Source: Neisseria bacilliformis (GTDB lineage: Bacteria > Pseudomonadota > Gammaproteobacteria > Burkholderiales > Neisseriaceae). Taken from it: DNA of 64,000 nt. Below are positions 1 to 64,000 of this stretch, piece by piece. Numbering within the stretch: position 1 is the stretch's first letter; every line of letters starts with the position of its first letter. A program made the position numbers and the translations under genes. The DNA is taken from contig NZ_CP059571.1 in assembly GCF_014055025.1 (NCBI RefSeq), positions 1,612,001 to 1,676,000 of the forward strand, given 5' to 3'. Below the pieces are notes generated by a model. It made no database searches. It worked only from the letters and a program-made list of their open reading frames with translations, and was not told where the DNA came from.

Positions 1-1422
1 TTCCAGAGCGCGCTGCTGGCACTGGTGCTGGTGAGTTCGGCGGTAATGATCTGGCTGACGCGCATCTGGATTATCGCCCCGCTGCAAGAGCTGCTACGCG
101 GCGTACAGGCGGTGCGTGACGGCGATTTCGGCGTGCAGATGCAGGCGGCCGGCTCGTCCGAGTTTGCCGAAGTAAACAGCGGCTTCAACCAGATGAGCAC
201 GCGGCTGGGGCAGCTTTACAGCGGCCTGGAACAGCAGGTGGCGGAAAAAACGCAGGATTTGGAGCGCAAAAACTTCATTCTGAGCACGCTGTACTCGTTT
301 TCCTCGGTGCTGGGCAAACCACAGACTGCGTCCGAGGCGGCGGAAGTGTTTTTGCAGCAGCTGATGAAAATCGCCGACGCCGACGCCGGCAGCGTGCGCC
401 TCACCGACATGGAACGGCAGCGCATGGACCTGGCCGCGCAAATCAGCCTGCCCAAATCCTTGCAGCACTCCGAAGCCTGCTCCAAAATCGGCGACTGCTT
501 CTGCGGCGCGGCGGTGCGGAACAACGAAGCGCACACCATCCGCTTCTACGCCAGCCGCCCCGAAATGCCGGACATCGACCCGCAGTACGACTATGAATGC
601 CGCCGCCACGGCTTTGCCGACCTGCGCGTGCTGCCCATCCGCTACAAAGACCAGGACATCGGCATCGCCACCCTCTACTACCACCACACCCGCGAACTCG
701 GCGGCACCGTGGGCGAACTTTTGGAACTCTTGTGCAGCCAATTCGGCGTCGTCGTAACCAACACCCGTCTGGGCGAAGAAAGCCGCCAGCTCGCCGTCTT
801 GCAGGAGCGCAACCTGATCGCCCAGGGCCTGCACGACAGCATCGCCCAAACCCTCGCCTTTTTAAACTTGCAGGTGCAGATGCTCGAAAGCGCGCTCGCC
901 TCCGGCAGCAGCGAGCTGGCCGGCGAAAACCTGCAATCCATCAAAAGCGGCGTGCAGGAATGCTATGACGACGTGCGCGAGTTGCTGTTAAACTTCCGCA
1001 CCAAAATCGGCCGCCGCGACTTTGCCGAAGCCGCCGACGAAGTCGTCGCCCGTTTCCGCCGCCAAACCGGCACCGAAGCGCACATCGTCTGGACACAGGA
1101 CCAGGGGCTGCCCCTTTCCAGCGACCAGCAGCTGCAATGCATCTTCATCTTGCAGGAGAGCCTGTCCAACATCCGCAAACACGCCCGCGCCAGCCGCGTA
1201 GACGTCGAAATCGCCAACGGCAGCGACTTCGTGATGAGCATCACCGACAACGGCGTCGGCTTCGATGCCGAGCAGCTCGAAAACCTCTCCGGCAACCACG
1301 TCGGCCTCAACATCATGCGCGAACGCGCCGGCCGCATCCGCGCCCAACTCACCCTCCAATCCCAACCCGGGCAGACCCGCATCACCCTCACCCTGCCCGC
1401 CCGAGAAAGACACCCCGCATGA
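1..1422 (+). CDS. narQ: NarX/NarQ-type nitrate/nitrite sensor histidine kinase, 5' end outside window
   Basis: Membrane sensor kinase that phosphorylates the response regulator encoded next to it. The open frame is already running at base 1, so the first membrane helix and the periplasmic sensing domain are missing. What is visible: end of the second membrane helix, a HAMP segment (about bases 60-220), a GAF-like central region with the cysteine cluster typical of NarX/NarQ (ACSKIGDCFCG), the H-box IAQGLHDSIAQTLAF with the phospho-accepting His at 832-834, and a C-terminal HATPase_c domain (N-box around FILQESLSNIRKHA, G-box DNGVGF). The stop overlaps the narP start (ATGA), so the two are translationally coupled. 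Neisseria usually carry NarQ/NarP; NarX is the alternative name. Confidence 0.9.
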   Translation, partial: FQSALLALVLVSSAVMIWLTRIWIIAPLQELLRGVQAVRDGDFGVQMQAAGSSEFAEVNSGFNQMSTRLGQLYSGLEQQVAEKTQDLERKNFILSTLYSFSSVLGKPQTASEAAEVFLQQLMKIADADAGSVRLTDMERQRMDLAAQISLPKSLQHSEACSKIGDCFCGAAVRNNEAHTIRFYASRPEMPDIDPQYDYECRRHGFADLRVLPIRYKDQDIGIATLYYHHTRELGGTVGELLELLCSQFGVVVTNTRLGEESRQLAVLQERNLIAQGLHDSIAQTLAFLNLQVQMLESALASGSSELAGENLQSIKSGVQECYDDVRELLLNFRTKIGRRDFAEAADEVVARFRRQTGTEAHIVWTQDQGLPLSSDQQLQCIFILQESLSNIRKHARASRVDVEIANGSDFVMSITDNGVGFDAEQLENLSGNHVGLNIMRERAGRIRAQLTLQSQPGQTRITLTLPARERHPA

Positions 1423-2096
1423 CCGACACCGCAGACCAAAACATCCGCATCGTCCTCATCGACGACCACACCCTTTTCCGCAGCGGCATCAAAGCCCTGC
1501 TCGCCCGCCAGAGCGGCTTTGAAGTCGTCGGCGAAGCTTCAGACGGCCTCACCGGCATCAAAACCGTGCGCCAGACCGACCCCGACGTCGTCCTGCTCGA
1601 TTTGGACATGCCCGTTATGAACGGCCGCGAAACCCTCGCCCAAATCCTCAGCGTCCGCCCGCAGCAGTGCGTCGTCATGCTCACCGTATCCGAAGACGGC
1701 GACGACCTACTCGAATGCATGCGCCTCGGAGCCCACGGCTTCCTGCTCAAAAACATCAACGCCGACTTCCTCACCGAATCCATCCGCAACGCCGCCGAAG
1801 GCAACAACGTCTTCTCACCCGAAATGATGGCCAACATGGTGCAGTCGCTGATCAAACCCGCCAAACCGGTAGAAGAAAACCGCCTCGACGAACTCACCGC
1901 CCGCGAACTCGAAGTGCTCGGCTACCTCGCCGCCGGCCACAGCAACAAAATCATCGCCCGCAGCCTCGATTTGGCCGAGTCCACCGTCAAAGTTTACGTG
2001 CAGAACATCCTGCGCAAACTCGAACTCACCAGCCGCGTCCAAGCCGCCGTGTACGCCGTGCAGCACAAAGTCCCCCTGCCGCCGGAAAAAGAATAA
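1419..2096 (+). CDS. narP: NarP/NarL-family response regulator
   Basis: 225-residue DNA-binding response regulator, partner of the preceding kinase. The receiver domain (residues 9-125) has the acidic pair D15/D16, the likely phospho-acceptor D61 in LLDLDMP and K111. The LuxR-type helix-turn-helix is at about residues 155-215 (LTARELEVLGYLAAGHSNKIIA). The ATG at 1419 overlaps the kinase stop; the longer open frame upstream is a shadow of the kinase gene. In neisseriae this pair controls denitrification genes such as aniA with FNR (family knowledge). An inverted DUS pair follows as terminator. Confidence 0.93.
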   Translation: MTDTADQNIRIVLIDDHTLFRSGIKALLARQSGFEVVGEASDGLTGIKTVRQTDPDVVLLDLDMPVMNGRETLAQILSVRPQQCVVMLTVSEDGDDLLECMRLGAHGFLLKNINADFLTESIRNAAEGNNVFSPEMMANMVQSLIKPAKPVEENRLDELTARELEVLGYLAAGHSNKIIARSLDLAESTVKVYVQNILRKLELTSRVQAAVYAVQHKVPLPPEKE

Positions 2097-2117
2097 GCCC
2101 CGCCGCGCATACGTTTG

Positions 2118-2156
2118 AGGCCGTCTGAAAAACGAAACCCGTTTTTCAGACGGCCT
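2118..2156 (+). terminator. Inverted DUS pair, terminator of narQP
   Basis: AGGCCGTCTGAA at 2118-2129 and its inverse TTCAGACGGCCT at 2145-2156 form a 12-bp stem 22 bases after the narP stop, followed by T residues. Confidence 0.75.
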
Positions 2157-2528
2157 TTCCGCGCCACGCCGAACCCGCCGTAGGGTGTGTGGCGCAATCC
2201 ACGCACGCGGTTTTGGTTTTTGGGTAAAGGTACGGATTTATTATGCGGCAGAGACCGCGTGCGTCGCCTCGGGGCGACACACCCTACATAATAGGCCGTC
2301 TGAAAAAACGAAACCCGTTTTTTCAGACGGCTTTGCGCGCCATGTCAAATCATATGCAGGGTGTGTGGCGCAAGCCACGCACGTGTTCCCTCCGTTCAAG
2401 CGAAAGGCCGTCTGAAAGCCGCAATCCGCGTTTTCAGACGGCCTTTTCACACCCCGCCCAACCCGCCGCAGGGTGTGCGGCACAGCCTCGCACGTGTTCC
2501 CTGCCCTGCATCTTTGCGTGTTGTTCCG
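2157..2528. repeat. Intergenic repeat cluster
   Basis: No gene seen. Holds two more inverted DUS pairs (2293-2331 and 2405-2444) and four copies of the short intergenic repeat with core GTGTGGCGCAAGCCACGCAC or its inverse (near 2182, 2257, 2357 and 2469). Confidence 0.7.
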
Positions 2529-3062
2529 CTATGCCCGTGCGGGATAGGCAAGCGTACGGTCGGGCAGGATGACTGCGCCGGGGGTGAGCGCGGCCGGTTC
2601 GCTGCGGTGGAGGGAAAGGATATGGACAACGGACAGGCCGTATGCGGTCAGTGCGTCGGCAATCAGGCGGCGGTGGCAACGCCACCACAGGGTTTCGGCG
2701 CACATGACGGCGGTGGGGGTTTGCCGGGCGGTATGCAGGAGAACGGCAAGCCCCGAGGCGAACTGCGCTGTGGACATATAGTCGGCATAGCGGTGGAAGC
2801 TCCGGTTGCGCCAGAGTGCGTTGCGCTGTGGCGGGATATCGGGCGTGCTGCCGCGCAGGCCGCCGAGTTCGGGAATGTGGCGGTAGGCGATGCCGTGTCC
2901 GGCGAGGGTCTGCCGCAGCGTATCCCGGTTGTATTGCGGATGGCGGTTCGAGCCGGGCAGTTTGCGCACATCGGCAATGCTGCGGACGCCGTTTTCCTGC
3001 AACAGGCCGACAAATTCGCCGATGGGGCGGCCGCCATGGCCGACGGTATAGACGGTATCCAT
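2529..3062 (-). CDS. DUF488 family protein
   Basis: 177-residue soluble protein of the DUF488 family, whose biochemical role is not settled. Diagnostic motifs are TVGHGG (residues 6-11), DVRKLPGS (31-38), the LGGLRGS stretch (67-72) and the C-terminal CAE...CHRR motif with C121 and C129-H130. Length is normal for the family. ATG at 3062; the next gene upstream (DUF2945) ends only two bases before it, so the two are probably co-transcribed. Confidence 0.85.
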   Translation of the reverse strand: MDTVYTVGHGGRPIGEFVGLLQENGVRSIADVRKLPGSNRHPQYNRDTLRQTLAGHGIAYRHIPELGGLRGSTPDIPPQRNALWRNRSFHRYADYMSTAQFASGLAVLLHTARQTPTAVMCAETLWWRCHRRLIADALTAYGLSVVHILSLHRSEPAALTPGAVILPDRTLAYPARA

Positions 3063-3064
3063 GT

Positions 3065-3271
3065 TTACAGCAGGGTGAGCGCGCTGCCTTTGTGGGCGGC
3101 GATATGGTCGGTTTTGTCGCTTTTGATTTCGTATTGCGGCTGCTGCGGGTCAGCGCGGTGGGTATGGCCTTTATAGTCGAAGTCGGCGGTGTGCACGGCG
3201 ATGATGGTGCCGCTGACGCGCCCCGCTTCGCTGTTCCAGGCAACGTGGTCGCCGATTTTAAAAACATTCAT
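3065..3271 (-). CDS. DUF2945 small Tudor-like protein
   Basis: 68-residue protein resembling the DUF2945 / hypervirulence-associated Tudor-domain family: MNVFKIGDHVAWNSEAGRVS, then a central segment ending in YKGHTHRADP and a C-terminal QYEIKSDKTDHIAAHKGSAL. Small, charged, no signal peptide, so cytoplasmic. Start ATG at 3271; AGGAGA lies a few bases upstream. First gene of a two-gene unit with the DUF488 gene. Function unknown. Confidence 0.8.
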   Translation of the reverse strand: MNVFKIGDHVAWNSEAGRVSGTIIAVHTADFDYKGHTHRADPQQPQYEIKSDKTDHIAAHKGSALTLL

Positions 3272-3338
3272 TCGCTGTCTCCTTGTTCCGTATCGTTTTT
3301 TAGCGGCGCAATCGGCCGCATCGGGTTTTCAGACGGCC

Positions 3339-4367
3339 TTATTTCACCGGCAGGCCGAAGTGCAGGCGGCAGATTTCGGTGGCGGTGCGGCCGCGCGGGG
3401 TGCGTTGCAGGAAGCCCTGCTGGATGAGGTAGGGTTCGATGACGTCTTCGATGGTGTCGGCACTCTCGCCGATGGCGGCGGCGATGTTGTCGAGGCCGAC
3501 GGGGCCGCCGCCGAATTTGTGCAGCACGGCTTCGAGGAATTTTCTGTCCATCATGTCCAGCCCGGCTTGGTCCACGTCGAGCAGGGTGAGCGCGGCGTCG
3601 GCGGTGTCGGCGGCGATGCGGCCGCTGCCTTTCACTTCGGCGTAGTCGCGCACGCGGCGCAGCAGGCGGTTGGCGATGCGCGGAGTGCCGCGGCTGCGGC
3701 GGGCGATTTCGAGCGCGCCTTCGGCGGCGAGGTCGAGCTGCAACAGGCCGGCGGAGCGGGATACGATGGTGGCGAGGTCGTCGTGGCCGTAAAACTCCAA
3801 GCGGGCGACGATGCCGAAGCGGTCGCGCAGGGGGTTGGTGAGCATGCCGGCGCGGGTGGTCGCGCCGACGAGGGTGAAGGGGGGCAGGTCGATTTTGACG
3901 GAGCGGGCGGCGGGGCCTTCGCCGATCATGATATCGAGCTGGTAGTCTTCGAGCGCGGGGTAGAGGATTTCTTCAACGACGGGGCTGAGGCGGTGGATTT
4001 CGTCGATAAACAAGACGTCGTGCGGTTCGAGGTTGGTAAGGAGGGCGGCCAAATCGCCCGCGCGTTCGAGTACGGGGCCGCTGGTTTGGCGCAGGTTGAC
4101 GCCCAACTCTTTGGCGATGATGTGCGCCAGCGTGGTTTTGCCCAGCCCGGGCGGGCCGAACAATAGGGTGTGGTCGAGGGCTTCGCCGCGTTTTTTGGCG
4201 GCGGCGATGAAGATGGCGAGCTGTTCTTTGGCTTTGTGCTGGCCGATGTAGTCGGCGAGGAATTTGGGGCGCAGGGCGCGTTCGAGCTGCTCTTCCTGCG
4301 AGGAGAGGGATTGGGCGGCGATGATGCGCTCGGGCGCGGCGGCGGTGAGCTGGTCGGTGTGGAGCAT
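3339..4367 (-). CDS. ruvB: Holliday junction branch-migration ATPase RuvB
   Basis: 342-residue AAA+ motor that drives RuvA-bound Holliday junctions during recombinational repair. Walker A GPPGLGKT at 71-78, Walker B DEIH at 122-125, sensor 1 GATTRAG at 168-174, and a C-terminal winged-helix ending [10 protein letters not shown]. The open frame extends seven codons further upstream, but the ATG at 4367 (MLHTDQL) gives the usual RuvB start. The TAA stop overlaps a reverse DUS copy at 3328-3339. No ruvA or ruvC nearby. A weak -10 (TATCAT on the minus strand near 4395) lies upstream. Confidence 0.96.
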
Positions 4368-4542
4368 GGCAATCGGGCGGGAAAACAAAGGGCGTATGAT
4401 AGCGGAACACGTCTGAGGCCGTCTGAAAAAATCACCCCGCCGCCGACACGGGGCGTAGCCGTGCTGCTATCATCCGCGTTCTTTCAGACGGCCTCCAAGA
4501 AAGGCAGGCCGTCGAACACACCAACCATCAAGAACAAACACC
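4368..4542. other. Divergent intergenic region with spaced DUS pair
   Basis: Separates ruvB (minus) from the DeoR-type gene (plus). Contains AGGCCGTCTGAA at 4416-4427 and the inverse at 4483-4494, 55 bases apart, so probably two uptake sites and not a compact terminator. Confidence 0.5.
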
Positions 4543-5313
4543 ATGACACACAAACTCCACCGACACGAAACCATCGTCCGACTGGTGCGCGAGCACGGCT
4601 TCATGCCCGTCGAAGGGCTGGCGCGCACGCTGGGCGTAACTGCGCAAACCGTGCGCCGCGACATCGGCGAGCTGTGCGAAACCGGCCTGCTGCGCCGCTA
4701 CCACGGCGGCGCAACCCCGGGCGAGGCCGCGCAAAACGACGCCTACCTGTTGCAGAAAAGCCGCCGCCAAAACGAAAAATCCCGCCTCGCCGCCCTGATT
4801 GCGGCGCAAATCCCCGACGGCGCAAGCCTGTTCGTCGGCATCGGCGCGACCATGGAGGCCGTGGCCGCCGCGCTGGCCGAAAGCCGCGCCAGCCTGCGCA
4901 TCATCACCAACAACATCCACGTTGCCGCGCTGGCCTCCGCCCGCAGCGACTACACCGTCATCATCACCTCCGGCGTGGTGCGCCCCGTGGACGGCGGCGT
5001 AACCGGCGTGGCCACCGTGGATTTCATCAACCAGTTCAAAGCCGACTACGCCGTACTCGGCGCGGCGGCGGTGGAAGACGACGGCTCGCTGCTCGATTAC
5101 GACTACAAGGAAGTCTGCGTGATGCAGGCGATGATGAACAACGCCCGCACCCGCTACCTCTCCATCGGCCACGCCGCCCCCGCCCGCACCGCGCTGGTGC
5201 GCATGGCCTCTGTTACCGAGTTCGACAGCGTCTTCGCCGACCGCCCCGTCGCCCCCTCCGTGGCCGAAAAACTCGCCGGCGCGGGCATCCCCTGCCATAT
5301 TGCCGAAGGGTAG
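4543..5313 (+). CDS. DeoR/GlpR-family transcriptional regulator
   Basis: 256-residue repressor. The N-terminal DeoR helix-turn-helix spans about residues 6-57 (GLARTLGVTAQTVRRDIGEL, then RRYHGGA), and the rest is a DeoR C-terminal sugar-phosphate sensor domain with GIGATMEAVA and ITNNIHVA. Family members bind phosphorylated sugars or glycerol-3-phosphate; no metabolic operon lies next to this gene, so the effector cannot be inferred. ATG at 4543 preceded by a weak purine stretch. Confidence 0.88.
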   Translation: MTHKLHRHETIVRLVREHGFMPVEGLARTLGVTAQTVRRDIGELCETGLLRRYHGGATPGEAAQNDAYLLQKSRRQNEKSRLAALIAAQIPDGASLFVGIGATMEAVAAALAESRASLRIITNNIHVAALASARSDYTVIITSGVVRPVDGGVTGVATVDFINQFKADYAVLGAAAVEDDGSLLDYDYKEVCVMQAMMNNARTRYLSIGHAAPARTALVRMASVTEFDSVFADRPVAPSVAEKLAGAGIPCHIAEG

Positions 5314-5344
5314 GCGGCGCAAGGCAGAAGCCGTCTGAAAACGT

Positions 5345-5474
5345 TATAGTGGATTAAGAGCAAAAATACCCAGTCATAGGCCGGGCTTTAGCCCGGCAAA
5401 ATTTCGGAGAAATAGTGGGTTAGCCGGGCTGAAGCCCGGCCTGCGACGGATAGTTTTTATTTTATTCAACTATA
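5345..5474. repeat. Correia-like element (130 bp)
   Basis: Starts TATAGTGGATTAA and ends TTTATTCAACTATA; the ends are imperfect inverted repeats and the left one equals the first 13 bases of the neisserial Correia element terminus (recalled from knowledge). The interior is not the usual Correia core: it contains GCCGGGCTGAAGCCCGGCC hairpins instead. Probably a diverged or chimeric miniature element. Confidence 0.55.
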
Positions 5475-5588
5475 TCCCGCGATGCTGAACCCGTTGTAGG
5501 GTGTGTCGCCTCGGGGCGACACACCCTACGTAAACGGGCAAAAGGCCGTCTGAAATTTTGTTTGCGGCAGAAACCGCGTGTGTGTAAA
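5475..5588. repeat. Fused palindromic copy of the GTGTG repeat
   Basis: 5496-5529 is a perfect inverted repeat: GTAGGGTGTGTCGCC, a four-base loop TCGG, then the complement. It is the most compact version of the intergenic repeat family seen throughout the window. One further DUS half-copy follows near 5544. Confidence 0.7.
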
Positions 5589-5629
5589 AGGCCGTCTGAA
5601 AAACCTGTTTTACGGTTTTCAGACGGCCT
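5589..5629 (-). terminator. Inverted DUS pair, terminator of the ctp gene
   Basis: AGGCCGTCTGAA at 5589-5600 and the inverse at 5618-5629, about 20 bases beyond the stop codon of the protease gene. Confidence 0.7.
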
Positions 5630-5649
5630 GTTGTTACCGGCGGCGGGGT

Positions 5650-7179
5650 TTATTTGCCTGTGCCGCTGTCTTTTTTGCCGGTTTCTTTCTTATCGGCTTT
5701 GTCGGCCTTGTCGGACTCTTTGTCTTTTTTCGCCGGTTTGTTCGCCGCCGCGCCGAGGGTTTCCTGCCATTTGGCGGGGTCTTTCACCAAATCGAGTGCG
5801 GCTTTGAGCTGGGCGTCTTTGGCGGGGTTGGGGTTGCGGCGTTCGGCGATTTCGTCTTCGAGTTTTTTGCTTTCGGAGCGGGTGTCTTTGGCTTCGGGCT
5901 CGGATGCGGCCTGTTCTTTGGCTTCGGCTTCGTTGTCGTCCACCACTTTGCCGTTCACTTCTTCGCCGCCCAGCGGGTTGCCGATGTGGCCGGCGAGGTC
6001 GGCTTCGCGGCTCTCGAAGGTGCGGGTTTTGTCTTTGACTTCCACGTCGGGGACGATGCCCTGCGCCTGGATGGAGCGGTCGTTGGGGGTGTAGTAGAGG
6101 GCGGTGGTGATTTTCACCGCGCTGCCGCCGGAGAGGGGCATGACGGTCTGCACCGAGCCTTTGCCGAAGCTCTGGGTGCCGACGATGGCGGCGCGTTTGT
6201 GGTCTTGCAGCGCGCCGGCGACGATTTCGGAGGCGGAGGCGGAGCCGGAGTTGACGAGGACGGTGAGGGGGATGTTTTTCAATTCGGCGGGCAGCCCTTT
6301 GAGCGGGTCGCCGCCGGAGGTGATGATGTAGTCTTCCTGACGGGCGTTGAGTACCATGCCTTCTTTGCCGTTGCGGCCTTTGGTGCTGACGACTTTGGCG
6401 TTTTCGGGCAGGAAGGCGGCGGAGACGCCGACGGCGGCGTTGAGCAGGCCGCCGGGGTCGTCGCGCAGGTCGAGGATGAGGCCTTTGAGCGGGCCTTTGT
6501 TTTCTTTGGCCAGTTTCTGCGCGGCTTCGTTAAGGGTGGCGACGGTGCGCTCTTGGAACTGGGTGATGCGGATGTAGCCGTAGCCGGGTTCGAGCAGTTT
6601 GTAGCGCACGCTTTTTACTTTGATGATGGCGCGGGTGAGTTTGAAGGTGAGGGGTTTGTTGCTGTCTTTGCGCGAGATGGTGAGTTCGATGTTGGTGCCG
6701 GGTTTGCCGCGCATTTTTTTGACGGCTTCGCTGACGGTGAGGCCGCGCGTGGAGACGCCGTCGATTTTGACGATGTAGTCGCCGCTTTTGATGCCGGCGC
6801 GCTCGGCCGGGGTGTCTTCGATGGGGGAGATGATTTTGACGAAGCCGTCTTCCGAGCCGATTTCCATGCCCAATCCGCCGAATTCGCCGGTGGTGTTTTC
6901 TTTGAGGTCGGCGTAGTCTTTTTTGTTCATGAATTCGGAATGGGGGTCGAGGCTGGTTACCATACCTTTCATCGCGCCTTCGAGCAGTGCTTCGTCGGAT
7001 TTGTCTTCGTAGTAGTTGGCTTTGATCTGGCTGTACACTTCGGCCAGGGTGCGAATGGACTGCACGGGCAGGGCGTCTTTCTTTTCCGCCGCGATGCTTT
7101 GCAGGCTGACGGTGAGGAATGCGCCGCTGACGACGCCCAGTGTGTAAAGCGCGGTTTTTTTCAGGATGGGTTTTGCCAT
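5650..7179 (-). CDS. ctpA: C-terminal processing peptidase (S41A, CtpA-like)
   Basis: 509-residue periplasmic serine protease. N-terminal signal/anchor helix at about residues 9-31 ending SIAAEKK, PDZ domain about 98-180, then the S41 catalytic domain. Candidate catalytic residues are S315 (in SGSASASEIV), K340 (in SFGKGSVQ) and Q344, with the 25-residue Ser-Lys spacing of this family. The last 110 residues are a lysine/aspartate-rich low-complexity tail. CtpA-type proteases trim or degrade periplasmic proteins and affect murein turnover (family knowledge); the neighbouring EnvC-like gene fits a cell-wall context. Start ATG at 7179. Confidence 0.92.
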   Translation of the reverse strand: MAKPILKKTALYTLGVVSGAFLTVSLQSIAAEKKDALPVQSIRTLAEVYSQIKANYYEDKSDEALLEGAMKGMVTSLDPHSEFMNKKDYADLKENTTGEFGGLGMEIGSEDGFVKIISPIEDTPAERAGIKSGDYIVKIDGVSTRGLTVSEAVKKMRGKPGTNIELTISRKDSNKPLTFKLTRAIIKVKSVRYKLLEPGYGYIRITQFQERTVATLNEAAQKLAKENKGPLKGLILDLRDDPGGLLNAAVGVSAAFLPENAKVVSTKGRNGKEGMVLNARQEDYIITSGGDPLKGLPAELKNIPLTVLVNSGSASASEIVAGALQDHKRAAIVGTQSFGKGSVQTVMPLSGGSAVKITTALYYTPNDRSIQAQGIVPDVEVKDKTRTFESREADLAGHIGNPLGGEEVNGKVVDDNEAEAKEQAASEPEAKDTRSESKKLEDEIAERRNPNPAKDAQLKAALDLVKDPAKWQETLGAAANKPAKKDKESDKADKADKKETGKKDSGTGK

Positions 7180-7513
7180 ATCGTTTTCTTCTCGTTCAGT
7201 GTCCGGGCAGGCCGGGGAAAGGTGCGGACTTTATTGGATTTGCCGCCGTTGTTCAATTGTTTTTATAAAAAAATACGCATTCCGCTTTGCTGCGGCACTG
7301 TTCGGGCCGTCTGAAACTTCGGCAGGCGTTGTTCCCGCGCGGGCGGGAATTTTATCGGGGTTCGGAGGATGGTTTGTTTCTTCAAAAATTGTTCGATGCC
7401 GACCAAGATTCCCGCCGGTACGCCTGCGGAACATAAGTGCGGGAATGACGGCATTTTCGGGGTTTCAGGCCGTCTGAAAAGCGTTGGAAACGTTTTTCAG
7501 ACGGCCTCTCTGT
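7180..7513. repeat. Intergenic region with NIME-like element and DUS pair
   Basis: 7331-7350 is a dRS3-like inverted repeat (GTTCCCGCGCGGGCGGGAAT) and 7408-7446 holds a second, interrupted one (ATTCCCGCC ... GCGGGAAT); the stretch between them resembles a neisserial intergenic mosaic element. 7467-7507 is an inverted DUS pair that should terminate the EnvC-like gene on the minus strand. No gene seen. Confidence 0.65.
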
Positions 7514-8875
7514 TCAGCGCAGCCAGGCGGCGGGGTTCATGGCGCGCTGGCGGTAGCGGATTTCAAAATACAGCCCCTGTTCGCCGAACGCGCTGCCGCT
7601 GGTGCCCAGCACGGTGCCTTCGCGCACGGATGCGCCGTTGGCTGCGGACACGGCGGAGAGGCCGGTGTAGATGGTGGTATAGCCGCCGCCGTGGTCGACG
7701 ACGACGGTGTTGCCGTAGTTTTCGCCGAGGTTGCCGGCGTAGGCGACTGTGCCGGCGGCCACGCTGCGCACGGGGGCGGGGGCGGTGGCGAAGAGTTGGC
7801 CGTGCCACACGCCGCCGCCGCTGCGCGCCTGGCCGAAGCGGCCGGACACCGCGCCGGATGCCGGATGGGGCAGGCGGCCCTGCATTTTGGAGAACAGGTT
7901 GCCGTTGTCGGCGTATTCGCCTTGCAGGGCGCGGTCTTCGGCGGTGAGGGTGGACTCGGGCGGCGGGCTTTGCGGCGCGGGTTTTTCAGACGGCCTCTGC
8001 GCTGCGGCGGGCGGTTTTTCGGACGGCCTGCCGCTGCGGCCTTCGAGGACGGCGGCGGGGTCGGCTTTGCCTGCGGCGGGCGGCGCGGCAGGGCGCGTTT
8101 TTTTGGCGGCGGCGAGGCGTTCGCGGGCGGCTTTGGCGCGGGCGGCGGCTTCCTGGCGGCGTTTGGCGGCGTTGCGGCGGGCGATGTCGGCGAGCACTTG
8201 GTTGAGGCGGGCTTCGTCGGATTTGAGTTTGGCGAGTTTGTCGTTCTGGCGGGCGATGTCGGCATTCAGGCGGCTGTTTTCGCCCTGCGCGGCGGCCCGG
8301 GTTTTGCCGAGTTTGGCCAGGGCGGCCTGTTTTTCTTTTTTCAGGGCTTCGAGTTTGGCCAGCTCGGCGTCGATTTCGGCTTCGTGCTGCTGCATCTGCT
8401 GCTGCTGGGAAACGAGGCGGGCGACGACTTGGCGGTTGGCCTCGCCGATGCGGCGGGCGTATTGCAGGTAACGCGCTTTGCGGCCGGGTTCGGCGTTTTT
8501 GAGAAACAGGATGACGGCGTTGTTCTGCCGGTTTTTGTATTGGCCGCCGATAAGGCGGGCGAGCTGGGCTTTGCCGGAGGCGGTTTCGGCTTTGAGGCTT
8601 TCCAACTCGCCTTGCAGGCTGTGCAGGCGTTGTTCGGCGTCGCGGCTGCGCCGGTCGATGCCCGCGAGCTCCTGCCGCGCTTTGGCCAGTGCGGCGCGGG
8701 TTTTGTCGAGCGTCTGCTGCGTTTTCTGCTGCGCCTGCCGTTTTTGCAACAAATCGTTTTCGGTGTCGCTGATGGCGCGGCGCAGGCTGTCGAGGCTGCC
8801 GCTGTCTTCGGCGGGGGCGGCGCGGACGGGCGAAACGGCAAGCAGGGCGGCGGTAAAGAGAAGGCGCAGAAACAT
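7514..8875 (-). CDS. EnvC-like murein hydrolase activator (degenerate LytM domain)
   Basis: 453-residue periplasmic protein: signal peptide FLRLLFTAALLAVSPVRA, two long coiled-coil blocks (about residues 30-250), a Pro/Ala linker and a C-terminal M23/LytM domain. The domain reads GGVWHGQLFATA and YTTIYTGL, so the HxxxD and HxH zinc ligands of active M23 enzymes are not both present. This matches EnvC/NlpD proteins that activate amidases at the septum instead of cutting murein. The linker contains two RPSEK peptides, each encoded by a DUS copy. ATG at 8875 is preferred over an in-frame TTG at 8899. A TATAAT box lies just upstream. Confidence 0.88.
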   Translation of the reverse strand: MFLRLLFTAALLAVSPVRAAPAEDSGSLDSLRRAISDTENDLLQKRQAQQKTQQTLDKTRAALAKARQELAGIDRRSRDAEQRLHSLQGELESLKAETASGKAQLARLIGGQYKNRQNNAVILFLKNAEPGRKARYLQYARRIGEANRQVVARLVSQQQQMQQHEAEIDAELAKLEALKKEKQAALAKLGKTRAAAQGENSRLNADIARQNDKLAKLKSDEARLNQVLADIARRNAAKRRQEAAARAKAARERLAAAKKTRPAAPPAAGKADPAAVLEGRSGRPSEKPPAAAQRPSEKPAPQSPPPESTLTAEDRALQGEYADNGNLFSKMQGRLPHPASGAVSGRFGQARSGGGVWHGQLFATAPAPVRSVAAGTVAYAGNLGENYGNTVVVDHGGGYTTIYTGLSAVSAANGASVREGTVLGTSGSAFGEQGLYFEIRYRQRAMNPAAWLR

Positions 8876-8907
8876 GGCGGCTCGGAACACGGGGGACAAA
8901 GCGGCGG

Positions 8908-8913
8908 ATTATA
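8908..8913 (-). promoter_or_regulatory. -10 box (TATAATCCGCC type) of envC-like gene
   Basis: On the minus strand TATAAT is followed by CCGCC, 33 bases before the ATG at 8875. The same 11-base string recurs before several genes in the window. Confidence 0.6.
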
Positions 8914-8953
8914 GCGGAATCCGCCCCGGAAGCCGCGCTTTTCAGACGGCCTG

Positions 8954-8959
8954 TATAAT
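8954..8959 (+). promoter_or_regulatory. -10 box upstream of a MITE-like insertion
   Basis: TATAATCCGCG on the plus strand. The next plus-strand gene starts at 9165, with the 163-bp element at 8994-9156 lying between promoter and gene. Confidence 0.5.
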
Positions 8960-8993
8960 CCGCGCCCCGTGTTTTCCGTTTTCAGACGGCCCG

Positions 8994-9156
8994 GGGGCTG
9001 TTTGTAATTGGTTTGCGAAGCGGATTTTGCGTCAGAAAGCGGCAGATGCAAGGCGCAAACCGCAGCAAGGTTGGACACCTTGCGAGGATTTGTAACGCGG
9101 CAGATGCCGTTTTTTATGGCGTAAAATCCGCCGCAACACCAATTGCAAACAGCCCC
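8994..9156. mobile_element. MITE-like element, copy 1 (163 bp)
   Basis: Ends are GGGGCTGTTTGTAATTGG and CCAATTGCAAACAGCCCC, inverted with one mismatch in 18. Interior shares GAAGCGGATTTTGCG, CGGCAGATGCAAGGCG and AACGCGGCAGATGCCG with the copy at 20591-20755. The centre forms a 7-bp hairpin GCAAGGT/ACCTTGC. No coding capacity. Confidence 0.75.
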
Positions 9157-9164
9157 GGCACCAA

Positions 9165-10256
9165 ATGGCAAAAATCGTTTTTTCCCCCGTAACCGCCGCC
9201 GACGATGCCGCGCTGCGCCGCCTGATGGCGCAAAACGTGATGGAGGGCGGCATCAGCGTCTCCTTCCGCCGCGAGCCTTCGTATTTCGCCGCCTGCGCGG
9301 TGCAGGGCGCGGCAGTAGAAAGCCGCAAGGGCTGCGACGCGGCGGGCAACATTGTCATCCTCGGCAGCCGTTTCCGCCGCCCGGCCTATGTGAACGGGCG
9401 GCTGTGCGACACGGGCTATTTGGCCGATTTGCGCGTGGACAAGGCGCACCGCAGCGGCCTCTTGCTTTATCGCGGCTACAAAATCCTCGCCGAAAGAATG
9501 GCCGCCGAGCCGCTTGCGGCCGACATCACCATGATTTTGCAGGACAACGCCGCCGCCCTCTCCACCATCGCCGCCAACCGCCCCGGCATGCCGCGCTACA
9601 CGCCGCTGGGGCGGGTGCACACGCCCGTCATCCCGCTCTTGCTGCCGCGCCGCGCCCTGTTTTCAGACGGCCTCACCGTTTCCCCCGCCACGGCGGCGGA
9701 CATGTCCGCGCTGTTTGCCTTTTTAAACCGCGCCGCCGCCCGCCGCCAGTTTGCCCCGCATTACACGGCGGCGGATTTGGGCACAGGCCGTCTGAACGGC
9801 TTGCAGGCGCACGATTTCCTGACGGTGCGGCACGGCGGGGAAATCGCGGCGGCGGCGGCGTTGTGGGACCAGCATCCGTTCCGGCAAATCCACGTCGAAG
9901 GCTACCGGGGCGCGTGGCGCGTCGGCCAACCGCTCTACAACGCCGCCGCCCGAATACTGCGCCTGCCCCGCCTGCCTGCGGCGGGCGGCGAAATCCGCCA
10001 CGGCTACCTCGCGCTGGCGATGACGGCCAACGACGACGCGCAAGCCTTCCGCCTCCTGCTGCGCGCGGCCTACCGCGAAGCGCGGCGGCGCGGCTGGCAC
10101 TATATGGTCGGCAGCCTGCACGAGCGCGACCCGCTCTTGCCCGAGCTGCAGGCCTACCCGCACATCGGCGCGGGCGGCCTGCTGTTTGCCGTGTCCGCAG
10201 GCGAACCGCCCGAGTTGGACAACCGCGTGCCGTATATCGATGCGGCCGCGCTGTGA
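9165..10256 (+). CDS. Two-domain GNAT-like hypothetical protein
   Basis: 363-residue cytoplasmic protein that I read as GNAT-like from its layout: an N-terminal domain with a beta-strand/helix pattern (YLADLRVDKAHRSGLLLYRGYKIL, which resembles the V..xxRxxG CoA-binding loop) and a second similar half. It cannot be assigned a substrate. Internal DUS-derived peptides FSDGL and GRLNG occur at about residues 165 and 205. Start ATG at 9165, directly after the MITE-like element, so its leader RNA would include that element if it is read from the 8954 promoter. Confidence 0.7.
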   Translation: MAKIVFSPVTAADDAALRRLMAQNVMEGGISVSFRREPSYFAACAVQGAAVESRKGCDAAGNIVILGSRFRRPAYVNGRLCDTGYLADLRVDKAHRSGLLLYRGYKILAERMAAEPLAADITMILQDNAAALSTIAANRPGMPRYTPLGRVHTPVIPLLLPRRALFSDGLTVSPATAADMSALFAFLNRAAARRQFAPHYTAADLGTGRLNGLQAHDFLTVRHGGEIAAAAALWDQHPFRQIHVEGYRGAWRVGQPLYNAAARILRLPRLPAAGGEIRHGYLALAMTANDDAQAFRLLLRAAYREARRRGWHYMVGSLHERDPLLPELQAYPHIGAGGLLFAVSAGEPPELDNRVPYIDAAAL

Positions 10257-10265
10257 AACGGATTG

Positions 10266-10297
10266 AGGCCGTCTGAAAAATCGTTTTCAGACGGCCT
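10266..10297. terminator. Inverted DUS pair between convergent genes
   Basis: AGGCCGTCTGAA at 10266-10277 and the inverse at 10286-10297 lie between the ends of the plus-strand GNAT-like gene and the minus-strand pseudouridine synthase, and can serve both. Confidence 0.75.
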
Positions 10298-10324
10298 TTT
10301 CCCACATTGCCGGCAAAACTCCGC

Positions 10325-11251
10325 CTACAACCCCCGCCCGCTTTCAAAACACATCCGTTTCCCCGTAAACGGATCAACAAAAGCAACCGAGCGCGCCAGC
10401 AGTTTCAACGGCTTGGCGTAATCCGGCGCGGCGTCGGGCAGCGGCGCGGGATAGAGCGGGTCGTTCAAAATCGGCAGGCCGAGGGCGGCCATGTGGACGC
10501 GCAGCTGGTGCTTTTTGCCGCTCACCGGGCGCAGGCGGTAGCGGGCGAGGCCGCCGCCCAGCGGCTCGGCGGCTTCCACCACCGTGTGCGCGTTCGCCGC
10601 CCCGCCGGTTTCGCGCATCAGGAAAAACGGCTCACCCCGTTCGATGCGCGAACGGATGTGCAGCGGAAACGTCATGCCCGCGCGTTCGGCGGCCACCGCC
10701 TCGTAGCTTTTTTCCACCCGCCGCGCCTGAAACAGCATCTGATAGGCGCGGCGGCTTTCGCGGCGGCGGCAGAACAGCACCACCCCCGCCGTGTCTTTGT
10801 CGATGCGGTGCAGCGGCGCAAGCCCGTCCGGGTCGGCGTCCTGCAACTCCGGATGCAGGCGCAGGCGCGTGAGCAGCGTTTCGCGCAAAAACCGCCCGCC
10901 CGGCACCACCGGCAGGAAATGCGGCTTGTCCACCGCAAGCAAGTGCTTGTCCGCATACAGGATTTCCTCACGAAACGGAATTTCCGGCTCATCAAACGCC
11001 ACCGCCTCGCGGTAGTAAAACAGCCGCCCGCCCGGCACAAACGGCGCGTCCGGCGCAAGCGGCCGCCCCGAAGCATCGAAAATCCCACCGGCCGCCAGCC
11101 GCGAGAGCCACGTTTCGCGCGGTACATAAGGGAAACGGCGGCACAGATAATCGGCCAGCGGCGTGCCCGCCAGCGACAAATCGCAGGGCAGGTTCAGATA
11201 ACTGGGGCGGACGCCGCCCAGCGGCGGCAGCGGGCAGGAAAACGTGTTCAT
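10325..11251 (-). CDS. RluA-family pseudouridine synthase
   Basis: 308-residue RNA-modifying enzyme. The N-terminal part (about 30-80) looks S4-like; the catalytic motif is HRID at 148-151 with D151 the likely nucleophile, followed by DTAG; the late motif KKHQLRVHMAALGLPI is typical of the family. Target RNA cannot be deduced. The start is placed at the ATG at 11251 (MNTFSCPLPP); the open frame upstream runs through DUS repeats and is not coding. Confidence 0.88.
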   Translation of the reverse strand: MNTFSCPLPPLGGVRPSYLNLPCDLSLAGTPLADYLCRRFPYVPRETWLSRLAAGGIFDASGRPLAPDAPFVPGGRLFYYREAVAFDEPEIPFREEILYADKHLLAVDKPHFLPVVPGGRFLRETLLTRLRLHPELQDADPDGLAPLHRIDKDTAGVVLFCRRRESRRAYQMLFQARRVEKSYEAVAAERAGMTFPLHIRSRIERGEPFFLMRETGGAANAHTVVEAAEPLGGGLARYRLRPVSGKKHQLRVHMAALGLPILNDPLYPAPLPDAAPDYAKPLKLLARSVAFVDPFTGKRMCFESGRGL

Positions 11252-11629
11252 AAACCCGATTGTAACGGCTTTCAGACGGCCTGCACGCGGCGCGTTGTTC
11301 CAAAACCGAAATCCCTGCGGGCAACCTGCGCCTGCGCGGACGGACAAACCGTTTAAGGCCGTCTGAAAAATCAGATTTGAAGATTTTGGCTGCGCCGAAG
11401 CCGCGTTTTCGGAAACGTCATCCCGCGAAGGCGAAGACGGCCTTTCATCTGTCCGCATAGGAAAGCGCAGACACCCTGCAAAACAAAAACCGCGTGCGCG
11501 GCTGCGGCGCACATCCTGCGCAACGCCGGAGGCCGTCTGAAAAACAAAATCCGCTTTTCAGACGGCCTCTGCAAAATACCCGCGCCGACTGCTGCTACAA
11601 TCCGCCCCCCGTTCCCCCGTTTTCCGCAT
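11252..11629. repeat. Intergenic repeats and promoter region of ansA
   Basis: Holds one single DUS (11356), an inverted DUS pair at 11530-11568, a GTGTG-type repeat near 11490, a CATCCCGCGAAGGCGAAGAC dRS3-like fragment near 11420, and the ansA -10 box at 11596. No gene seen. Confidence 0.65.
11596..11601 (+). promoter_or_regulatory. -10 box of ansA
   Basis: TACAATCCGCC, 29 bases before the ATG; same extended motif as at other genes. Confidence 0.55.
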
Positions 11630-12604
11630 ATGAAAAAACACATTTTCGTCCTCTACACCGGCGGCACCATCGGCATGGTGCCCGGCGCGCACGGGCTGCG
11701 ACCCGATGCCGCGTTTGCCGCCGACGCCCTCGCCCCGCTTTCAGACGGCCTCTCGTTCGACGTGCACACCTGCGCCCCGCTGATCGACTCCTCCGCCGTT
11801 TCCCTGCAAAACTGGCGCGACTGGCTCGACATACTGGCGCAGAAAATCCCGCGATACGACGGCGTGCTGCTGCTGCACGGCACCGACACGCTGGCCTACA
11901 CCGCCGCCCTCCTCGCCCTCGCCCTGCGCGGCCTCGACAAACCCCTCGTCCTCACCGGCGCGCAACGCCCGTTCGCCGCAGCGGGCAGTGACGCCCCGCG
12001 CAACCTCGCCACCGCCGCCGCCGCCCTGGCCGCCGGCCGCCCGCAGGCGGTTATCGCCTTCAACGGCAAACTCTTTCCCGCCGTCGGCAGCAGCAAATGC
12101 AGCACCGAAAGCGACGACGGTTTCGCCAACCCGCATTTCGGCACGCTGGACAACCCGCCGCCGCAGAGGCCGTCTGAAAAAACACAAACACGGTTTTCAG
12201 ACGGCCTGACCGTCCTGCCCCTCGACCCGCAGGCCCAAGTGCCCTGCCTCACCCTGATTCCCGGCTTCGCCGCGCAACAGGCCGCCGACACACTGCGCCA
12301 AACCTCCGCCCGCGCCGCCGTGCTGCAAAGCTACGGCCACGGCAACGCGCCCGATGATGCGGCATTCGCCGATGCCGTGCGCGCCTACACCGCACGCGGC
12401 GGCCTGCTGCTCAACATCAGCCAGGTGCCGCACGGCCGCGCCGCCGCCCTCTACGCCCAGGGCAACGCCCTGCGGCAGGCGGGCGCGGTTTGCGGCGGCC
12501 GCTGCAACCTCGAAACCGCCACCGCCCTGCTGACGCTGGCCGCCTCGGGCGGCTGGGACAGGCGGCGGCTGGAAGCGGAACTGGCCGCCGCGAAACTGGT
12601 TTGA
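11630..12604 (+). CDS. ansA: L-asparaginase
   Basis: 324-residue asparaginase, hydrolysing asparagine to aspartate and ammonia. Catalytic motifs TGGTIG (10-15, nucleophile T13) and HGTDT (83-87) are intact. No signal peptide, so a cytoplasmic type I enzyme is likely. An inverted DUS pair (12171-12208) lies inside the reading frame and encodes RPSEKTQTRFSDGL; it adds a surface loop and would form a strong hairpin in the mRNA. ATG at 11630. Confidence 0.9.
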   Translation: MKKHIFVLYTGGTIGMVPGAHGLRPDAAFAADALAPLSDGLSFDVHTCAPLIDSSAVSLQNWRDWLDILAQKIPRYDGVLLLHGTDTLAYTAALLALALRGLDKPLVLTGAQRPFAAAGSDAPRNLATAAAALAAGRPQAVIAFNGKLFPAVGSSKCSTESDDGFANPHFGTLDNPPPQRPSEKTQTRFSDGLTVLPLDPQAQVPCLTLIPGFAAQQAADTLRQTSARAAVLQSYGHGNAPDDAAFADAVRAYTARGGLLLNISQVPHGRAAALYAQGNALRQAGAVCGGRCNLETATALLTLAASGGWDRRRLEAELAAAKLV

Positions 12605-12958
12605 CGGCGCAACACGAAAACCCGTCCCGCCGTTTTTTGCACACAGATAGGGTGTGTTGCCCCAAAGCCGTGCACGCGGCTTCTGCCGTGCGAAAGGCCG
12701 TCTGAAAACCCGCAAACCGCGTGCGTGCGTGCCGCACACATCCTGCCTCACACCGTATTTACGCTCTCGGCGCGCGTGCCTGTTTTTTGTGTCGTTTCAC
12801 TATATGTATAGAATGAGGCCGTCCCCGCCTGCGCGGGGATGACGTTTCCGAAAACGCAGCTTCGGCGCAGCCAAAACGCAGATTCTGTTTTTCAGACGGC
12901 CTCCAAACCGCCGCTCTGCACGCTCCGTCGGCAAACCCGTTACCCAAAGGAAAACCCC
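12605..12958. repeat. Intergenic repeats
   Basis: Contains two GTGTG-type repeats (near 12650 and 12715), one DUS near 12693, a dRS3-like GTCCCCGCCTGCGCGGGGAT (12819-12838) and a reverse DUS near 12891. No gene seen. Confidence 0.6.
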
Positions 12959-13453
12959 ATGACGCCCACCATCCTCCTCGTCCTCCTCGGCCTGGCCGCC
13001 CTCGCCCTCGGCCTGTTCGGCACGGTGTATCCCGCCCTGCCCGGCCTGATTTTAATGTTTGCCGGCACTTGGCTTTTGGGCTATGCCGACGGCTACCAAA
13101 CCATAGGCGGCGGCACGATTGCCGCCGTGGGCGTGCTCGCCGCCGCAGGCACGGCGATGGACTATGTGGCCGGAATGCTCGGCGCGAAGTTCACCGGCGC
13201 AAGCAGGCAGGCTTTGTGGGGCTCGTTTTTCGGCGGCATCGCCGGCGCGTTTTTCGGCATCCCCGGCCTGCTGCTCGGCCCGCTGCTCGGCGCGGCGGCC
13301 GGCGAATTCCTCGCCCTGCGCGACGCCCTGCGCGCGGGCAAGGTCGGCCTGGGCGCGTTTGTCGGCTTCATCGTCGGCACGGCCGCCAAAATCGGCTGCG
13401 CCGCCGCCATTTTGCTCACCCTGCTGGGCGTGTGGCTGTACAGCCTGTTTTGA
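12959..13453 (+). CDS. DUF456 family membrane protein
   Basis: 164-residue very hydrophobic, glycine-rich protein with four to five predicted membrane segments (for example residues 4-24, 28-45, 80-105, 130-160). Sequence style and length match the DUF456 family of inner-membrane proteins with unknown function. ATG at 12959 with AAAGGA 8-9 bases upstream; the longer upstream frame passes through a DUS and is excluded. Followed by an inverted DUS pair. Confidence 0.8.
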   Translation: MTPTILLVLLGLAALALGLFGTVYPALPGLILMFAGTWLLGYADGYQTIGGGTIAAVGVLAAAGTAMDYVAGMLGAKFTGASRQALWGSFFGGIAGAFFGIPGLLLGPLLGAAAGEFLALRDALRAGKVGLGAFVGFIVGTAAKIGCAAAILLTLLGVWLYSLF

Positions 13454-13461
13454 AACGCATA

Positions 13462-13493
13462 AGGCCGTCTGAAAATGCGCTTTCAGACGGCCT
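13462..13493 (+). terminator. Inverted DUS pair
   Basis: AGGCCGTCTGAA at 13462-13473 and the inverse at 13482-13493, eight bases after the DUF456 stop. Confidence 0.75.
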
Positions 13494-13507
13494 CTTACCC
13501 CGTATGT

Positions 13508-13513
13508 TACAAT
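13508..13513 (+). promoter_or_regulatory. -10 box of ybiT
   Basis: TACAATCCGCC, about 49 bases before the ATG. Confidence 0.55.
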
Positions 13514-13561
13514 CCGCCCATTTTTGATTACGCAATTTAACAAAACACAAGGATTCAAAAC

Positions 13562-15187
13562 ATGATTTCCACCAACGGCATCACCATGCAGTTTGGCGCC
13601 AAGCCGCTGTTTGAAAACGTATCCGTCAAATTCGGCGAAGGCAACCGCTACGGCCTGATCGGCGCCAACGGCTCGGGCAAGTCCACTTTTATGAAAATCC
13701 TCGGCGGCGATTTGGAGCAGACCGCAGGCGAAGTCGCCATCGAACACGGCGTGCGCTTGGGCAAGCTGCGCCAAGACCAGTTTGCCTATGAAGACATGCG
13801 CGTATTGGATGTCGTATTGATGGGGCACACCGAAATGTGGGCGGCAATGACCGAGCGCGACGCGATTTACGCCAATCCCGAAGCCAGCGAAGACGACTAC
13901 ATGAAAGCCGCCGACTTGGAAGCCAAGTTTGCCGAATACGACGGCTACACCGCCGAAGCCCGTGCTGCCGAGCTTTTGAGCGGCGTCGGCATTGAAGAGA
14001 GCCTGCACAACGCCACCATGAGCGAAGTCGCCCCCGGCTTCAAACTGCGCGTATTGCTCGCCCAAGCCCTGTTTTCCAAGCCCGACGTGCTGCTCTTGGA
14101 CGAGCCGACCAACAACTTGGACATCAACACCATCCGCTGGCTGGAAGGCGTGCTCAACCAATACGACAGCACCATGATCATCATCAGCCACGACCGCCAC
14201 TTCTTAAACGAAGTCTGCACCCACATGGCGGACTTGGACTACAACACCATCACCATCTACCCCGGCAACTACGACGACTACATGCTCGCCAGCGCGCAAT
14301 CGCGCGAGCGCGCCCTAAAAGACAACGCCAAAGCCAAAGAAAAACTGCAAGAACTGCAAGAGTTTGTCGCCCGCTTCTCCGCCAACAAATCCAAAGCCCG
14401 CCAGGCCACCAGCCGCTTGAAACAGGCGGACAAAATCAAAGCCGAAATGGTGGAAGTCAAACCCTCCACCCGCCAAAACCCCTACATCCGCTTTGAAGCC
14501 GACGAAAAAGCCAAGCTGCACCGCCAAGCGGTTGAAGTGGAAAACCTTGCCAAATCGTTTGACAAAAAATTGTTTGAAAAACTGGGCTTTATTTTGGAAG
14601 CCGGCCAGCGTCTCGCCATCATCGGCCCCAACGGCGCGGGCAAATCCACCCTGCTCAAACTGTTGGCAGGCGCATACAACGCCGAATATGCCGAAGGTCT
14701 GTCGCCCGATGCAGGCAGCATCAAATGGGCGGAAAAAGCCAGCGTCGGCTACTACCCGCAAGACCACGAAGCCGACTTTGACTGCGACATGGATTTGAGC
14801 GAATGGATGCGCCAATGGGGACAGGAAGGCGACGACGAACAAGTCATCCGCGGCACGCTCGGACGTTTGCTGTTCGGCAGCAACGACGTGGTCAAACAAG
14901 TGAAAGTATTATCCGGCGGCGAAAAAGGCCGCATGCTCTACGGCAAACTGCTGCTGTTGAAACCCAACGTCTTGGTGATGGACGAACCCACCAACCACAT
15001 GGACATGGAAAGCATCGAATCGCTCAACATGGCGCTGGAAAAATACAACGGCACACTGATTTTCGTCTCCCACGACCGCCAGTTCGTCTCCTCGCTCGCC
15101 ACCCAAATCATCGAATTGGACGGCAACGGCGGGTATGAGCATTATCTGGGGGATTATGAGAGCTATTTGGAGAAGAAAGGGGTTTGA
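13562..15187 (+). CDS. ybiT: ABC-F ATPase, YbiT-like
   Basis: 541-residue soluble protein with two ABC domains and no membrane helices, the layout of ABC-F ribosome-associated factors. Domain 1 has Walker [10 protein letters not shown] and DEPTNNLD; the linker (about residues 240-320) is highly charged and lysine-rich; domain 2 has [18 protein letters not shown] and DEPTNHMD. Length and linker fit YbiT. ABC-F proteins act on stalled or antibiotic-bound ribosomes (family knowledge). Codon use is less GC-biased than its neighbours and the terminator behind it uses the AGGCAGCCTGAA uptake word, so the gene may be imported from a relative. Confidence 0.9.
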
Positions 15188-15196
15188 TTGGTAAAG

Positions 15197-15237
15197 AGGC
15201 AGCCTGAAAACGGAGTTTTGATGTTTTCAGGCTGCCT
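15197..15237 (+). terminator. Inverted Kingella-type DUS pair
   Basis: AGGCAGCCTGAA at 15197-15208 and its inverse TTCAGGCTGCCT at 15226-15237 form a terminator stem with a following T run after ybiT. The dialect differs from the AGGCCGTCTGAA used nearby. Confidence 0.75.
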
Positions 15238-15698
15238 TTTTCAGACGGCAGTAGGTCGGGCATTCATACCCGACATTTTCAAATTTACCGATGCTTGTTC
15301 ACCAAACACAGCCCGCATAATGTAGGGTGTGCGGCTTGCCGCGTACGCGGTTGAAGCAGCCTGAAAATACGTAAAACAGTTTCAGCTTCGCAACCCCGCT
15401 CCGCAGTCCACCTTTTCAGACGGCATCAGTAGGTCGGGCATTCATGCCCGACGTTTTGAAATTCAAAGCCAAGCTACTCCAACTGAAAGCCGCGAGCGCA
15501 TTTTTCAGACGGCCTTTTTGCTTTGGATTTGCCAAACCCATCAAAAAACCGCGTGCGCCGCAACGAATCCTGTGTTCCCGCCAATCCGAAACCGCGTGCG
15601 TGGCTGTGCCGCACATCCTACTTCGACAGCAGAGGCCGTCTGAAAATCGTGTTTGGAGATTTTCAGACGGCCTCTTTGTTCAATTTGCCTTCACTTTA
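15238..15698. repeat. Intergenic repeat cluster
   Basis: No gene seen. Contains two GTCGGGCATTCATGCCCGAC-type hairpins (about 15255 and 15432), three GTGTG-type repeats (15322, 15552, 15590), an AAGCAGCCTGAA word near 15354, and an inverted DUS pair at 15633-15673 that should end the next minus-strand gene. Confidence 0.65.
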
Positions 15699-16034
15699 TT
15701 ATTCCGCCGCAAACGCGTTGATTAACGGCTCTATCTGCTGCGACTGCTGCGGGGTCAGCCGTATTTGCACCAGGGCAATGCCGCTCTCATGCTGCGCGTC
15801 GGGTGTCAGCCACAGGGTCAGCAAATCGTTGGCCGTATCCAAAAATGCGGCATCGAGGCCGTTGGGAAGATGCAGGATGCGGCAGCCGTCGTCCAAGGCG
15901 ATTTTCAGTTTTCCCGGGGCGCGTTCGGCAAAGCAGCAGTTTTGCACCAACGGCAGCGCATCTTCGCTCAGCAGCAGTCCCGGCGGGTGGCGGCTGGTTT
16001 GTACCGCAGCGCAGGAAAATTCAAAAAATTTCAC
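15699..16034 (-). CDS. Hypothetical protein (111 aa)
   Basis: Not recognised. Small soluble protein with a mildly acidic, leucine-rich composition and a regular alpha/beta pattern; ends LTPQQSQQIEPLINAFAAE. No signal peptide or membrane segment. Start appears to be GTG at 16034 with AAAGAG about nine bases upstream; no ATG in a better position. Terminator-like DUS pair lies behind the stop. Confidence 0.6.
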   Translation of the reverse strand: MKFFEFSCAAVQTSRHPPGLLLSEDALPLVQNCCFAERAPGKLKIALDDGCRILHLPNGLDAAFLDTANDLLTLWLTPDAQHESGIALVQIRLTPQQSQQIEPLINAFAAE

Positions 16035-16100
16035 TGTTTCAACTCTTTATTGTTCCAAGTCGGCAGGTCGGGCATTGATGCCCGACGTTTTGAAATTTAA

Positions 16101-16163
16101 AGGCCGTCTGAAAACGCAGCTTCGGCGCAGCCAAAACGCCCGAACGCGATTTTCAGACGGCCT
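16101..16163 (-). terminator. DUS pair downstream of the glycosyltransferase
   Basis: AGGCCGTCTGAA at 16101-16112 and the inverse at 16152-16163, just after the glycosyltransferase stop. The 39-base loop makes it a weaker hairpin. Upstream at about 16064 is a GTCGGGCATTGATGCCCGAC hairpin. Confidence 0.5.
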
Positions 16164-16175
16164 CTGTGCTTTGTT

Positions 16176-17123
16176 TCACGCCCTTTGGTCGAAGCCCCAT
16201 TTGGGGCGGCACAGCAGCAGGTGCCACAGCACCAGTGCCCAATAGACATAGGCCTTGTCGGCGTATTTGCGCCGTTTTTTCACGGGCAGCAGTGCCATCA
16301 GGCTTTGCGCGAGGGCGTTTGCCAGCGTGCGCAGCAGGGTGCCGGCGAACAGGAGGGCGACGGCGGCCGCGCCGTAGTGTTTGGCGAAGTATTTGTAGCG
16401 CGAGTCTTGGAACTGCACCCGCGCCGCCACCGGCCGTTTGTTCGCGCTCTCGCCCTGCAAGTGCAGCAGGTGCGCCTGCGGCTGGTAGGCGATGCGCCCG
16501 CCCGCTTGGATGATGCGGCGGCAGAAATCGGTTTCCTCGAAGAAGAAGAAAAAGCGTTCGTCGAAAAATCTGCCGTCCGTGCCCAAGCCCAGATGGCGCA
16601 GTTTGTCCAAATCCAGTGCCATGCAGGGGCCGACGATGCTGTTGACGAGGCAGGGCGCGTCTTTTTGGTAGTTCAGCAGCCGCCGCGCGATGCTGCGGTT
16701 GGTGAGTTCGGTGAGCAGGGTCGGTTCGGGCACGACGGCGGCCTGCAAGCTGCCGTCTTCGCGGCGCAGCTCGGGGCAGGCAAGCGCGGCGTCGAGCTGC
16801 CGCAGCGCGTCGGTGAGCAGGGTGGCCACGTCGTTTTGGAACTCGATGTCGGTGTTGAGCACCAGCGCGCAGCGTGTCCGCACGCGTGCGAGTCCGGCGT
16901 TGGCGGCGGCGGCAAAGCCGGAGTTATAACCGATTTCGACCAGCTCGGCCTCGGGCAGGCAGGCGCGGATTTGCGCGCAGGAGTCGTCGGCGGAGCCGTT
17001 GTCGGCAACGATGACGCGGTAGGACATGCGCAGCCGCTCGAACGTGGCCGCCGCGCGCAGCAGCAGGTCGGCCGAATTCCAGTTAATAAACACCAGCGAG
17101 ATTTCTTGCGTTGTTTGTGTCAT
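16176..17123 (-). CDS. Family 2 glycosyltransferase
   Basis: 315-residue GT-A fold transferase. The N-terminal domain opens ISLVFINWNSADLL and carries VADNGS (about 40-45) and the nucleotide-sugar metal motif in LVLNTDIEF (about 91-99); FFFFEETDFCRRI (about 195) is the acceptor-side ED motif of rhamnosyltransferase-like GT2 enzymes. A hydrophobic segment (about 255-280) and basic tail suggest membrane attachment. Probably acts in surface glycan synthesis; no other glycan gene is adjacent, so the product is open. ATG at 17123. Confidence 0.85.
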   Translation of the reverse strand: MTQTTQEISLVFINWNSADLLLRAAATFERLRMSYRVIVADNGSADDSCAQIRACLPEAELVEIGYNSGFAAAANAGLARVRTRCALVLNTDIEFQNDVATLLTDALRQLDAALACPELRREDGSLQAAVVPEPTLLTELTNRSIARRLLNYQKDAPCLVNSIVGPCMALDLDKLRHLGLGTDGRFFDERFFFFFEETDFCRRIIQAGGRIAYQPQAHLLHLQGESANKRPVAARVQFQDSRYKYFAKHYGAAAVALLFAGTLLRTLANALAQSLMALLPVKKRRKYADKAYVYWALVLWHLLLCRPKWGFDQRA

Positions 17124-17457
17124 TCGTTAAATCTTTCATGAAAACAAATACTAAGATGCCGCCCCGCCTTTGCGGGGATGACGTTTCTGAAAATGTGGCT
17201 GCGGCGCAGCTGAAACCGGAAAACGGCTTTTCAGACGGCCTGTTATTTCCTACCCCTGAATCCACGTGCGTGGCTGCGGCGCACGCCCTGTTGCAGATTG
17301 TGTAGGGCGGGTCTTGACCCGCCATTTTATACACGGCGGGATGTTGGGGATTTAAAGGGAAGTCTGTAAACGGTCGAGATCCTGCAAAACGGTGTTATAC
17401 GTCAAGCTGAAAGCGCGTGCGTGGCTGCGCCGCACGCCCTGCCTTGGCGGCAGGGAT
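17124..17457. repeat. Intergenic repeats
   Basis: Contains a dRS3-like CCCCGCCTTTGCGGGGATGA (17162-17181), one reverse DUS (near 17230), two GTGTG-type repeats (17266, 17413) and a GGCGGGTCTTGACCCGCC hairpin near 17306. No gene seen. Confidence 0.6.
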
Positions 17458-18312
17458 TCATGCGTCTTCCACGTGTACGCGTTTGCCGATGTATTTGATT
17501 TTGTAAAACTCTTCCGGCAGATGCGGCGCGTCGTCTATGCTCATGGCAAACGACCACAGGTAACTGACCACGGCATAGATGTGCCCGGGGTCGCGGCGGC
17601 CGGCGAGGGTGAGCCAGGCGAAGGTGAAGCCGAACAGGGCGCACAGGGCAAGGCCGATGAGCAGGTAGCCGGCGGCTTCGCGGTTGGAAATGCGGATGCG
17701 CAGGCGGCTGATCAGGCCGTAGTGGCGGTTCAGATGGCGGCGGCGGGCGCGTTCGATTTGGCCGACGTCGTGTTCCAGGCGGTTGCTGAGGCGGAAATAG
17801 AGGCGGTCGTTGGTGGCGGCAAAGCGCGGCACCAGCAGGGCGAAAACGGCCATGACGGCCAGCGCGGCGACACCCGGCCACGGCTCGATAATCAGCAGCA
17901 TCAGCACCGCACCCGCCATCGACACGGCCGCCGTAATCAGCGTGGGCAGGTGGTTTTCAAAAAAATCGACCAGCTCGCGCGAGAGGGCGACGCGGGCGGA
18001 CACGGCGGAAGTTTCCTCGCCCTCCGCACGCTGGCTGACGATAACGGGCACGACCATTTCGGCGTAGATGCGGGTGAAGGTGCGGGTGTCGGCTGCCCGC
18101 CGCGCCGCGCCCACCAGCCAGATAACCAGCACGACGAAGGCGTAAAGCAGGGCTTGCGGCAGGTTGCCCGCGAGCACGCCGTTGATGGCGAAGCCGCCGA
18201 ACACGGGATAAACCAGCAGCAGCAGGTTTTCGGCGGCCACCAGCGCGAAGGTGCCCAGCAGGCGGCGTTTGTTGTTGCGGGCGATGGTTTTCAGATTGCG
18301 AAGCGCGGACAT
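17458..18312 (-). CDS. ABC-transporter-type six-helix membrane protein without ATPase
   Basis: 284-residue inner-membrane protein resembling the transmembrane half of ABC exporters (ABC_membrane_3-like): helices near residues 20-40, 52-72, 127-147, 150-170, 222-242 and 250-270. No Walker motifs and no ATPase gene beside it, so it either pairs with a distant subunit or has another role. ATG at 18312. The nearby DUS copies at 18361 and 18413-18453 separate it from the next gene. Confidence 0.75.
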   Translation of the reverse strand: MSALRNLKTIARNNKRRLLGTFALVAAENLLLLVYPVFGGFAINGVLAGNLPQALLYAFVVLVIWLVGAARRAADTRTFTRIYAEMVVPVIVSQRAEGEETSAVSARVALSRELVDFFENHLPTLITAAVSMAGAVLMLLIIEPWPGVAALAVMAVFALLVPRFAATNDRLYFRLSNRLEHDVGQIERARRRHLNRHYGLISRLRIRISNREAAGYLLIGLALCALFGFTFAWLTLAGRRDPGHIYAVVSYLWSFAMSIDDAPHLPEEFYKIKYIGKRVHVEDA

Positions 18313-18412
18313 GTTTTCTTTCTGTAAGCGGACGGGGTTCGTCCGCGCGGAAGCGATGTTTTCAGACGGCCTCTGCCTATCGGCGGGCGGTATCGGCTTT
18401 TTTGGGTGTTTG

Positions 18413-18453
18413 AGGCCGTCTGAAAAACGTATTCCGCGTTTTTCAGACGGCCT
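18413..18453. terminator. Inverted DUS pair overlapping a gene end
   Basis: AGGCCGTCTGAA at 18413-18424 and the inverse at 18442-18453. The inner copy supplies the last codons and TGA stop of the gene at 18443-18931. Confidence 0.65.
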
Positions 18454-18931
18454 TTTTGCTTTGGCAGAGCGTCAGATTTCCGCCCAGCGGCTGCTGTATG
18501 CCGAGCAGGCGGTGCGTCAGGCTGCGCATTATGCGGCGGTAGTCGGCAAACGGGAAATCGGGGAGCACAACTGCCGGTTGCCCGTATGCTTGGCAGAGGG
18601 CGATGTAGCGGTGGTTTTGCGGGTTTTTGCGGTGTTCGGATTTGAACAGCAGCAGGCGGTCGCCGTCGAAGGCGGACGAGCCGCAGAGCAGGATGTTGTG
18701 TCGGGTGAAAACGTATGCTTCGGCTTGGGCGGGGCGGATGTCGCGCGGCGGCGTGGCGCGGGGGTCGGCGTGCAGCGCATCCAGGTTTGCCAGTGCTTCT
18801 TGCAGGGCGGCGGCGGTCAGGCCCAGGGTTTCCCAGCCTTCGCCCGGCACGGTATCGCCGACGCGCAAAGACAGGCGGACGAAATTGTGCCCGCCCCTGC
18901 CTTCGATGTTGCATGAAAAACCGATGTCCAT
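18443..18931 (-). CDS. Hypothetical protein (162 aa), stop codon inside a DUS
   Basis: Not recognised. Soluble alpha/beta protein without signal peptide: MDIGFSCNIEGRGGHNFVRL, a middle HNILLCGSSAFDGDRLLLFKSE strand pattern, and a C-terminal segment QPLGGNLTLCQSKKAV. The final Ala-Val-stop is encoded by GCCGTCTGA of a DUS. Start set at ATG 18931 and not the in-frame ATG at 18958, because the homology-like N-terminus begins MDIGF. Confidence 0.65.
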   Translation of the reverse strand: MDIGFSCNIEGRGGHNFVRLSLRVGDTVPGEGWETLGLTAAALQEALANLDALHADPRATPPRDIRPAQAEAYVFTRHNILLCGSSAFDGDRLLLFKSEHRKNPQNHRYIALCQAYGQPAVVLPDFPFADYRRIMRSLTHRLLGIQQPLGGNLTLCQSKKAV

Positions 18932-18959
18932 TGTGTGTCCCCGTCGGCGTGTGTTCAAA

Positions 18960-19023
18960 AGGCCGTCTGAAAGCGCGGTTTCGGCAAAAACCGCTTTTTC
19001 AGACGGCCTTTTTCAGACGGCCT
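18960..19023 (-). terminator. DUS cluster after gatB
   Basis: One forward DUS (18960-18971) and two inverse copies (18998-19009, 19012-19023) lie directly after the gatB stop. Confidence 0.65.
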
Positions 19024-20453
19024 TATCCCAATTTGGCTTTGAGCAATTCCTGCACCTGCTGCGGATTGGCCTTACCACGGCTGGCTTTCATCACTTGGCC
19101 GACCAGCGCGTTAAACGCTTTTTCCTTGCCGGATTTGTATTCTTCCACCGATTTGGCGTTGGCGGCCAACACTTCGTCGACGATTTTTTCAATCGCGCCG
19201 CTGTCGGTCATTTGTTGCAGGCCGTGTTTTTCGATGATTTGTTCGATTGACGATTCGGGTTCCGCCCACATCGCTTCAAAGGCTTTTTTCGCCAGCTTGC
19301 TGCTGAGTGTGCCGTCGGCGATTTTGCCCACCAGCGCGGCGAGGCTCTCGGCGGTGATGGGGCTACCTGAAAGTTCCAAACCTTCTTTGTTTAGCGTTGC
19401 CGCTAACTCGCCGTTCATCCAGTTGGCCACCAGTTTGCCCTGACTGCTGGCTTTGGCGGCGGTTTCAAAATAAGCGGCCTGAACGCGGCTGGCGGTGAGC
19501 AGGCGGGCATCGTAGTCGGACACGCCGTAGTCGGCCACAAAACGCGCGGCCATTTCGTGCGGCAGCTCGGGCATTTCGTCGCGGGCTTTTTGCAACTGGT
19601 CGTCTGAAATAAACACGGGCAGCAGGTCGGGGTCGGGGAAATAGCGGTAGTCGTGCGCGTCTTCTTTCAGGCGCATCACGCGGGTTTCGCCTTTGTCGGG
19701 GTCGAACAGCATGGTGGCCTGCTGCACTTTGCCGCCATCTTCGATGATTTCGATCTGGCTTTCCACCTCATAATTAATCGCCTGCTCCAAGAAGCGGAAG
19801 GAATTGAGGTTTTTAATCTCGCGGCGCGTGCCGAATTCGGCCTGACCTTTGGGGCGTACGGAAACGTTTGCATCGATACGGAACGAACCTTCGGCCATAT
19901 TGCCGTCGCAAATATCCAGCCATGTTACCAGGCTGTGCAGGGCTTTGGCGTAGGCCACCGCTTCGGCGGCGGAGCGCATCTCGGGCTCGGACACCACTTC
20001 CAACAGCGGCGTGCCCGCGCGGTTCAAATCGATACCCGTTGCGCCGTTCAAACCCTCGTGCACCGATTTGCCCGCGTCTTCTTCCATATGGGCGCGGGTT
20101 ACATTGATGGTTTTCACTTCGTTGCCGACCACGATTTCTAGCCTGCCGTGTTCCACAATCGGCAAATCCAACTGGCTGATTTGGTAGCCTTTGGGCAGGT
20201 CGGGATAGAAATAGTTTTTACGGTCGAACACGTTTTTCTGATTGATTTTCGCGCCCAAAGCCAAACCCAGCTTGATGGCTTTGTCCACCACCGCGCGGTT
20301 CATCACGGGCAAAACGCCCGGCAGCGCACATTCCACCACGCTGGCGTGCGCGTTCGGTGCTGCGCCGAAGGCGGTTGATGCGCCGCTGAAAATTTTCGAT
20401 TGGGTGTTGAGTTGGACGTGGATTTCCAAGCCGATTACGGTTTCCCAGGTCAT
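19023..20453 (-). CDS. gatB: Asp-tRNA(Asn)/Glu-tRNA(Gln) amidotransferase subunit B
   Basis: 476-residue GatB. It forms Gln-tRNA(Gln) and Asn-tRNA(Asn) with GatA and GatC. N-terminus [22 protein letters not shown], conserved [19 protein letters not shown] and [17 protein letters not shown] in the catalytic cradle, and the C-terminal YqeY-like tail ([15 protein letters not shown]). gatA and gatC are not in the window. ATG at 20453; the open frame upstream is noncoding. Base composition is more moderate than the flanking genes, and two variant uptake words (GGCTACCTGAA near 19366, GGTCGTCTGAA near 19600) occur inside it. Confidence 0.95.
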
Positions 20454-20590
20454 AGATGGTCTTTCTGAATGGAGTATTGCGGACAAATTGGCAGGCCGTC
20501 TGAAAAACAGGGCAGGCGGCAAAGCGGCGTATTTTAACCGTTTTTCACTTTTTCAGACGGCCTTTCGCACCATCAGGCCGTCTGAAAAGC

Positions 20591-20755
20591 TAGGGCGTGT
20601 TGACATTCAACTTTTGAAGCGGATTTTGCGGCAGAAAACGGCAGATGCAAGGCGAAAATGCGAGCCTATGCCGCCCATAGGCGAGTGTTTGCAACGCGGC
20701 AGATGCCGTTTTATGATGGAAAAGCCGCCAAAATATTGATTGTCAACACGCCCTA
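20591..20755. mobile_element. MITE-like element, copy 2 (165 bp)
   Basis: Left end TAGGGCGTGTTGACATTCAA, right end the inverse with one mismatch in 20. Shares three internal blocks with copy 1 but the central hairpin is GCCTATG/CATAGGC, with the same 7-bp stem and 5-base loop. The last bases give the TAG stop of the TRIC-like gene. Confidence 0.78.
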
Positions 20756-21370
20756 CCGCTTCTTCTGAAAGCCCGGAAGCTGCCAGTGCAGATGGTAGGC
20801 CGCCAGCCGCAGCAGGCAGCCGCCGGCAAACAGCAGGTTGAGGGTGTAGGCGTTGTTCCAGCCGATTTTGTCGAACAGGTAAAGCAGCGCGGCGATGGCG
20901 ATGGCCACTGTGCCGTACAGGTCGGTTTTCAAAATCATCGGCATCCGGTTCACCAGAATGTCGCGCGCCATGCCGCCGCCCACGGCGGTTACGAAAGCCA
21001 GCACCACCACGCCGAACAGGTTGAGCCGCATCGCCAGCCCGACTTGCGCGCCGGTGATGCTGAACGCCGCCAGCCCCACCGCGTCGGCGGTAATGAAGGC
21101 GGCGGTGAGCGCGGCCTTGCGGCGGCGTTCCAGATGCAAAAGCCAGGACACGGCCAGCGTGGCGAACACCACCACCAGCGCATCGGTGTGCTGGAAAACC
21201 TGCGGAATGCGGCTGACCAGCGCGTCGCGCATCATACCGCCGCCCACGGCGGTGAGCAGCGCGGCGATGGCCACGCCCATCATGTCCAGCCGTTTTTCAT
21301 AACCGACAAGGTAGCCGGAAAAGGCGAAAGCGGCGGTACCGATGATGTTGATAAGGTCGGTGGGGGTCAT
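20753..21370 (-). CDS. TRIC-like (UPF0126/YadS) cation channel protein
   Basis: 205-residue inner-membrane protein with about six to seven helices arranged as two repeats, each carrying the glycine-rich motif AVGGGMMRDAL (residues 42-52) and AVGGGMARDIL (128-138) that line the pore in prokaryotic TRIC proteins. The last codons are AAG CGG TAG; the TAG belongs to the end of the adjoining MITE-like element, so the original C-terminus may have been a little different. ATG at 21370; a TATAAT box follows upstream at 21406. Confidence 0.85.
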   Translation of the reverse strand: MTPTDLINIIGTAAFAFSGYLVGYEKRLDMMGVAIAALLTAVGGGMMRDALVSRIPQVFQHTDALVVVFATLAVSWLLHLERRRKAALTAAFITADAVGLAAFSITGAQVGLAMRLNLFGVVVLAFVTAVGGGMARDILVNRMPMILKTDLYGTVAIAIAALLYLFDKIGWNNAYTLNLLFAGGCLLRLAAYHLHWQLPGFQKKR

Positions 21371-21405
21371 GGCGGCGTGTTTTTTGCGTCGGTAAAAAGC
21401 GGCGG

Positions 21406-21411
21406 ATTATA
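21406..21411 (-). promoter_or_regulatory. -10 box of the TRIC-like gene
   Basis: TATAATCCGCC on the minus strand, 36 bases before the ATG at 21370. Confidence 0.55.
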
Positions 21412-21524
21412 TCCAAATGTTGTCCGCCCGTATTGCAGCAAATAACAAAACATAACAAAACAGGCCGCGCATCTGCTAACATCCGCGCCCTCCCCGCAAC
21501 CGCCACCGTTCTCCCCTGTTTTTT

Positions 21525-21815
21525 ATGGACAAACCCGCCCGCTCCCTCATCCCCCTGCGCCTGGCCGCCGTTACCCTGCTGCCGGCCGCCTCCGCGCTGT
21601 GGTTTCACCTGCGCCCCGCCGCCAACCGCACCGGCTTTCTCATCGACGGCATCATCATGGCCTGCCTGTGCACCTTCCTGTTCAAATACATCCTGTTCGC
21701 CTGCATCAGCCACCGCCTGCGCGGCGAAAAACGCCTGCAAAAACAAACCGCCCTGCTCTTTCTGCCGCTCGCGCTGTTCGCCCTCTATATCTGCCGCTAT
21801 TTCGGTGTGTTCTAA
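21525..21815 (+). CDS. Small membrane protein (96 aa)
   Basis: Not recognised. Three hydrophobic segments (about residues 9-27, 38-60 and 75-93) with a basic loop HRLRGEKRLQKQ between the second and third, so an inner-membrane protein. ATG at 21525. Followed within 10 bases by the promoter of the leader-peptide unit; function unknown. Confidence 0.65.
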   Translation: MDKPARSLIPLRLAAVTLLPAASALWFHLRPAANRTGFLIDGIIMACLCTFLFKYILFACISHRLRGEKRLQKQTALLFLPLALFALYICRYFGVF

Positions 21816-21820
21816 ACCGC

Positions 21821-21848
21821 TTGACAAAACGTAAAGGCGGGTTTAAAG
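21821..21848 (+). promoter_or_regulatory. Promoter of the leader-peptide unit
   Basis: TTGACA at 21821-21826 and TTAAAG at 21843-21848 with a 16-base spacer, about 40 bases before the leader ATG. Confidence 0.5.
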
Positions 21849-21886
21849 TCCGCCTCGTCCTTTTACCTCCGTTTACGGAAAACACC

Positions 21887-21958
21887 ATGCAGATTCACGC
21901 CGCCGCTTATTTTTATTGGTATCGCACCACCGTGCGGTATCTTTTTGCGTCTGCGTAA
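21887..21958 (+). CDS. Aromatic-rich leader peptide (23 aa), attenuator-like
   Basis: Short frame MQIHAAAYFYWYRTTVRYLF, then ASA and TAA. Seven of 23 residues are aromatic (YFYWY plus YLF), the kind of run found in attenuator leader peptides of phenylalanine/tyrosine/tryptophan genes. It sits between a TTGACA promoter and an intrinsic terminator. The next genes are unknown proteins and not aromatic biosynthesis enzymes, which is odd. Too short for routine gene calling; start ATG at 21887 with a GGAAAA stretch upstream. Confidence 0.55.
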   Translation: MQIHAAAYFYWYRTTVRYLFASA

Positions 21959-21976
21959 TCCCGACACAACAGCAAA

Positions 21977-22010
21977 AAAGCCGCCTAACAGCCAACAGGC
22001 GGCTTTCTTA
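21977..22010 (+). terminator. Intrinsic terminator of the leader unit
   Basis: Stem AAAGCCGCCT / AGGCGGCTTT (21977-21986 with 21997-22006), 10-base loop, then TCTTATTTT. Unlike most terminators here it is not DUS-based. It lies 18 bases after the leader stop. Confidence 0.75.
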
Positions 22011-22066
22011 TTTTCCATCCGTACAGGCCGTCTGAAAACCGAAAAAAACATTCAGGAGCCTGAAAC

Positions 22067-22573
22067 ATGCAAACAGCCGCACAAACCCGCCCCGCCGCCG
22101 CACGCGAAACCCTGCGCCGCCTGTGCCTGCTTGCCGACGGCAACGGCTGCCGCCCCGCCGCACTGCCCGAGAGCCTGCCGCCCGACTGCGGCACGCTTGC
22201 CGCCGAAGCCATGCTGCCGCAAATCCGCACCGCCGCCATGATGATCGCCGCCGCCCGCCACGACTTCTCGTGCGCCAGCCCCGCCGCCTTCGCCGAAGAG
22301 GCCGACTGGCTCGCCGCCCGCATCCTGCTGCTGCGCGTGCGCACCGTCCGCGCCGGCATCGGCCTGCGGGCCGTGCTGGAAACCGCCAACCGCCGCGCCG
22401 CCGCCTTCGCCGCCGAACACCGCCTGCCATTCACCCCCGCCGCCCTCGCCCCCGAAGCCCGCCCCCGCCGCGACGGCCTGCTGGTGCTCGACTGCGCCCT
22501 GCCCTGCGACGGCACCGACTGCGGCCTGATCGAAAACGGCCGCCGCCTCGCCGCCCTGCTGCCCCGTTTTTAA
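22067..22573 (+). CDS. Hypothetical protein (168 aa) behind the attenuator
   Basis: Not recognised. Alanine-rich, mostly helical, cytoplasmic; contains several cysteines (CLLADGNGCRP near residue 20, LDCALPCDGTDCG near 145). ATG at 22067 with CAGGAG ten bases upstream; a DUS lies between the terminator and this gene. The next gene follows after 48 bases, so the pair may form an operon that would be subject to the upstream terminator. Confidence 0.6.
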   Translation: MQTAAQTRPAAARETLRRLCLLADGNGCRPAALPESLPPDCGTLAAEAMLPQIRTAAMMIAAARHDFSCASPAAFAEEADWLAARILLLRVRTVRAGIGLRAVLETANRRAAAFAAEHRLPFTPAALAPEARPRRDGLLVLDCALPCDGTDCGLIENGRRLAALLPRF

Positions 22574-22621
22574 ACCGCACAGGCCGTCTGAAAACACACA
22601 AAACACACACAGGAATCCGCC

Positions 22622-22921
22622 ATGCCGCCACTGCTCGAAAGCAAAATCCGCAACGCCGACTATGTGCGCATGATTGCCGCACACAGCCGGTCGTTCAGCC
22701 CCGCCGAAACCGCCCTGCTCGAAGAAATCCTCGCCCGCTTCGATTTCGACGTGGTGCAGGAGCAGGCACTGGCGCAGGCCGTGATGCAGCAGGCGCGCTT
22801 CGACCCCAACGCCCTGCACATCGAAGAATACGACGACGAAGACGTAACCGGCATCTGCCCGCACTGCCTCAACCCGCCCGTGCCGCCGCTGCGCGACTAT
22901 CTGATGTGGCGCGAAAAATAG
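22622..22921 (+). CDS. Hypothetical protein (99 aa)
   Basis: Not recognised. Acidic helical protein: LESKIRNADYVRMIAAHSRS, a middle segment FDFDVVQEQALAQAVMQQA, an acidic stretch EEYDDEDV and a final CPHC pair (ICPHCLNPP) that could bind a metal. ATG at 22622 with AGGAATCC upstream. Runs in the same direction as the preceding unknown gene. Confidence 0.6.
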   Translation: MPPLLESKIRNADYVRMIAAHSRSFSPAETALLEEILARFDFDVVQEQALAQAVMQQARFDPNALHIEEYDDEDVTGICPHCLNPPVPPLRDYLMWREK

Positions 22922-22939
22922 GCCACCGGATAGATATAG

Positions 22940-22980
22940 AGGCCGTCTGAAAAGCTGTAAAACAGTTTTTCAGACGGCCT
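22940..22980 (+). terminator. Inverted DUS pair
   Basis: AGGCCGTCTGAA at 22940-22951 and its inverse at 22969-22980, 19 bases after the preceding stop. Confidence 0.75.
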
Positions 22981-23259
22981 CTTGCCGTTGCATAGGGTGT
23001 GTGGCGCAAGCCACGCACGCGGCTTTCATTTTGCCGCAGCCAAGGTAGCTTGGGTCGAGACCCAACATCTGCGCAACCGGCCAATGTTGGGTTTGCAACC
23101 CGACCTACCCGCTTTGCAAAACCCCGAATACCCATAAACGGCGTCATTCCCACGCAGGCGGAAATCTTGTCGGAATTCAAACAAACGTTTGATTTATCAA
23201 TAATTGTCGGATACTAACCAAGATTCCCGCCTGCGTGGGAATGACGGCATTTTGGGTTT
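22981..23259. repeat. Intergenic repeats including a NIME-like element
   Basis: A GTGTG-type repeat (22994-23028), a GGGTCGAGACCC/GTTGGG hairpin pair (23050-23105), and 23146-23242: dRS3-like ATTCCCACGCAGGCGGAAAT and ATTCCCGCCTGCGTGGGAAT flanking a 57-base AT-rich core, as in neisserial intergenic mosaic elements. Confidence 0.65.
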
Positions 23260-23694
23260 TCAGACGGCCTTGCTGCTTTCAGACGGCCTCCGATGCGCGC
23301 GCCGTGCGGGATGCCGCTGTGGGCGGCGTTTGATTTTTTTGTCTTTAAACCATGTTTTCGCGCCGTAGCCGCTGTCGCGCAGACACTCGCGGAAGGTATA
23401 GCGGCAGGTTGCGCCGTTTGCGCCGCGCCAGCTTGCGATGATTTTGTCGTCGTCGTAGCGGAAGCCGTTTTTTGCGGCGACGGATTGGGAAACCGCGTAA
23501 AGGATTCTGCCCGCAAGCCAGACGGCGGCGGCATACCATGCGGAGACGCCGACGGCGAAGGCGGCAATCAGCAGGGCGATGGCGGCGAGTGTGCAGCAGT
23601 CGGAGGCGGCACGCAGCAGGGCGGCGGTGCGGGAGCAGCGGGCAAAGCCGAGGCACTCGACTTCGTGCAGCCACATCGGGGCAAACAGAATCAC
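23260..23694 (-). CDS. Hypothetical membrane protein (144 aa) ending in DUS
   Basis: Not recognised. One hydrophobic hairpin near residues 28-68 (LAAIALLIAAFAVGVSAWY), then a soluble C-terminal half. The last residues RPSESSKAV and the TGA stop are encoded by two neighbouring DUS copies, so the original C-terminus has been replaced or extended. Start is GTG at 23694 or ATG at 23676. A lone MITE end (TCAACACGCCCTAG, 23707-23720) lies just upstream. Confidence 0.55.
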   Translation of the reverse strand: MILFAPMWLHEVECLGFARCSRTAALLRAASDCCTLAAIALLIAAFAVGVSAWYAAAVWLAGRILYAVSQSVAAKNGFRYDDDKIIASWRGANGATCRYTFRECLRDSGYGAKTWFKDKKIKRRPQRHPARRAHRRPSESSKAV

Positions 23695-23751
23695 GGTTTT
23701 TCTTTCGTCAACACGCCCTAGTATGCGTCAGGCCGTCGTCTGAAAAGGCGT

Positions 23752-24087
23752 TTATTTGAAGAAGTCGCCGATGCCTGCGGGCAGGCCCTGGGTGAATTTG
23801 CCCATGGTGGCGGAGGTGAGCTGCTCGGCGGCTTCGTGGGCGGCGTTGACGGCGGCAAGCACGAGGTCTTCAAGCATTTCTTTGTCTTCGGCGGCTTCGG
23901 CGATGAGCTCGGGGCTGATATCGATGCTGCGGATTTGGTGGCCGCAGGTCATCACGACTTTGACCAGGCCGTTGCCCGCTTCGCCGCTCACTTCGGTAAC
24001 GGCCAGCTCGGCCTGTGCTTTTTTCATATTTTCCTGCATTTTTTGGGCCTGCTGCATCAAGCCGCCCAGTCCTGCTTTTCCAAACAT
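23752..24087 (-). CDS. ybaB: YbaB/EbfC nucleoid-associated protein
   Basis: 111-residue small DNA-binding protein: MFGKAGLGGLMQQAQKMQ, central TCGHQIRSIDISPELI and C-terminal GKFTQGLPAGIGDFFK match the YbaB/EbfC family, which binds DNA as a dimer. It follows dnaX with about 300 bases between, keeping the common dnaX-ybaB order. ATG at 24087 with AGGAGT upstream on the minus strand. Confidence 0.92.
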   Translation of the reverse strand: MFGKAGLGGLMQQAQKMQENMKKAQAELAVTEVSGEAGNGLVKVVMTCGHQIRSIDISPELIAEAAEDKEMLEDLVLAAVNAAHEAAEQLTSATMGKFTQGLPAGIGDFFK

Positions 24088-24392
24088 TTCGGATACTCCT
24101 GTATGGGGTTGTGGGTTGGTTTAGGGTTGGTTTGTGGGTCGGAAACTTTTCAGACGGCCTTTCTCTGTCTTGCCGGCCGAACAGGCGTTGTCGGCGGGAA
24201 CGCGTGCGTCGCCGGGCGACACACCCTGCGTAAGGGCGCAAATCTGTTGGTTTTGCCGTTCGCTTAATGTGTTTTCAGACGGCCTCTGGTTTTCTTATCG
24301 GACGGACAACCGTTGTTAGCGGAAACCGCGTGCGTCGCCTTGGGGCAACACACCCTGTACAGGGGCGTGAATCTGTTGTTTTACCGATAATT
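24088..24392. repeat. Intergenic repeats between dnaX and ybaB
   Basis: Two reverse DUS copies (near 24148 and 24273) and two GTGTG-type repeats (24200, 24326). No gene seen. Confidence 0.6.
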
Positions 24393-26708
24393 TTAGGGTT
24401 CGCCGCTGTATTCGGCGAAGTCTTCGGCGCGTTTGAGGCTGTCTTCGATCCAGCTTTGCGCCTGTACGGCGGCCATGAGTTCTCGGCAGGCGGGGTCGGC
24501 TTCGAGGCGGCGGCGGGCTTCCTGCCGTCCTTCGTGCTGGATGCGGCGGCGGCGCATGGCGAGGGTTTCCCAGCCTTGGCCTTCCTGCCACGGTTCGGTT
24601 TGCACGGTGAGGGCGTCCAAGCGGTAGGCTTCGGCGAGGGCGCGGCGGATTTTGTCGAAATATTCTTTGGTGGTGGTGGTGCGGCTGTTGCCGTTGAGGG
24701 CGAAGCGCAGGCTTTGGGCGGCGGGGTCGTAGCCCGTCCAGGCCATGTTGTCGGCCAGCATCTGCGCCGCGCCGAAGCGTTTGCCGAGGCGTTTGGCGAT
24801 GGCGTGCCAGTTGTCGGCGGACAGTTCGGGCATGGGGGCAAAATCGGCTTCTTCGGCGTTTTCTTCTTCGTTGTCAAAGATTTCTTCCTGCGCGGCGGCT
24901 TGGTCGAACGGGAAAGCGGCGGGCGGTAAGGGATCGAGGCCGTCGGGGACGGGGGCGGCGGGCGGCGGCGGTACGGAAGCCGGGTTTTCAGACGGCCTTT
25001 CCGGTCGCGCGGTTTGCATTTGGTTGAGGCCGTCTGAATGCGGGGCTGTTGTCCGGTTTGCGGCAGGTTCGGGGACGGGTTCTGTCCACGGCGGGGTGTC
25101 GGTGTTTTGTTCCGCGTGTGTGTCGGCCGGAACTTCTGTTTTTTCAGACGGCCTCTCGGCTGGCGCGGCGTTGCGGCCGTCTGAAAAGCCGTTTGCATCC
25201 TGCGGCGGCGCGGAAACGGTGTTTTCAGACGGCCTTTCGCTTTGTGTTTCGCTTAGGCCGTCTGAATGCCGGGCTGAAGCCCGGCCTACGGTGGATGCGG
25301 CGGCGGGTTCTGCCCACGGCGGGGTGTCGGTGTCGTGTGCCACGTGTGTGTCGGCGGTGATTACTGCTTTTTCAGACGGCCTTTCCGGTTGCGCGGCATT
25401 GAGGCCGTCTGAAAAGCCGTCTGCATTCTGCGGCGGCGCGGCAGGTGCGGCAGCGGGTTTTGCGTTTTCAGACGGCCTTTCGGCTTGCGCGGTTGGCGTT
25501 TGGCTGTGGCCGTCTGAAACGGTGTCCGCGTTTTGCGCGGGGGTTTGGGGCAGGCGGGCGGGTGGAGGGGCGGGGTCGTGCAGGGTGCTGCCTTCGATGC
25601 GCGCGTCGGTTTGGGCGGGGGCGGCGAGGGGGGCGAAGGCGAGCATGCGCAGGAGGGTCATGACGAAGCCGGCGTATTCGTCGGGGGCGAGGCTCAAATC
25701 CTGTTTGCCGTGCAGGGCGCATTGGTAGTAGAGCTGGATTTGTTCCGCGCCGAGGACGGCGGCGAGGGTGTGCAGGGTGTCGCGTTCGGGGTCGTCGGCA
25801 CTGATGGCGGCGGGCACGGTTTGGGCGAGGGCGAGGCGTTGCAGCAGCAGGGCGAGTTCGCCGAGGGCGTTGTCGAAGCCGACGGCGCGTTCGGCCATTT
25901 CCTGCGCTTTTTGCAGCAGTTTCTCGCCGTTTTGTGCGGAAAGGGCGGTGATGAGTTCGTATAAATAGCGTTTGTCCACCGCGCCGATCATGTGGCGCAC
26001 GTCTGCTTCGGCCACGCTGCCGCCACCCATGGCGATGGCCTGGTCGAGCAGGCTGAGGGCGTCGCGCATGGAGCCGTTGGCGGCGCGGGCGAGCAGTTGC
26101 AGGGCGGTTTTCTCGAAGGGGATGCCCTCGGCGGTGAGGACGTGTTCGAGGTGTGCGGCGGCCTGCTGCGCGGTCATGTTGCGCAGGACGAATTGCAGGC
26201 AGCGGGAGAGGACGGTAATGGGGACTTTGTGCGGGTCGGTGGTGGCGAGGATGAATTTGACGTGTTCGGGCGGCTCTTCGAGGGTTTTGAGCATGGCGTT
26301 GAACGCGCTTTTGGAGAGCATGTGCACCTCGTCGATGATGTACACCTTGTATTTGCCGGCGGTGGGGGCGTATTGGGCGTTTTCGAGCACTTCGCGGATG
26401 TTGTCGATGCCGGTGTTGGAGGCGGCGTCGATTTCCAAGAGGTCGACATAGCGGCCAGCGTCGATTTGGGTGCAGGCGGGGCAGCGGCCGCAGGGTTCGC
26501 CGTGGGCGGGGTTTTCGCAGTTGAGGCTTTTGGCGAGGATGCGGGCGATGGTGGTTTTGCCCACGCCGCGTGTGCCGGTGAGGAGGTAGGCGTGGTGCAG
26601 GCGGCCTTTGTCGAGGGCGTTTTGCAGGGCTTTGACAACGTGTTCCTGGCCGACTAAATCGGCAAAGGTTTTCGGCCGCCATTTGCGGGCAAGGACTTGG
26701 TATGCCAT
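24393..26708 (-). CDS. dnaX: DNA polymerase III subunits gamma/tau
   Basis: 771-residue clamp-loader ATPase. N-terminal AAA+ module: Walker A TGTRGVGKTT (residues 44-53), four-cysteine zinc module C64/C73-C79 region (NCENPAHGEPCGRCPACTQ), DEVHMLS, and SRCLQF. Domain III follows to about 365, then a linker (about 390-620) made largely of DUS-encoded FSDGL/HSDGL and RPSEN/RPSEK peptides, including a tandem duplication, and finally the tau C-terminal domain. I saw no obvious A-rich slippage site. TATAATGCGCC lies upstream at 26765. Confidence 0.94.
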   Translation of the reverse strand: MAYQVLARKWRPKTFADLVGQEHVVKALQNALDKGRLHHAYLLTGTRGVGKTTIARILAKSLNCENPAHGEPCGRCPACTQIDAGRYVDLLEIDAASNTGIDNIREVLENAQYAPTAGKYKVYIIDEVHMLSKSAFNAMLKTLEEPPEHVKFILATTDPHKVPITVLSRCLQFVLRNMTAQQAAAHLEHVLTAEGIPFEKTALQLLARAANGSMRDALSLLDQAIAMGGGSVAEADVRHMIGAVDKRYLYELITALSAQNGEKLLQKAQEMAERAVGFDNALGELALLLQRLALAQTVPAAISADDPERDTLHTLAAVLGAEQIQLYYQCALHGKQDLSLAPDEYAGFVMTLLRMLAFAPLAAPAQTDARIEGSTLHDPAPPPARLPQTPAQNADTVSDGHSQTPTAQAERPSENAKPAAAPAAPPQNADGFSDGLNAAQPERPSEKAVITADTHVAHDTDTPPWAEPAAASTVGRASARHSDGLSETQSERPSENTVSAPPQDANGFSDGRNAAPAERPSEKTEVPADTHAEQNTDTPPWTEPVPEPAANRTTAPHSDGLNQMQTARPERPSENPASVPPPPAAPVPDGLDPLPPAAFPFDQAAAQEEIFDNEEENAEEADFAPMPELSADNWHAIAKRLGKRFGAAQMLADNMAWTGYDPAAQSLRFALNGNSRTTTTKEYFDKIRRALAEAYRLDALTVQTEPWQEGQGWETLAMRRRRIQHEGRQEARRRLEADPACRELMAAVQAQSWIEDSLKRAEDFAEYSGEP
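24985..25520. repeat. DUS-pair repeat block inside dnaX
   Basis: Ten GCCGTCTGAA cores in alternating orientation (near 24987, 25027, 25142, 25175, 25223, 25255, 25370, 25403, 25468, 25507) plus a GCCGGGCTGAAGCCCGGCCT hairpin at about 25268, all in the coding frame. Confidence 0.85.
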
Positions 26709-26764
26709 GGGAAGTGCTCGTGAGGCCGTCTGAAAACAGGCGGCGGGTGGGATGGAAACGGCGC

Positions 26765-26770
26765 ATTATA
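26765..26770 (-). promoter_or_regulatory. -10 box of dnaX
   Basis: TATAATGCGCC on the minus strand, 57 bases before the ATG at 26708. Confidence 0.5.
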
Positions 26771-26802
26771 AACGAAACGGCAGGGGCTGTTTGAAAGGCA
26801 AG

Positions 26803-26835
26803 AGGCCGTCTGAAAACTGCGTTTTCAGACGGCCT
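26803..26835 (-). terminator. Inverted DUS pair, end of the ubiUVT unit
   Basis: AGGCCGTCTGAA at 26803-26814 and the inverse at 26824-26835, about 25 bases past the ubiT stop. Confidence 0.75.
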
Positions 26836-26860
26836 CTTGCTTTATGCTGCGATTTCGGGC

Positions 26861-27304
26861 TTATGCCTGCGGTGTGCCGCGCTGCAAAAACCATTCGCCG
26901 AACGGCCAATCCACGCTGTCGAGCAGGTTTTTGGTGATGAGGCCGAGTTCGGTGTCGCCTTCGATTTGCAGTTTGCGGTTGAAAAACAGGGTGTCGGGGT
27001 CTTCTTCGCGCAGCATCATGCGCATGAAGTCGATGCCGTTGGCGGCGAGGCGCAGGTCGGGTGTGCCGTCGAAACCGTCGGCGGTGAATTTTTCGCCGTT
27101 TGCGCCGAAGCGTACTTTGATGCCCGCGTCGAGTACGTCGATTTCAAATTTGCGTCCGGCAAACAGGGTCATGTCGGCGGGCAGCAGTCCTTTTTTCAGC
27201 ATGATGTTGAGCGTGGCGACAAGGGCGGCCTGCGGCGGTTTGGCGGGCAGGATGCGGCCGATTTTTCCTGCCCAGGCGGGCAGAACGATTTCAGGCAGCG
27301 GCAT
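26861..27304 (-). CDS. ubiT: UbiT, accessory factor of oxygen-independent ubiquinone synthesis
   Basis: 147-residue SCP2-like lipid-binding protein (formerly YhbT). The SCP2 fold covers about residues 25-130 with the typical [17 protein letters not shown] strand and [17 protein letters not shown]. UbiT is thought to hold ubiquinone precursors while UbiU/UbiV hydroxylate them without oxygen (family knowledge). Its start overlaps the end of ubiV by 14 bases, so the three ubi genes form one operon. Confidence 0.88.
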
Positions 27305-28223
27305 GGTTTTCCTCCTTAACGGTTTGTACGGGGGCGATGCCGGCCTGGCCGCGCCAGTAGCCGTCCACCAGCGTGCCGGTGGCGAGGCGGTTCAGTTCGG
27401 CGGTGGCATCGTTTATATCGGTTTGGCCGTCGAGCACTTGGCGGTGCAGGCGGATGATGTCGGACATGCCGTGCATCTGCGGCGAGAGGCGCAGCATGCT
27501 GATGCCGATTTCGCGTAAGTCGCGGTGGTGCGGCAGCAGGTATTGGCAGCCGTAAGACATGGTTTGGATGCCGTTGATGGTGAGGAAGGGTTTGCCTTCG
27601 CGGGTGTTCATGTCCATGCCCTGTTCGTAATCGAGGCAGCGGAATTCGCAGCTGTCTTTGTTGAGGTTGTAATGCCGCGCGGTGAAGCAGCGCGAGGAGT
27701 AGGCCAGCGGCATTTTGCCCCAGGCGAAGAGTTCGGTTTCGAGGCCGTCTGAAACGGCGGCTGCGGCGATGGCGGCCGTTTTGCCGCGTTCGAGTTCGCT
27801 CTGGGGCAGCCAGCGGAACGCGCCGAGGCTTTTGAACAGGGCGAGCGTGGTTTCGTTGTAGATGTTGAGGCTGGCTCCGGCCACAAAGGGGATGCCGTTT
27901 TCGCGCGCGAGCCGCACCGCGCCCATGTCGTTGGCTTCGATTTTGAATTTGTCCTGTCCGGTGATTTTGCGCAGGCGTTTCAAATCGGATTCGCTCTCGA
28001 GCAGCACCTGCGACGACAAAATGATTTCTTTGCCGCTTTCGGCAAGGTCTTGGGCCAGGCCGAACCAGTCGGCAAAACGCATTTTCTGGCGGCGCGAGCA
28101 GACGACTTCGCCGAGGTAAACGGTGTCCAGCGGCGCATCGAGCAGCGAGGCGTAAAATTCAAGCAGGGCTTCTTTCTGCCAGAAAAACAGGACGGGGCCG
28201 AGCGAGAGTTTCATTTTTTCCAT
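27291..28223 (-). CDS. ubiV: UbiV, O2-independent ubiquinone hydroxylation protein
   Basis: 310-residue U32-peptidase-family protein (formerly YhbV). The cysteines expected to hold a 4Fe-4S cluster are visible: C42 (EVVCSRR) and the group [25 protein letters not shown] in the second half. Works as a heterodimer with UbiU in the anaerobic ubiquinone pathway (family knowledge). ATG at 28223, 21 bases after the ubiU stop. Confidence 0.9.
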
Positions 28224-28244
28224 GTGTTTTTCTCCTTTGTTTCA

Positions 28245-29255
28245 CTATTTCCACGGGCGGCTGTATGCGCCCAGCGTGGTCTGGTGTCCTTCGGACACTT
28301 TGTCCAATGCCTTGCTCCACGCGGGGTTGACACGGAAATGCGACGGGTCGGCCGCCGCCGCGTCCAATGCCTGCCGCAGCGATTTGGTAACTTGCGCGGT
28401 GTACATCGGGCTGCGCTGGCGGCCTTCGATTTTCACCGCCGCCACGCCGATTTTGATGATTTCGGGCAGCATCTCCAATATGTTCAGGCTGGTGGGCTCT
28501 TCCAGCGCGTAATAGGTTTCGTCGTTCACCTCGAAACGGCCTTTGCACAAAGTGGGGTAGCCCGCAGGCTCGTTCGGTTTGTAGCGGTCGATAAGGATAT
28601 GGTTCAGGCGCACGTCCATGCGGTCGGGCAGCTGCTCCCAGCGCACGGCCTTGGCGGGCGAACACACGCCCTGCATGTTCGGCGACTCGCCCGTGGCGTA
28701 GCTGGACAAAATGCAGCGGCCTTCCACCATCACGCACAAACTGCCGAAGCCGAATACTTCGATTTCCACATCGGTGTGGTCGATCACATGTTTCACCTGG
28801 TCGATGGTCAGAACGCGCGGCAGCACGGCGCGGCGCACGTTAAACAAATCCTTCATCAGATTGACCGCCTCATAATTGGTGGCCGACCCCTGCACCGACA
28901 TATGCAGCCGCAAATCGGGATACCGCTTGGCCGCGTAAGCCATCACCGCCGGATCGGCCACAATCACCGCGTCCGCGCCGAGCTGCGCCGCCGTGTCCAC
29001 CGCCGCATACCAGCGTTCCACCTGCCCCGCCTGGGCAAAGGTGTTAATCGCCATCAGCACGCTGCGCCCGCGCGCATGGGCGTATTCCACCCCCGCGCGC
29101 GCCGAGTTCATATCAAAATTGAGGCCGGGGAAATTGCGCGCGTTGGTCGCGTCTTTCAGCCCCATGTAAACTGTGTCCGCGCCGTTGTCCACCGCCGTTT
29201 TCAAAGCCGGAAGATTGCCTGAGGGGCAAACCAGTTCGGGAATTCTGTTTGTCAT
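28245..29255 (-). CDS. ubiU: UbiU, O2-independent ubiquinone hydroxylation protein
   Basis: 336-residue U32-family protein (formerly YhbU): MTNRIPELVCPSGNLPALKT, GADTVYMGLKDATNARNF, and iron-sulphur cysteines in FGSLCVMVEGRCILSSY, GVCSPAKAVRW and TLCKGRFE. First gene of ubiU-ubiV-ubiT. The ATG at 29255 is used; the open frame upstream is noncoding. Fits the anaerobic nitrite/nitrate lifestyle suggested by narQP. A perfect palindrome lies about 80 bases upstream of the start. Confidence 0.92.
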   Translation of the reverse strand: MTNRIPELVCPSGNLPALKTAVDNGADTVYMGLKDATNARNFPGLNFDMNSARAGVEYAHARGRSVLMAINTFAQAGQVERWYAAVDTAAQLGADAVIVADPAVMAYAAKRYPDLRLHMSVQGSATNYEAVNLMKDLFNVRRAVLPRVLTIDQVKHVIDHTDVEIEVFGFGSLCVMVEGRCILSSYATGESPNMQGVCSPAKAVRWEQLPDRMDVRLNHILIDRYKPNEPAGYPTLCKGRFEVNDETYYALEEPTSLNILEMLPEIIKIGVAAVKIEGRQRSPMYTAQVTKSLRQALDAAAADPSHFRVNPAWSKALDKVSEGHQTTLGAYSRPWK

Positions 29256-29335
29256 TTGTGTTCCTTGCACATGCTGTATCGTCGTAAAAAACGCGCGTCC
29301 GCCGCCGGCCGCAGAAGCGGTTTTCTTGTTAAAAT

Positions 29336-29355
29336 CGCTTAACAAAGCAGTCATG
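29336..29355. promoter_or_regulatory. Palindromic operator candidate upstream of ubiU
   Basis: TTGTTAA, six bases, TTAACAA: a perfect 7-bp inverted repeat 81 bases before the ubiU ATG and about 170 bases before the divergent Nudix gene. It resembles but does not match the FNR box TTGAT-N4-ATCAA. Confidence 0.4.
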
Positions 29356-29459
29356 CAAACGGCTTTTAACGCCAAATGCACAAATCCCACATCCGTGCCG
29401 ACAAATTTTTTTATCGCGCTTATTTATTTTTGCAATATTTTTACCGCTTGGCAAGCAAA

Positions 29460-29488
29460 AGGCCGTCTGAAAAGTTTTCAGACGGCCT
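29460..29488. terminator. Compact inverted DUS pair
   Basis: AGGCCGTCTGAA at 29460-29471 and the inverse at 29477-29488 with a five-base loop, between divergent genes; more likely an uptake site than a working terminator. Confidence 0.5.
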
Positions 29489-29525
29489 CCGATACGGAAA
29501 ATACCAATATAATATAAGGAACAAC

Positions 29526-30338
29526 ATGCCCGCAACAGACACCCGCACCCCCGTAGAAGTCGTCGCCGGAATCCTCACCAACACACGCGGCGAATACCTC
29601 CTATCCTCCCGCCCCGAAGGCAAACCCTACGCCGGCTACTGGGAATTTGCCGGCGGCAAAACCGAAGCCGGCGAAACTCCCTTTGCCGCCCTGCAACGCG
29701 AATTCGCCGAAGAGCTCGGCATCACCATCACCCGCGCCCTGCCCTGGCTGGTGAAAACCCACTCCTACGAGCACGCCCGCGTGCGCCTGCGCTTCTTCCG
29801 CATCCCCGCCGACGGCTGGACGGGCAGCATACAGGCCAGAGAAGGCCAAAGCTGGGCATGGCAGCAACCCGGCGCGTTCACCGTCTCCCCCATGCTCCCC
29901 GCCAACGGCCCCCTGCTCAAAGCCCTGTCCGTCCCCACCGCCCTCACAGGCCGTCTGAAAAACGGATTCCACGGCGCAAACGGCGCGGGCGCATACCGCG
30001 CCGTCCCCCTCTCCCGCGCCACACCCGACGACCAAAACCTGCTGCTTACCCAAGCCGAATACCGCACCCGCCGCCACAACCTGCCCCCCGCCGCCAGCCT
30101 GTGGCTGGCCGTGGAAAACGCGCACGAAGCCGAACAGGCGCAGGAAACCGCCGACGTCATCGTCTGGCGCGTTACCGACGGCCAAACCGCGCAAAACGTG
30201 TCCGCCGTATTGCAAAACGGCGTATCCGTCCCCCTCGTCGTCTCCGCCACCCCCGCCCTCGCCGCACAATACGCCGCAGCCTGGACAGAAGCCGGCGCAC
30301 AGGCCGTAGCGGGAGGCGAAAGCGACACAGGCCACTGA
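29526..30338 (+). CDS. Nudix hydrolase (MutT-type) with C-terminal extension
   Basis: 270-residue protein. The N-terminal Nudix domain carries the box GGKTEAGETPFAALQREFAEELGI (about residues 41-64) and opens VEVVAGILTNTRGEYLLSSRP as in MutT 8-oxo-dGTP pyrophosphatases. The second half (about 150-265) looks like the thiamine-phosphate-synthase-like domain often fused to MutT in this phylum, but its active-site residues are not evident. A DUS is read through as GRLKNGF near residue 142. ATG at 29526 with AAGGA upstream. Confidence 0.83.
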   Translation: MPATDTRTPVEVVAGILTNTRGEYLLSSRPEGKPYAGYWEFAGGKTEAGETPFAALQREFAEELGITITRALPWLVKTHSYEHARVRLRFFRIPADGWTGSIQAREGQSWAWQQPGAFTVSPMLPANGPLLKALSVPTALTGRLKNGFHGANGAGAYRAVPLSRATPDDQNLLLTQAEYRTRRHNLPPAASLWLAVENAHEAEQAQETADVIVWRVTDGQTAQNVSAVLQNGVSVPLVVSATPALAAQYAAAWTEAGAQAVAGGESDTGH

Positions 30339-30580
30339 ACGCTGCCCCGCCCGAGACGCAGGGTGTGCGGCGCAGCCACGCACGCGGTTTCTGCCGCACA
30401 AAGGCCGTCTGAAAAACGCAAACCCGCTTTTCAGACGGCCTTTTGATCTTTCTATCCGCCCCCAAAAAACCGCGTGCGTGGCTGCGCCACATACCCTACC
30501 TAAAAGGCAGAGGCCGTCTGAAAAACCCCAAACGCAGTTTTCAGACGGCCTTTATTGCCTTTGTCCAAGCGACAATCCCG
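30339..30580. repeat. Intergenic repeats with two DUS pairs
   Basis: Inverted DUS pairs at 30402-30441 and 30511-30551 and two GTGTG-type repeats (30358, 30470). Confidence 0.65.
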
Positions 30581-30605
30581 GGGTCTGTTGACTGTCAACA
30601 GACCC
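30581..30605. mobile_element. Solo MITE ends fused as a palindrome
   Basis: GGGTCTGTTGAC, one T, then the exact inverse. It equals two ends of the MITE family joined with nothing between, and its last bases form the TAG stop of the UPF0210 gene. Confidence 0.6.
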
Positions 30606-31969
30606 TAATTCTTCAAACTCTGCACCGGCGCGGGAATTCGCCCGCCGCGTTTGACGAACGCTTCGCACGAGCCTTCCTTCACCGGCATGATTGGCGCATA
30701 GCCCAGCAGGCCGCCGAACTCCACCGAGTCGCCCACGTCTTTGCCGGGCACGGGGATGATGCGCACGGCGGTGGTTTTGCCGTTGATCATGCCGATGGCC
30801 GCTTCGTCGGCGATGATGCCGCTGATGGCGGCGGCGGAGGTGCGGCCGGGCACGGCCACCATATCGAGGCCGACGGAGCACACGGCGGTCATCGCTTCCA
30901 GTTTGTCGAGCGTAAGCACGCCGGATTCGGCGGCGGCAATCATGCCCTCGTCTTCGGACACGGGGATAAACGCGCCGGAGAGGCCGCCTACCGCGCTGCT
31001 GGCCATCATGCCGCCTTTTTTCACCGCGTCGTTAAGGAGCGCGAGCGCGGCGGTGGTGCCGTGGGTGCCGCACACGGACAAGCCCATCGCTTCAAGGATG
31101 CGGGCGACCGAATCGCCGACGGCGGGCGTGGGCGCGAGCGACAGATCCAAAATGCCGAACGGGATGCCGAGGCGGCGGGCGGCTTCCTGGCCGATCAGTT
31201 CGCCCACGCGGGTGATTTTGAAGGCGGTTTTTTTCACCGTTTCGGCAATGGTGGTCAGATCTGCATCAGGCGGGCAGTTTTCAAGGGCAGCCTGAACCAC
31301 GCCCGGGCCGGACACGCCCACGTTCAGCATCACATCGCCTTCGCCCGCGCCGTGGAATGCCCCGGCCATAAAGGGGTTGTCGTCCACCGCGTTGCAGAAT
31401 ACGACGATTTTGGCGCAGCCGAAGCCCTCGGGCGTAATCTCGGCGGTGCGTTTGACGGTTTCGCCCATCAGCCGCACCGCGTCCATATTGATGCCGGCGC
31501 GGGTGCTGCCGACGGCAACGGAGCTGCACACGATGTCTGTGCTGCGCATGGCTTCGGGTATCGAGCGGATCAGGGTTTCGGCAGACGGCGAAATGCCTTT
31601 CTGCACCAGCGCGGAAAAGCCGCCGATAAACGACACGCCGATGGCTTTGGCAGCCTTGTCGAGCGTCTGCGCCACGGAAACATAGTTGTCTGCGCCCGTG
31701 GCCGCCGCGATTTGGGCAATCGGCGTTACCGAAATGCGCTGGTTCACAATCGGCACACCGTATTTGGCGGACAAAAATTGGGCGGTGGCAACCAAATCTT
31801 TGCCGACGCGGGTGATTTTGTTGAAGATGTTGCGGTTGAGCGTGTCGAGGTCGGGCGAGATGCAATCGTGCAGGTCGATGCCGATGGTGAGCGTGCGCAC
31901 GTCGAAATTCTGGTCGGCAACCATGCGGACGGTTTCGAGGATTTCGGCGGATTGGAGGTGGTTTGTCAT
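30605..31969 (-). CDS. UPF0210 / DUF711 family protein
   Basis: 454-residue soluble protein of the UPF0210 family (PFL-like DUF711), function unknown. Conserved stretches: [52 protein letters not shown] and [22 protein letters not shown]. In many bacteria it follows an ACT-domain gene, which is absent here. ATG at 31969; the upstream open frame is not coding. The TAG stop comes from the adjoining MITE end. A GGGCAGCCTGAA word near 31281 resembles a Kingella-type DUS. Confidence 0.88.
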
Positions 31970-32157
31970 GAATGTTCCATAGGGTTCGGAGTAGGCGGGA
32001 GGCCGTCTGGAAACGGGTTTTAACTTCGTTGAAACTGCGTTTTCAGACGGCAAAACCGTAAAGCGGCGGCGGGCGGCCATTGTAGCAGCACTTGCCGTAC
32101 ACCGGCAGATCTCCGCGCACTACGTAAATTTCCGTTCGCTTAGTGTAAAGCCTGCGT

Positions 32158-32163
32158 TATAAT
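32158..32163 (+). promoter_or_regulatory. -10 box of the truncated TonB-receptor gene
   Basis: TATAATCCGCC, 72 bases before the GTG at 32235. Confidence 0.5.
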
Positions 32164-32234
32164 CCGCCCCGTCGGCCAAACAAACAAGAATCAGCAAGAA
32201 TCCGACCTTGCGCCCGAAACCAAGGAGTAAACCC

Positions 32235-32390
32235 GTGCAAACAAACACCCGCCTCACTACCCTTGCCGCCTGCATCACCATGCTCGGCGCAGCCCACGCC
32301 CCCGCCGCCGACAACACGGCAAACACGGCCGCCACCCCCGCCGAATCCGCCACCCTCGATGCCGTCATCGTCAAAGGCGGCAAAAACAAA
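32235..32390 (+). pseudogene. N-terminal fragment of a TonB-dependent receptor
   Basis: GTG start at 32235 after AAGGAG gives a signal peptide (TTLAACITMLGAAHAPA) and the beginning of a mature receptor ending in the TonB-box-like TLDAVIVKGGKNKG. The gene stops being receptor-like at 32390, where the IS1016 remnant begins, so plug and barrel are lost. It keeps a good promoter and ribosome-binding site and could still make a short secreted peptide fused to transposase residues. Confidence 0.65.
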
Positions 32391-32550
32391 GGGGCTGTAC
32401 TAGACAAGCAGTCATGTCAGACTGCAAAAATGAAGATAACCCGTTGTAAACTAAAAAAGAGTATTCAAAAGAAACTGCTCCAATTTTTTGTACTCGAAGT
32501 TACCGCCCGTTCGGCTGCCGATTTATTGGGCATCCACCCCAATTCGGCAG
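32391..32550 (+). mobile_element. IS1016-like (IS1595 family) 5' remnant
   Basis: Begins GGGGCTGTACTAGACAAG and encodes from ATG 32430 the first 40 residues of an IS1016-type transposase (MKITRCKLKK ... VLEVTARSAADLLGI). The rest of the transposase and the right end are gone. Confidence 0.7.
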
Positions 32551-32553
32551 TGT

Positions 32554-32667
32554 GCCGCGTCGAAACCGTCGGGCAGCATGGCCTGCGGGTCGGGGAAGTT
32601 TTGCGGGTTCCAGAGGTAGACGGGGTTGAGGGACATGGGTTTGCCTTTCTTTCGGTGGTTTTAAAAA
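32554..32667 (-). pseudogene. Duplicated 5' end of the neighbouring unknown gene
   Basis: A 114-base near-identical copy of 33817-33930: start codon at 32636, the first 27 or so codons (MSLNPVYLWNPQNFPDPQAM) and about 30 bases of upstream sequence. It is truncated where the IS1016 remnant begins, so it is the left-over of a second, tandem gene copy. Confidence 0.75.
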
Positions 32668-32689
32668 GGGGCGGCGGATGCCCCTGCGT

Positions 32690-33899
32690 CTAACTTTCTT
32701 CCTTCTGCTTGTTTTCCAGGTGATTCAATGTCCTTGTGTACCGCTCGCGGACATACTCCCGATTGACAATATAGGCATCATCAACGGCAAGCCATGATTC
32801 CATCCTTTCCCGCAAATCGGTTTTCCCCGCCAGATAGAGGATGACCAGCCGCGGCATGAAACTGTTGAATGTAAACATCCCCTTGCCCGCATCTTTCTCG
32901 GCATGGGTAACGGTATTCAATTCGTAAAAGCGGTCGATGTCGTCGTAGGTATCAATCCATGCCACTTCCCGCAGCTTCTGATCCCAATAAGCCAGCAGCG
33001 CCTCTATCTCGGTTTCGGTTTTGTATGTACCCGTCGGCCCCCCGCGATACCATGTTCGGCTCAGATAATATTCCATATCGACCACCCCCCCTAATTAATT
33101 GTTTTTTCTCGGTTTGCCCGTAAATCAGGGGAATATTGTCCAGCTCGTGCAGGTAAATCCGCTCCACGGTTTCGTCGGAAAGATACCAGCCCAAGCCCAG
33201 ACTGCTGTATTCGCCGTCTTTATAAACATCGCGATAGTTGATGTATATCGTCTGCTGGCCGTTTGTCATCGGTTTGGCGTAGATGATGAGGTCCGGCTCC
33301 ATTTTTTTGCGTCCGTATGCTGCCGGATTGAACAAATGCGGCGCGTATTCGAAGCCGTGGCGCGCCATCAGTTCGTCTACTTTGGGGCGGAAGTATTTGT
33401 AGAAGTCTTTGATATTCTTCGGCAGGCCTCTGTTTTCCTGCCGCCATTTTTGTTCTTCGGCTTCGCGCTGCCGCCAGTATGCCGCGATTTCGTCTTGGGT
33501 TTCTTGGTCGGGATACTCGCGGCCGTCGGGCAGCAGCAGGTAGCCGTTGGCGTCGTACAGCACGAGGCCCAGGCTTTCGCTACGGCAGGTCAGTATCGGC
33601 ATCAGCTCAAGATAATGTTCGTGCAGTTCGAGTACGGCGCGGCTTTTCAGTTGTTCGGCCACTTGGGTTCCTATATCGGCGTAAGCGGCTTTGAAGTCGG
33701 CCGAGGCTTTGCCGCTGCGGGCGGCTTCGGCGATGTATTCGGCCAGTTTGTCAAACGCGCTTGTGTCCGCGCCTTGCGGCAGGGGTTGGTCAGCCCATTC
33801 GGAGACGATGCGGTGCGCCGCGTCGAAGCCGTCGGGCAGCATGGCTTGCGGGTCGGGGAAGTTTTGCGGGTTCCAAAGGTAGACGGGGTTGAGGGACAT
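32690..33899 (-). pseudogene. Unknown protein gene, frame broken at a G7 tract
   Basis: Not recognised. The first part (33899 to about 33090, 270 residues, MSLNPVYLWNPQNFPDPQAM) and the second part (about 33085 to 32690, VDMEYYLSRTWYRGG onward, 130 residues) are in different frames joined exactly at seven Gs on the coding strand (33085-33091). Six Gs would give one uninterrupted protein of about 400 residues. The sequence is rich in Tyr, Trp and charged residues with no signal peptide; contains an ELMARHGFEYAPHLFNPAAY segment. Either a simple frameshift or a phase-variable switch. Lower GC than neighbours. Confidence 0.65.
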
Positions 33900-33930
33900 G
33901 GGTGTGCCTTTCTTTCGGTGGTTTTAAAAG

Positions 33931-34145
33931 TGGTGGTCGGGCGGGACGCCCGACCTGTTATTGCGGTTTTACTGTTTTTTAAAAAGCTGCCAGCTTTGGG
34001 CGAGCTGCCGTAGGGTGTATGGCGCAGCCACGCACGCGGCCTATGCCAAACAGCGCGCAGAGTGGGTCTTGACCACCGTTTTCACCCCAGCATCGTTATG
34101 GTGGGTCAAGACCCACCCTACCTTAGCGGCAGAGTCTGCGTGAAA
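33931..34145. repeat. Intergenic repeats
   Basis: GGTCGGGCGGGACGCCCGACC hairpin (near 33935), one GTGTG-type repeat (34012) and a pair of GTGGGTCTTGACC / GGTGGGTCAAGACCCACC repeats (34050-34123). No gene seen. Confidence 0.6.
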
Positions 34146-34185
34146 AGGCCGTCTGAAAAGCGGGTTTTGCTTTTTCAGACGGCCT
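34146..34185 (-). terminator. Inverted DUS pair after uraA
   Basis: AGGCCGTCTGAA at 34146-34157 and the inverse at 34174-34185, nine bases past the uraA stop. Confidence 0.75.
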
Positions 34186-34193
34186 TTCCGATG

Positions 34194-35411
34194 CTAGCCT
34201 TCCTCCGCCGCCCTGTCCGGCAGCAGCAGGTTGAGCACGATGGCCAGCACGGCGCACAGCCCTACGCCGGCGAAGCTCACGCTGCCCACTTTGAACACCA
34301 TGCCGCCCACGCCGGTGGTCAGCACGGTGCTGGCGATGACCAGGTTTTTCGGCCGCATCAAATCCACCTGCGCGTCGATCAGCGTTTTCAGGCCGAGCGA
34401 GGCAATCGTGCCGAACAGCAGAATCATCACCCCGCCCATCACCGGCAGCGGAATCGACGCGAGAAAGGCGTTGAATTTGCCGAAAAACGCCATGCAGATG
34501 GCAAACACCGCCGCCCAGGTCATGATGACCGGATTGCTGTTTTTGGTCAGCATCACCGCGCCGGTTACTTCGCCGTAGGTCGTTACCGGCGGCCCGCCGA
34601 TCAGGCCGGCCACGCACACGCCCAGGCCGTCGCCCGCCAGCGTTTTGTGCAGCCCCGGGTCGGCGGCGTAGTCGCGCCCCGTTACCTTGCCGATGGCCAT
34701 GATGCCGCCGATGTGCTCGATGGCGGGCGCGACGGCCACCGGCAGCATAAAGAGCGCGGCCTGCCAGTTGACTTCGGGGCGGTGGAACTCGGGCGGCGCA
34801 AACCAGGCCGCCTGCGCCAGCGCAGCCGTGTCCACCATGCCCAGCGTCCATGCCAGCAGATAGCCCGCCGCCACGCCGATCAGAATCGGGATAAGTTTCA
34901 TCATTTTGCTGCCGAACACCGCCACCAGCACGGTAACGGCGAAGGTGAAGCCCGACAGCAGCAGCGATTGCGCGTAATCGTATTTCTGCACACCGCCGGC
35001 CTGCCCCATCGCCATCTGGCTGGCCACCGCCGCCACCGACAAGCCGATCACCATAATCACCGGCCCGATGACCACCGGCGGCAGCAGCCGGTTTACCGCG
35101 TCCAGCCCGCGCCACTTAATCAGCGCGGCGAACACGAAATACATGAAGCCGGCGGCAAACAGGCCGAACATCGTGCCGCCCATGCCCCATTCCTGCATCG
35201 CGTAAATAATCGGCGCGATAAAGGCGAAGGACGAGCCGAGGAAAATCGGCACCTTGCGCCGCGTGCAAAGCTGGAACAGCAGCGTGCCGATGCCCGCGCC
35301 GAGCAAGGCCATAGAAGGGTTGAGGCCGGTGAGCAGCGGCACGAGCACCATCGCGCCAAAGGCGACAAACAGAATCTGCGCCCCGGCCACCGCCTGTTTC
35401 ACATGTTGCAT
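34194..35411 (-). CDS. uraA: Uracil permease
   Basis: 405-residue NCS2-family inner-membrane transporter, most similar in layout to UraA, which imports uracil with protons. Twelve to fourteen hydrophobic segments; family motifs include GSSFAFIAP near the N-terminus, VAVAPAIEHIGGIMAIGK in the middle and GGPPVTTYGEVTGAVMLTK. ATG at 35411, TATAATCCGC box upstream at 35440. Stands alone. Confidence 0.92.
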   Translation of the reverse strand: MQHVKQAVAGAQILFVAFGAMVLVPLLTGLNPSMALLGAGIGTLLFQLCTRRKVPIFLGSSFAFIAPIIYAMQEWGMGGTMFGLFAAGFMYFVFAALIKWRGLDAVNRLLPPVVIGPVIMVIGLSVAAVASQMAMGQAGGVQKYDYAQSLLLSGFTFAVTVLVAVFGSKMMKLIPILIGVAAGYLLAWTLGMVDTAALAQAAWFAPPEFHRPEVNWQAALFMLPVAVAPAIEHIGGIMAIGKVTGRDYAADPGLHKTLAGDGLGVCVAGLIGGPPVTTYGEVTGAVMLTKNSNPVIMTWAAVFAICMAFFGKFNAFLASIPLPVMGGVMILLFGTIASLGLKTLIDAQVDLMRPKNLVIASTVLTTGVGGMVFKVGSVSFAGVGLCAVLAIVLNLLLPDRAAEEG

Positions 35412-35439
35412 ATGACACTTTCTTTACAAAAACATGCGG

Positions 35440-35445
35440 ATTATA
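35440..35445 (-). promoter_or_regulatory. -10 box of uraA
   Basis: TATAATCCGC on the minus strand, 29 bases before the ATG. Confidence 0.55.
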
Positions 35446-35747
35446 GCGGTTGGCAGGGCAGGCGATAAGGGAAATGCGGCGAGAGGCCGTCTGAAAAGCT
35501 GCGGTACAGTGTTTCAGACGGCCTCTTCCCCATCCGCCTATGTCGAATCGGACGTAGGATGTGTCGCCCCGAGGCGACGCACGCGTTCCCTGCCGCATAT
35601 CGAATCTTTGTCTTCCCTACAAATCCGAAACCGCGTGCGTGGCTGCGCCACACACCCTACCTAAGGGCAGAGGCCGTCTGAAAACGGCAAACACGGTTTT
35701 TCAGACGGCCTCGAATGTCAAAAACGCGCTTTGCGTTTAAACAGGTT
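35446..35747. repeat. Intergenic repeats
   Basis: Inverted DUS pairs at 35484-35524 and 35671-35711 (the latter terminates cls) and two GTGTG-type repeats (35557, 35627). No gene seen. Confidence 0.65.
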
Positions 35748-37241
35748 TTACAGCAGCGGGCTGACGAGGCGGACGGTGTTTTCGGCCAGCAGCCACCATT
35801 TCGACCGCCGCTGCCATTCGTCGGCGCAGACGAAGCGGCAGTCGGCCAGGTAGCCTTGTTGCAGGTCGCGGATGCGGCCGGTGGTGGGGGCATCGTAGAT
35901 GGCGAGGCTGATTTCGAGGTTGAGGAAGAAGCTGCGCATGTCCATGTTGACCGTGCCGAAGAGGGCGTAGTCTTCGTCTATGGTCATGGTTTTGGCGTGC
36001 AGCAGGCCGCCCTCGAACAGGGCGATTTTCACGCCGGCAGTCAAGAGCAGGGGGTAGTAGGCGCGGGAGGCGTAGCGCACGAGCAGGGAATCGACTTTGG
36101 CCGGGAGGATGAGGACGACTTCCACGCCGCGTTTGGCGGCGGTGGTCAGGGCGGTGAGCAGGGGTTCGTCGGGGACGAAATAGGGGGTGGTGATGGTGAT
36201 GCGGCGGGTGGCGGCGTGCACCGCGCTGACGATGGTTTCGTAGATGACGCGGTCGGCCTGGTCGGGGGCGGAGGGGATGACTTGGGCGATGACGCTGCCT
36301 TGGCCGATGTTTTCGGGCAGAAGCTCGGGGATGCGGTCTTGGTGTTCGGTGAGGTAGCGTTGGATGTCGTGCAGGTTTTCGTCGGCTTCCACGGCCAGGT
36401 CGGCGAAGAAGACGGCGGACATTTCCAATACGACGGGGCCGGTGCAGCGCATCATGACGTCCACCCATTCGCCGACGCCGGAGTCTTGTTTGAAGTAGCG
36501 CGGGTCGACGAGGTTGTAGCTGCCGGTGTAGCCGGTTTTGCCGTCGATGACGAGGATTTTGCGGTGGTTGCGCAAGTCGCTGCGGGTGAACAGGGTGCGC
36601 AGGATGCCGACGGGCAGGGAGGCGTGCACTTCCACGCCGGCGGCGCGCAGGGTTTGCGCCCAGCGGCCGGAGAAGAAGCTGCGGCTGCCCACGGCGTCGG
36701 CCAGCACGGCGCAGTCCACGCCGCGTTCGGCGGCGCGCACCACCGCGCTCATGAGTTCTTCGATGCGCCCCTGCGGTTCGATGATATAAAACGCCAAGAG
36801 GCAGGAGTGTTGCGCGGATTCGATGTCGGCGAGCATGGCTTCAATGATGGAATGGGTGTCGGAGAGCAGGGTCATGGCGTTGCCCTGCGTCGCGCCCAGC
36901 CCCATGCTGCGTTCGGCGATGCGGCTGATGCCGTGGTAATGGGGCGGGACTTTGCCGACTGCGGCGCGGTAGTGTTCGGCAAGGTATTTTTCGGCGAAGC
37001 CCTGGTAAAACAGGTTCATTTCTTCGCTGCGTTTGGCGCGGGCGGTGCCCAGGCGGGGTTCGCCGACCAAAAGGTAGGCGGCCACGCCGAACAGAGGGAA
37101 GAGGAAGAGGAGGATGAGCCAGGCGAAGGCCGCGCCGACGTTGCGCTGTTTGTAGAGCACGCGCACCATGCAGGCCAGCGCGGCGACGGTGTGGGCGGCG
37201 AGGACGATTTCGCCGAAGGTAACGGGTGGGGAAACGGCCAT
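35748..37241 (-). CDS. cls: Cardiolipin synthase
   Basis: 497-residue phospholipase-D-superfamily enzyme making cardiolipin from phosphatidylglycerol. Two N-terminal membrane helices (about residues 7-28 and 37-60), then two HKD motifs: NHRKILVIDG and HAKTMTID, each followed by the expected Gly-rich strand (GYTGSYN and GTVNMD). ATG at 37241 chosen because the upstream frame is low-complexity. TATAATCCGCC box at 37273. Confidence 0.93.
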   Translation of the reverse strand: MAVSPPVTFGEIVLAAHTVAALACMVRVLYKQRNVGAAFAWLILLFLFPLFGVAAYLLVGEPRLGTARAKRSEEMNLFYQGFAEKYLAEHYRAAVGKVPPHYHGISRIAERSMGLGATQGNAMTLLSDTHSIIEAMLADIESAQHSCLLAFYIIEPQGRIEELMSAVVRAAERGVDCAVLADAVGSRSFFSGRWAQTLRAAGVEVHASLPVGILRTLFTRSDLRNHRKILVIDGKTGYTGSYNLVDPRYFKQDSGVGEWVDVMMRCTGPVVLEMSAVFFADLAVEADENLHDIQRYLTEHQDRIPELLPENIGQGSVIAQVIPSAPDQADRVIYETIVSAVHAATRRITITTPYFVPDEPLLTALTTAAKRGVEVVLILPAKVDSLLVRYASRAYYPLLLTAGVKIALFEGGLLHAKTMTIDEDYALFGTVNMDMRSFFLNLEISLAIYDAPTTGRIRDLQQGYLADCRFVCADEWQRRSKWWLLAENTVRLVSPLL

Positions 37242-37272
37242 GTGTCGGGTGTGTTTTGCGGGAAAGCGGCGG

Positions 37273-37278
37273 ATTATA
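37273..37278 (-). promoter_or_regulatory. -10 box of cls
   Basis: TATAATCCGCC on the minus strand, 32 bases before the ATG. Confidence 0.55.
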
Positions 37279-37720
37279 GGCGGCGGCGGCGCGCCGGCAA
37301 AGCGCGGGGGACGGAAGGCGGTTTGCGGCGGACGGCCGTCTGAAAGCGCAGCCGGCCGGTCGGGCATTTATGCCCGACCGGCAACCACCGGCAACAAAAA
37401 ATGTCGGGCATGAATGCCCGACCTACGGAGCGGAAAAACAAAATCCGCTTTTCAGACGGCCTCTGCCGTTAAGGTAGGGCGCGCGCGGTTTCGGATTTGC
37501 GGGGAAGACAAAGATTTGTTGGGAAGCAGGGAACGCGTGCGTCGCCGGGGCGGCACACCCTGCGTCGGGTTCGATATGGGCTGGCAGGCCGTCTGAAAAT
37601 CCGTTTCAAGGTTTTCAGACGGCCTGTTCTCCCGCCCTGTTAAAAAAGATTAAATCCGTTTAAGATAGCATCCGTCCGCAAAAGCAAAACGGTTTGCCAA
37701 CCGCCCGTTAAGGAGAACAT
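37279..37720. repeat. Intergenic repeats upstream of argF
   Basis: GTCGGGCATTTATGCCCGAC and ATGTCGGGCATGAATGCCCG hairpins (37359-37425), a reverse DUS near 37450, two GTGTG-type repeats (37490, 37532), an inverted DUS pair at 37586-37625 and the argF leader with AAGGAG. No other gene seen. Confidence 0.6.
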
Positions 37721-38725
37721 ATGACCTGGCGCAAACAGCATTTCCTTACCCTCACCGACCGCAGCCGCGAAGAAATCCACGCCCTGCTCGATTTGGCCGC
37801 CGAGCTCAAAGCGGCGAAAAAAGCCGGCCGCGAAGTGCCGCGCCTTGCCGGCCGAAACATCGCGCTGGTGTTCGAGAAAACCTCCACCCGCACCCGCTGC
37901 GCCTTTGAAGTGGCCGCGCGCGACCAGGGCGCGGGGGTAACCTATCTGGAACCGGGCAACAGCCAGATCGGCCACAAGGAAAGCATCCGCGACACCGCCC
38001 GCGTGCTCGGGCGCATGTTCGACGGCATCGAATACCGGGGCTACGGCCAGGAAGTGGCCGAAGAGCTGGCGCGTTATGCCGGCGTGCCGGTGTTCAACGG
38101 CCTCACCGACGAGTCCCACCCCACCCAGATGCTGGCCGACCTGCTCACCATGCGCGAACACGGCGCGCAGCCGCTCTCCGACACCGCCTACGCCTACCTC
38201 GGCGACGCGCGCTACAACATGGGCAACTCGCTGCTGCTCACCGGCGCGCTGATGGGGATGGACGTGCGCATCGGCGCGCCCAAAGCCCTGTGGCCGTCTG
38301 AAAACGTGATTGCCCAGGCGCATGCGTTGGCGGAAAAAAGCGGCGCGCGCGTGCTCATCACCGATAAGCCGCTTGACGCCGTGCGCGGCGCGGACTTCGT
38401 CCACACCGACGTGTGGGTGAGCATGGGCGAGCCCAAGGAGGTGTGGCAGGAGCGCATCGACCTGCTGCGCGACTACCGTGTAACCGCCGAAATGATGGCC
38501 GCCACCGGCAAGCCGCAGGCCAAATTCATGCACTGCCTGCCCGCCTTCCACAACCGCGAAACCAAAGTCGGCGAATGGATTTGGCAAACCTTCGGCCTCG
38601 ACGGCGTGGAGGTAACGGAAGACGTGTTCGAGAGTCCGGCCAGTATCGTGTTCGACCAGGCGGAAAACCGGATGCACACCATCAAGGCCGTGCTGGTTTC
38701 CCTGCTGGCACAATCCGCGCCCTGA
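37721..38725 (+). CDS. argF: Ornithine carbamoyltransferase
   Basis: 334-residue enzyme of arginine synthesis, making citrulline from ornithine and carbamoyl phosphate. Carbamoyl-phosphate motif STRTRCAFE (residues 56-64), HPTQ motif in [15 protein letters not shown], and ornithine-binding FMHCLPAFH. Full length. ATG at 37721 with AAGGAG seven bases upstream. A DUS is read through in frame as WPSENV near residue 190. Confidence 0.95.
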
Positions 38726-38732
38726 ACGTACC

Positions 38733-38896
38733 AGGGTCTGTTGACAATCAGCCTTGTGGCGGTGTTTTTGGCAAAAAACACCCGCCTGCGGCGTCAAAAA
38801 TGCGCGCAAGGTGTCCAACCTTGCCGCGCTTTTTTCCTTGCATTCGGGCATTTTTTACTCAAAAAACCGCTCGCAAGCCGAATGCCGACAGCCCCC
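38733..38896. mobile_element. MITE-like element, copy 3 (164 bp, diverged)
   Basis: Left end AGGGTCTGTTGACAATCA, right end AATGCCGACAGCCCCC; same length as the other two copies and, read on the opposite strand, the same order of blocks. Central hairpin GCAAGGT/ACCTTGC is kept while the rest has drifted. Confidence 0.6.
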
Positions 38897-38972
38897 GGGC
38901 CGTCTGAAAAATGCTTTTCGGCTGCGCCGAAGCCGCGTTTTCAGACGGCCTCAACATGATGAAAAGACCAAG

Positions 38973-40190
38973 ATGACCCCGCACGCACAAAAAAACGGCC
39001 GCCGCATGGCCTTTCTCCTGGCATCGATGACCGCCATCATGCCCTTCTCCGTCGATGCCTACCTGCCCGCCGTCTTGTCGCTGGCCGCCGATTTGCGCGT
39101 CGATGTCCACCTGATCGAAAAAAGCATGAGCAGCTTCATGTTCGGCGTCGCCCTCGGCCAGCTCCTCGGCGGCTCGGTGTCCGACGTGAAAGGCCGCAAA
39201 ACCGTCGCCCTCTCCGGCCTCGCCCTGTATGCCGCCGCCTCCGTCGCCCTCACCCTTTTGCACACCATCGACCAGCTCATCGCCCTGCGGCTGGTGCAGG
39301 CGTTCGGCGGCGGCATGGCGGCGGTGATGGCCGGCGCGGTGGTGCGCGACCACTACGAAGGCCGCGAAGCCGCGCAGATGTTCGCCTTCATCGGCATCGT
39401 CATGATGGGCGCGCCGCTGCTCGCCCCCATGCTCGGCTCGGCCTTGCAGAGCATCGGCGGCTGGCGGCTGATTTTCGCCTTCCTCACCGCCTACGCCGCC
39501 GCCGTTTTCCTGCTCGTCGCCTGTTTCCTGCCCAAATCAAACGTGCAAAAAGGCCGCATCGGCCGCGCCTTTTTCGGCGGCATGCTGCGCCGCTACATCC
39601 AAGTGCTGCGCAGCAAAGCCGCGCTGGGCTTTCTCTTTTTCCAGGCGTTCAGCTTCGGCTCGATGTTTGTCTTCCTCACCGAGTCGCCCTTCGTCTATAT
39701 GAAACTCTACGGCCTCTCGCCGCACGCCTACGCCTGGATTTTCGGCTGCAACATCATCACCATGGGCACATTTAACCGCATCACCGCCTGGCGGCTGAAA
39801 AACGGCAGCAACGCCGAAGACATCCTGCTGTGGGGCATCGCCATCCAGCTTGCCGCCAACGCCGCCATGCTGCTGGCCGTGTTCCTGGGCGGCGGCAGTC
39901 CGCCCTTCGTCCTGCTGGCCGCCTGCGCCATGTTTTCCGTCGGCACGCAGGGCTTGGTTACCGCCAACACCCAAGCCTGCTTTATGGCGCACTTCCGCGA
40001 AATCGGCGGCAGCGCGAACGCCCTGCTGATGGCCGCCACCTCCCTCATCGGCGCGGGCATGGGCTGGCTGGCCACCCTGCTGCACAACGGCACGCCCTAC
40101 GTCATGGCCGCCCTGATGCTGTGCGCCACCACCGCCGGCACCCTGCTGCTTCTCGCCTGCTCCCGCAGCGCGTGGGCGGGCATGGGATAA
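38973..40190 (+). CDS. Bcr/CflA-type MFS multidrug exporter
   Basis: 405-residue major facilitator with 12 hydrophobic segments. N-terminal PFSVDAYLPAV is typical of the Bcr/CflA drug-resistance branch; the MFS loop motif appears as GGSVSDVKGRKTVALSG, and motif C as GAPLLAPMLGSAL. Substrate unknown. ATG at 38973 follows a DUS pair; the upstream frame passes through the MITE-like element and is excluded. Confidence 0.88.
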   Translation: MTPHAQKNGRRMAFLLASMTAIMPFSVDAYLPAVLSLAADLRVDVHLIEKSMSSFMFGVALGQLLGGSVSDVKGRKTVALSGLALYAAASVALTLLHTIDQLIALRLVQAFGGGMAAVMAGAVVRDHYEGREAAQMFAFIGIVMMGAPLLAPMLGSALQSIGGWRLIFAFLTAYAAAVFLLVACFLPKSNVQKGRIGRAFFGGMLRRYIQVLRSKAALGFLFFQAFSFGSMFVFLTESPFVYMKLYGLSPHAYAWIFGCNIITMGTFNRITAWRLKNGSNAEDILLWGIAIQLAANAAMLLAVFLGGGSPPFVLLAACAMFSVGTQGLVTANTQACFMAHFREIGGSANALLMAATSLIGAGMGWLATLLHNGTPYVMAALMLCATTAGTLLLLACSRSAWAGMG

Positions 40191-40206
40191 GCACCGGATA
40201 GGGCAG

Positions 40207-40239
40207 AGGCCGTCTGAAAGCGCAGTTTTCAGACGGCCT
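40207..40239 (+). terminator. Inverted DUS pair
   Basis: AGGCCGTCTGAA at 40207-40218 and the inverse at 40228-40239, 16 bases after the MFS gene. Confidence 0.75.
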
Positions 40240-40344
40240 GTTTATAACCACCGCGTCTTTCTATACAAGCAAGCATTCTTTCTGTTTTTCAGACGGCCTG
40301 TTTAAAGTGTCGGCTTCCAAAGCACAAACCAAACAGGAACACTG

Positions 40345-42123
40345 ATGACCGACACCGCCACCGCCGACCCCCGCGCCAAACTGCCGAACGCGCCCCATGC
40401 CGACAACGAACGCCTCAAAGGCCAGAGCCGCCATCTGCGCGGCAGCATCGCCGAAGACCTGGGCGACGGTCTCACCGGCGGCTTTAACGGCGACAACTTC
40501 CAGCTTATCCGCTTTCACGGCATGTACGAGCAGGACAACCGCGACATCCGCAGCGAACGCCACGACCAGAAACTCGACAACCTCAAAAACGTCATGCTGC
40601 GCTGCCGCCTGCCCGGCGGCGTGATCACCCCCGCGCAGTGGCTGGGCATAGACGAATTTGCCGGCAGCCGCACGCTTTACGGCTCGATCCGCCTCACCAA
40701 CCGCCAAACCTTCCAATACCACGGCGTATTAAAGCCCGACATCAAAGCCATGCACCAATGGCTGCACAAACTCGGCCTCGATTCCATCGCCACCGCAGGC
40801 GACGTGAACCGCAATGTTTTGTGCACCAGCAACCCCGTCGAAAGCCGCCTGCACCGCGAGGCTTGGGAATGGGCGAAAAAAATCAGCGAACACCTGTTGC
40901 CCAAAACCCGCGCCTACGCCGAAATCTGGCTGGACGGCGAAAAAGTCGAGTCCACCGAAACCTACGCCCCCGCCGCACTGCCCGAAAGCGTGAAAAGCGG
41001 CGATGCCACCGAACCCGTATTGGGCGCAAACTACCTGCCGCGCAAATTCAAAACCACCGTCGTTATCCCGCCGCACAACGATGTCGATCTGCACGCCAAC
41101 GATTTGAATTTCGTCGCCATCGAAGAAAACGGCCGCCTTGCCGGATTTAACGTCCTCGTCGGCGGCGGCCTCTCGATGGAGCACGGCAACCGCAAAACCT
41201 ATCCCAACACCGCCCGCGAGTTTGGTTTTATCGGGCTCGATAAAGTATTGGACTGCGCCGCCGCCGTGGTTTCCGTGCAGCGCGACTGGGGCAACCGCAG
41301 CGACCGCAAAAACGCCAAAACCCGCTACACCATCGAGCGCGTCGGCGAAAAAGTGTTCATCGAAGAAGTCGAGCGGCGCATGGGCGCGGCCTTCCAACCC
41401 GTCCGCCCCTATCGGTTCACCACGCGGGGCGACCGCATCGGCTGGGTGGAGGGCGAAGACAAAAAATGGCATCTCACCCTGTTTATCGAAAACGGCCGCA
41501 TCACCGACCGCCCCGGCAAACCGCTCAAAACCGGTATGCGCGAAATTGCCAAAATCCACAAAGGCGACTTCCGCCTCACCGCCAACCAAAACCTCATCGT
41601 CGCCAACGTCTCCGCACGCGACAAGGCCAAAATCGAGCGCATCGCCCGCGAACACGGCCTGATTGACGACGGCATCACGCCCCAGCGCGAAAACAGCATG
41701 GCCTGCGTTTCCCTGCCCACCTGCCCGCTGGCGATGGCCGAAGCCGAACGCTTTTTGCCCGCATTCATCGACCGCGTGGACGAAATCATGGCCGCCAACG
41801 GCATGGCGGGCGAACACATCGTCTTGCGCGTCAACGGCTGCCCCAACGGCTGCGGCCGCACCATGCTCGCCGAAATCGGGCTGGTCGGCAAAGCCCTCGG
41901 CCGCTACAACCTCTACACCGGCGGCAACCGCGAAGGCACGCGCATCCCGCGCCTCTATAAAGAAAACATCACCGAGCCGGAAATTCTCGACATCATCAGC
42001 GCATGGGTCGCCGATTGGGCGCAAAACCGCAACGCAGGCGAAGGCTTCGGCGACTTCGCCGTGCGCACCGGCATCACCGCCCCCGTACTCGACGCACCGC
42101 GCGACTTCTGGGCGGCGGCCTGA
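40345..42123 (+). CDS. cysI: Sulfite reductase hemoprotein subunit
   Basis: 592-residue siroheme/4Fe-4S enzyme reducing sulfite to sulfide. The cluster-binding cysteines are in [19 protein letters not shown] and [12 protein letters not shown]; siroheme-binding arginines lie in the N-terminal half ([12 protein letters not shown]). Length and ends match CysI of the NADPH-dependent enzyme. The flavoprotein partner cysJ and other cys genes are not in this window. ATG at 40345 with CAGGAA upstream. Confidence 0.95.
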
Positions 42124-42145
42124 ACCCCCGCGCGGATACGGCAAG

Positions 42146-42183
42146 AGGCCGTCTGAAAAAGAAACCGCGTTTTCAGACGGCCT
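42146..42183 (+). terminator. Inverted DUS pair after cysI
   Basis: AGGCCGTCTGAA at 42146-42157 and the inverse at 42172-42183. Confidence 0.75.
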
Positions 42184-42737
42184 CTTGCCCCTCAACCAAC
42201 CGCGTGCGTGGCTGCGCCACACCCTACGTTGGATTCCATATCGCGCACCAACAGGCCGTCTGAAAAAACGGAATACCGGTTTCAGACGGCCTCTTGCCGT
42301 TCAGATAGGGTGTGTGGTGCAAGCCACGCACGCGGTTTTTGGAACCGGATGGGTGTTTGCTTGTAAAAAAGAGAAAGGTCGTCTGAAAGCACAACTTCGG
42401 TGCAGCCAAAACGTGTTTTGCGCTTTTTTCAGACGGCCTCTCGCCGTTCAAGTAGGGCGCGATAACGCTTTCCGTAGGTCGGGCATTCATGCCCGACATT
42501 TTTTGTTGCCGGTGTTCGTCGGGCATAAATGCCCGACCTACTCCACTGCGCGTCGGGTGTCGGCACAGCCACGCACGCGGTTTTTGAACCGGCGGATATT
42601 CCGGCATTCGCAACAGCTCCCACCCGGCGCAAAAAACCGTTTCCACCGCCAATCAGACAGGTTATCATTGCGCCCCTTTCCGTTTCCGACACATAAAAAG
42701 GCCGTCTGAAAATCTTTCAGACGGCCTCTCCCGCACC
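42184..42737. repeat. Long intergenic repeat cluster
   Basis: No gene seen in about 550 bases. Contains GTGTG-type repeats (42199, 42306, 42550), inverted DUS pairs (near 42254-42293, 42376-42437 and 42701-42727), an AGGTCGTCTGAA (mucosa-type) word near 42377, and a facing pair of GTCGGGCATTCATGCCCGAC hairpins (42477-42543). Confidence 0.65.
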
Positions 42738-44561
42738 ATGCACACACTCCTCCTCGCCCAAACCGCGCAAAAATGGCAGACCGAACTCGCCGCCTCCCCC
42801 ATGTGGCTGGTGCAGACCCTCACCGGCATCCTCGTCTGCGCCGCCCTCGCCGTCCTCCTGCTCGGCCGCACCCGCTTCGGCCGCGAATTCCGGCAGGTGC
42901 TGCAACCCTGCCTGAGCAAAAGCGGCGCGGCCAAAGCGGCGGCGGTCGTCGTCCTGATGGTCGTCCTCCTGCTCACCGAAGTGCGGCTCTACGTGCTCAA
43001 CACCTTCCTGTACAGCAGCGCGTACAGTGCCATGCAGGACAGGCTCGCCGCCGTCTTCTGGACGGCCGTCTTCACCAACGCCGCCGTCATGCTCATCCGC
43101 TCCGTCAACCTCATCGCCAACGACTTCCTCGACCAGGCACTCGCCATCAAATGGGCCGAACAGCTCAACCGCGTCCTCACCCGCCGCTGGCTCGCCGGCA
43201 AAACCTACTACCGCCTGCAAATGCGCCGCGACGCCCCCGACAACATCGACCAGCGCATCCAAATGGACGCCCAGGAATTCATCACCTCCACCATCACCTT
43301 CCTGCGCGGCATGCTCAACTCCGTCATCTCCACCATCGAATTCACCGTCGTCCTCTGGGGGCTGGCCGGCATCCTGCCCGTATTCGGCATCGAAATCCCC
43401 CACGGCATCGTCTTCCTCGTCTACCTCGCCATCCTCGCCGCCACCGCCCTCGCCATGTGGATAGGCCGCCCCCTCATCCGCTCCAACTACGAAAACGAAC
43501 ACCTCAACGGCGACTACCGCTACTCCCTCGTGCGCATCCGCGACCACTCCGAAAGCATCGCCTTCTACCACGGCGAATGGCAGGAAGAGCAGCAGCTCGC
43601 CGACCGCTTCCGCGCCATCATCGCCAACCGCTGGCGCATCGCCCGCCAAAGCGTCACCCTCAGCGGCTTCAACGACATATTCAGCCAAATCATGCAGCTG
43701 CTCCCCCTCATGCTCCAAGCCCCCCGCCTCTTTACCGGCCTCATCAAAATCGGCGACGTGCAGCAAACCGTCCAATCCTTCGCCCGCCTGCAAAAAGCCA
43801 TGTCCTTCTTCCGCAACTTCTACAAAGACTTCACCGTCTACCGCGCCCGCCTCGAACGCCTCTCCGGCTTCATCGACAGCATGAACCAAACCGGCTCTGT
43901 GCAAAGCCCGCAGGAAAACGAAATTTCAGACGGCCTCATCCTCGACCGCGTCAACCTCCTGCACCCCAACGGCGACACCCTGCTCGCCAACGTCAGCTTC
44001 ACCGCAAAAGCCGGCGACGCCCTCCTCATCCGAGGCCCCAGCGGCTGCGGCAAAACCTCCCTCCTGCGCACCCTCGCCGGCCTCTGGCCCTTCGGCAGCA
44101 GCGGCAGCATCGCCCGCCCCCCGCAGCACCAAATCATGTTCGTCCCCCAAAAAGCCTACATGCCCCAAGGCACCCTGCGCCAATCCGTCTGCTACCCCGC
44201 CCCCCCCGCCAGCCCCGAAACCGTCGCTGCCGCCCTCGCCGCCTGCCGCCTCGAACACCTCGCCCCCCTGCTCGACACCGCCGACGACTGGCAGCAGCGG
44301 CTCTCCCCGGGCGAACTCCAACGCATCGCCTTCGCCCGCATCCTCATCACCCGCCCCGCCGCCGTCCTCCTCGACGAAGCCACCTCCGCCCTCGACGAAC
44401 CCACCGAAGCGATGCTCTACCGCCGCATCCGCCAAGACCTGCCCCGCAGCATCATCGTCAGCATCGGCCACCGCAACACCCTCGCCGCCTTCCACAACCT
44501 CGCCCTCTGGGTCGGCCACGGCGACACCCCCGCCGCCGCACCCGCCCCCAAGGCCGTCTGA
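42738..44561 (+). CDS. SbmA/YddA-type ABC transporter (fused permease-ATPase)
   Basis: 607-residue half-transporter. Five to six membrane helices in the first 370 residues with the ABC_membrane_2 (SbmA/BacA-like) pattern, e.g. LIANDFLDQALAIKWAEQLN and NIDQRIQMDAQEFI (the DNPDQRI-type EAA loop). The ATPase has Walker A GPSGCGKTS, signature LSPGELQRIAFAR, and LLDEATSALD. Relatives move peptides, vitamins or cofactors; the substrate here is unknown. The last codons Lys-Ala-Val and the TGA stop come from a DUS at 44551. ATG at 42738 directly abuts a DUS pair. Confidence 0.88.
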   Translation: MHTLLLAQTAQKWQTELAASPMWLVQTLTGILVCAALAVLLLGRTRFGREFRQVLQPCLSKSGAAKAAAVVVLMVVLLLTEVRLYVLNTFLYSSAYSAMQDRLAAVFWTAVFTNAAVMLIRSVNLIANDFLDQALAIKWAEQLNRVLTRRWLAGKTYYRLQMRRDAPDNIDQRIQMDAQEFITSTITFLRGMLNSVISTIEFTVVLWGLAGILPVFGIEIPHGIVFLVYLAILAATALAMWIGRPLIRSNYENEHLNGDYRYSLVRIRDHSESIAFYHGEWQEEQQLADRFRAIIANRWRIARQSVTLSGFNDIFSQIMQLLPLMLQAPRLFTGLIKIGDVQQTVQSFARLQKAMSFFRNFYKDFTVYRARLERLSGFIDSMNQTGSVQSPQENEISDGLILDRVNLLHPNGDTLLANVSFTAKAGDALLIRGPSGCGKTSLLRTLAGLWPFGSSGSIARPPQHQIMFVPQKAYMPQGTLRQSVCYPAPPASPETVAAALAACRLEHLAPLLDTADDWQQRLSPGELQRIAFARILITRPAAVLLDEATSALDEPTEAMLYRRIRQDLPRSIIVSIGHRNTLAAFHNLALWVGHGDTPAAAPAPKAV

Positions 44562-44588
44562 AAGCGCGGCTTCTTTTTCAGACGGTCT
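44551..44588 (+). terminator. DUS pair overlapping a stop codon
   Basis: AGGCCGTCTGAA at 44551-44562 contains the TGA of the ABC gene; TTCAGACGGTCT at 44577-44588 is the imperfect inverse. Confidence 0.65.
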
Positions 44589-44632
44589 GTTTGTTATACG
44601 GTCTCTGCCAACCATTTAAAAAAAGGAAAAAC

Positions 44633-44878
44633 ATGAAACCCGCCCTCCTCATCCTCACCGCCGCCCTCATCCCCGCCGCCGCCCAAGCCGCCGACCCCTT
44701 TGAAACCGAACGCCTGCAACGCTCCTGCACCCTGCAACGCGAATCCCTCCTGCGCGAACGCAACGGCACCCCCGCCTGCGACCAACTCAAAGCCCTGCAC
44801 AAAAAAAGCAAAACCCCCGCCGAGGGGCCGTCTGAAAAAAACAAACACAAAAAAAGCCGCAAAAAAGCAGCGCAATAA
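44633..44878 (+). CDS. Small secreted protein (81 aa)
   Basis: Not recognised. Signal peptide MKPALLILTAALIPAAAQA with a clean AQA cleavage site, then a 62-residue mature part with two cysteines (QRSCTLQRE and PACDQLK) that could form a disulfide, ending in a very basic lysine-rich tail KKSRKKAAQ. A DUS is read in frame as GPSEKN. ATG at 44633 with AAAGGA upstream. Function unknown. Confidence 0.65.
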   Translation: MKPALLILTAALIPAAAQAADPFETERLQRSCTLQRESLLRERNGTPACDQLKALHKKSKTPAEGPSEKNKHKKSRKKAAQ

Positions 44879-45170
44879 ACCTTTCAGACGGCCTCCGCCA
44901 ACAAAAAGGCCGTCTGAAAAAACAAAACCAGCTTTTGGCCGCGCCGAAGCTGCGCTTTCAGACGGCCTCAACCCGTTCCATACCGAACCCGCCGTAACAG
45001 AGTAGGTCGGGCATTCATGCCCGACTTTTTTTAAATTGGACGGTGTTTGTCAGTCGGGCATGAATGCCCGACCTACTCGGAAAGCGGGCTTTTCAGGCTG
45101 CATTGGAAACCGCGTGCGCAGGGAAGTTGCACACCCTACGCCATGCAACGCTTGCTTTGGGGCAAGTCGG
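44879..45170. repeat. Intergenic repeats
   Basis: DUS copies at 44883-44894 (inverse) and a pair at 44907-44968, then two facing GTCGGGCATTCATGCCCGAC hairpins (45005-45078), a GTGTG-type repeat (45108). No gene seen. Confidence 0.65.
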
Positions 45171-45518
45171 TTAATCATCGATGCAGACGGTTTTGCCGTG
45201 GTGTGGCTGTTGCCAGTAGTCGCGCCATGTGGCGAGGTGGTCGGCGGTGTGGCGGGCGAGGGTGGGATTTTGGGCGTACAGTTGGTTGAGGTGTTGGAAG
45301 CGGATGTGGATGTGGGTTTCGGGCAGCCATGCGAGGTCGCGCATGAGGTCGTCGAGTGCGCTGGCATTGGGGCAGGGCTGGGGGAAGGCGAGGGCTTGGG
45401 CGAGGCGGCGGATAAGGGCGGCATGGCTGGCGAGGTGGCGCAGGCTGATGGTTATGGTGAGGCGGTTGGGGGCGGCGGGGGAGGATTGGGTGAAGTGGGG
45501 TATGGTTGGGATTGGAGG
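45171..45518 (-). pseudogene. Barstar-like reading frame without a start codon
   Basis: An open frame of 115 codons ends at TAA 45171-45173. Its product has the barstar pattern: RLTITISLRH strand, helix AALIRRLAQALAFPQP, CPNASALDDLMRDLAWLP, IHIRFQHLNQLYAQ, and a final helix HLATWRDYWQQ. Barstar relatives inhibit barnase-type ribonucleases. Between the upstream stop (45519-45521) and the homologous part there is no ATG, GTG or TTG, so the gene is 5'-truncated or frameshifted, or uses a rare start. No ribonuclease partner is seen. Confidence 0.5.
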
Positions 45519-45521
45519 TTA

Positions 45522-45683
45522 GGTGTATGAGTGGGTTTTCAGGCTGCCTCGGATGCCGTCTGAAAAACTTAAAAGGCAGCCTGAAAAAGGGGAATTGGTT
45601 TTCAGGCTGCCTTGAACCGCGTGCGCAGCAAAGCTGCACGCCCTACGCTATGCGGGCTACGCTTGCTTGCGTTTAATGATTGC
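45522..45683. repeat. Kingella-type DUS cluster
   Basis: TTCAGGCTGCCT at 45538-45549, ATGCCGTCTGAA near 45553, AGGCAGCCTGAA near 45576 and its inverse near 45601, then a GTGTG-type repeat (45617). Marks the start of the stretch with the foreign uptake dialect. Confidence 0.7.
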
Positions 45684-46364
45684 TTATCGCTTTGCTGTTT
45701 CGCGCTCAAGCAGTTTGTTGTATTGCGCATCAGACAGGCAACGGTTTTTGCTGCGCCATTTGCCGTTTGGCAGCAAGGCTTTTTCGACAATTTTCACTTT
45801 GCCTGCACCGCAGCCGTCATGGGTATCAACGCGCGAATACACGTTTTGCAGCCCTTTGGCGCTGGGGCGGTAGTGTTCGGTGTAATGAATGGCTGCGCCT
45901 GATTTGCCGTAAACAATCAGCAGCTTGCGCTTCGCATCGGTTTCAGGCAGCCCCATGTAGTTATCGGTCAAATCGGTTAAATCGGCGTTGCGAACCAATT
46001 TGCCGTCTGCTGTTTGCAGATAAATATCGTAGCTGGCTGAGCCGTATGGTCCTTGATGCCCGCGCGGCACGGCAACATCGTCTTTGCCGTCAAAATTAAA
46101 ATCGTCGATGGCAATCGGATTGACCAGCGGTGCGGCACCTTGGGCTTTGGGCGCGGAAAATTCGTGGAAATCGGCGGGCAGCGTGTGCGTTTGCTTGCCG
46201 AGCGTCAGCTGCACTTCGCCTTTGCCTGCGCATTTGCCTTCGGCGCATTGGTCAACATGGATGCTGCCTGCCCAGCCTTGGGGCAGATTGGTCATCGGAA
46301 AGGTCTCGGCGTGGGCGGCGAGCGCGGTGGTTAAAAGCGCGATGGTTATGAGTTTGTTTTGCAT
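45684..46364 (-). CDS. Secreted FG-GAP/XAC2610-like protein
   Basis: 226-residue exported protein: signal peptide MQNKLITIALLTTALAAHA, then a beta-rich domain with the calcium-type loop FNFDGKDDVAVPRGHQGPYG and repeated YDIYLQTADGKLV strands. It resembles XAC2610-like proteins, one of which binds calcium and inhibits lysozyme (family knowledge; assignment is tentative). C-terminal third has CGAGKVK and NRCLS cysteines. ATG at 46364 with AAGGA upstream; the longer frame is not needed. Confidence 0.7.
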   Translation of the reverse strand: MQNKLITIALLTTALAAHAETFPMTNLPQGWAGSIHVDQCAEGKCAGKGEVQLTLGKQTHTLPADFHEFSAPKAQGAAPLVNPIAIDDFNFDGKDDVAVPRGHQGPYGSASYDIYLQTADGKLVRNADLTDLTDNYMGLPETDAKRKLLIVYGKSGAAIHYTEHYRPSAKGLQNVYSRVDTHDGCGAGKVKIVEKALLPNGKWRSKNRCLSDAQYNKLLERETAKR

Positions 46365-46716
46365 GGAGTTTCCTTGGGGTTGTTTAAAAAGTTGGCGCAA
46401 CAAAAAAACCGCTTTCAGGCAGCCTGAAACGGCAAAATACGCGGGTAATGGTATCTGTCCTGTGGCTTGCTGACAAGCAAGGGTAGGTTGGGTTGAAACC
46501 CAACATAGTTGAATAATCGGAAATGTTGGGTTTGCAACTCAAGCTACTTGCTGAAAAGGCAGCCTGAAAATGGGTTTTTACCGTTTTCAGGCTGCCTTGA
46601 ACCGCGTGCGCAGCAAAGCTGCACACCCTACGGCATACAGGCTACGCTTGCTAATGCCTTTTCTCTTGCCCGCTGCGTTAAAATCGCGGTTCCGCATCAT
46701 CATCGGATTTCAAAAT
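46365..46716. repeat. Divergent intergenic region with repeats
   Basis: AGGCAGCCTGAA words near 46422 and 46557 and an inverse near 46583, a facing pair of GGTTGGGTTGAAACCCAACAT-like repeats (46482-46545) and a GTGTG-type repeat (46605). No gene seen. Confidence 0.6.
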
Positions 46717-47439
46717 ATGCCGTTTACTCTTGCTCACCCGATTGCTATTTTGCCGTTTTCACGTTGCCGTTATTGCCATTTCCCTGCATTGGTCATCGGA
46801 AGCCTTTCTCCTGATTTCGTCTATTTTCTGCATGGACGTGCTGTATCCGGCGGACATGGTTTGGCCGATATGCTGTGGCCGAATCTGGCGTTGTGCTTTG
46901 CGGTTTATTGGCTTTATCTTGCCCTGTGGCGAGACGCTTTATCTGATTTTTTACCCAATTGCCTTAATGCCGCCCCCTATAGACCGTCTAAAAATGTAGA
47001 TTTTCATAAAATCAAAGCCGCCCTCTTCATACCGAGTGCTTTATTCGGCATGGCCACCCATCTTTTCCTTGATGCGTTTACCCACCCCACCGGCTGGTTT
47101 GTGCAGCATTTCCCCGTGCTGCAACAAACCGTATTGTTTCTGCCAATCTTTAAATGGCTGCAATATGGCGGCGGTGTAATAGGCCTAACCACCTGCCTGT
47201 ACTTTGTATTCCGCACCGCCCGCCGCCGGCCATACCGCTCTCGTCAAACCATTGGACAAAAATACCGTTTTTGGATTCTCTGTACCATTCTGTCACTGTT
47301 TGGCTTTTCCATCTGGCAAATCATTGCTCCCGTGCCGTTGGGTCATGCCGCCACACAAATAATCCGCCTGATTGATTGTGCAGCGATTTCATTTTCGATA
47401 GTGTGTCTGAGACATATTGCCCGAAAGGAAAATGGCTGA
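46717..47439 (+). CDS. DUF4184 family membrane protein
   Basis: 240-residue protein opening MPFTLAHPIAILPF, the hallmark of DUF4184 proteins, followed by PALVIGSLSPDFVYF and HLFLDAFTHPTGW with conserved His/Asp residues, and about five membrane helices. The family resembles inner-membrane metal-dependent hydrolases, but no activity is known. Composition is clearly more AT-rich than the rest of the window. The ATG at 46717 is used; the long N-terminal extension in the open frame comes from repeat sequence. Confidence 0.82.
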   Translation: MPFTLAHPIAILPFSRCRYCHFPALVIGSLSPDFVYFLHGRAVSGGHGLADMLWPNLALCFAVYWLYLALWRDALSDFLPNCLNAAPYRPSKNVDFHKIKAALFIPSALFGMATHLFLDAFTHPTGWFVQHFPVLQQTVLFLPIFKWLQYGGGVIGLTTCLYFVFRTARRRPYRSRQTIGQKYRFWILCTILSLFGFSIWQIIAPVPLGHAATQIIRLIDCAAISFSIVCLRHIARKENG

Positions 47440-47490
47440 AAAAGCGGTTTTATGGCAATCGTTAAGTGTGTTGTTTTTATATCTATTCAG

Positions 47491-47664
47491 GGGCTTAGGA
47501 AGCAAAATCACCAAAAACAGTGATAAGCTTCTGAAATGAAATTAAAAAACAAGTATCAAAAGTTCAGCAAAATTTCTGAACCACAATTTCGTCAAATTCT
47601 ACGGCTATTTGCCTTGGATTTGACTGCTTCTGATACTGCCAGATTAACTGGCATCAGCGGGTAG
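47491..47664 (+). mobile_element. IS1595-family transposase 5' remnant
   Basis: After a GGGGCTTAGGAAGCA end-like sequence, ATG 47536 encodes 42 residues (MKLKNKYQKFSKISEPQFRQ ... ALDLTASDTARLTGIS) that match the start of an IS1595-type transposase. It stops at a TAG created by a GTAGGTCGGGC intergenic repeat. Confidence 0.65.
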
Positions 47665-47809
47665 GTCGGGCATTGATGCCCAACTTTTTTAAATTGGTCG
47701 GCGTTTGTCAGTCGGGCATAAATGCCCGACCTACTTGTTTGGTTTTCAGGCTGCCTTGGATGCCGTCTGAAAAGCCTAAATGGCAGCCTGAAAACGGAAA
47801 ACCAGATTT
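47665..47809. repeat. Intergenic repeats before mfd end
   Basis: Two facing GTCGGGCATTGATGCCCAAC / GTCGGGCATAAATGCCCGAC hairpins (47666-47735), a reverse Kingella-type DUS (47747), an ATGCCGTCTGAA word (47760) and a GGCAGCCTGAA pair (47783, 47809) that should terminate mfd. Confidence 0.65.
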
Positions 47810-50800
47810 TCAGGCTGCCTTTGGGCTTAACTGCTTCATCACCGCCCTTACCATCCGCACGCGCTCGGCAACGCTTTCCATCATGGCGGTTACCCGCAAT
47901 CTATCCGCCCCCGCCATGCGGTAGTTTTTGTTGGACTGCATCAGCAAAATAATATCGGCAGGCTCTACGCTGGTGTGTTTGCCGAAGGTGAGCGTAAGCG
48001 CGTCGCTTGATGCGTCGATGGTGGTGATGCCGAGGCTTTTCGCCATTAACCGCAGGCGGTGGCTTTCCAGCAGGGTGGTTACGGGCTGCTCGGGCAGTCC
48101 GAATCTGTCCACCAATTCTTCGTGGATGCTGTTGATTTGCCCTTCGCTCTCGCAGGTGGCGAGGCGTTTGTAGAGCACCAAGCGTTCGTGAATATCGGGA
48201 CAGTAGCTTTCGGGCAGCAGGGCGGGGCTGTGCAGCTTGATTTCGGTGGTTACGCCCAATGGCGCGTCCAAATCGGGCTGGCGCCCTTTTTTCAAATCGC
48301 GCACGGCTTGTTTGAGCATTTCGGTGTAGAGCGTGAAGCCGACTTGCACCATTTCGCCCGACTGCCCTTCGCCGAGGATTTCGCCCGCGCCGCGGATTTC
48401 CAAGTCCTGCATCGCCAGCGAAAAACCTGCGCCCAGTTCGTCGGCAGCGGCGATGGCATCCAGCCGTTTTTCAGCGTCTTTGCTGATGTATTCGGGCGTG
48501 AGCAGATAGGCGTAGGCTTGGTGGTGGCTGCGCCCGACGCGCCCGCGCAGTTGGTGGAGCTGGGCGATGCCGAATTTGTCGGCGCGATTGATGATGATGG
48601 TGTTGGCGTTGGGAATGTCTATGCCCGTTTCAATGATGGTGGAACAGAGTAAGACGTTGAACCGCTGTTGCAAAAAGTCGCGCATCACTTGTTCCAGCTC
48701 GCGCTCGCGCAGTTGCCCGTGCGCCACGCCGATACGGGCTTCGGGCAGCAGGGTTTCCAGCCGCTCGCGCATATTCTCAATCGTATCCACTTCATTGTGC
48801 AGGAAAAACACTTGCCCGCCACGTTTGAGCTCGCGCAATACGGCTTCGCGCACGCTGCCTTCGCTGAACGGTTTGACAAAGGTTTTCACGGCCAGTCGGC
48901 GGCTGGGGGCGGTGGTAATCAGCGAGAAGTCGCGCAAGCCTTCTAAGGCCATGCTTAATGTGCGCGGAATCGGCGTGGCGGTGAGGGTGAGGATGTCCAC
49001 GTTGGCGCGCAGTTTTTTCAGCTGCTCTTTTTGGCGCACGCCGAAGCGGTGTTCTTCGTCGATGATGACCAAGCCTAAGTTTTTAAACGAAATGTCGTCT
49101 TGCACCAGCTTGTGCGTGCCGATGACAATATCCACCGTGCCGTCTGCCATACCGGTGAGCGTGGCGCGGGTTTCTTTGCTGCTGTTGAAGCGCGAAAGCT
49201 GGGCGACTTTGACGGGAAAATCGGCGAAACGGTCGGCAAAATTCTGCGCGTGCTGCTCCACCAAAAGCGTGGTCGGCGCGAGCACGGCGACTTGTTTGCC
49301 GCCCATCACGGCAACGAAGGCGGCACGCAGCGCGACTTCGGTTTTGCCGAAGCCCACGTCGCCGCACACCAGCCTGTCCATCGGGCGCGCTTGGGTTAAG
49401 TCTTTGATGACGGCGGCGATGGCGGCGGCCTGGTCTTCGGTTTCTTCGTAGCCGAAGCCGTCGGCAAAGGCGCGGTAGTCGTCTTCGTCAAACTGGAATT
49501 TGTGGCCTTCCTGCGCGGCACGGCGGGCGTAGAGATTGAGCAATTCGGCGGCGGTATCGCGCGCTTTTTCGGCGGCCTTGCGCTTGGCTTTGTTCCATGC
49601 TGCGCTGCCGAGTTTGTGCAACTGCACGTTTTCATGCGCCGCGCCCGAGTAGCGGCTGATTAAATGCAGTTGCGAAACAGGCACATAAAGCTGCGCTTCG
49701 CCTGCGTATTCGAGCAGCATCATTTCTTGCGCTTCGCCGCCCAAATCCATAGACACCAAGCCCATATAGCGCCCGATGCCGTGTTCTTCGTGGACAACGG
49801 GGTCGCCGATGCTGATTTCGGCAAGGTCGCGCAGCAAACCATCGGATACGGCGGCGTGCTTTTTGCGGCGGGTGCTGCTGCGGCTTTTGGCGACGTATTG
49901 GTAGAGGTCGGATTCGGTGATAAGGGCGATTTTCAGGCTGCCTGAAAGGTCGTCTGAAACGCCCATAGATCGGATACCCGTATCCGACAAAACGTCCGAC
50001 GCTGCGGGAGTGTCGGATTCAAGAATCCGACCTACGCTGTTTTCAGGCTGCCTGTCGGCGCGGGCAATGAAGGTAAGCTCGTCTGCCAACTGTTCGTTTT
50101 CATAGTGCACCAAGCCTGCTTCGTCAAACTTGACCATAATGCCGTTTGCCAGACCTGCCAGGCTTTCATCGCCGTATTCGTTCAGGTCAAACAGGGCGAC
50201 AATGCGCCCATGCCATGCCTGTTCTACGCGAACGTAATCGCCGATGTGCATAGGCGTGCCGTCGGTGTAGCGCGGGCGGGCTTGGGCTTTCAGGCTGCCT
50301 TCGATGCCGTCTGAAACGTCCGTAGGTCGGATACTTGTATCCGACAAAACGTCTGCCGCTGCGGAAGTGTCGGATTCAAGAATCCGACCTACGCCGTTTT
50401 CAGGCTGCCCCAACTTAAACCCATACGCCAGCGGCGTTACCGTGATGCACAGCTTCTCGCAGCTCTCCAAAAACGCCTGCCAGCCGTCCACGCTTTTCGG
50501 TTTCAAACCGTGTTGCGCGAAAAAGCCCAGCATCGTTTCGCGCCGCCCCGCGCTTTCGGCGGTAAGCAGAATCCGCCCGTCAAAGGCCGTCTGAAAATCC
50601 TGCAAGGCCTGCAAAGGCTGCTCGGCTTGGCGGTTCACCGCCACATTTGGCAACGCAAACGCCGCGCCGCCCAGCTCGGGCAAAATCTGCGGATAGCCTT
50701 TCAGGCAGCCTGAAAACTGATCCGCCGCCAGATACAGATGTTGCGGCGGCAGCGGCGGATAAGTCGCATCGCCCTGCGCCATTTGGAAACGCGATTTCAC

Positions 50801-51682
50801 TTCCGCCTCAAACCGTCGCGCCTCGGTGTGCACATCGCCCACGCACACCGCCAGCGCGTCCGCGCCCAGATAGTCAAACAGCGTCGCGCAGCCGTCTTCA
50901 AAAAACAGCGGCAGATAATATTCCACCCCCGCGCCAAACTGCCCGCCGCTCACCGCCTTATACACCGCCGCATCGTTCGGATTGCCGTTTACCTCCTCGC
51001 GGAAACGGCTGCGGAAAATCTTTTGCGCCGCGTCGTCGGTGGGGAACTCGTGCGCCGGCAGCAGGCGGATTTCCGACACAGGCGCGATGGTGCGCTGGCT
51101 GTCGGGGTCAAACGTTTTGATACTGTCAATCTCATCGTCAAACAAATCAATGCGATATGGCGTGTCGCTGCCCGTGGGGAACAAATCCACGATGCCGCCG
51201 CGCACGGCAAATTCGCCGCCCGCCACCACGTTGGATACCGCGCTGTAACCCGCTTCCACCAGATTCTGCCGCAGCGCCGCAATATCCAGCCGCTGCCCCG
51301 TTTTCAGCCAAAACGTGCGCCCCAAGAGAAACGGCGCGGGCGCAAGACGCTGCATCGCCGTGGACACCGGCACAAACAGCGCGTGAGCCAGCCCGTTTTT
51401 GAGCTGCCACAACACCGACAGCCGCTCCGACACCAAATCCTGATGCGGCGAAAAACGCTCATACGGCAGCGTTTCCCAGTCGGGCAGAAACAGCGCGTTG
51501 TCCTCTGGGCGGAAAAACTGCCACGCCGTTTGCAGCCGCAACGCGGTTTCCGCGTCGGGCGTAAGAATCAGCTTGGGCGGCTTGGCGGGCAGGTTTTGCG
51601 TTAAAAAATAGGGCAGGCTGCCGGCGGTGAGATTGAGCCAGCGCACGCGCGGGGCGGATTTTGTGGGGAGGGGGAGGGTCAT
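47810..51682 (-). CDS. mfd: Transcription-repair coupling factor with two in-frame repeat insertions
   Basis: 1290-residue ATPase that removes stalled RNA polymerase and recruits UvrA (E. coli Mfd has 1148 residues). N-terminal UvrB-like region about 1-390, RNA-polymerase-interacting domain after about 620, translocase with Walker A CGDVGFGKTE, DEEH (VIIDEEHRFG) and RecG-like motifs, and C-terminal regulatory domain. Two segments of about 40 residues (QPENGVGRILESDT ... and QPENSVGRILESDT ...) are encoded by near-identical intergenic-type repeats and explain part of the extra length. Flanked and interrupted by Kingella-type DUS. ATG at 51682. Confidence 0.92.
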   Translation of the reverse strand: MTLPLPTKSAPRVRWLNLTAGSLPYFLTQNLPAKPPKLILTPDAETALRLQTAWQFFRPEDNALFLPDWETLPYERFSPHQDLVSERLSVLWQLKNGLAHALFVPVSTAMQRLAPAPFLLGRTFWLKTGQRLDIAALRQNLVEAGYSAVSNVVAGGEFAVRGGIVDLFPTGSDTPYRIDLFDDEIDSIKTFDPDSQRTIAPVSEIRLLPAHEFPTDDAAQKIFRSRFREEVNGNPNDAAVYKAVSGGQFGAGVEYYLPLFFEDGCATLFDYLGADALAVCVGDVHTEARRFEAEVKSRFQMAQGDATYPPLPPQHLYLAADQFSGCLKGYPQILPELGGAAFALPNVAVNRQAEQPLQALQDFQTAFDGRILLTAESAGRRETMLGFFAQHGLKPKSVDGWQAFLESCEKLCITVTPLAYGFKLGQPENGVGRILESDTSAAADVLSDTSIRPTDVSDGIEGSLKAQARPRYTDGTPMHIGDYVRVEQAWHGRIVALFDLNEYGDESLAGLANGIMVKFDEAGLVHYENEQLADELTFIARADRQPENSVGRILESDTPAASDVLSDTGIRSMGVSDDLSGSLKIALITESDLYQYVAKSRSSTRRKKHAAVSDGLLRDLAEISIGDPVVHEEHGIGRYMGLVSMDLGGEAQEMMLLEYAGEAQLYVPVSQLHLISRYSGAAHENVQLHKLGSAAWNKAKRKAAEKARDTAAELLNLYARRAAQEGHKFQFDEDDYRAFADGFGYEETEDQAAAIAAVIKDLTQARPMDRLVCGDVGFGKTEVALRAAFVAVMGGKQVAVLAPTTLLVEQHAQNFADRFADFPVKVAQLSRFNSSKETRATLTGMADGTVDIVIGTHKLVQDDISFKNLGLVIIDEEHRFGVRQKEQLKKLRANVDILTLTATPIPRTLSMALEGLRDFSLITTAPSRRLAVKTFVKPFSEGSVREAVLRELKRGGQVFFLHNEVDTIENMRERLETLLPEARIGVAHGQLRERELEQVMRDFLQQRFNVLLCSTIIETGIDIPNANTIIINRADKFGIAQLHQLRGRVGRSHHQAYAYLLTPEYISKDAEKRLDAIAAADELGAGFSLAMQDLEIRGAGEILGEGQSGEMVQVGFTLYTEMLKQAVRDLKKGRQPDLDAPLGVTTEIKLHSPALLPESYCPDIHERLVLYKRLATCESEGQINSIHEELVDRFGLPEQPVTTLLESHRLRLMAKSLGITTIDASSDALTLTFGKHTSVEPADIILLMQSNKNYRMAGADRLRVTAMMESVAERVRMVRAVMKQLSPKAA
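49931..50052. repeat. Repeat insertion 1 inside mfd
   Basis: Kingella-type DUS at both edges enclosing two hairpins, CGGATACCCGTATCCG and GTCGGATTCAAGAATCCGAC, in frame with mfd. Also contains AGGTCGTCTGAA. Confidence 0.75.
50288..50409. repeat. Repeat insertion 2 inside mfd
   Basis: Same arrangement as insertion 1 with CGGATACTTGTATCCG and GTCGGATTCAAGAATCCGAC, plus ATGCCGTCTGAA; encodes a nearly identical peptide. Confidence 0.75.
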
Positions 51683-51763
51683 GGTGGTTTTGGGTTTTTA
51701 GGTTATCGGGTGGGGTAAAGTTTCGCAGGTCGGGCATTGATGCCCGAGCTACGCGCTGAATCA

Positions 51764-52207
51764 TTAAAACGTCCAATTTTTCATTATTTCTTGCACCTGC
51801 TTGGCGTGGGTGCGGTTTTGTTCGGCAATACACGCATTTTTACGCATGGTTCTTGCCGTTCCGATTGCGCCGCCGCCCAATGAAGCCGCCCAATCGCAAT
51901 AACGGTTTCTGTATGCGGCAAAAGACTGTTCCGCCGCCGCATATTTTTGCAGGGCGGCATCTTTGTATCTTTGCTCTTCGTCCCATTGCTTTATTTTCGC
52001 GATGGTTTGCGCTTGGGCGTTTTGCCAAACCGTTTCGCTGCGGTCGGCGTTTTGCTTAATGCAGGCTTGCACATCAACCTGCGCGAAATGCCGGTCGCTG
52101 CACGCATCGCGGATAGTGTGTTCAAGCGGCATGGCATCGGCAAACGCGTTCGCAGACGCGAATAAAAAGAGTAAAACTGTTCCCGTTTTGCTGGTTGGAT
52201 TGGACAT
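51764..52207 (-). CDS. LprI-like secreted protein
   Basis: 147-residue exported protein: signal peptide about residues 1-24 ending ANAFADA, then a helical, cysteine-containing domain (RDACSDRHFAQVDVQACIKQ, RYCDWAASLGGG, MRKNACIAEQNRTH) with the spacing of the LprI/YecT family. Some family members inhibit lysozyme. ATG at 52207; an in-frame ATG further upstream is less likely because it would place charged residues before the signal peptide. Confidence 0.75.
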   Translation of the reverse strand: MSNPTSKTGTVLLFLFASANAFADAMPLEHTIRDACSDRHFAQVDVQACIKQNADRSETVWQNAQAQTIAKIKQWDEEQRYKDAALQKYAAAEQSFAAYRNRYCDWAASLGGGAIGTARTMRKNACIAEQNRTHAKQVQEIMKNWTF

Positions 52208-52281
52208 GATGTGTTTTCTTTTTAATGGTTGTATCGCTCGAATAGGCATATCCGACAAAATATTTCAGGCTGCCTTTGGCA

Positions 52282-52728
52282 CTACTGCGGATTATGCCAT
52301 TCCATCAGCCGCTGAAACGCGGCGCGGTTGGCGGTGCAAAACGGCGCGGCTTTGGCGGCGATTTCGGCATCGGACGGCTCGGGTTCGCGCTCGGCCAAAT
52401 CCATCAGCGGCGACAAGTTTGGTATGGAGGCAATCGCTTTTTCGGGATTCAGACCGCCGTGCTGCTTGCAATCCTCTATCAGGTATCCCTGCCGCTGAAA
52501 GGCGTTGTTCAGCCATTTGTCGCTGCCGGCCAGCTTCATCACGTCGCTTTGCGGGCAGAAGCCCAGGTAGGTGCGGAACAGCACGTCCATGCGCAAAATT
52601 TCGTTGCGGCAGTTTTGCGCGGTGATGATGCGGACGTTTTCCGGCAATTTTAGCGCGTCCGCAGCGGGCGGCTGCGCGGCGGCATGGGTGGTAAGCAGGG
52701 CGAGTAAGAAAGCGGTGAGGATTTTCAT
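52282..52728 (-). CDS. Hypothetical secreted protein (148 aa)
   Basis: Not recognised. Signal peptide MKILTAFLLALLTTHAAA, mature part with four cysteines (AQNCRNEILRMD, LGFCPQSD, IEDCKQHGG, APFCTANRA), helical, no membrane anchor. Lies just upstream of the LprI-like gene on the same strand (74-base gap), so the two may be co-expressed. ATG at 52728; a weak TACAAT-like box lies near 52815. Confidence 0.65.
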   Translation of the reverse strand: MKILTAFLLALLTTHAAAQPPAADALKLPENVRIITAQNCRNEILRMDVLFRTYLGFCPQSDVMKLAGSDKWLNNAFQRQGYLIEDCKQHGGLNPEKAIASIPNLSPLMDLAEREPEPSDAEIAAKAAPFCTANRAAFQRLMEWHNPQ

Positions 52729-53058
52729 GATGCGTACCTTTGCAACGGCGGGAAGACAAGCGGCTGAGGCCGTCTGAAAAGGTTTTCAGACGGCCTGTAT
52801 GATGCGCGGCGGATTGTAACCGAGGCCGTCTGAAAAAAGTAGGACGGCTTGGGCTGCGCATAAAAACAGTTTTTTATGACGCCCGTCAAATATTTTCCTG
52901 CAAACGACTGTTTTTTTCAGACGGCCTCTGCCAAGCTATGTTAGGATAATTATTATTATTTTGAGCAGAACGGCGGCAGAGGCCGTCTGAAAGATTGAAA
53001 AACGGTGCCGGCGGCAACATATGGGCGGCTTTGAATCCGCACAAACAAGGCCGAAAAC
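52729..53058. repeat. Divergent intergenic region upstream of clpS
   Basis: Inverted DUS pair 52767-52796, a second, wide pair (near 52824 and 52916), a single DUS near 52980, and an AT-rich stretch GATAATTATTATTATTTTG (about 52946-52964) that may hold the clpS promoter. No gene seen. Confidence 0.55.
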
Positions 53059-53360
53059 ATGGCAACACAGCACCGGCAGTCCGCCGATGAAAGCGCAATA
53101 AAACTGCGCCCGCCGCGCAAATACGGCGTTTTCCTGCTCAACGACGACTACACCACCATGGATTTCGTGGCGCAGGTATTGACCGAAGTGTTTTTCCTGT
53201 CCGAAGACCGCGCCTTCGCCGTGATGCTCCTGGTACACCACGAAGGCAAAGGGCTTTGCGGCACATTCACCCGCGACGTGGCGCAAACCAAGCAGGCGCA
53301 GGTGCACCGGCGCGCCGCCGATGCCGGTTTCCCGCTCAAATGCACAATAGAGGAGGTTTC

Positions 53361-53364
<4 letters not shown>
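53059..53364 (+). CDS. clpS: ClpS, adaptor of ClpAP
   Basis: 101-residue N-end-rule adaptor that feeds substrates to ClpA. The conserved core is YGVFLLNDDYTTMDFV (residues 22-37), with VMLLVHHEGKGLCG forming the hydrophobic pocket region. Stop overlaps the clpA start (ATGA), so the pair is translationally coupled. ATG at 53059. Confidence 0.94.
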
Positions 53365-55628
<2,264 letters not shown>

Positions 55629-55636
55629 AGCAACAC

Positions 55637-55676
55637 AGGCCGTCTGAAAACGCAGTTTCCGTTTTTCAGACGGCCT
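55637..55676 (+). terminator. Inverted DUS pair after clpA
   Basis: AGGCCGTCTGAA at 55637-55648 and the inverse at 55665-55676, nine bases past the clpA stop. A further DUS pair (55738-55789) and a GTGTG-type repeat (55690) follow. Confidence 0.75.
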
Positions 55677-55820
55677 CTTGCCGCACAGGCAGGATATGTG
55701 GCGCAGCCACACACTCGGTTTGCCCCGCCTCAATGAAAGGCCGTCTGAAAGCACAGCCAAAATCCCCAAACACGATTTTCAGACGGCCTCCCGCTCCATC
55801 CCGCCCCATCCGCCGCTTGC

Positions 55821-55826
55821 TATAAT
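55821..55826 (+). promoter_or_regulatory. -10 box of recD
   Basis: TATAATCCGCC, 32 bases before the ATG. Confidence 0.6.
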
Positions 55827-55857
55827 CCGCCTCCTCCCTGCCAACCCATCCCGCACC

Positions 55858-57663
55858 ATGTCCGACGAATTTGCCAACGCCGCCGCCGATGCCGCGCTCG
55901 AACTCTTCCGCCGCCTCCATCCCCAAGCCGCCGAAACCTGCGCCCCCTTCCTGCCGCGCCTGTTTGCCGCCCTCGCCGACGGCCACAGCTTCATCTGGCT
56001 CGCCCGCGACGAAGCCGCCGCCCTCTCCGCTGCCGCCCCGCTGGCCGACGGCAGCGGCAACGCGCCGCTGACGGTTTCCGGACGGCGGCTGTTTCTCGGC
56101 AGAATGTGGCAGCTTGAAAGCGACTTGGCGCACGAAATCCGCCGCCTTGCCGCCAGCCCCGCCGCCCCCGCCAACCCCGCCGCAGCGGCGCGCAACCTGC
56201 AAAACTGGTTTGCCGAACCCGGCAGCGCAGGCCAGCAGGCCGCCGCCGCGCTCGCCCTGCTGCAAAACTTCATCCTGATTTGCGGCGGCCCGGGCACCGG
56301 CAAAACCACCACCGTCGCCAAACTCCTCGCCCTGCTGTGCGAGGGCGCAGACCCCCTGCCGCGCACCGCCCTGGCCGCCCCCACCGGCAAAGCCGCCGCC
56401 CACATGGGGCGCGCCCTGCACGCCGCCTTGCAGCGTTTCCCCTTGGCAGACGGCCTCAAAGCCCATCTGTCCCAACTCGAAGGCCAAACCGTCCACCGCC
56501 TGCTCAAACTGCGTCCGCCGCAGATGCGCCCGCAGTTTGACGCGCAAAACCCCCTGCCGCTCGACATCCTCGTCATCGACGAAGCCTCCATGCTCGACCT
56601 CGCCCTCATGCTCGATTTGCTGCGCGCCGTGCCCGACGGCTGCCGCGTCATCCTGCTGGGCGACGAAAACCAGCTCCCCTCCGTCGGCGCGGGCGCGGTG
56701 CTCGCCGCCCTCGCCCAACCCGCCGTGCTTTCCCCCGAGCTTACAGGCCGTCTGAAAACCCTGCTGCCCGACGCGGAACAACGTTTTCAGACGGCCGCAA
56801 ACGCCCCGCCGCTCTCGGCCAACACCGCCCGCCTCACCGTCAGCCACCGCTTCGGCGAACACAGCGGCCTCGGCTGCCTCGCCCGCGCCGTATGTACCGG
56901 CGACGCCGAAACCGCCCTCGCCCAGTTCGCCCGCTTCCCCGCCGAACTCGCCTTTCTGCCCGACAACATCCCGCAGCTGGCCGAACGCTTCTGCCGCACC
57001 CAAGCCGCCCTCTGGCAGGCCGCCGACGCGGGCGACGCCCCCGCCGCCTTCGCCGCGCAAAGCCGCCTCGCCGTCCTCGCCGCCCGCCGCGAAGAGGCCG
57101 ACCGCTTCAACCAAGCCTGCCGCCGCCTGCTCGCGCAGCAGGGGCGCGTGCGCGAAGACGCCCCCTGGTTTGCCGGACAAAGCATCATGATCGAACGCAA
57201 CGACCACGCCCTCGGCCTCTACAACGGCGACATCGGCATCGTCCTGCCCGACCCGCAGGGCGAAGCCGGCGCGCTGGCCGCCTGCTTCCCCGCCGCCGCC
57301 GGCTACCGCACCGTCCCCCTCAGCCGCCTGCCCGCCCACCTTACCGCCTTCGCCATCACCGTCCACAAAAGCCAGGGCTCGGAATACGCCGAAGTCTGGC
57401 TGCTGCCCGGCGAAGAACACGCGCCAACCGGCAACGGAAACGGCGGCGCAACCGGTGCGACGGACAAGGGCGCACAGGAACCCGACGGCACACAGGAAAC
57501 CGGCGGCGGCCTCAACCGCGCCCTGCTGTACACCGCCATCACCCGCGCCCGCGAACGCTTCGCCTGCGCCGCCGCCCCCGAAACCCTCGCCGCCGCCTGC
57601 CGCCGCAACGAAACCCGCCGCAGCGCCCTGCGCGAACTGCTGGCGCGGCCGGAGGCCGTCTGA
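55858..57663 (+). CDS. recD: RecD, exodeoxyribonuclease V alpha subunit
   Basis: 601-residue SF1B helicase, the 5'-3' motor of RecBCD. Walker A GGPGTGKTTTVAK (about residues 142-154), motif LVIDEASMLD, LLGDENQLPSVGAG, and C-terminal FAITVHKSQGSEYAEVWLLP and LLYTAITRARER. An inverted DUS pair (56745-56797) is inside the frame (GRLKTLLPDAEQRFQTA) and a Gly/Thr-rich insert (PTGNGNGGATGATDKGAQE) precedes the last motif. The final Ala-Val-stop is supplied by a DUS at 57653. recB and recC are not here. ATG at 55858. Confidence 0.92.
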   Translation: MSDEFANAAADAALELFRRLHPQAAETCAPFLPRLFAALADGHSFIWLARDEAAALSAAAPLADGSGNAPLTVSGRRLFLGRMWQLESDLAHEIRRLAASPAAPANPAAAARNLQNWFAEPGSAGQQAAAALALLQNFILICGGPGTGKTTTVAKLLALLCEGADPLPRTALAAPTGKAAAHMGRALHAALQRFPLADGLKAHLSQLEGQTVHRLLKLRPPQMRPQFDAQNPLPLDILVIDEASMLDLALMLDLLRAVPDGCRVILLGDENQLPSVGAGAVLAALAQPAVLSPELTGRLKTLLPDAEQRFQTAANAPPLSANTARLTVSHRFGEHSGLGCLARAVCTGDAETALAQFARFPAELAFLPDNIPQLAERFCRTQAALWQAADAGDAPAAFAAQSRLAVLAARREEADRFNQACRRLLAQQGRVREDAPWFAGQSIMIERNDHALGLYNGDIGIVLPDPQGEAGALAACFPAAAGYRTVPLSRLPAHLTAFAITVHKSQGSEYAEVWLLPGEEHAPTGNGNGGATGATDKGAQEPDGTQETGGGLNRALLYTAITRARERFACAAAPETLAAACRRNETRRSALRELLARPEAV

Positions 57664-58097
57664 AAAGCAAAACCCGCTTTCGGCTGCGCCGAAGCCGCGC
57701 TTTCAGACGGCCCCAACCCGTTCCGTGCCAAACCCGCCACAGTTGCAGGTCGGATTCTTGAATCCGACGTGTCCCCGCAGAATTGTCCCACTGCACGGGA
57801 TGTCGGATACAAGTATCCGATCTACGGCTTTTACGGCCTATCGGGTAGGGTGTGTGTCGTCCCAAGGCGACGCACGCGGTTTCTGTTTTACAAGCGGTTG
57901 TCCGCATCCGCCACACAAAAGGCCGTCTGAAAGCTGCGCAATGCGGTTTTCAGACGGCCTCTGCCGTATAACGAACCCGCCAGTCTCCCCCAAACCCGAA
58001 ACCGCGTGCATGGCTTGCGCCACACACCCTACCCAACATCAGAGGCCGTCTGAAAAGCCAAACCCGCTTTTCAGACGGCCTCACGAAACCATACCTG
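57664..58097. repeat. Intergenic repeat cluster
   Basis: No gene seen. DUS pairs (57653-57713, about 57920-57962 and 58043-58081, the last ending the Slam-like gene), two GTGTG-type repeats (57846, 57985), and at 57747-57825 an intergenic copy of the two-hairpin element that is inserted in mfd (GTCGGATTCTTGAATCCGAC and GTCGGATACAAGTATCCGAT). Confidence 0.7.
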
Positions 58098-59285
58098 TCA
58101 GAAAAACCGCTCCAAGCGTATCCCCGCTTCGTTTTTGCGCCAGCCGGCCAGCCAGCCAGCGTTGCTGTGCACGCGCGTGTGGCGGACGTGGAAAACGGGG
58201 GTGAAGCCGGCGATTTTCCAGCGCGGAATTTTCAGCGTGGCCGAGTAGCTTTGCTCGCTGTCGCTGCGGCGCACCTGTATCCACGGGTTGAAACCGCCGT
58301 AGCGGCGGTAGCGCAGCGCGGCGTGCGGGCGCAGGGAAAACGCGTCGCCGCGCCGGTATTGCGCCCCCGCTTGGAAGCCGTGCGTCAGATAGCCGGTGGC
58401 CTCGCTCTGCGTTTTGCGCTTTTGCACGTTCGCGCCGCCGTAGAGCATCCAGGCATCGGACGGGGCGTGCATCAGCGTGGCGTAGAGTGAAAACAGGCGG
58501 CCGTCGTTGCCCGCGTAGTCTTCGGCGTAGCGCATTTCGCGGTATTCGGCCTCCGCGCTCAGGGCGGTACGCTCGGAAAAATCGTGCTGCCATTCGCCGC
58601 GCAGCCCCGCGCTGCGGTAGAGCAGGCTGCTGTCCGCCCTGCCCCACTCGGCCACGGGCGCGGCCGACCAGGTGTTTTTGGCCGACGAGTAGCGGTAGCC
58701 CGCCGACACGTTCAGCGTGTCTTCGCTGCTGTCGGGGAAATGCTTGTAACGCGTGCCGTAAAGCGTGGCGCGGGCGAACAGGCCGTGATGTCCGGCCAGA
58801 GCACGGTGTTTTTCCGCCGAGGCTTCGTAGGTGAATCCTTCGGCCGCTTCGGGCGCGGCGGTGAGCGCGCAGGTGAGGCCGTAGGGGTCAAAACAGTAGG
58901 TTTCGCCGGTGGTTTCGCGCACATTGCTGTTGCGCACGCCGCCGACGGCAAGCGAGCCGTGCCACGCCCCGCGCACTTTGGCCGCGTTGAGATAGGCCGC
59001 GATGTTCTGCTGCACAGGCTCGGGCAACTCTTCCTGCTGCAACCGGGCAAACTGCGCCTGCGCCTCGCGCGTCTGTTTGTCGTCGAACAGCGTTTTCGCA
59101 TAGTCCAGCCGCGCCCGTGCAAAATCCGGCTGCCGCGCCAGCAGATCGGCATATTGGCGCAACGCCCCCGCATAATCGCCGTTCAAACGCGCGATGCTCG
59201 CCTCGGTGAACGCGGCCAGATTTTCATCGTGGCCGTCCGTTGCGCGGTAGGCCGCCAGCAGCCGCGCCGCCTCCGCCCACGCCGA
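58098..59285 (-). pseudogene. Slam-like (DUF560) outer-membrane protein gene, 5' truncated
   Basis: About 395 residues resembling the surface lipoprotein assembly modulator: an N-terminal TPR part (NGDYAGALRQYADLLARQPD, FARARLDYAKTLFDDKQTREA) and a C-terminal 14-strand barrel ending GIRLERFF. Signal peptide and the first part of the TPR region are missing: at about 59285 the sequence switches abruptly to a TonB-receptor gene on the other strand. A GTG at 59405 could still start translation but would give no signal peptide. Slam proteins export lipoproteins encoded beside them; none is seen. Confidence 0.65.
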
Positions 59286-61837
59286 CGATACACCCGCAAA
59301 AATCAGAGAATCGGCCAATCTCGAACAAATCACCGTCAAAGGCAGCAGGCACGGCATCCGCGACAAAGCGGGCAAAGACCGCGTGTACGACAACGATATG
59401 TCCACGGTTTACTCGGGCAAGGAGGAAGTGGAACGCTTCAAAGGCGCAGCCCCCGCCGATATTTTCAAAGGCTTGGTCGGCGTGCAGAGCGGCGATGCGC
59501 GCAACAGCGGCGCATTAGATTCCAATATACGCGGCATTCAAGGGCAAGGCCGCGTGCCTGTTACCGTGGACGGCACCGAGCAGGCGATTACCGTCTGGCG
59601 CGGCTACAACGGCGCGAACAACCGCAACTACATCGATCCCATGCTCATCGGCGGCATGACCATCGAAAAAGGCCCCGCCCTCAGCCGCGACGTGGCCAAC
59701 TCGGTCGGCGGCGGCGTAGCCATTAAAACATTGGAAACCGACGATATTTTGCAGGAAGGCAAAGACTTCGGCATCGATGCCAAAGTGGAAGCCAGCACCA
59801 ACGCCGTGCGTCCGCGCTGGCCGTCAATGCAGCAGGGGATTAAGGTGCAAAATGATCCAAACTCAGGTAAAGAACTGGATTTCAACTATTTTGTCGATCC
59901 TGACTTGATGCGCCATGCAAAAAAAGGCGGGCGGTATGCACTTGGCAGAGACCAAGCGGCGAGAATTGCCCTAGCCAAACGCTGGGGCGATTTTGATTTG
60001 ATGGCCGCCTACGTCTGGCGGCACAAAGGCAACCACTATGCAGGCAGAAACGGCAGCAAATACTATCGGCAAGACCCCGCCTCCGCCGAAGAAGCCCATG
60101 CCTACACCCGCTACCTTGCCCATCTCTATTACCCCGGCGCGGAAGTGCCCAACACATCCAGCGACATGAAATCTCTGCTGCTCAAAGCCACATGGAAGCC
60201 CACCCCCTACCAGCGGCTGCAACTGGGCTGGCGCGACACCCGCGCCGAATACGGCGAAATCATGCCCTCCCGTTTGGGGGAAGGCAGATACAACCTGAAA
60301 AAATTTAAGGAAGAAGGCTATTTCAACAACGGCAGCCCTTACTCCCGTTTCCTGCAAAAATACGCCATCGGCACAGTCGCACAATGGCCGAGCAGCAGGG
60401 TGCACACCCAAGCCGCCAATCTCGACTACAAATGGAATCCGCCCACCCCCTATATCGACCTGCACGCCAACCTGTGGGCCACCCGCAACAACCTGCACAC
60501 CCACACCAGCGGCGGCCACCCGCGCGAGCCTTTCTATTTCTACCCCTCCACACCCGAAACCAAACCTTAGGAAAACGTTTTGCGCAACACCTCCCTCACC
60601 TATTCCGACGACAAACGCTGGGGCATCACCACCAGCAACAAATTCAAACTGAACGACAAACTCGATCTCACGCTGGCCGGCAGCTACCAGCGCGAAAGCC
60701 TCACCTCCAAAGACAACTGGTGGAACGACCCCTTGGAAAAAGCCAACCCTTCCATCTTTCGCACCCAAGCACGCGACGGCTGGCACAAACAATGGGACAC
60801 CTCCTTCCGCTTCGACTGGCGTCCTGCCGACTGGATCAGCATCAGCGCGGGCGCACGCAAAAACGGCTATGCCGCCTTCGACCGCAGACTGGCACGCGGG
60901 CGGGCGGCCAAAGACCGGTTTTACCGTGCCAAAGGAACAGAATACCGCTATGTCAACTGGAAAATGCCTGCTCCCGCCGATTTACAGCAGGCATACAACC
61001 GTTTCAAGACTGAAAACGAAGCCATCGATGCTGAAAAAGACACCGCCCTCGATCCGCTCTACCAATGGAAGGCCCGGGCAAAAACTGTTTGACATCAAAT
61101 GCGCCGGCAAAAGCGGCAGCGACCGCAGCGACTGCGAAGACGAAAAATACTTCTGGGACGAATACACCGAGCTGGAAAACAGATTCGGCGAACGCGAAGA
61201 AAAAATCAAAGAAACCTTCGAACCGCGCGAAGAAAAAATGTACAAAACCTACTACGGCTTTATCGACAACAACCCGACATACAGCGAATGGCGGCGCAAA
61301 GGCAAATTCGGCAATGGCGGCAGCTATTTTGAAGGCGAAATACAGGGCGGCGACCCCTCGGCATATCGCGGATACAGCTACCGCTGGGATGCCCGCAAAG
61401 ACGACAACAAATTCCACAAAGAAGACAGCCCGCTGGGCAACGGCATGCTGGCCGCCGAAAACGGCTACGATGTCAAAATGGGCGAACCGGGTACCCACGA
61501 CGCGCCGGAAGAGTTTCCCGAAGTCAAAAAAACCGGCGGTGTCAGCGGCTGGCAGCCCGTGCTGGCCGTAACCCTGCGCCCCACCGAAAACAGCCGCGTG
61601 TATGCCCGCTACACCCGCACCACCCGTTTCCCCAGCATCTTCGAATCCACCGTCGGCTTCTCCGGTTCCACCCCCACCTTCTACACCGTAAAACCCGAGC
61701 GCGGCACCAACATCGAATTCGGCTACACCTACGACCTTGCAGGCCGTCTGAAAGCCGAACACGCCGACGTGAAACTCGCCTACTACCGCAACACCATGAT
61801 GCCGCGCGCGAAAAATCCGTGCCTTACGTTGAGATAA
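59284..61837 (+). pseudogene. TonB-dependent receptor pseudogene
   Basis: The mature receptor starts at 59284 (DDTPAKIRESANLEQITVKG) without start codon or signal peptide; an in-frame TAG lies ten codons upstream. Plug domain is clear (NIRGIQGQGRVPVTVDGTEQ, GGGVAIKTLETDD), followed by barrel strands. Lesions: TAG at 60568-60570 inside the open frame, a one-base shift in the GCCCGGGC run near 61072-61077, and loss of the last barrel strands after YYRNT at about 61795. Resembles neisserial Tdf-type receptors for metals or haem, but the ligand is unknown. Not functional as it stands. Confidence 0.75.
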
Positions 61838-61878
61838 ACCGACCTCTGATTTGTTTCACACCGTGCAACATCATTTCA

Positions 61879-61903
61879 ATTCCCGCCGGACAAAGGCGGG
61901 AAT
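61879..61903. repeat. dRS3-like inverted repeat
   Basis: ATTCCCGCC, seven bases, GGCGGGAAT; a neisserial intergenic-element building block at the junction between the receptor pseudogene and the end-of-window unit. Confidence 0.6.
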
Positions 61904-61956
61904 TTTTGTATCGGTCGGTGGTGCCGCGTTTGATGACGGATGGGAAGCGGCAAAGC

Positions 61957-62026
61957 AAAAAGGGACGACATCGTCCCTTTTACTGTTAAACCCTGTTCAA
62001 ACCGGTATTAAAGCCGGTTTGAATGG
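61957..62026 (-). terminator. Two hairpins ending the right-edge gene unit
   Basis: TTCAAACCGG / CCGGTTTGAA (61998-62025) and AAAGGGACGA / TCGTCCCTTT (about 61958-61981), directly beyond the stop of the formyltransferase-like gene. Not DUS-based, unlike most terminators here. Confidence 0.65.
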
Positions 62027-62034
62027 GACGGTTT

Positions 62035-62619
62035 TCACGGTCGCCGTTCGCCCCCAAGCCGCTGCCGCGTGAATGCCGGTTCGAAGGTGGCCAGTGTTTC
62101 GTCCTGCGGCACGGCGGGGATGTCGGGGCGGGTCAGGTATTGGCCGAACAGGCGCAGCCCCATTGGGGCGAGTTCGCGCTGCCACAGGCTTTGTGCGGTA
62201 TCGGTGGCGCGGATGTGGCACCAGTCCTGCAGCAGGATGCCGCCGGTGTCGGCGCCGTCGTCCATGCGGTATAGGGTGCCGCCGGTAACGGGCTCGCGCA
62301 TATGGACAGCCCAGCGCACGGCGTCGCGGCCGCGATGGCGGGGCAGCAGCGAAGGATGGTAGCCGACGGCGCCGTAGCGCGCCTGATCGCGCAGGCTCTT
62401 CGGGATGAAGACGTGGGCGTGGGCGGCAAGGATGACGTCGCATTCGGGTAGGGCCGCGGGCAGCGCGGTTTGCGCCGGTACGCCGTGGGCGGCGGCTGCC
62501 TGAAACAGTCTGTCCGCGCTGTTCGGCGCGTAGACAGCGGTGACTTGATGGCCGTCGCGCAGGCATTGCTGCAAAAGCTCGGCGGCCAGCCATTTTTGGC
62601 CGATGATGGTTATCCTCAT
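62035..62619 (-). CDS. Formyltransferase-like protein with altered active site
   Basis: 194-residue protein with the Formyl_trans_N (GART/FMT) fold: MRITIIGQKWLAAELLQQCL, DVILAAHAHVFIPKS, YHPSLLPRHRGRDAVRWAV, and DDGADTGGILLQ with the conserved Asp. The catalytic Asn of the N-x-H-P-S-L-L-P motif is Gly (VGYHPSLLP), while His and Asp remain, so the chemistry may differ or the donor may not be formyl-folate. Much shorter than methionyl-tRNA formyltransferase: the C-terminal domain is absent. Starts within the stop codon of the upstream gene (ATGA overlap). Confidence 0.75.
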   Translation of the reverse strand: MRITIIGQKWLAAELLQQCLRDGHQVTAVYAPNSADRLFQAAAAHGVPAQTALPAALPECDVILAAHAHVFIPKSLRDQARYGAVGYHPSLLPRHRGRDAVRWAVHMREPVTGGTLYRMDDGADTGGILLQDWCHIRATDTAQSLWQRELAPMGLRLFGQYLTRPDIPAVPQDETLATFEPAFTRQRLGGERRP

Positions 62620-63743
62620 GCGTCCTCCCCCTCTCCCAGATAGCGGAAGCCCTGTACGGCGCGGAAGTGGCCGCCGTAGCCCACAGCGTTGCCGGTTTTC
62701 CCGCCGCTCGTGCGCTCCGCCGAGCGGCGTATGCTGGCGGCGGAGCGGGCTTTGTTGCCGCCGTATAAAACCGCCGATACCTGCGTCCACTTTTTGTCGC
62801 GGCGCAGAGCGTTGGCCAACGCCGGATGTGAAGTGTGGAACAGCGTGCGCATGGGCTTTCGGTAGCGGTTTTCGCCGCGCAGCCACATCTCGCAGCAGGC
62901 ATTGAGAAAGCGCATGCCTACGCCCGCGCCCTGCCACTCAGGCAGCACCACCAAACGGCACGCCCGCGCTTCGACCAAACCGGGGCGGGTACTGAACGCG
63001 ATATGCGCCACAGGCTGGCCGTTGACCAAACCCATGTAGTGGGTAGCGGCAATCATCGGCGGCAGTTTTAAATAATGATGCGGCTCAAACAGGCGCCAGT
63101 CGGCTTGTCGGCAAGGGTATATTTCCAGCTCGAGTTTTGGGCGTTGCCTGACCCACCCCCATTGGAATTGGCCGGTGTCGGTATCCAGCACCCAGTCGGG
63201 CTGCACCCAGTCCAAAATATCGTGGTGGCAGGACAGCAGTACTACCTGCCCCGTCGTACGGCGCCATGCTTTGGCAAACGCGCCCGCGCCGATTTGGGCG
63301 ATTTGGCGGTCGACCACCGAGCTGAACTCGTCCAATGCCGCAAAGGACGGTGCTTCGCACAGCAGTCGTGCCAGATTGGCGCGGAACTGCTCGCCGTTTG
63401 AGAGCACGGCGTACGGGCGCAGCCATGTCGGCACACTGCCCAAACCCACCGAAGCCAGCGCGGCGGTAATGTCGTTAAATGCGCCATCGGGTGCAATCGC
63501 ATCTACAATCGGCACATCCCGCGCCCATTTGGGCGCGTAGATGTGCCCCAGCTTTTTGCCGATGCTGGTTTTACCCGAGCCGGAAGAGCCGACCACCACG
63601 CCGATCTGCCACGGTTGCTCATCCAGCGGCAAATCCGCGCTTAGGTTAAAGTTTGCCCCGGTTTCCACATTAAACAGCGATTTCACAGCGGCGGCGCGGT
63701 AGCTGTCGAAATCCGAACAGCGATGGTTGATTTGGATTTTCAT
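62616..63743 (-). CDS. ABC-type ATPase fused to a GNAT acetyltransferase (COG2401-like)
   Basis: 375-residue fusion. Residues 1-215: ABC-type ATPase with Walker A GSSGSGKTSIGKK, signature-like SNGEQFRANLARLL, Walker B region FAALDEFSSVVD and H-loop SCHHDILDW; no membrane part. Residues 230-375: GNAT domain with RLVVLPEWQGAGVGMRFLN (the V..xWQGxGxG CoA-binding loop). This architecture occurs in phages and mobile elements with unknown substrate (family knowledge). ATG at 63743 overlaps the upstream ORF by four bases; its own stop overlaps the formyltransferase-like start. Confidence 0.8.
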   Translation of the reverse strand: MKIQINHRCSDFDSYRAAAVKSLFNVETGANFNLSADLPLDEQPWQIGVVVGSSGSGKTSIGKKLGHIYAPKWARDVPIVDAIAPDGAFNDITAALASVGLGSVPTWLRPYAVLSNGEQFRANLARLLCEAPSFAALDEFSSVVDRQIAQIGAGAFAKAWRRTTGQVVLLSCHHDILDWVQPDWVLDTDTGQFQWGWVRQRPKLELEIYPCRQADWRLFEPHHYLKLPPMIAATHYMGLVNGQPVAHIAFSTRPGLVEARACRLVVLPEWQGAGVGMRFLNACCEMWLRGENRYRKPMRTLFHTSHPALANALRRDKKWTQVSAVLYGGNKARSAASIRRSAERTSGGKTGNAVGYGGHFRAVQGFRYLGEGEDA

Positions 63744-63931
63744 ACGGTTACCACCTTTAATTTCAAACCTTGCGCTTTCAGCGCGGCGTACACCTGCTGC
63801 TGGTGCGGCTCGCTTTCGCACAGCACGACCACGCCGTACTGCTGTTTGTATTGGAAGCCGTTACGGCCGTAGTGTTTGGCCGCTTTTTGTTGCGGCGGCG
63901 GGTTTAGCGGGATGGCGTTGTTTTCGGGCAT
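63740..63931 (-). CDS. Small protein (63 aa) heading the ATPase-GNAT/formyltransferase unit
   Basis: Not recognised. Basic, glutamine-rich N-terminus (NPPPQQKAAKHYGRNGFQYK) then a compact beta-alpha-beta segment YGVVVLCESEPHQQQVYAAL. ATG at 63931 with AAAGGA upstream; however the same frame stays open to the window edge, so a longer gene truncated by the edge cannot be excluded. Overlaps the next gene by four bases. Confidence 0.6.
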   Translation of the reverse strand: MPENNAIPLNPPPQQKAAKHYGRNGFQYKQQYGVVVLCESEPHQQQVYAALKAQGLKLKVVTV

Positions 63932-64000
63932 CCGTTTTTTCCTTTCTGAGGATTCGGATGCTCGGCGGCATTCTGGGTTGTTAAAGAACTGAATCGGTTC
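63932..64000. other. Right edge of window
   Basis: 69 bases upstream of the small ORF; contains its AAAGGA ribosome-binding site on the minus strand. Two minus-strand frames remain open to the edge, so a further upstream gene may begin just outside. Confidence 0.4.

Follow-up and report, generated by a model that had tools for sequence, protein, structure and literature searches.

What is a soluble ABC ATPase fused to an acetyltransferase domain doing between a small open reading frame and a formyltransferase-like gene, beside a TonB-dependent receptor gene that has been cut in two? This arrangement lies at the right-hand end of a 64,000-nucleotide stretch of the Neisseria bacilliformis genome (contig NZ_CP059571.1, positions 1,612,001 to 1,676,000; hereafter the window), where a first-pass annotation, made from the letters alone, had guessed at a multi-step acyl or formyl modification of DNA bases in the manner of phage Mom. 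We find that the three genes belong to the last operon of a Mu-like prophage of about 37 kb and that they are led by a homolog of Com, the regulator of mom. It is quite probable, in our judgment, that the unit is a phage DNA base modification operon standing in the place of mom; a prophage-borne, Com-led module that would acylate DNA bases is well supported by its context, while DNA as the substrate, an acyl group as the mark and a benefit to the phage are points that we infer.

The three genes, encoding the small ORF product, the ABC ATPase-GNAT fusion (ABC-GNAT) and the formyltransferase-fold protein (FMT-like), are all present and intact on the minus strand and, as annotated, are joined by ATGA overlaps at both the small ORF/ABC-GNAT and the ABC-GNAT/FMT-like junctions, the ATG of ABC-GNAT lying inside the ATGA that it has in common with the small ORF stop. 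The unit had been described as open to the window edge, and its leading gene, com, indeed runs beyond it (Table 1). Com and the small ORF have 28 bases in common, the 3' end of com covering the small ORF start; the order of transcription is Com, small ORF, ABC-GNAT, FMT-like. Sequence and folding bear out the reading that the operon ends at hairpins free of DUS. The 10-base DUS core is likewise absent from the operon itself (0 in 62035-63931, 134 in the 64-kb window, the last at 61743), but this is a weak sign, because the whole 37.0-kb prophage has just 28 cores, against 31 in 20.0 kb of flank. No sigma-70-type promoter was found 5' of Com in the interval L003:1780-4600. A single GATC site lies between the tail-fibre assembly gene and Com; control in Mu involves GATC.

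Table 1. Features of the operon and of the adjoining prophage edge (window coordinates unless marked as extended)
Feature	Position	Strand	Description
Com homolog	63904..64086 extended (63904..64000 within window; L003:3904-4086)	-	60 aa, Cys4 zinc finger
Small ORF	63740..63931	-	63 aa, intact, phrog_28816
ABC ATPase-GNAT fusion	62616..63743	-	375 aa, intact
Formyltransferase-fold protein (FMT-like)	62035..62619	-	194 aa, intact
Two non-DUS hairpins 3' of the operon, the second followed by T's	61958..62023	-	From sequence and folding
Prophage-edge sequence CAACACCAT within the receptor gene	61789..61797	.	Second copy at extended 98793 (genome 1710793)
Disrupted TonB-dependent receptor gene	59383..61797	+	Cut by the prophage; named by reading

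The sequence past position 64000 turns the suspected prophage or island into a prophage. Tail-fibre assembly, tail fibre, baseplate, tape-measure and sheath genes come first, followed further on by genes for a MuA-like transposase (E 3.1e-119) and a MuB-like DNA transposition protein (E 6e-63); repressor, terminase and portal genes are also encoded. Because the unit is flanked by phage tail, transposition and head genes, a small-molecule biosynthetic operon was rejected. The receptor frame stops at about 61797 and its C-terminal part resumes 37.0 kb rightward, and CAACACCAT is present at both sides of the prophage; the operon-side edge is therefore a real prophage end, and it does cut the receptor gene, as the annotation had supposed. 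Prophage ends of the form TG...CA with a 6-base target duplication would fit the sequence.

The central protein is, as first described, a soluble ABC ATPase fused to an acetyltransferase domain: it scores above the curated cut-offs for both ABC_tran (28.4 bits, cut-off 25) and Acetyltransf_1 (20.8 bits, cut-off 20.7), matches phrog_11143 with an E-value of 5.5e-158, and yields an AlphaFold2 model with a mean pLDDT of 89.2. Five conserved blocks, which we take to be Walker A, the signature, Walker B with its Glu, the H-loop and the GNAT Q-x-x-G-x-G motif, are invariant in all 107 aligned full-length sequences, a set made up of near-full-length matches with similar ones thinned and five divergent loci taken by match range; at least six loci in which ABC and GNAT occupy separate ORFs (L159-L163, L166) fall outside this count. 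Neither the small-ORF domain nor the FMT domain occurs inside the ABC ORFs, and a natural fusion of either with ABC-GNAT was rejected; the extra length of the longer ABC ORFs seems to come from extension of the frame upstream. Among the relatives is pT24 (tblastn E 3e-36, 37.1% over 59% of the query; matches H38/H39), the published example of a GNAT coupled with an ABC ATPase that is predicted to make an uncharacterised acyl modification of DNA bases; the ABC-GNAT text of that source contains no mention of Com control, of a small-ORF or ParB partner or of an FDH-type third protein (PMC7824862). DNA acylation by ABC-GNAT proteins is thus already predicted in print, and the present module is a variant of the predicted kind, whose substrate and chemistry at the prophage operon we infer. 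For the prediction, this jumbo-phage paper cites earlier work of its own group (reference 136), probably Iyer et al. 2013, which may already mention ParB or formyltransferase partners.

The likeness to Mom held in one respect and failed in another. At the level of sequence it failed: Mom (PF25680) matches neither the small ORF, ABC-GNAT nor FMT-like, and no similarity between the GNAT domain and Mom, represented by that of Mu alone, was detected when their profiles were compared (probability 0.1), so that direct Mom homology of the GNAT domain was rejected. What stands is the control gene. The leading protein of the operon matches Pfam Zn_ribbon_Com (29.9 bits, cut-off 22.9) and two PHROG families, 'gpCom control of modification' (E 1.2e-7) and 'translational regulator' (E 5.1e-10), and in phage Mu the translation of mom is activated by Com (PMC6483171). 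Com-like genes elsewhere were inspected at 12 of the 36 records with a tblastn match at E up to 1, a sample in which several matches are weak (E up to 0.9) and in which Mu, PAN70 and Smp131 had a modification gene already visible in the match listing. The next gene encodes Mom or a DNA methyltransferase in 10 of the 12: Mom in three (Mu, PAN70, JD024), a D12-type N6-adenine methyltransferase in three (B3, SuMu, Mcat1) and an N6/N4 DNA methylase in four (Chuche, PhAER-5, ST2-1pr, Smp131); behind the Com-like matches of Slash and MaeS no recognisable modification gene was seen. Com is therefore tied to DNA base modification, and the analogy with Mom gains independent contextual support, because Com leads the operon here and Mom or DNA methyltransferase genes elsewhere.

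The small ORF supplies a second link to DNA. It matches phrog_28816 (E 8.5e-20) and is the stand-alone form of a domain of about 45 residues that in other phages ends longer proteins, often of the ParB type. In 161 of 168 loci this domain is encoded at some position on the ABC-GNAT strand, and in 47 of 48 partner proteins longer than 150 aa it lies at most three residues from the C-terminus. Seven long partners were scanned for ParB_N, which scored above the curated cut-off in three, below it in two and not at all in two; upstream of more distant ABC-GNAT genes it is above the cut-off in Javan141 and EastWest and below it in Jace and LE3, and the upstream partner scan of pT24 gave no ParB_N match. 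The ParB link that the annotation had expected thus exists in the relatives, in part of the long partner proteins. The small ORF thus has the look of a C-terminal domain that has separated from a ParB-type partner. The PADLOC type II methyltransferase model matches one long partner with its N-terminal part (E 3.2e-29), and the Dpd system, which modifies DNA, includes a ParB-like ATPase, DpdB (PMC12839542).

Com appears where the small-ORF domain stands alone. Counted over the 152 loci whose ABC-GNAT ORF exceeds 300 aa and has 400 or more bases upstream of it, Com is accompanied by a short partner 60 times, by a partner of at least 100 aa once and by none detected once; where Com is lacking, the corresponding numbers are 32, 48 and 10. 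Com with a short ORF and the long partner form are near-exclusive. Although 64 of the 66 Com-model matches among 21,863 ORFs of the collected loci sit among the 618 ORFs just upstream of ABC-GNAT, the Com and small-ORF model counts are not independent tests, because the models were trained on these upstream ORFs; the Pfam and PHROG matches for Com and the partners are independent of that training.

Relatives of ABC-GNAT occur in 63 phage records; IMG/VR encodes at least 578 among the 600 pattern matches listed and GTDB genomes at least 224 among the 594 listed, the best 80 loci being kept from each, so that the locus set consists of best matches. Record titles place the relatives in Pseudomonadota, Bacteroidota, Bacillota, Actinomycetota and other phyla, many in metagenome-assembled genomes. 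An ABC-GNAT ORF was recovered from 168 of 171 loci, the window's own locus being counted twice among the 168 (L001, L003); for the counts over 137 and 152 loci, L001, loci whose ABC ORF did not exceed 300 aa and loci lacking room were set aside and L003 was kept. Two close relatives, both from Mu-like phages, preserve the order of all three genes: Pseudomonas phage Komp_PAO1_1 and Porphyromonas phage009a, where it lies at the record end; in Gordonia phage AnClar, ABC-GNAT and FMT-like adjoin the terminase and the partner domain is found in a ParB-type gene two genes upstream. The labels given to these genes in phage records are siderophore transporter, acr candidate, tRNA-methyltransferase and hypothetical protein.

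FMT-like adjoins ABC-GNAT in 108 of the 137 loci with room downstream. Seen from the other side, ABC-GNAT lies just upstream of FMT-like in 79 of 80 loci, the sole miss having only 120 bp upstream available; this figure holds for close FMT-like relatives, because the query was built from FMT-like proteins adjoining ABC-GNAT and the loci are the best 80 of 356 matches, some of them on contigs already sampled. The first-pass annotation had asked whether the families keep company only here, and they are instead together widely. When 1,759 neighbour ORFs (at least 80 aa, within 7 kb) were clustered all against all, FMT-like was the family found at most loci (90), followed by the ParB-type partner (60). 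Pairwise distances of ABC-GNAT and FMT-like are correlated across 102 loci (r 0.614), a value that none of 999 permutations equalled. The 29 loci of 137 in which the window used contained no adjacent FMT-like, one of which has it 628 bp away, mean that formyl supply cannot be essential in all. At four Com loci lacking FMT-like (L105, L118, L126, L147) the genes after ABC-GNAT look, by reading, like host genes, and ABC-GNAT therefore seems to be the last phage gene there.

What FMT-like does is the point at which readings within DNA modification diverge. The annotated formyltransferase likeness is right as to fold: the protein matches Formyl_trans_N (72.3 bits, cut-off 26.1) and phrog_9240 (E 9e-58), and its AlphaFold2 model has a mean pLDDT of 95.9. 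It is not a typical amino-formyltransferase. Of the catalytic residues, His88 and Asp124 are kept and the Asn is replaced by Gly86, and the same holds across the family: His and Asp are invariant in 80 of 80 FMT-like proteins, and the Asn two residues before the His is found in none of 120, Gly, Ala, Ile, Val or Ser standing there instead (the 120 are those of the 122 FMT matches that showed the His motif, and may include the window's own locus twice). An enzyme of the Fmt, PurN or ArnA type, with its Asn-x-His...Asp triad, was therefore rejected. Among proteins of solved structure, FMT-like is closest by profile to the hydrolase domain of 10-formyl-THF dehydrogenase (FDH; E 2.5e-43); the best methionyl-tRNA formyltransferase (Fmt) reaches 3.8e-30, and ArnA and PurN scored lower in a companion search. 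By these sequence comparisons FMT-like resembles the FDH hydrolase domain. That domain alone is able to hydrolyse 10-formyl-THF. At the position of the Asn that is crucial in Fmt, ArnA and GART it carries Ile104 (PMC4388273); most members of the FMT-like family have Gly there. In FDH the domain hands the formyl group to a phosphopantetheine thiol, and for the related domain of HypX the authors propose formyl transfer to CoA and note the lack of direct proof (PMC6802093).

Because of this resemblance to FDH, the most likely reaction of FMT-like would be to move the formyl group of 10-formyl-THF onto the CoA thiol and so provide the GNAT domain with formyl-CoA; FDH-type chemistry beside a GNAT partner, which would use acyl-CoA, is what suggests formyl-CoA as the donor. 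As an account of the whole route, with FMT-like as the formyl-CoA maker, this is offered tentatively and is rather unlikely to be right as it stands. A different order of events, somewhat doubtful but a serious possibility, is that FMT-like acts after the GNAT domain, formylating or deformylating the base adduct, while acetyl-CoA or some other acyl-CoA of the host serves the GNAT domain as donor. The minority of loci in which the third gene is missing beside ABC-GNAT speaks for it, since the GNAT step can therefore run without that gene; the absence of the amino-formyltransferase Asn from all 120 sequences argues against direct formylation of an amine, given the role of that residue (PMC4388273). 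In phage Jace, ABC-GNAT is followed by genes for an aspartate decarboxylase (PF02261, E 2e-33) and a class III CoA-transferase (PF02515, E 2.2e-8), a single case that would be compatible with exchangeable acyl-supply genes.

Outside DNA modification, the module might acylate another target late in infection, such as a protein, a tRNA or a small molecule, and so block a host defence or favour packaging. GNAT enzymes in general act on many substrates, the third gene is labelled tRNA-methyltransferase in one Gordonia annotation, and terminase genes are close to the unit in some phages; yet Com leads DNA base-modification enzymes in 10 of the 12 inspected loci, the partner is of the ParB type and DNA methyltransferase genes lie nearby in some loci, and we regard such a target as improbable. 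A known anti-phage defence system was rejected, the unit's own proteins having only weak PADLOC matches: a 39-residue match of ABC-GNAT to mad3 (E 1.8e-6), and none among the PADLOC models for the small ORF, FMT-like or Com. That the unit is passive cargo or a decaying island without present function is very improbable, for although 100 related genomes gave only three clear matches besides the window's own, two of them broken (a tally of 25 includes weak matches to other ABC proteins), the three ORFs are intact and ATGA-coupled, their active-site motifs are invariant, the family is spread over many phages, and dN/dS against the Eikenella copy is 0.13-0.40 (ABC-GNAT 0.13, FMT-like 0.34, small ORF 0.40; rough values, because dS is about 1 or more).

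DNA base modification in place of mom is therefore the reading that we carry forward, and a course of events can be proposed for it. Com would switch on translation of the operon as it does for mom, as its homology and the overlap with the small ORF suggest, and the small ORF product may join or guide the complex. The ABC ATPase, probably an ATP-driven dimer, would load on or open the DNA; the GNAT domain, judging from its invariant motifs, would move an acyl group from acyl-CoA to the exocyclic amino group of a base; FMT-like would supply or alter that group; and the modified phage DNA would resist host restriction. The unit would thus probably place a small acyl group, perhaps formyl, on the bases of phage DNA as a shield against host defences. 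The fullest version, in which the mark is a formyl or formyl-derived group on the exocyclic amine, an FDH-like enzyme makes the formyl-CoA, an ATP-driven ABC-GNAT places the group, and phages alter the mark by exchanging the acyl-supply gene (FMT-like or the Jace pair) and also exchange the control part (Com or the ParB fusion), is unlikely to hold in every part. If the operon does acylate DNA in place of mom, acylated DNA would have a second route, independent of Mom but governed by a Com switch of the same kind; the reading also names a concrete acyl donor and isolated phages suited to a direct test.

Several known systems can be set beside the operon. Open-access titles and abstract openings among the matches listed did not tie Com or an FDH-type protein to ABC-GNAT, which is a statement about those texts and makes no claim of absence from print. 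The prophage ABC-GNAT is of the same family as the proteins predicted to acylate DNA bases, being a homolog of the pT24 protein. FMT-like shares with the FDH hydrolase domain the H-x-SLLP motif, the catalytic Asp, the lack of the Asn and a C-terminal Q..E..AT.E; it is likened to the N-terminal domain of HypX by description. Unlike these two domains, it is a stand-alone protein of 194 aa, without carrier-protein, dehydrogenase or enoyl-CoA-hydratase-like domains. In the Com-methyltransferase cassettes of B3, Chuche, SuMu and Smp131, Com likewise overlaps or lies just before a base-modification gene, but that gene encodes a methyltransferase, where the prophage has ABC-GNAT and FMT-like. Closest in plan is the com-mom operon of Mu: in both, the Com gene overlaps the next gene and the known or putative modification gene lies at the end of a transposable prophage of the MuA/MuB type, but in N. 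bacilliformis three other genes take the place of Mom.

The insertion alone does not explain the decay of the TonB-receptor gene, which is interrupted not only at the prophage edge but also upstream of it. Within the prophage, the 10-base DUS core occurs 28 times in 37.0 kb, compared with 31 occurrences in 20.0 kb of flanking sequence, so that the DUS density of the flanks is approximately twice that of the prophage. Between the tail-fibre assembly gene and Com lies an ORF of approximately 100 aa with a strong hairpin on its 3' side. In one Neisseriaceae locus, the interval between Com and the small ORF is occupied by an extra gene, which we take from a motif in its sequence to resemble a C5 cytosine methyltransferase.

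At least six loci, from Moraxella and several Bacteroidota (L159-L163 and L166), carry the ABC and GNAT parts as separate ORFs, representing either split genes or frameshifts. Remnants of a broken ABC-GNAT gene are present in two related genomes (G046, locus L179; G008, locus L180), and a third, G057, holds an intact copy (76%; L178). The public labels attached to the small ORF, the FMT-like gene and the ABC part in three of the collected loci look wrong.

Coordinates of the features discussed (L, collected locus; L003, extended locus around the unit)
Feature	Locus	Coordinates	Strand	Public label
TonB-receptor gene	window	59383-61797
Prophage	extended coordinates	61798-98792
ORF before Com	L003	about 4260-4562	-
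Extra gene after Com	L101	8942-9850	+
Small ORF	L008	32672-32800		acr candidate
FMT-like gene	L007	2312-2962		tRNA-methyltransferase
ABC part	L187	2962-3639		iron siderophore transporter
Decarboxylase and CoA-transferase genes, phage Jace	L189	4065-5176

In phage Jace, the ParB-type gene and ABC-GNAT are followed by two possible alternative acyl-supply genes, one for an aspartate decarboxylase and one for a class III CoA-transferase. In two Nonomuraea loci (L164 and L168), ABC-GNAT is adjoined by an opposite-strand ORF whose sequence presumably resembles an ASCH-type domain and which might serve as a reader of modified bases.
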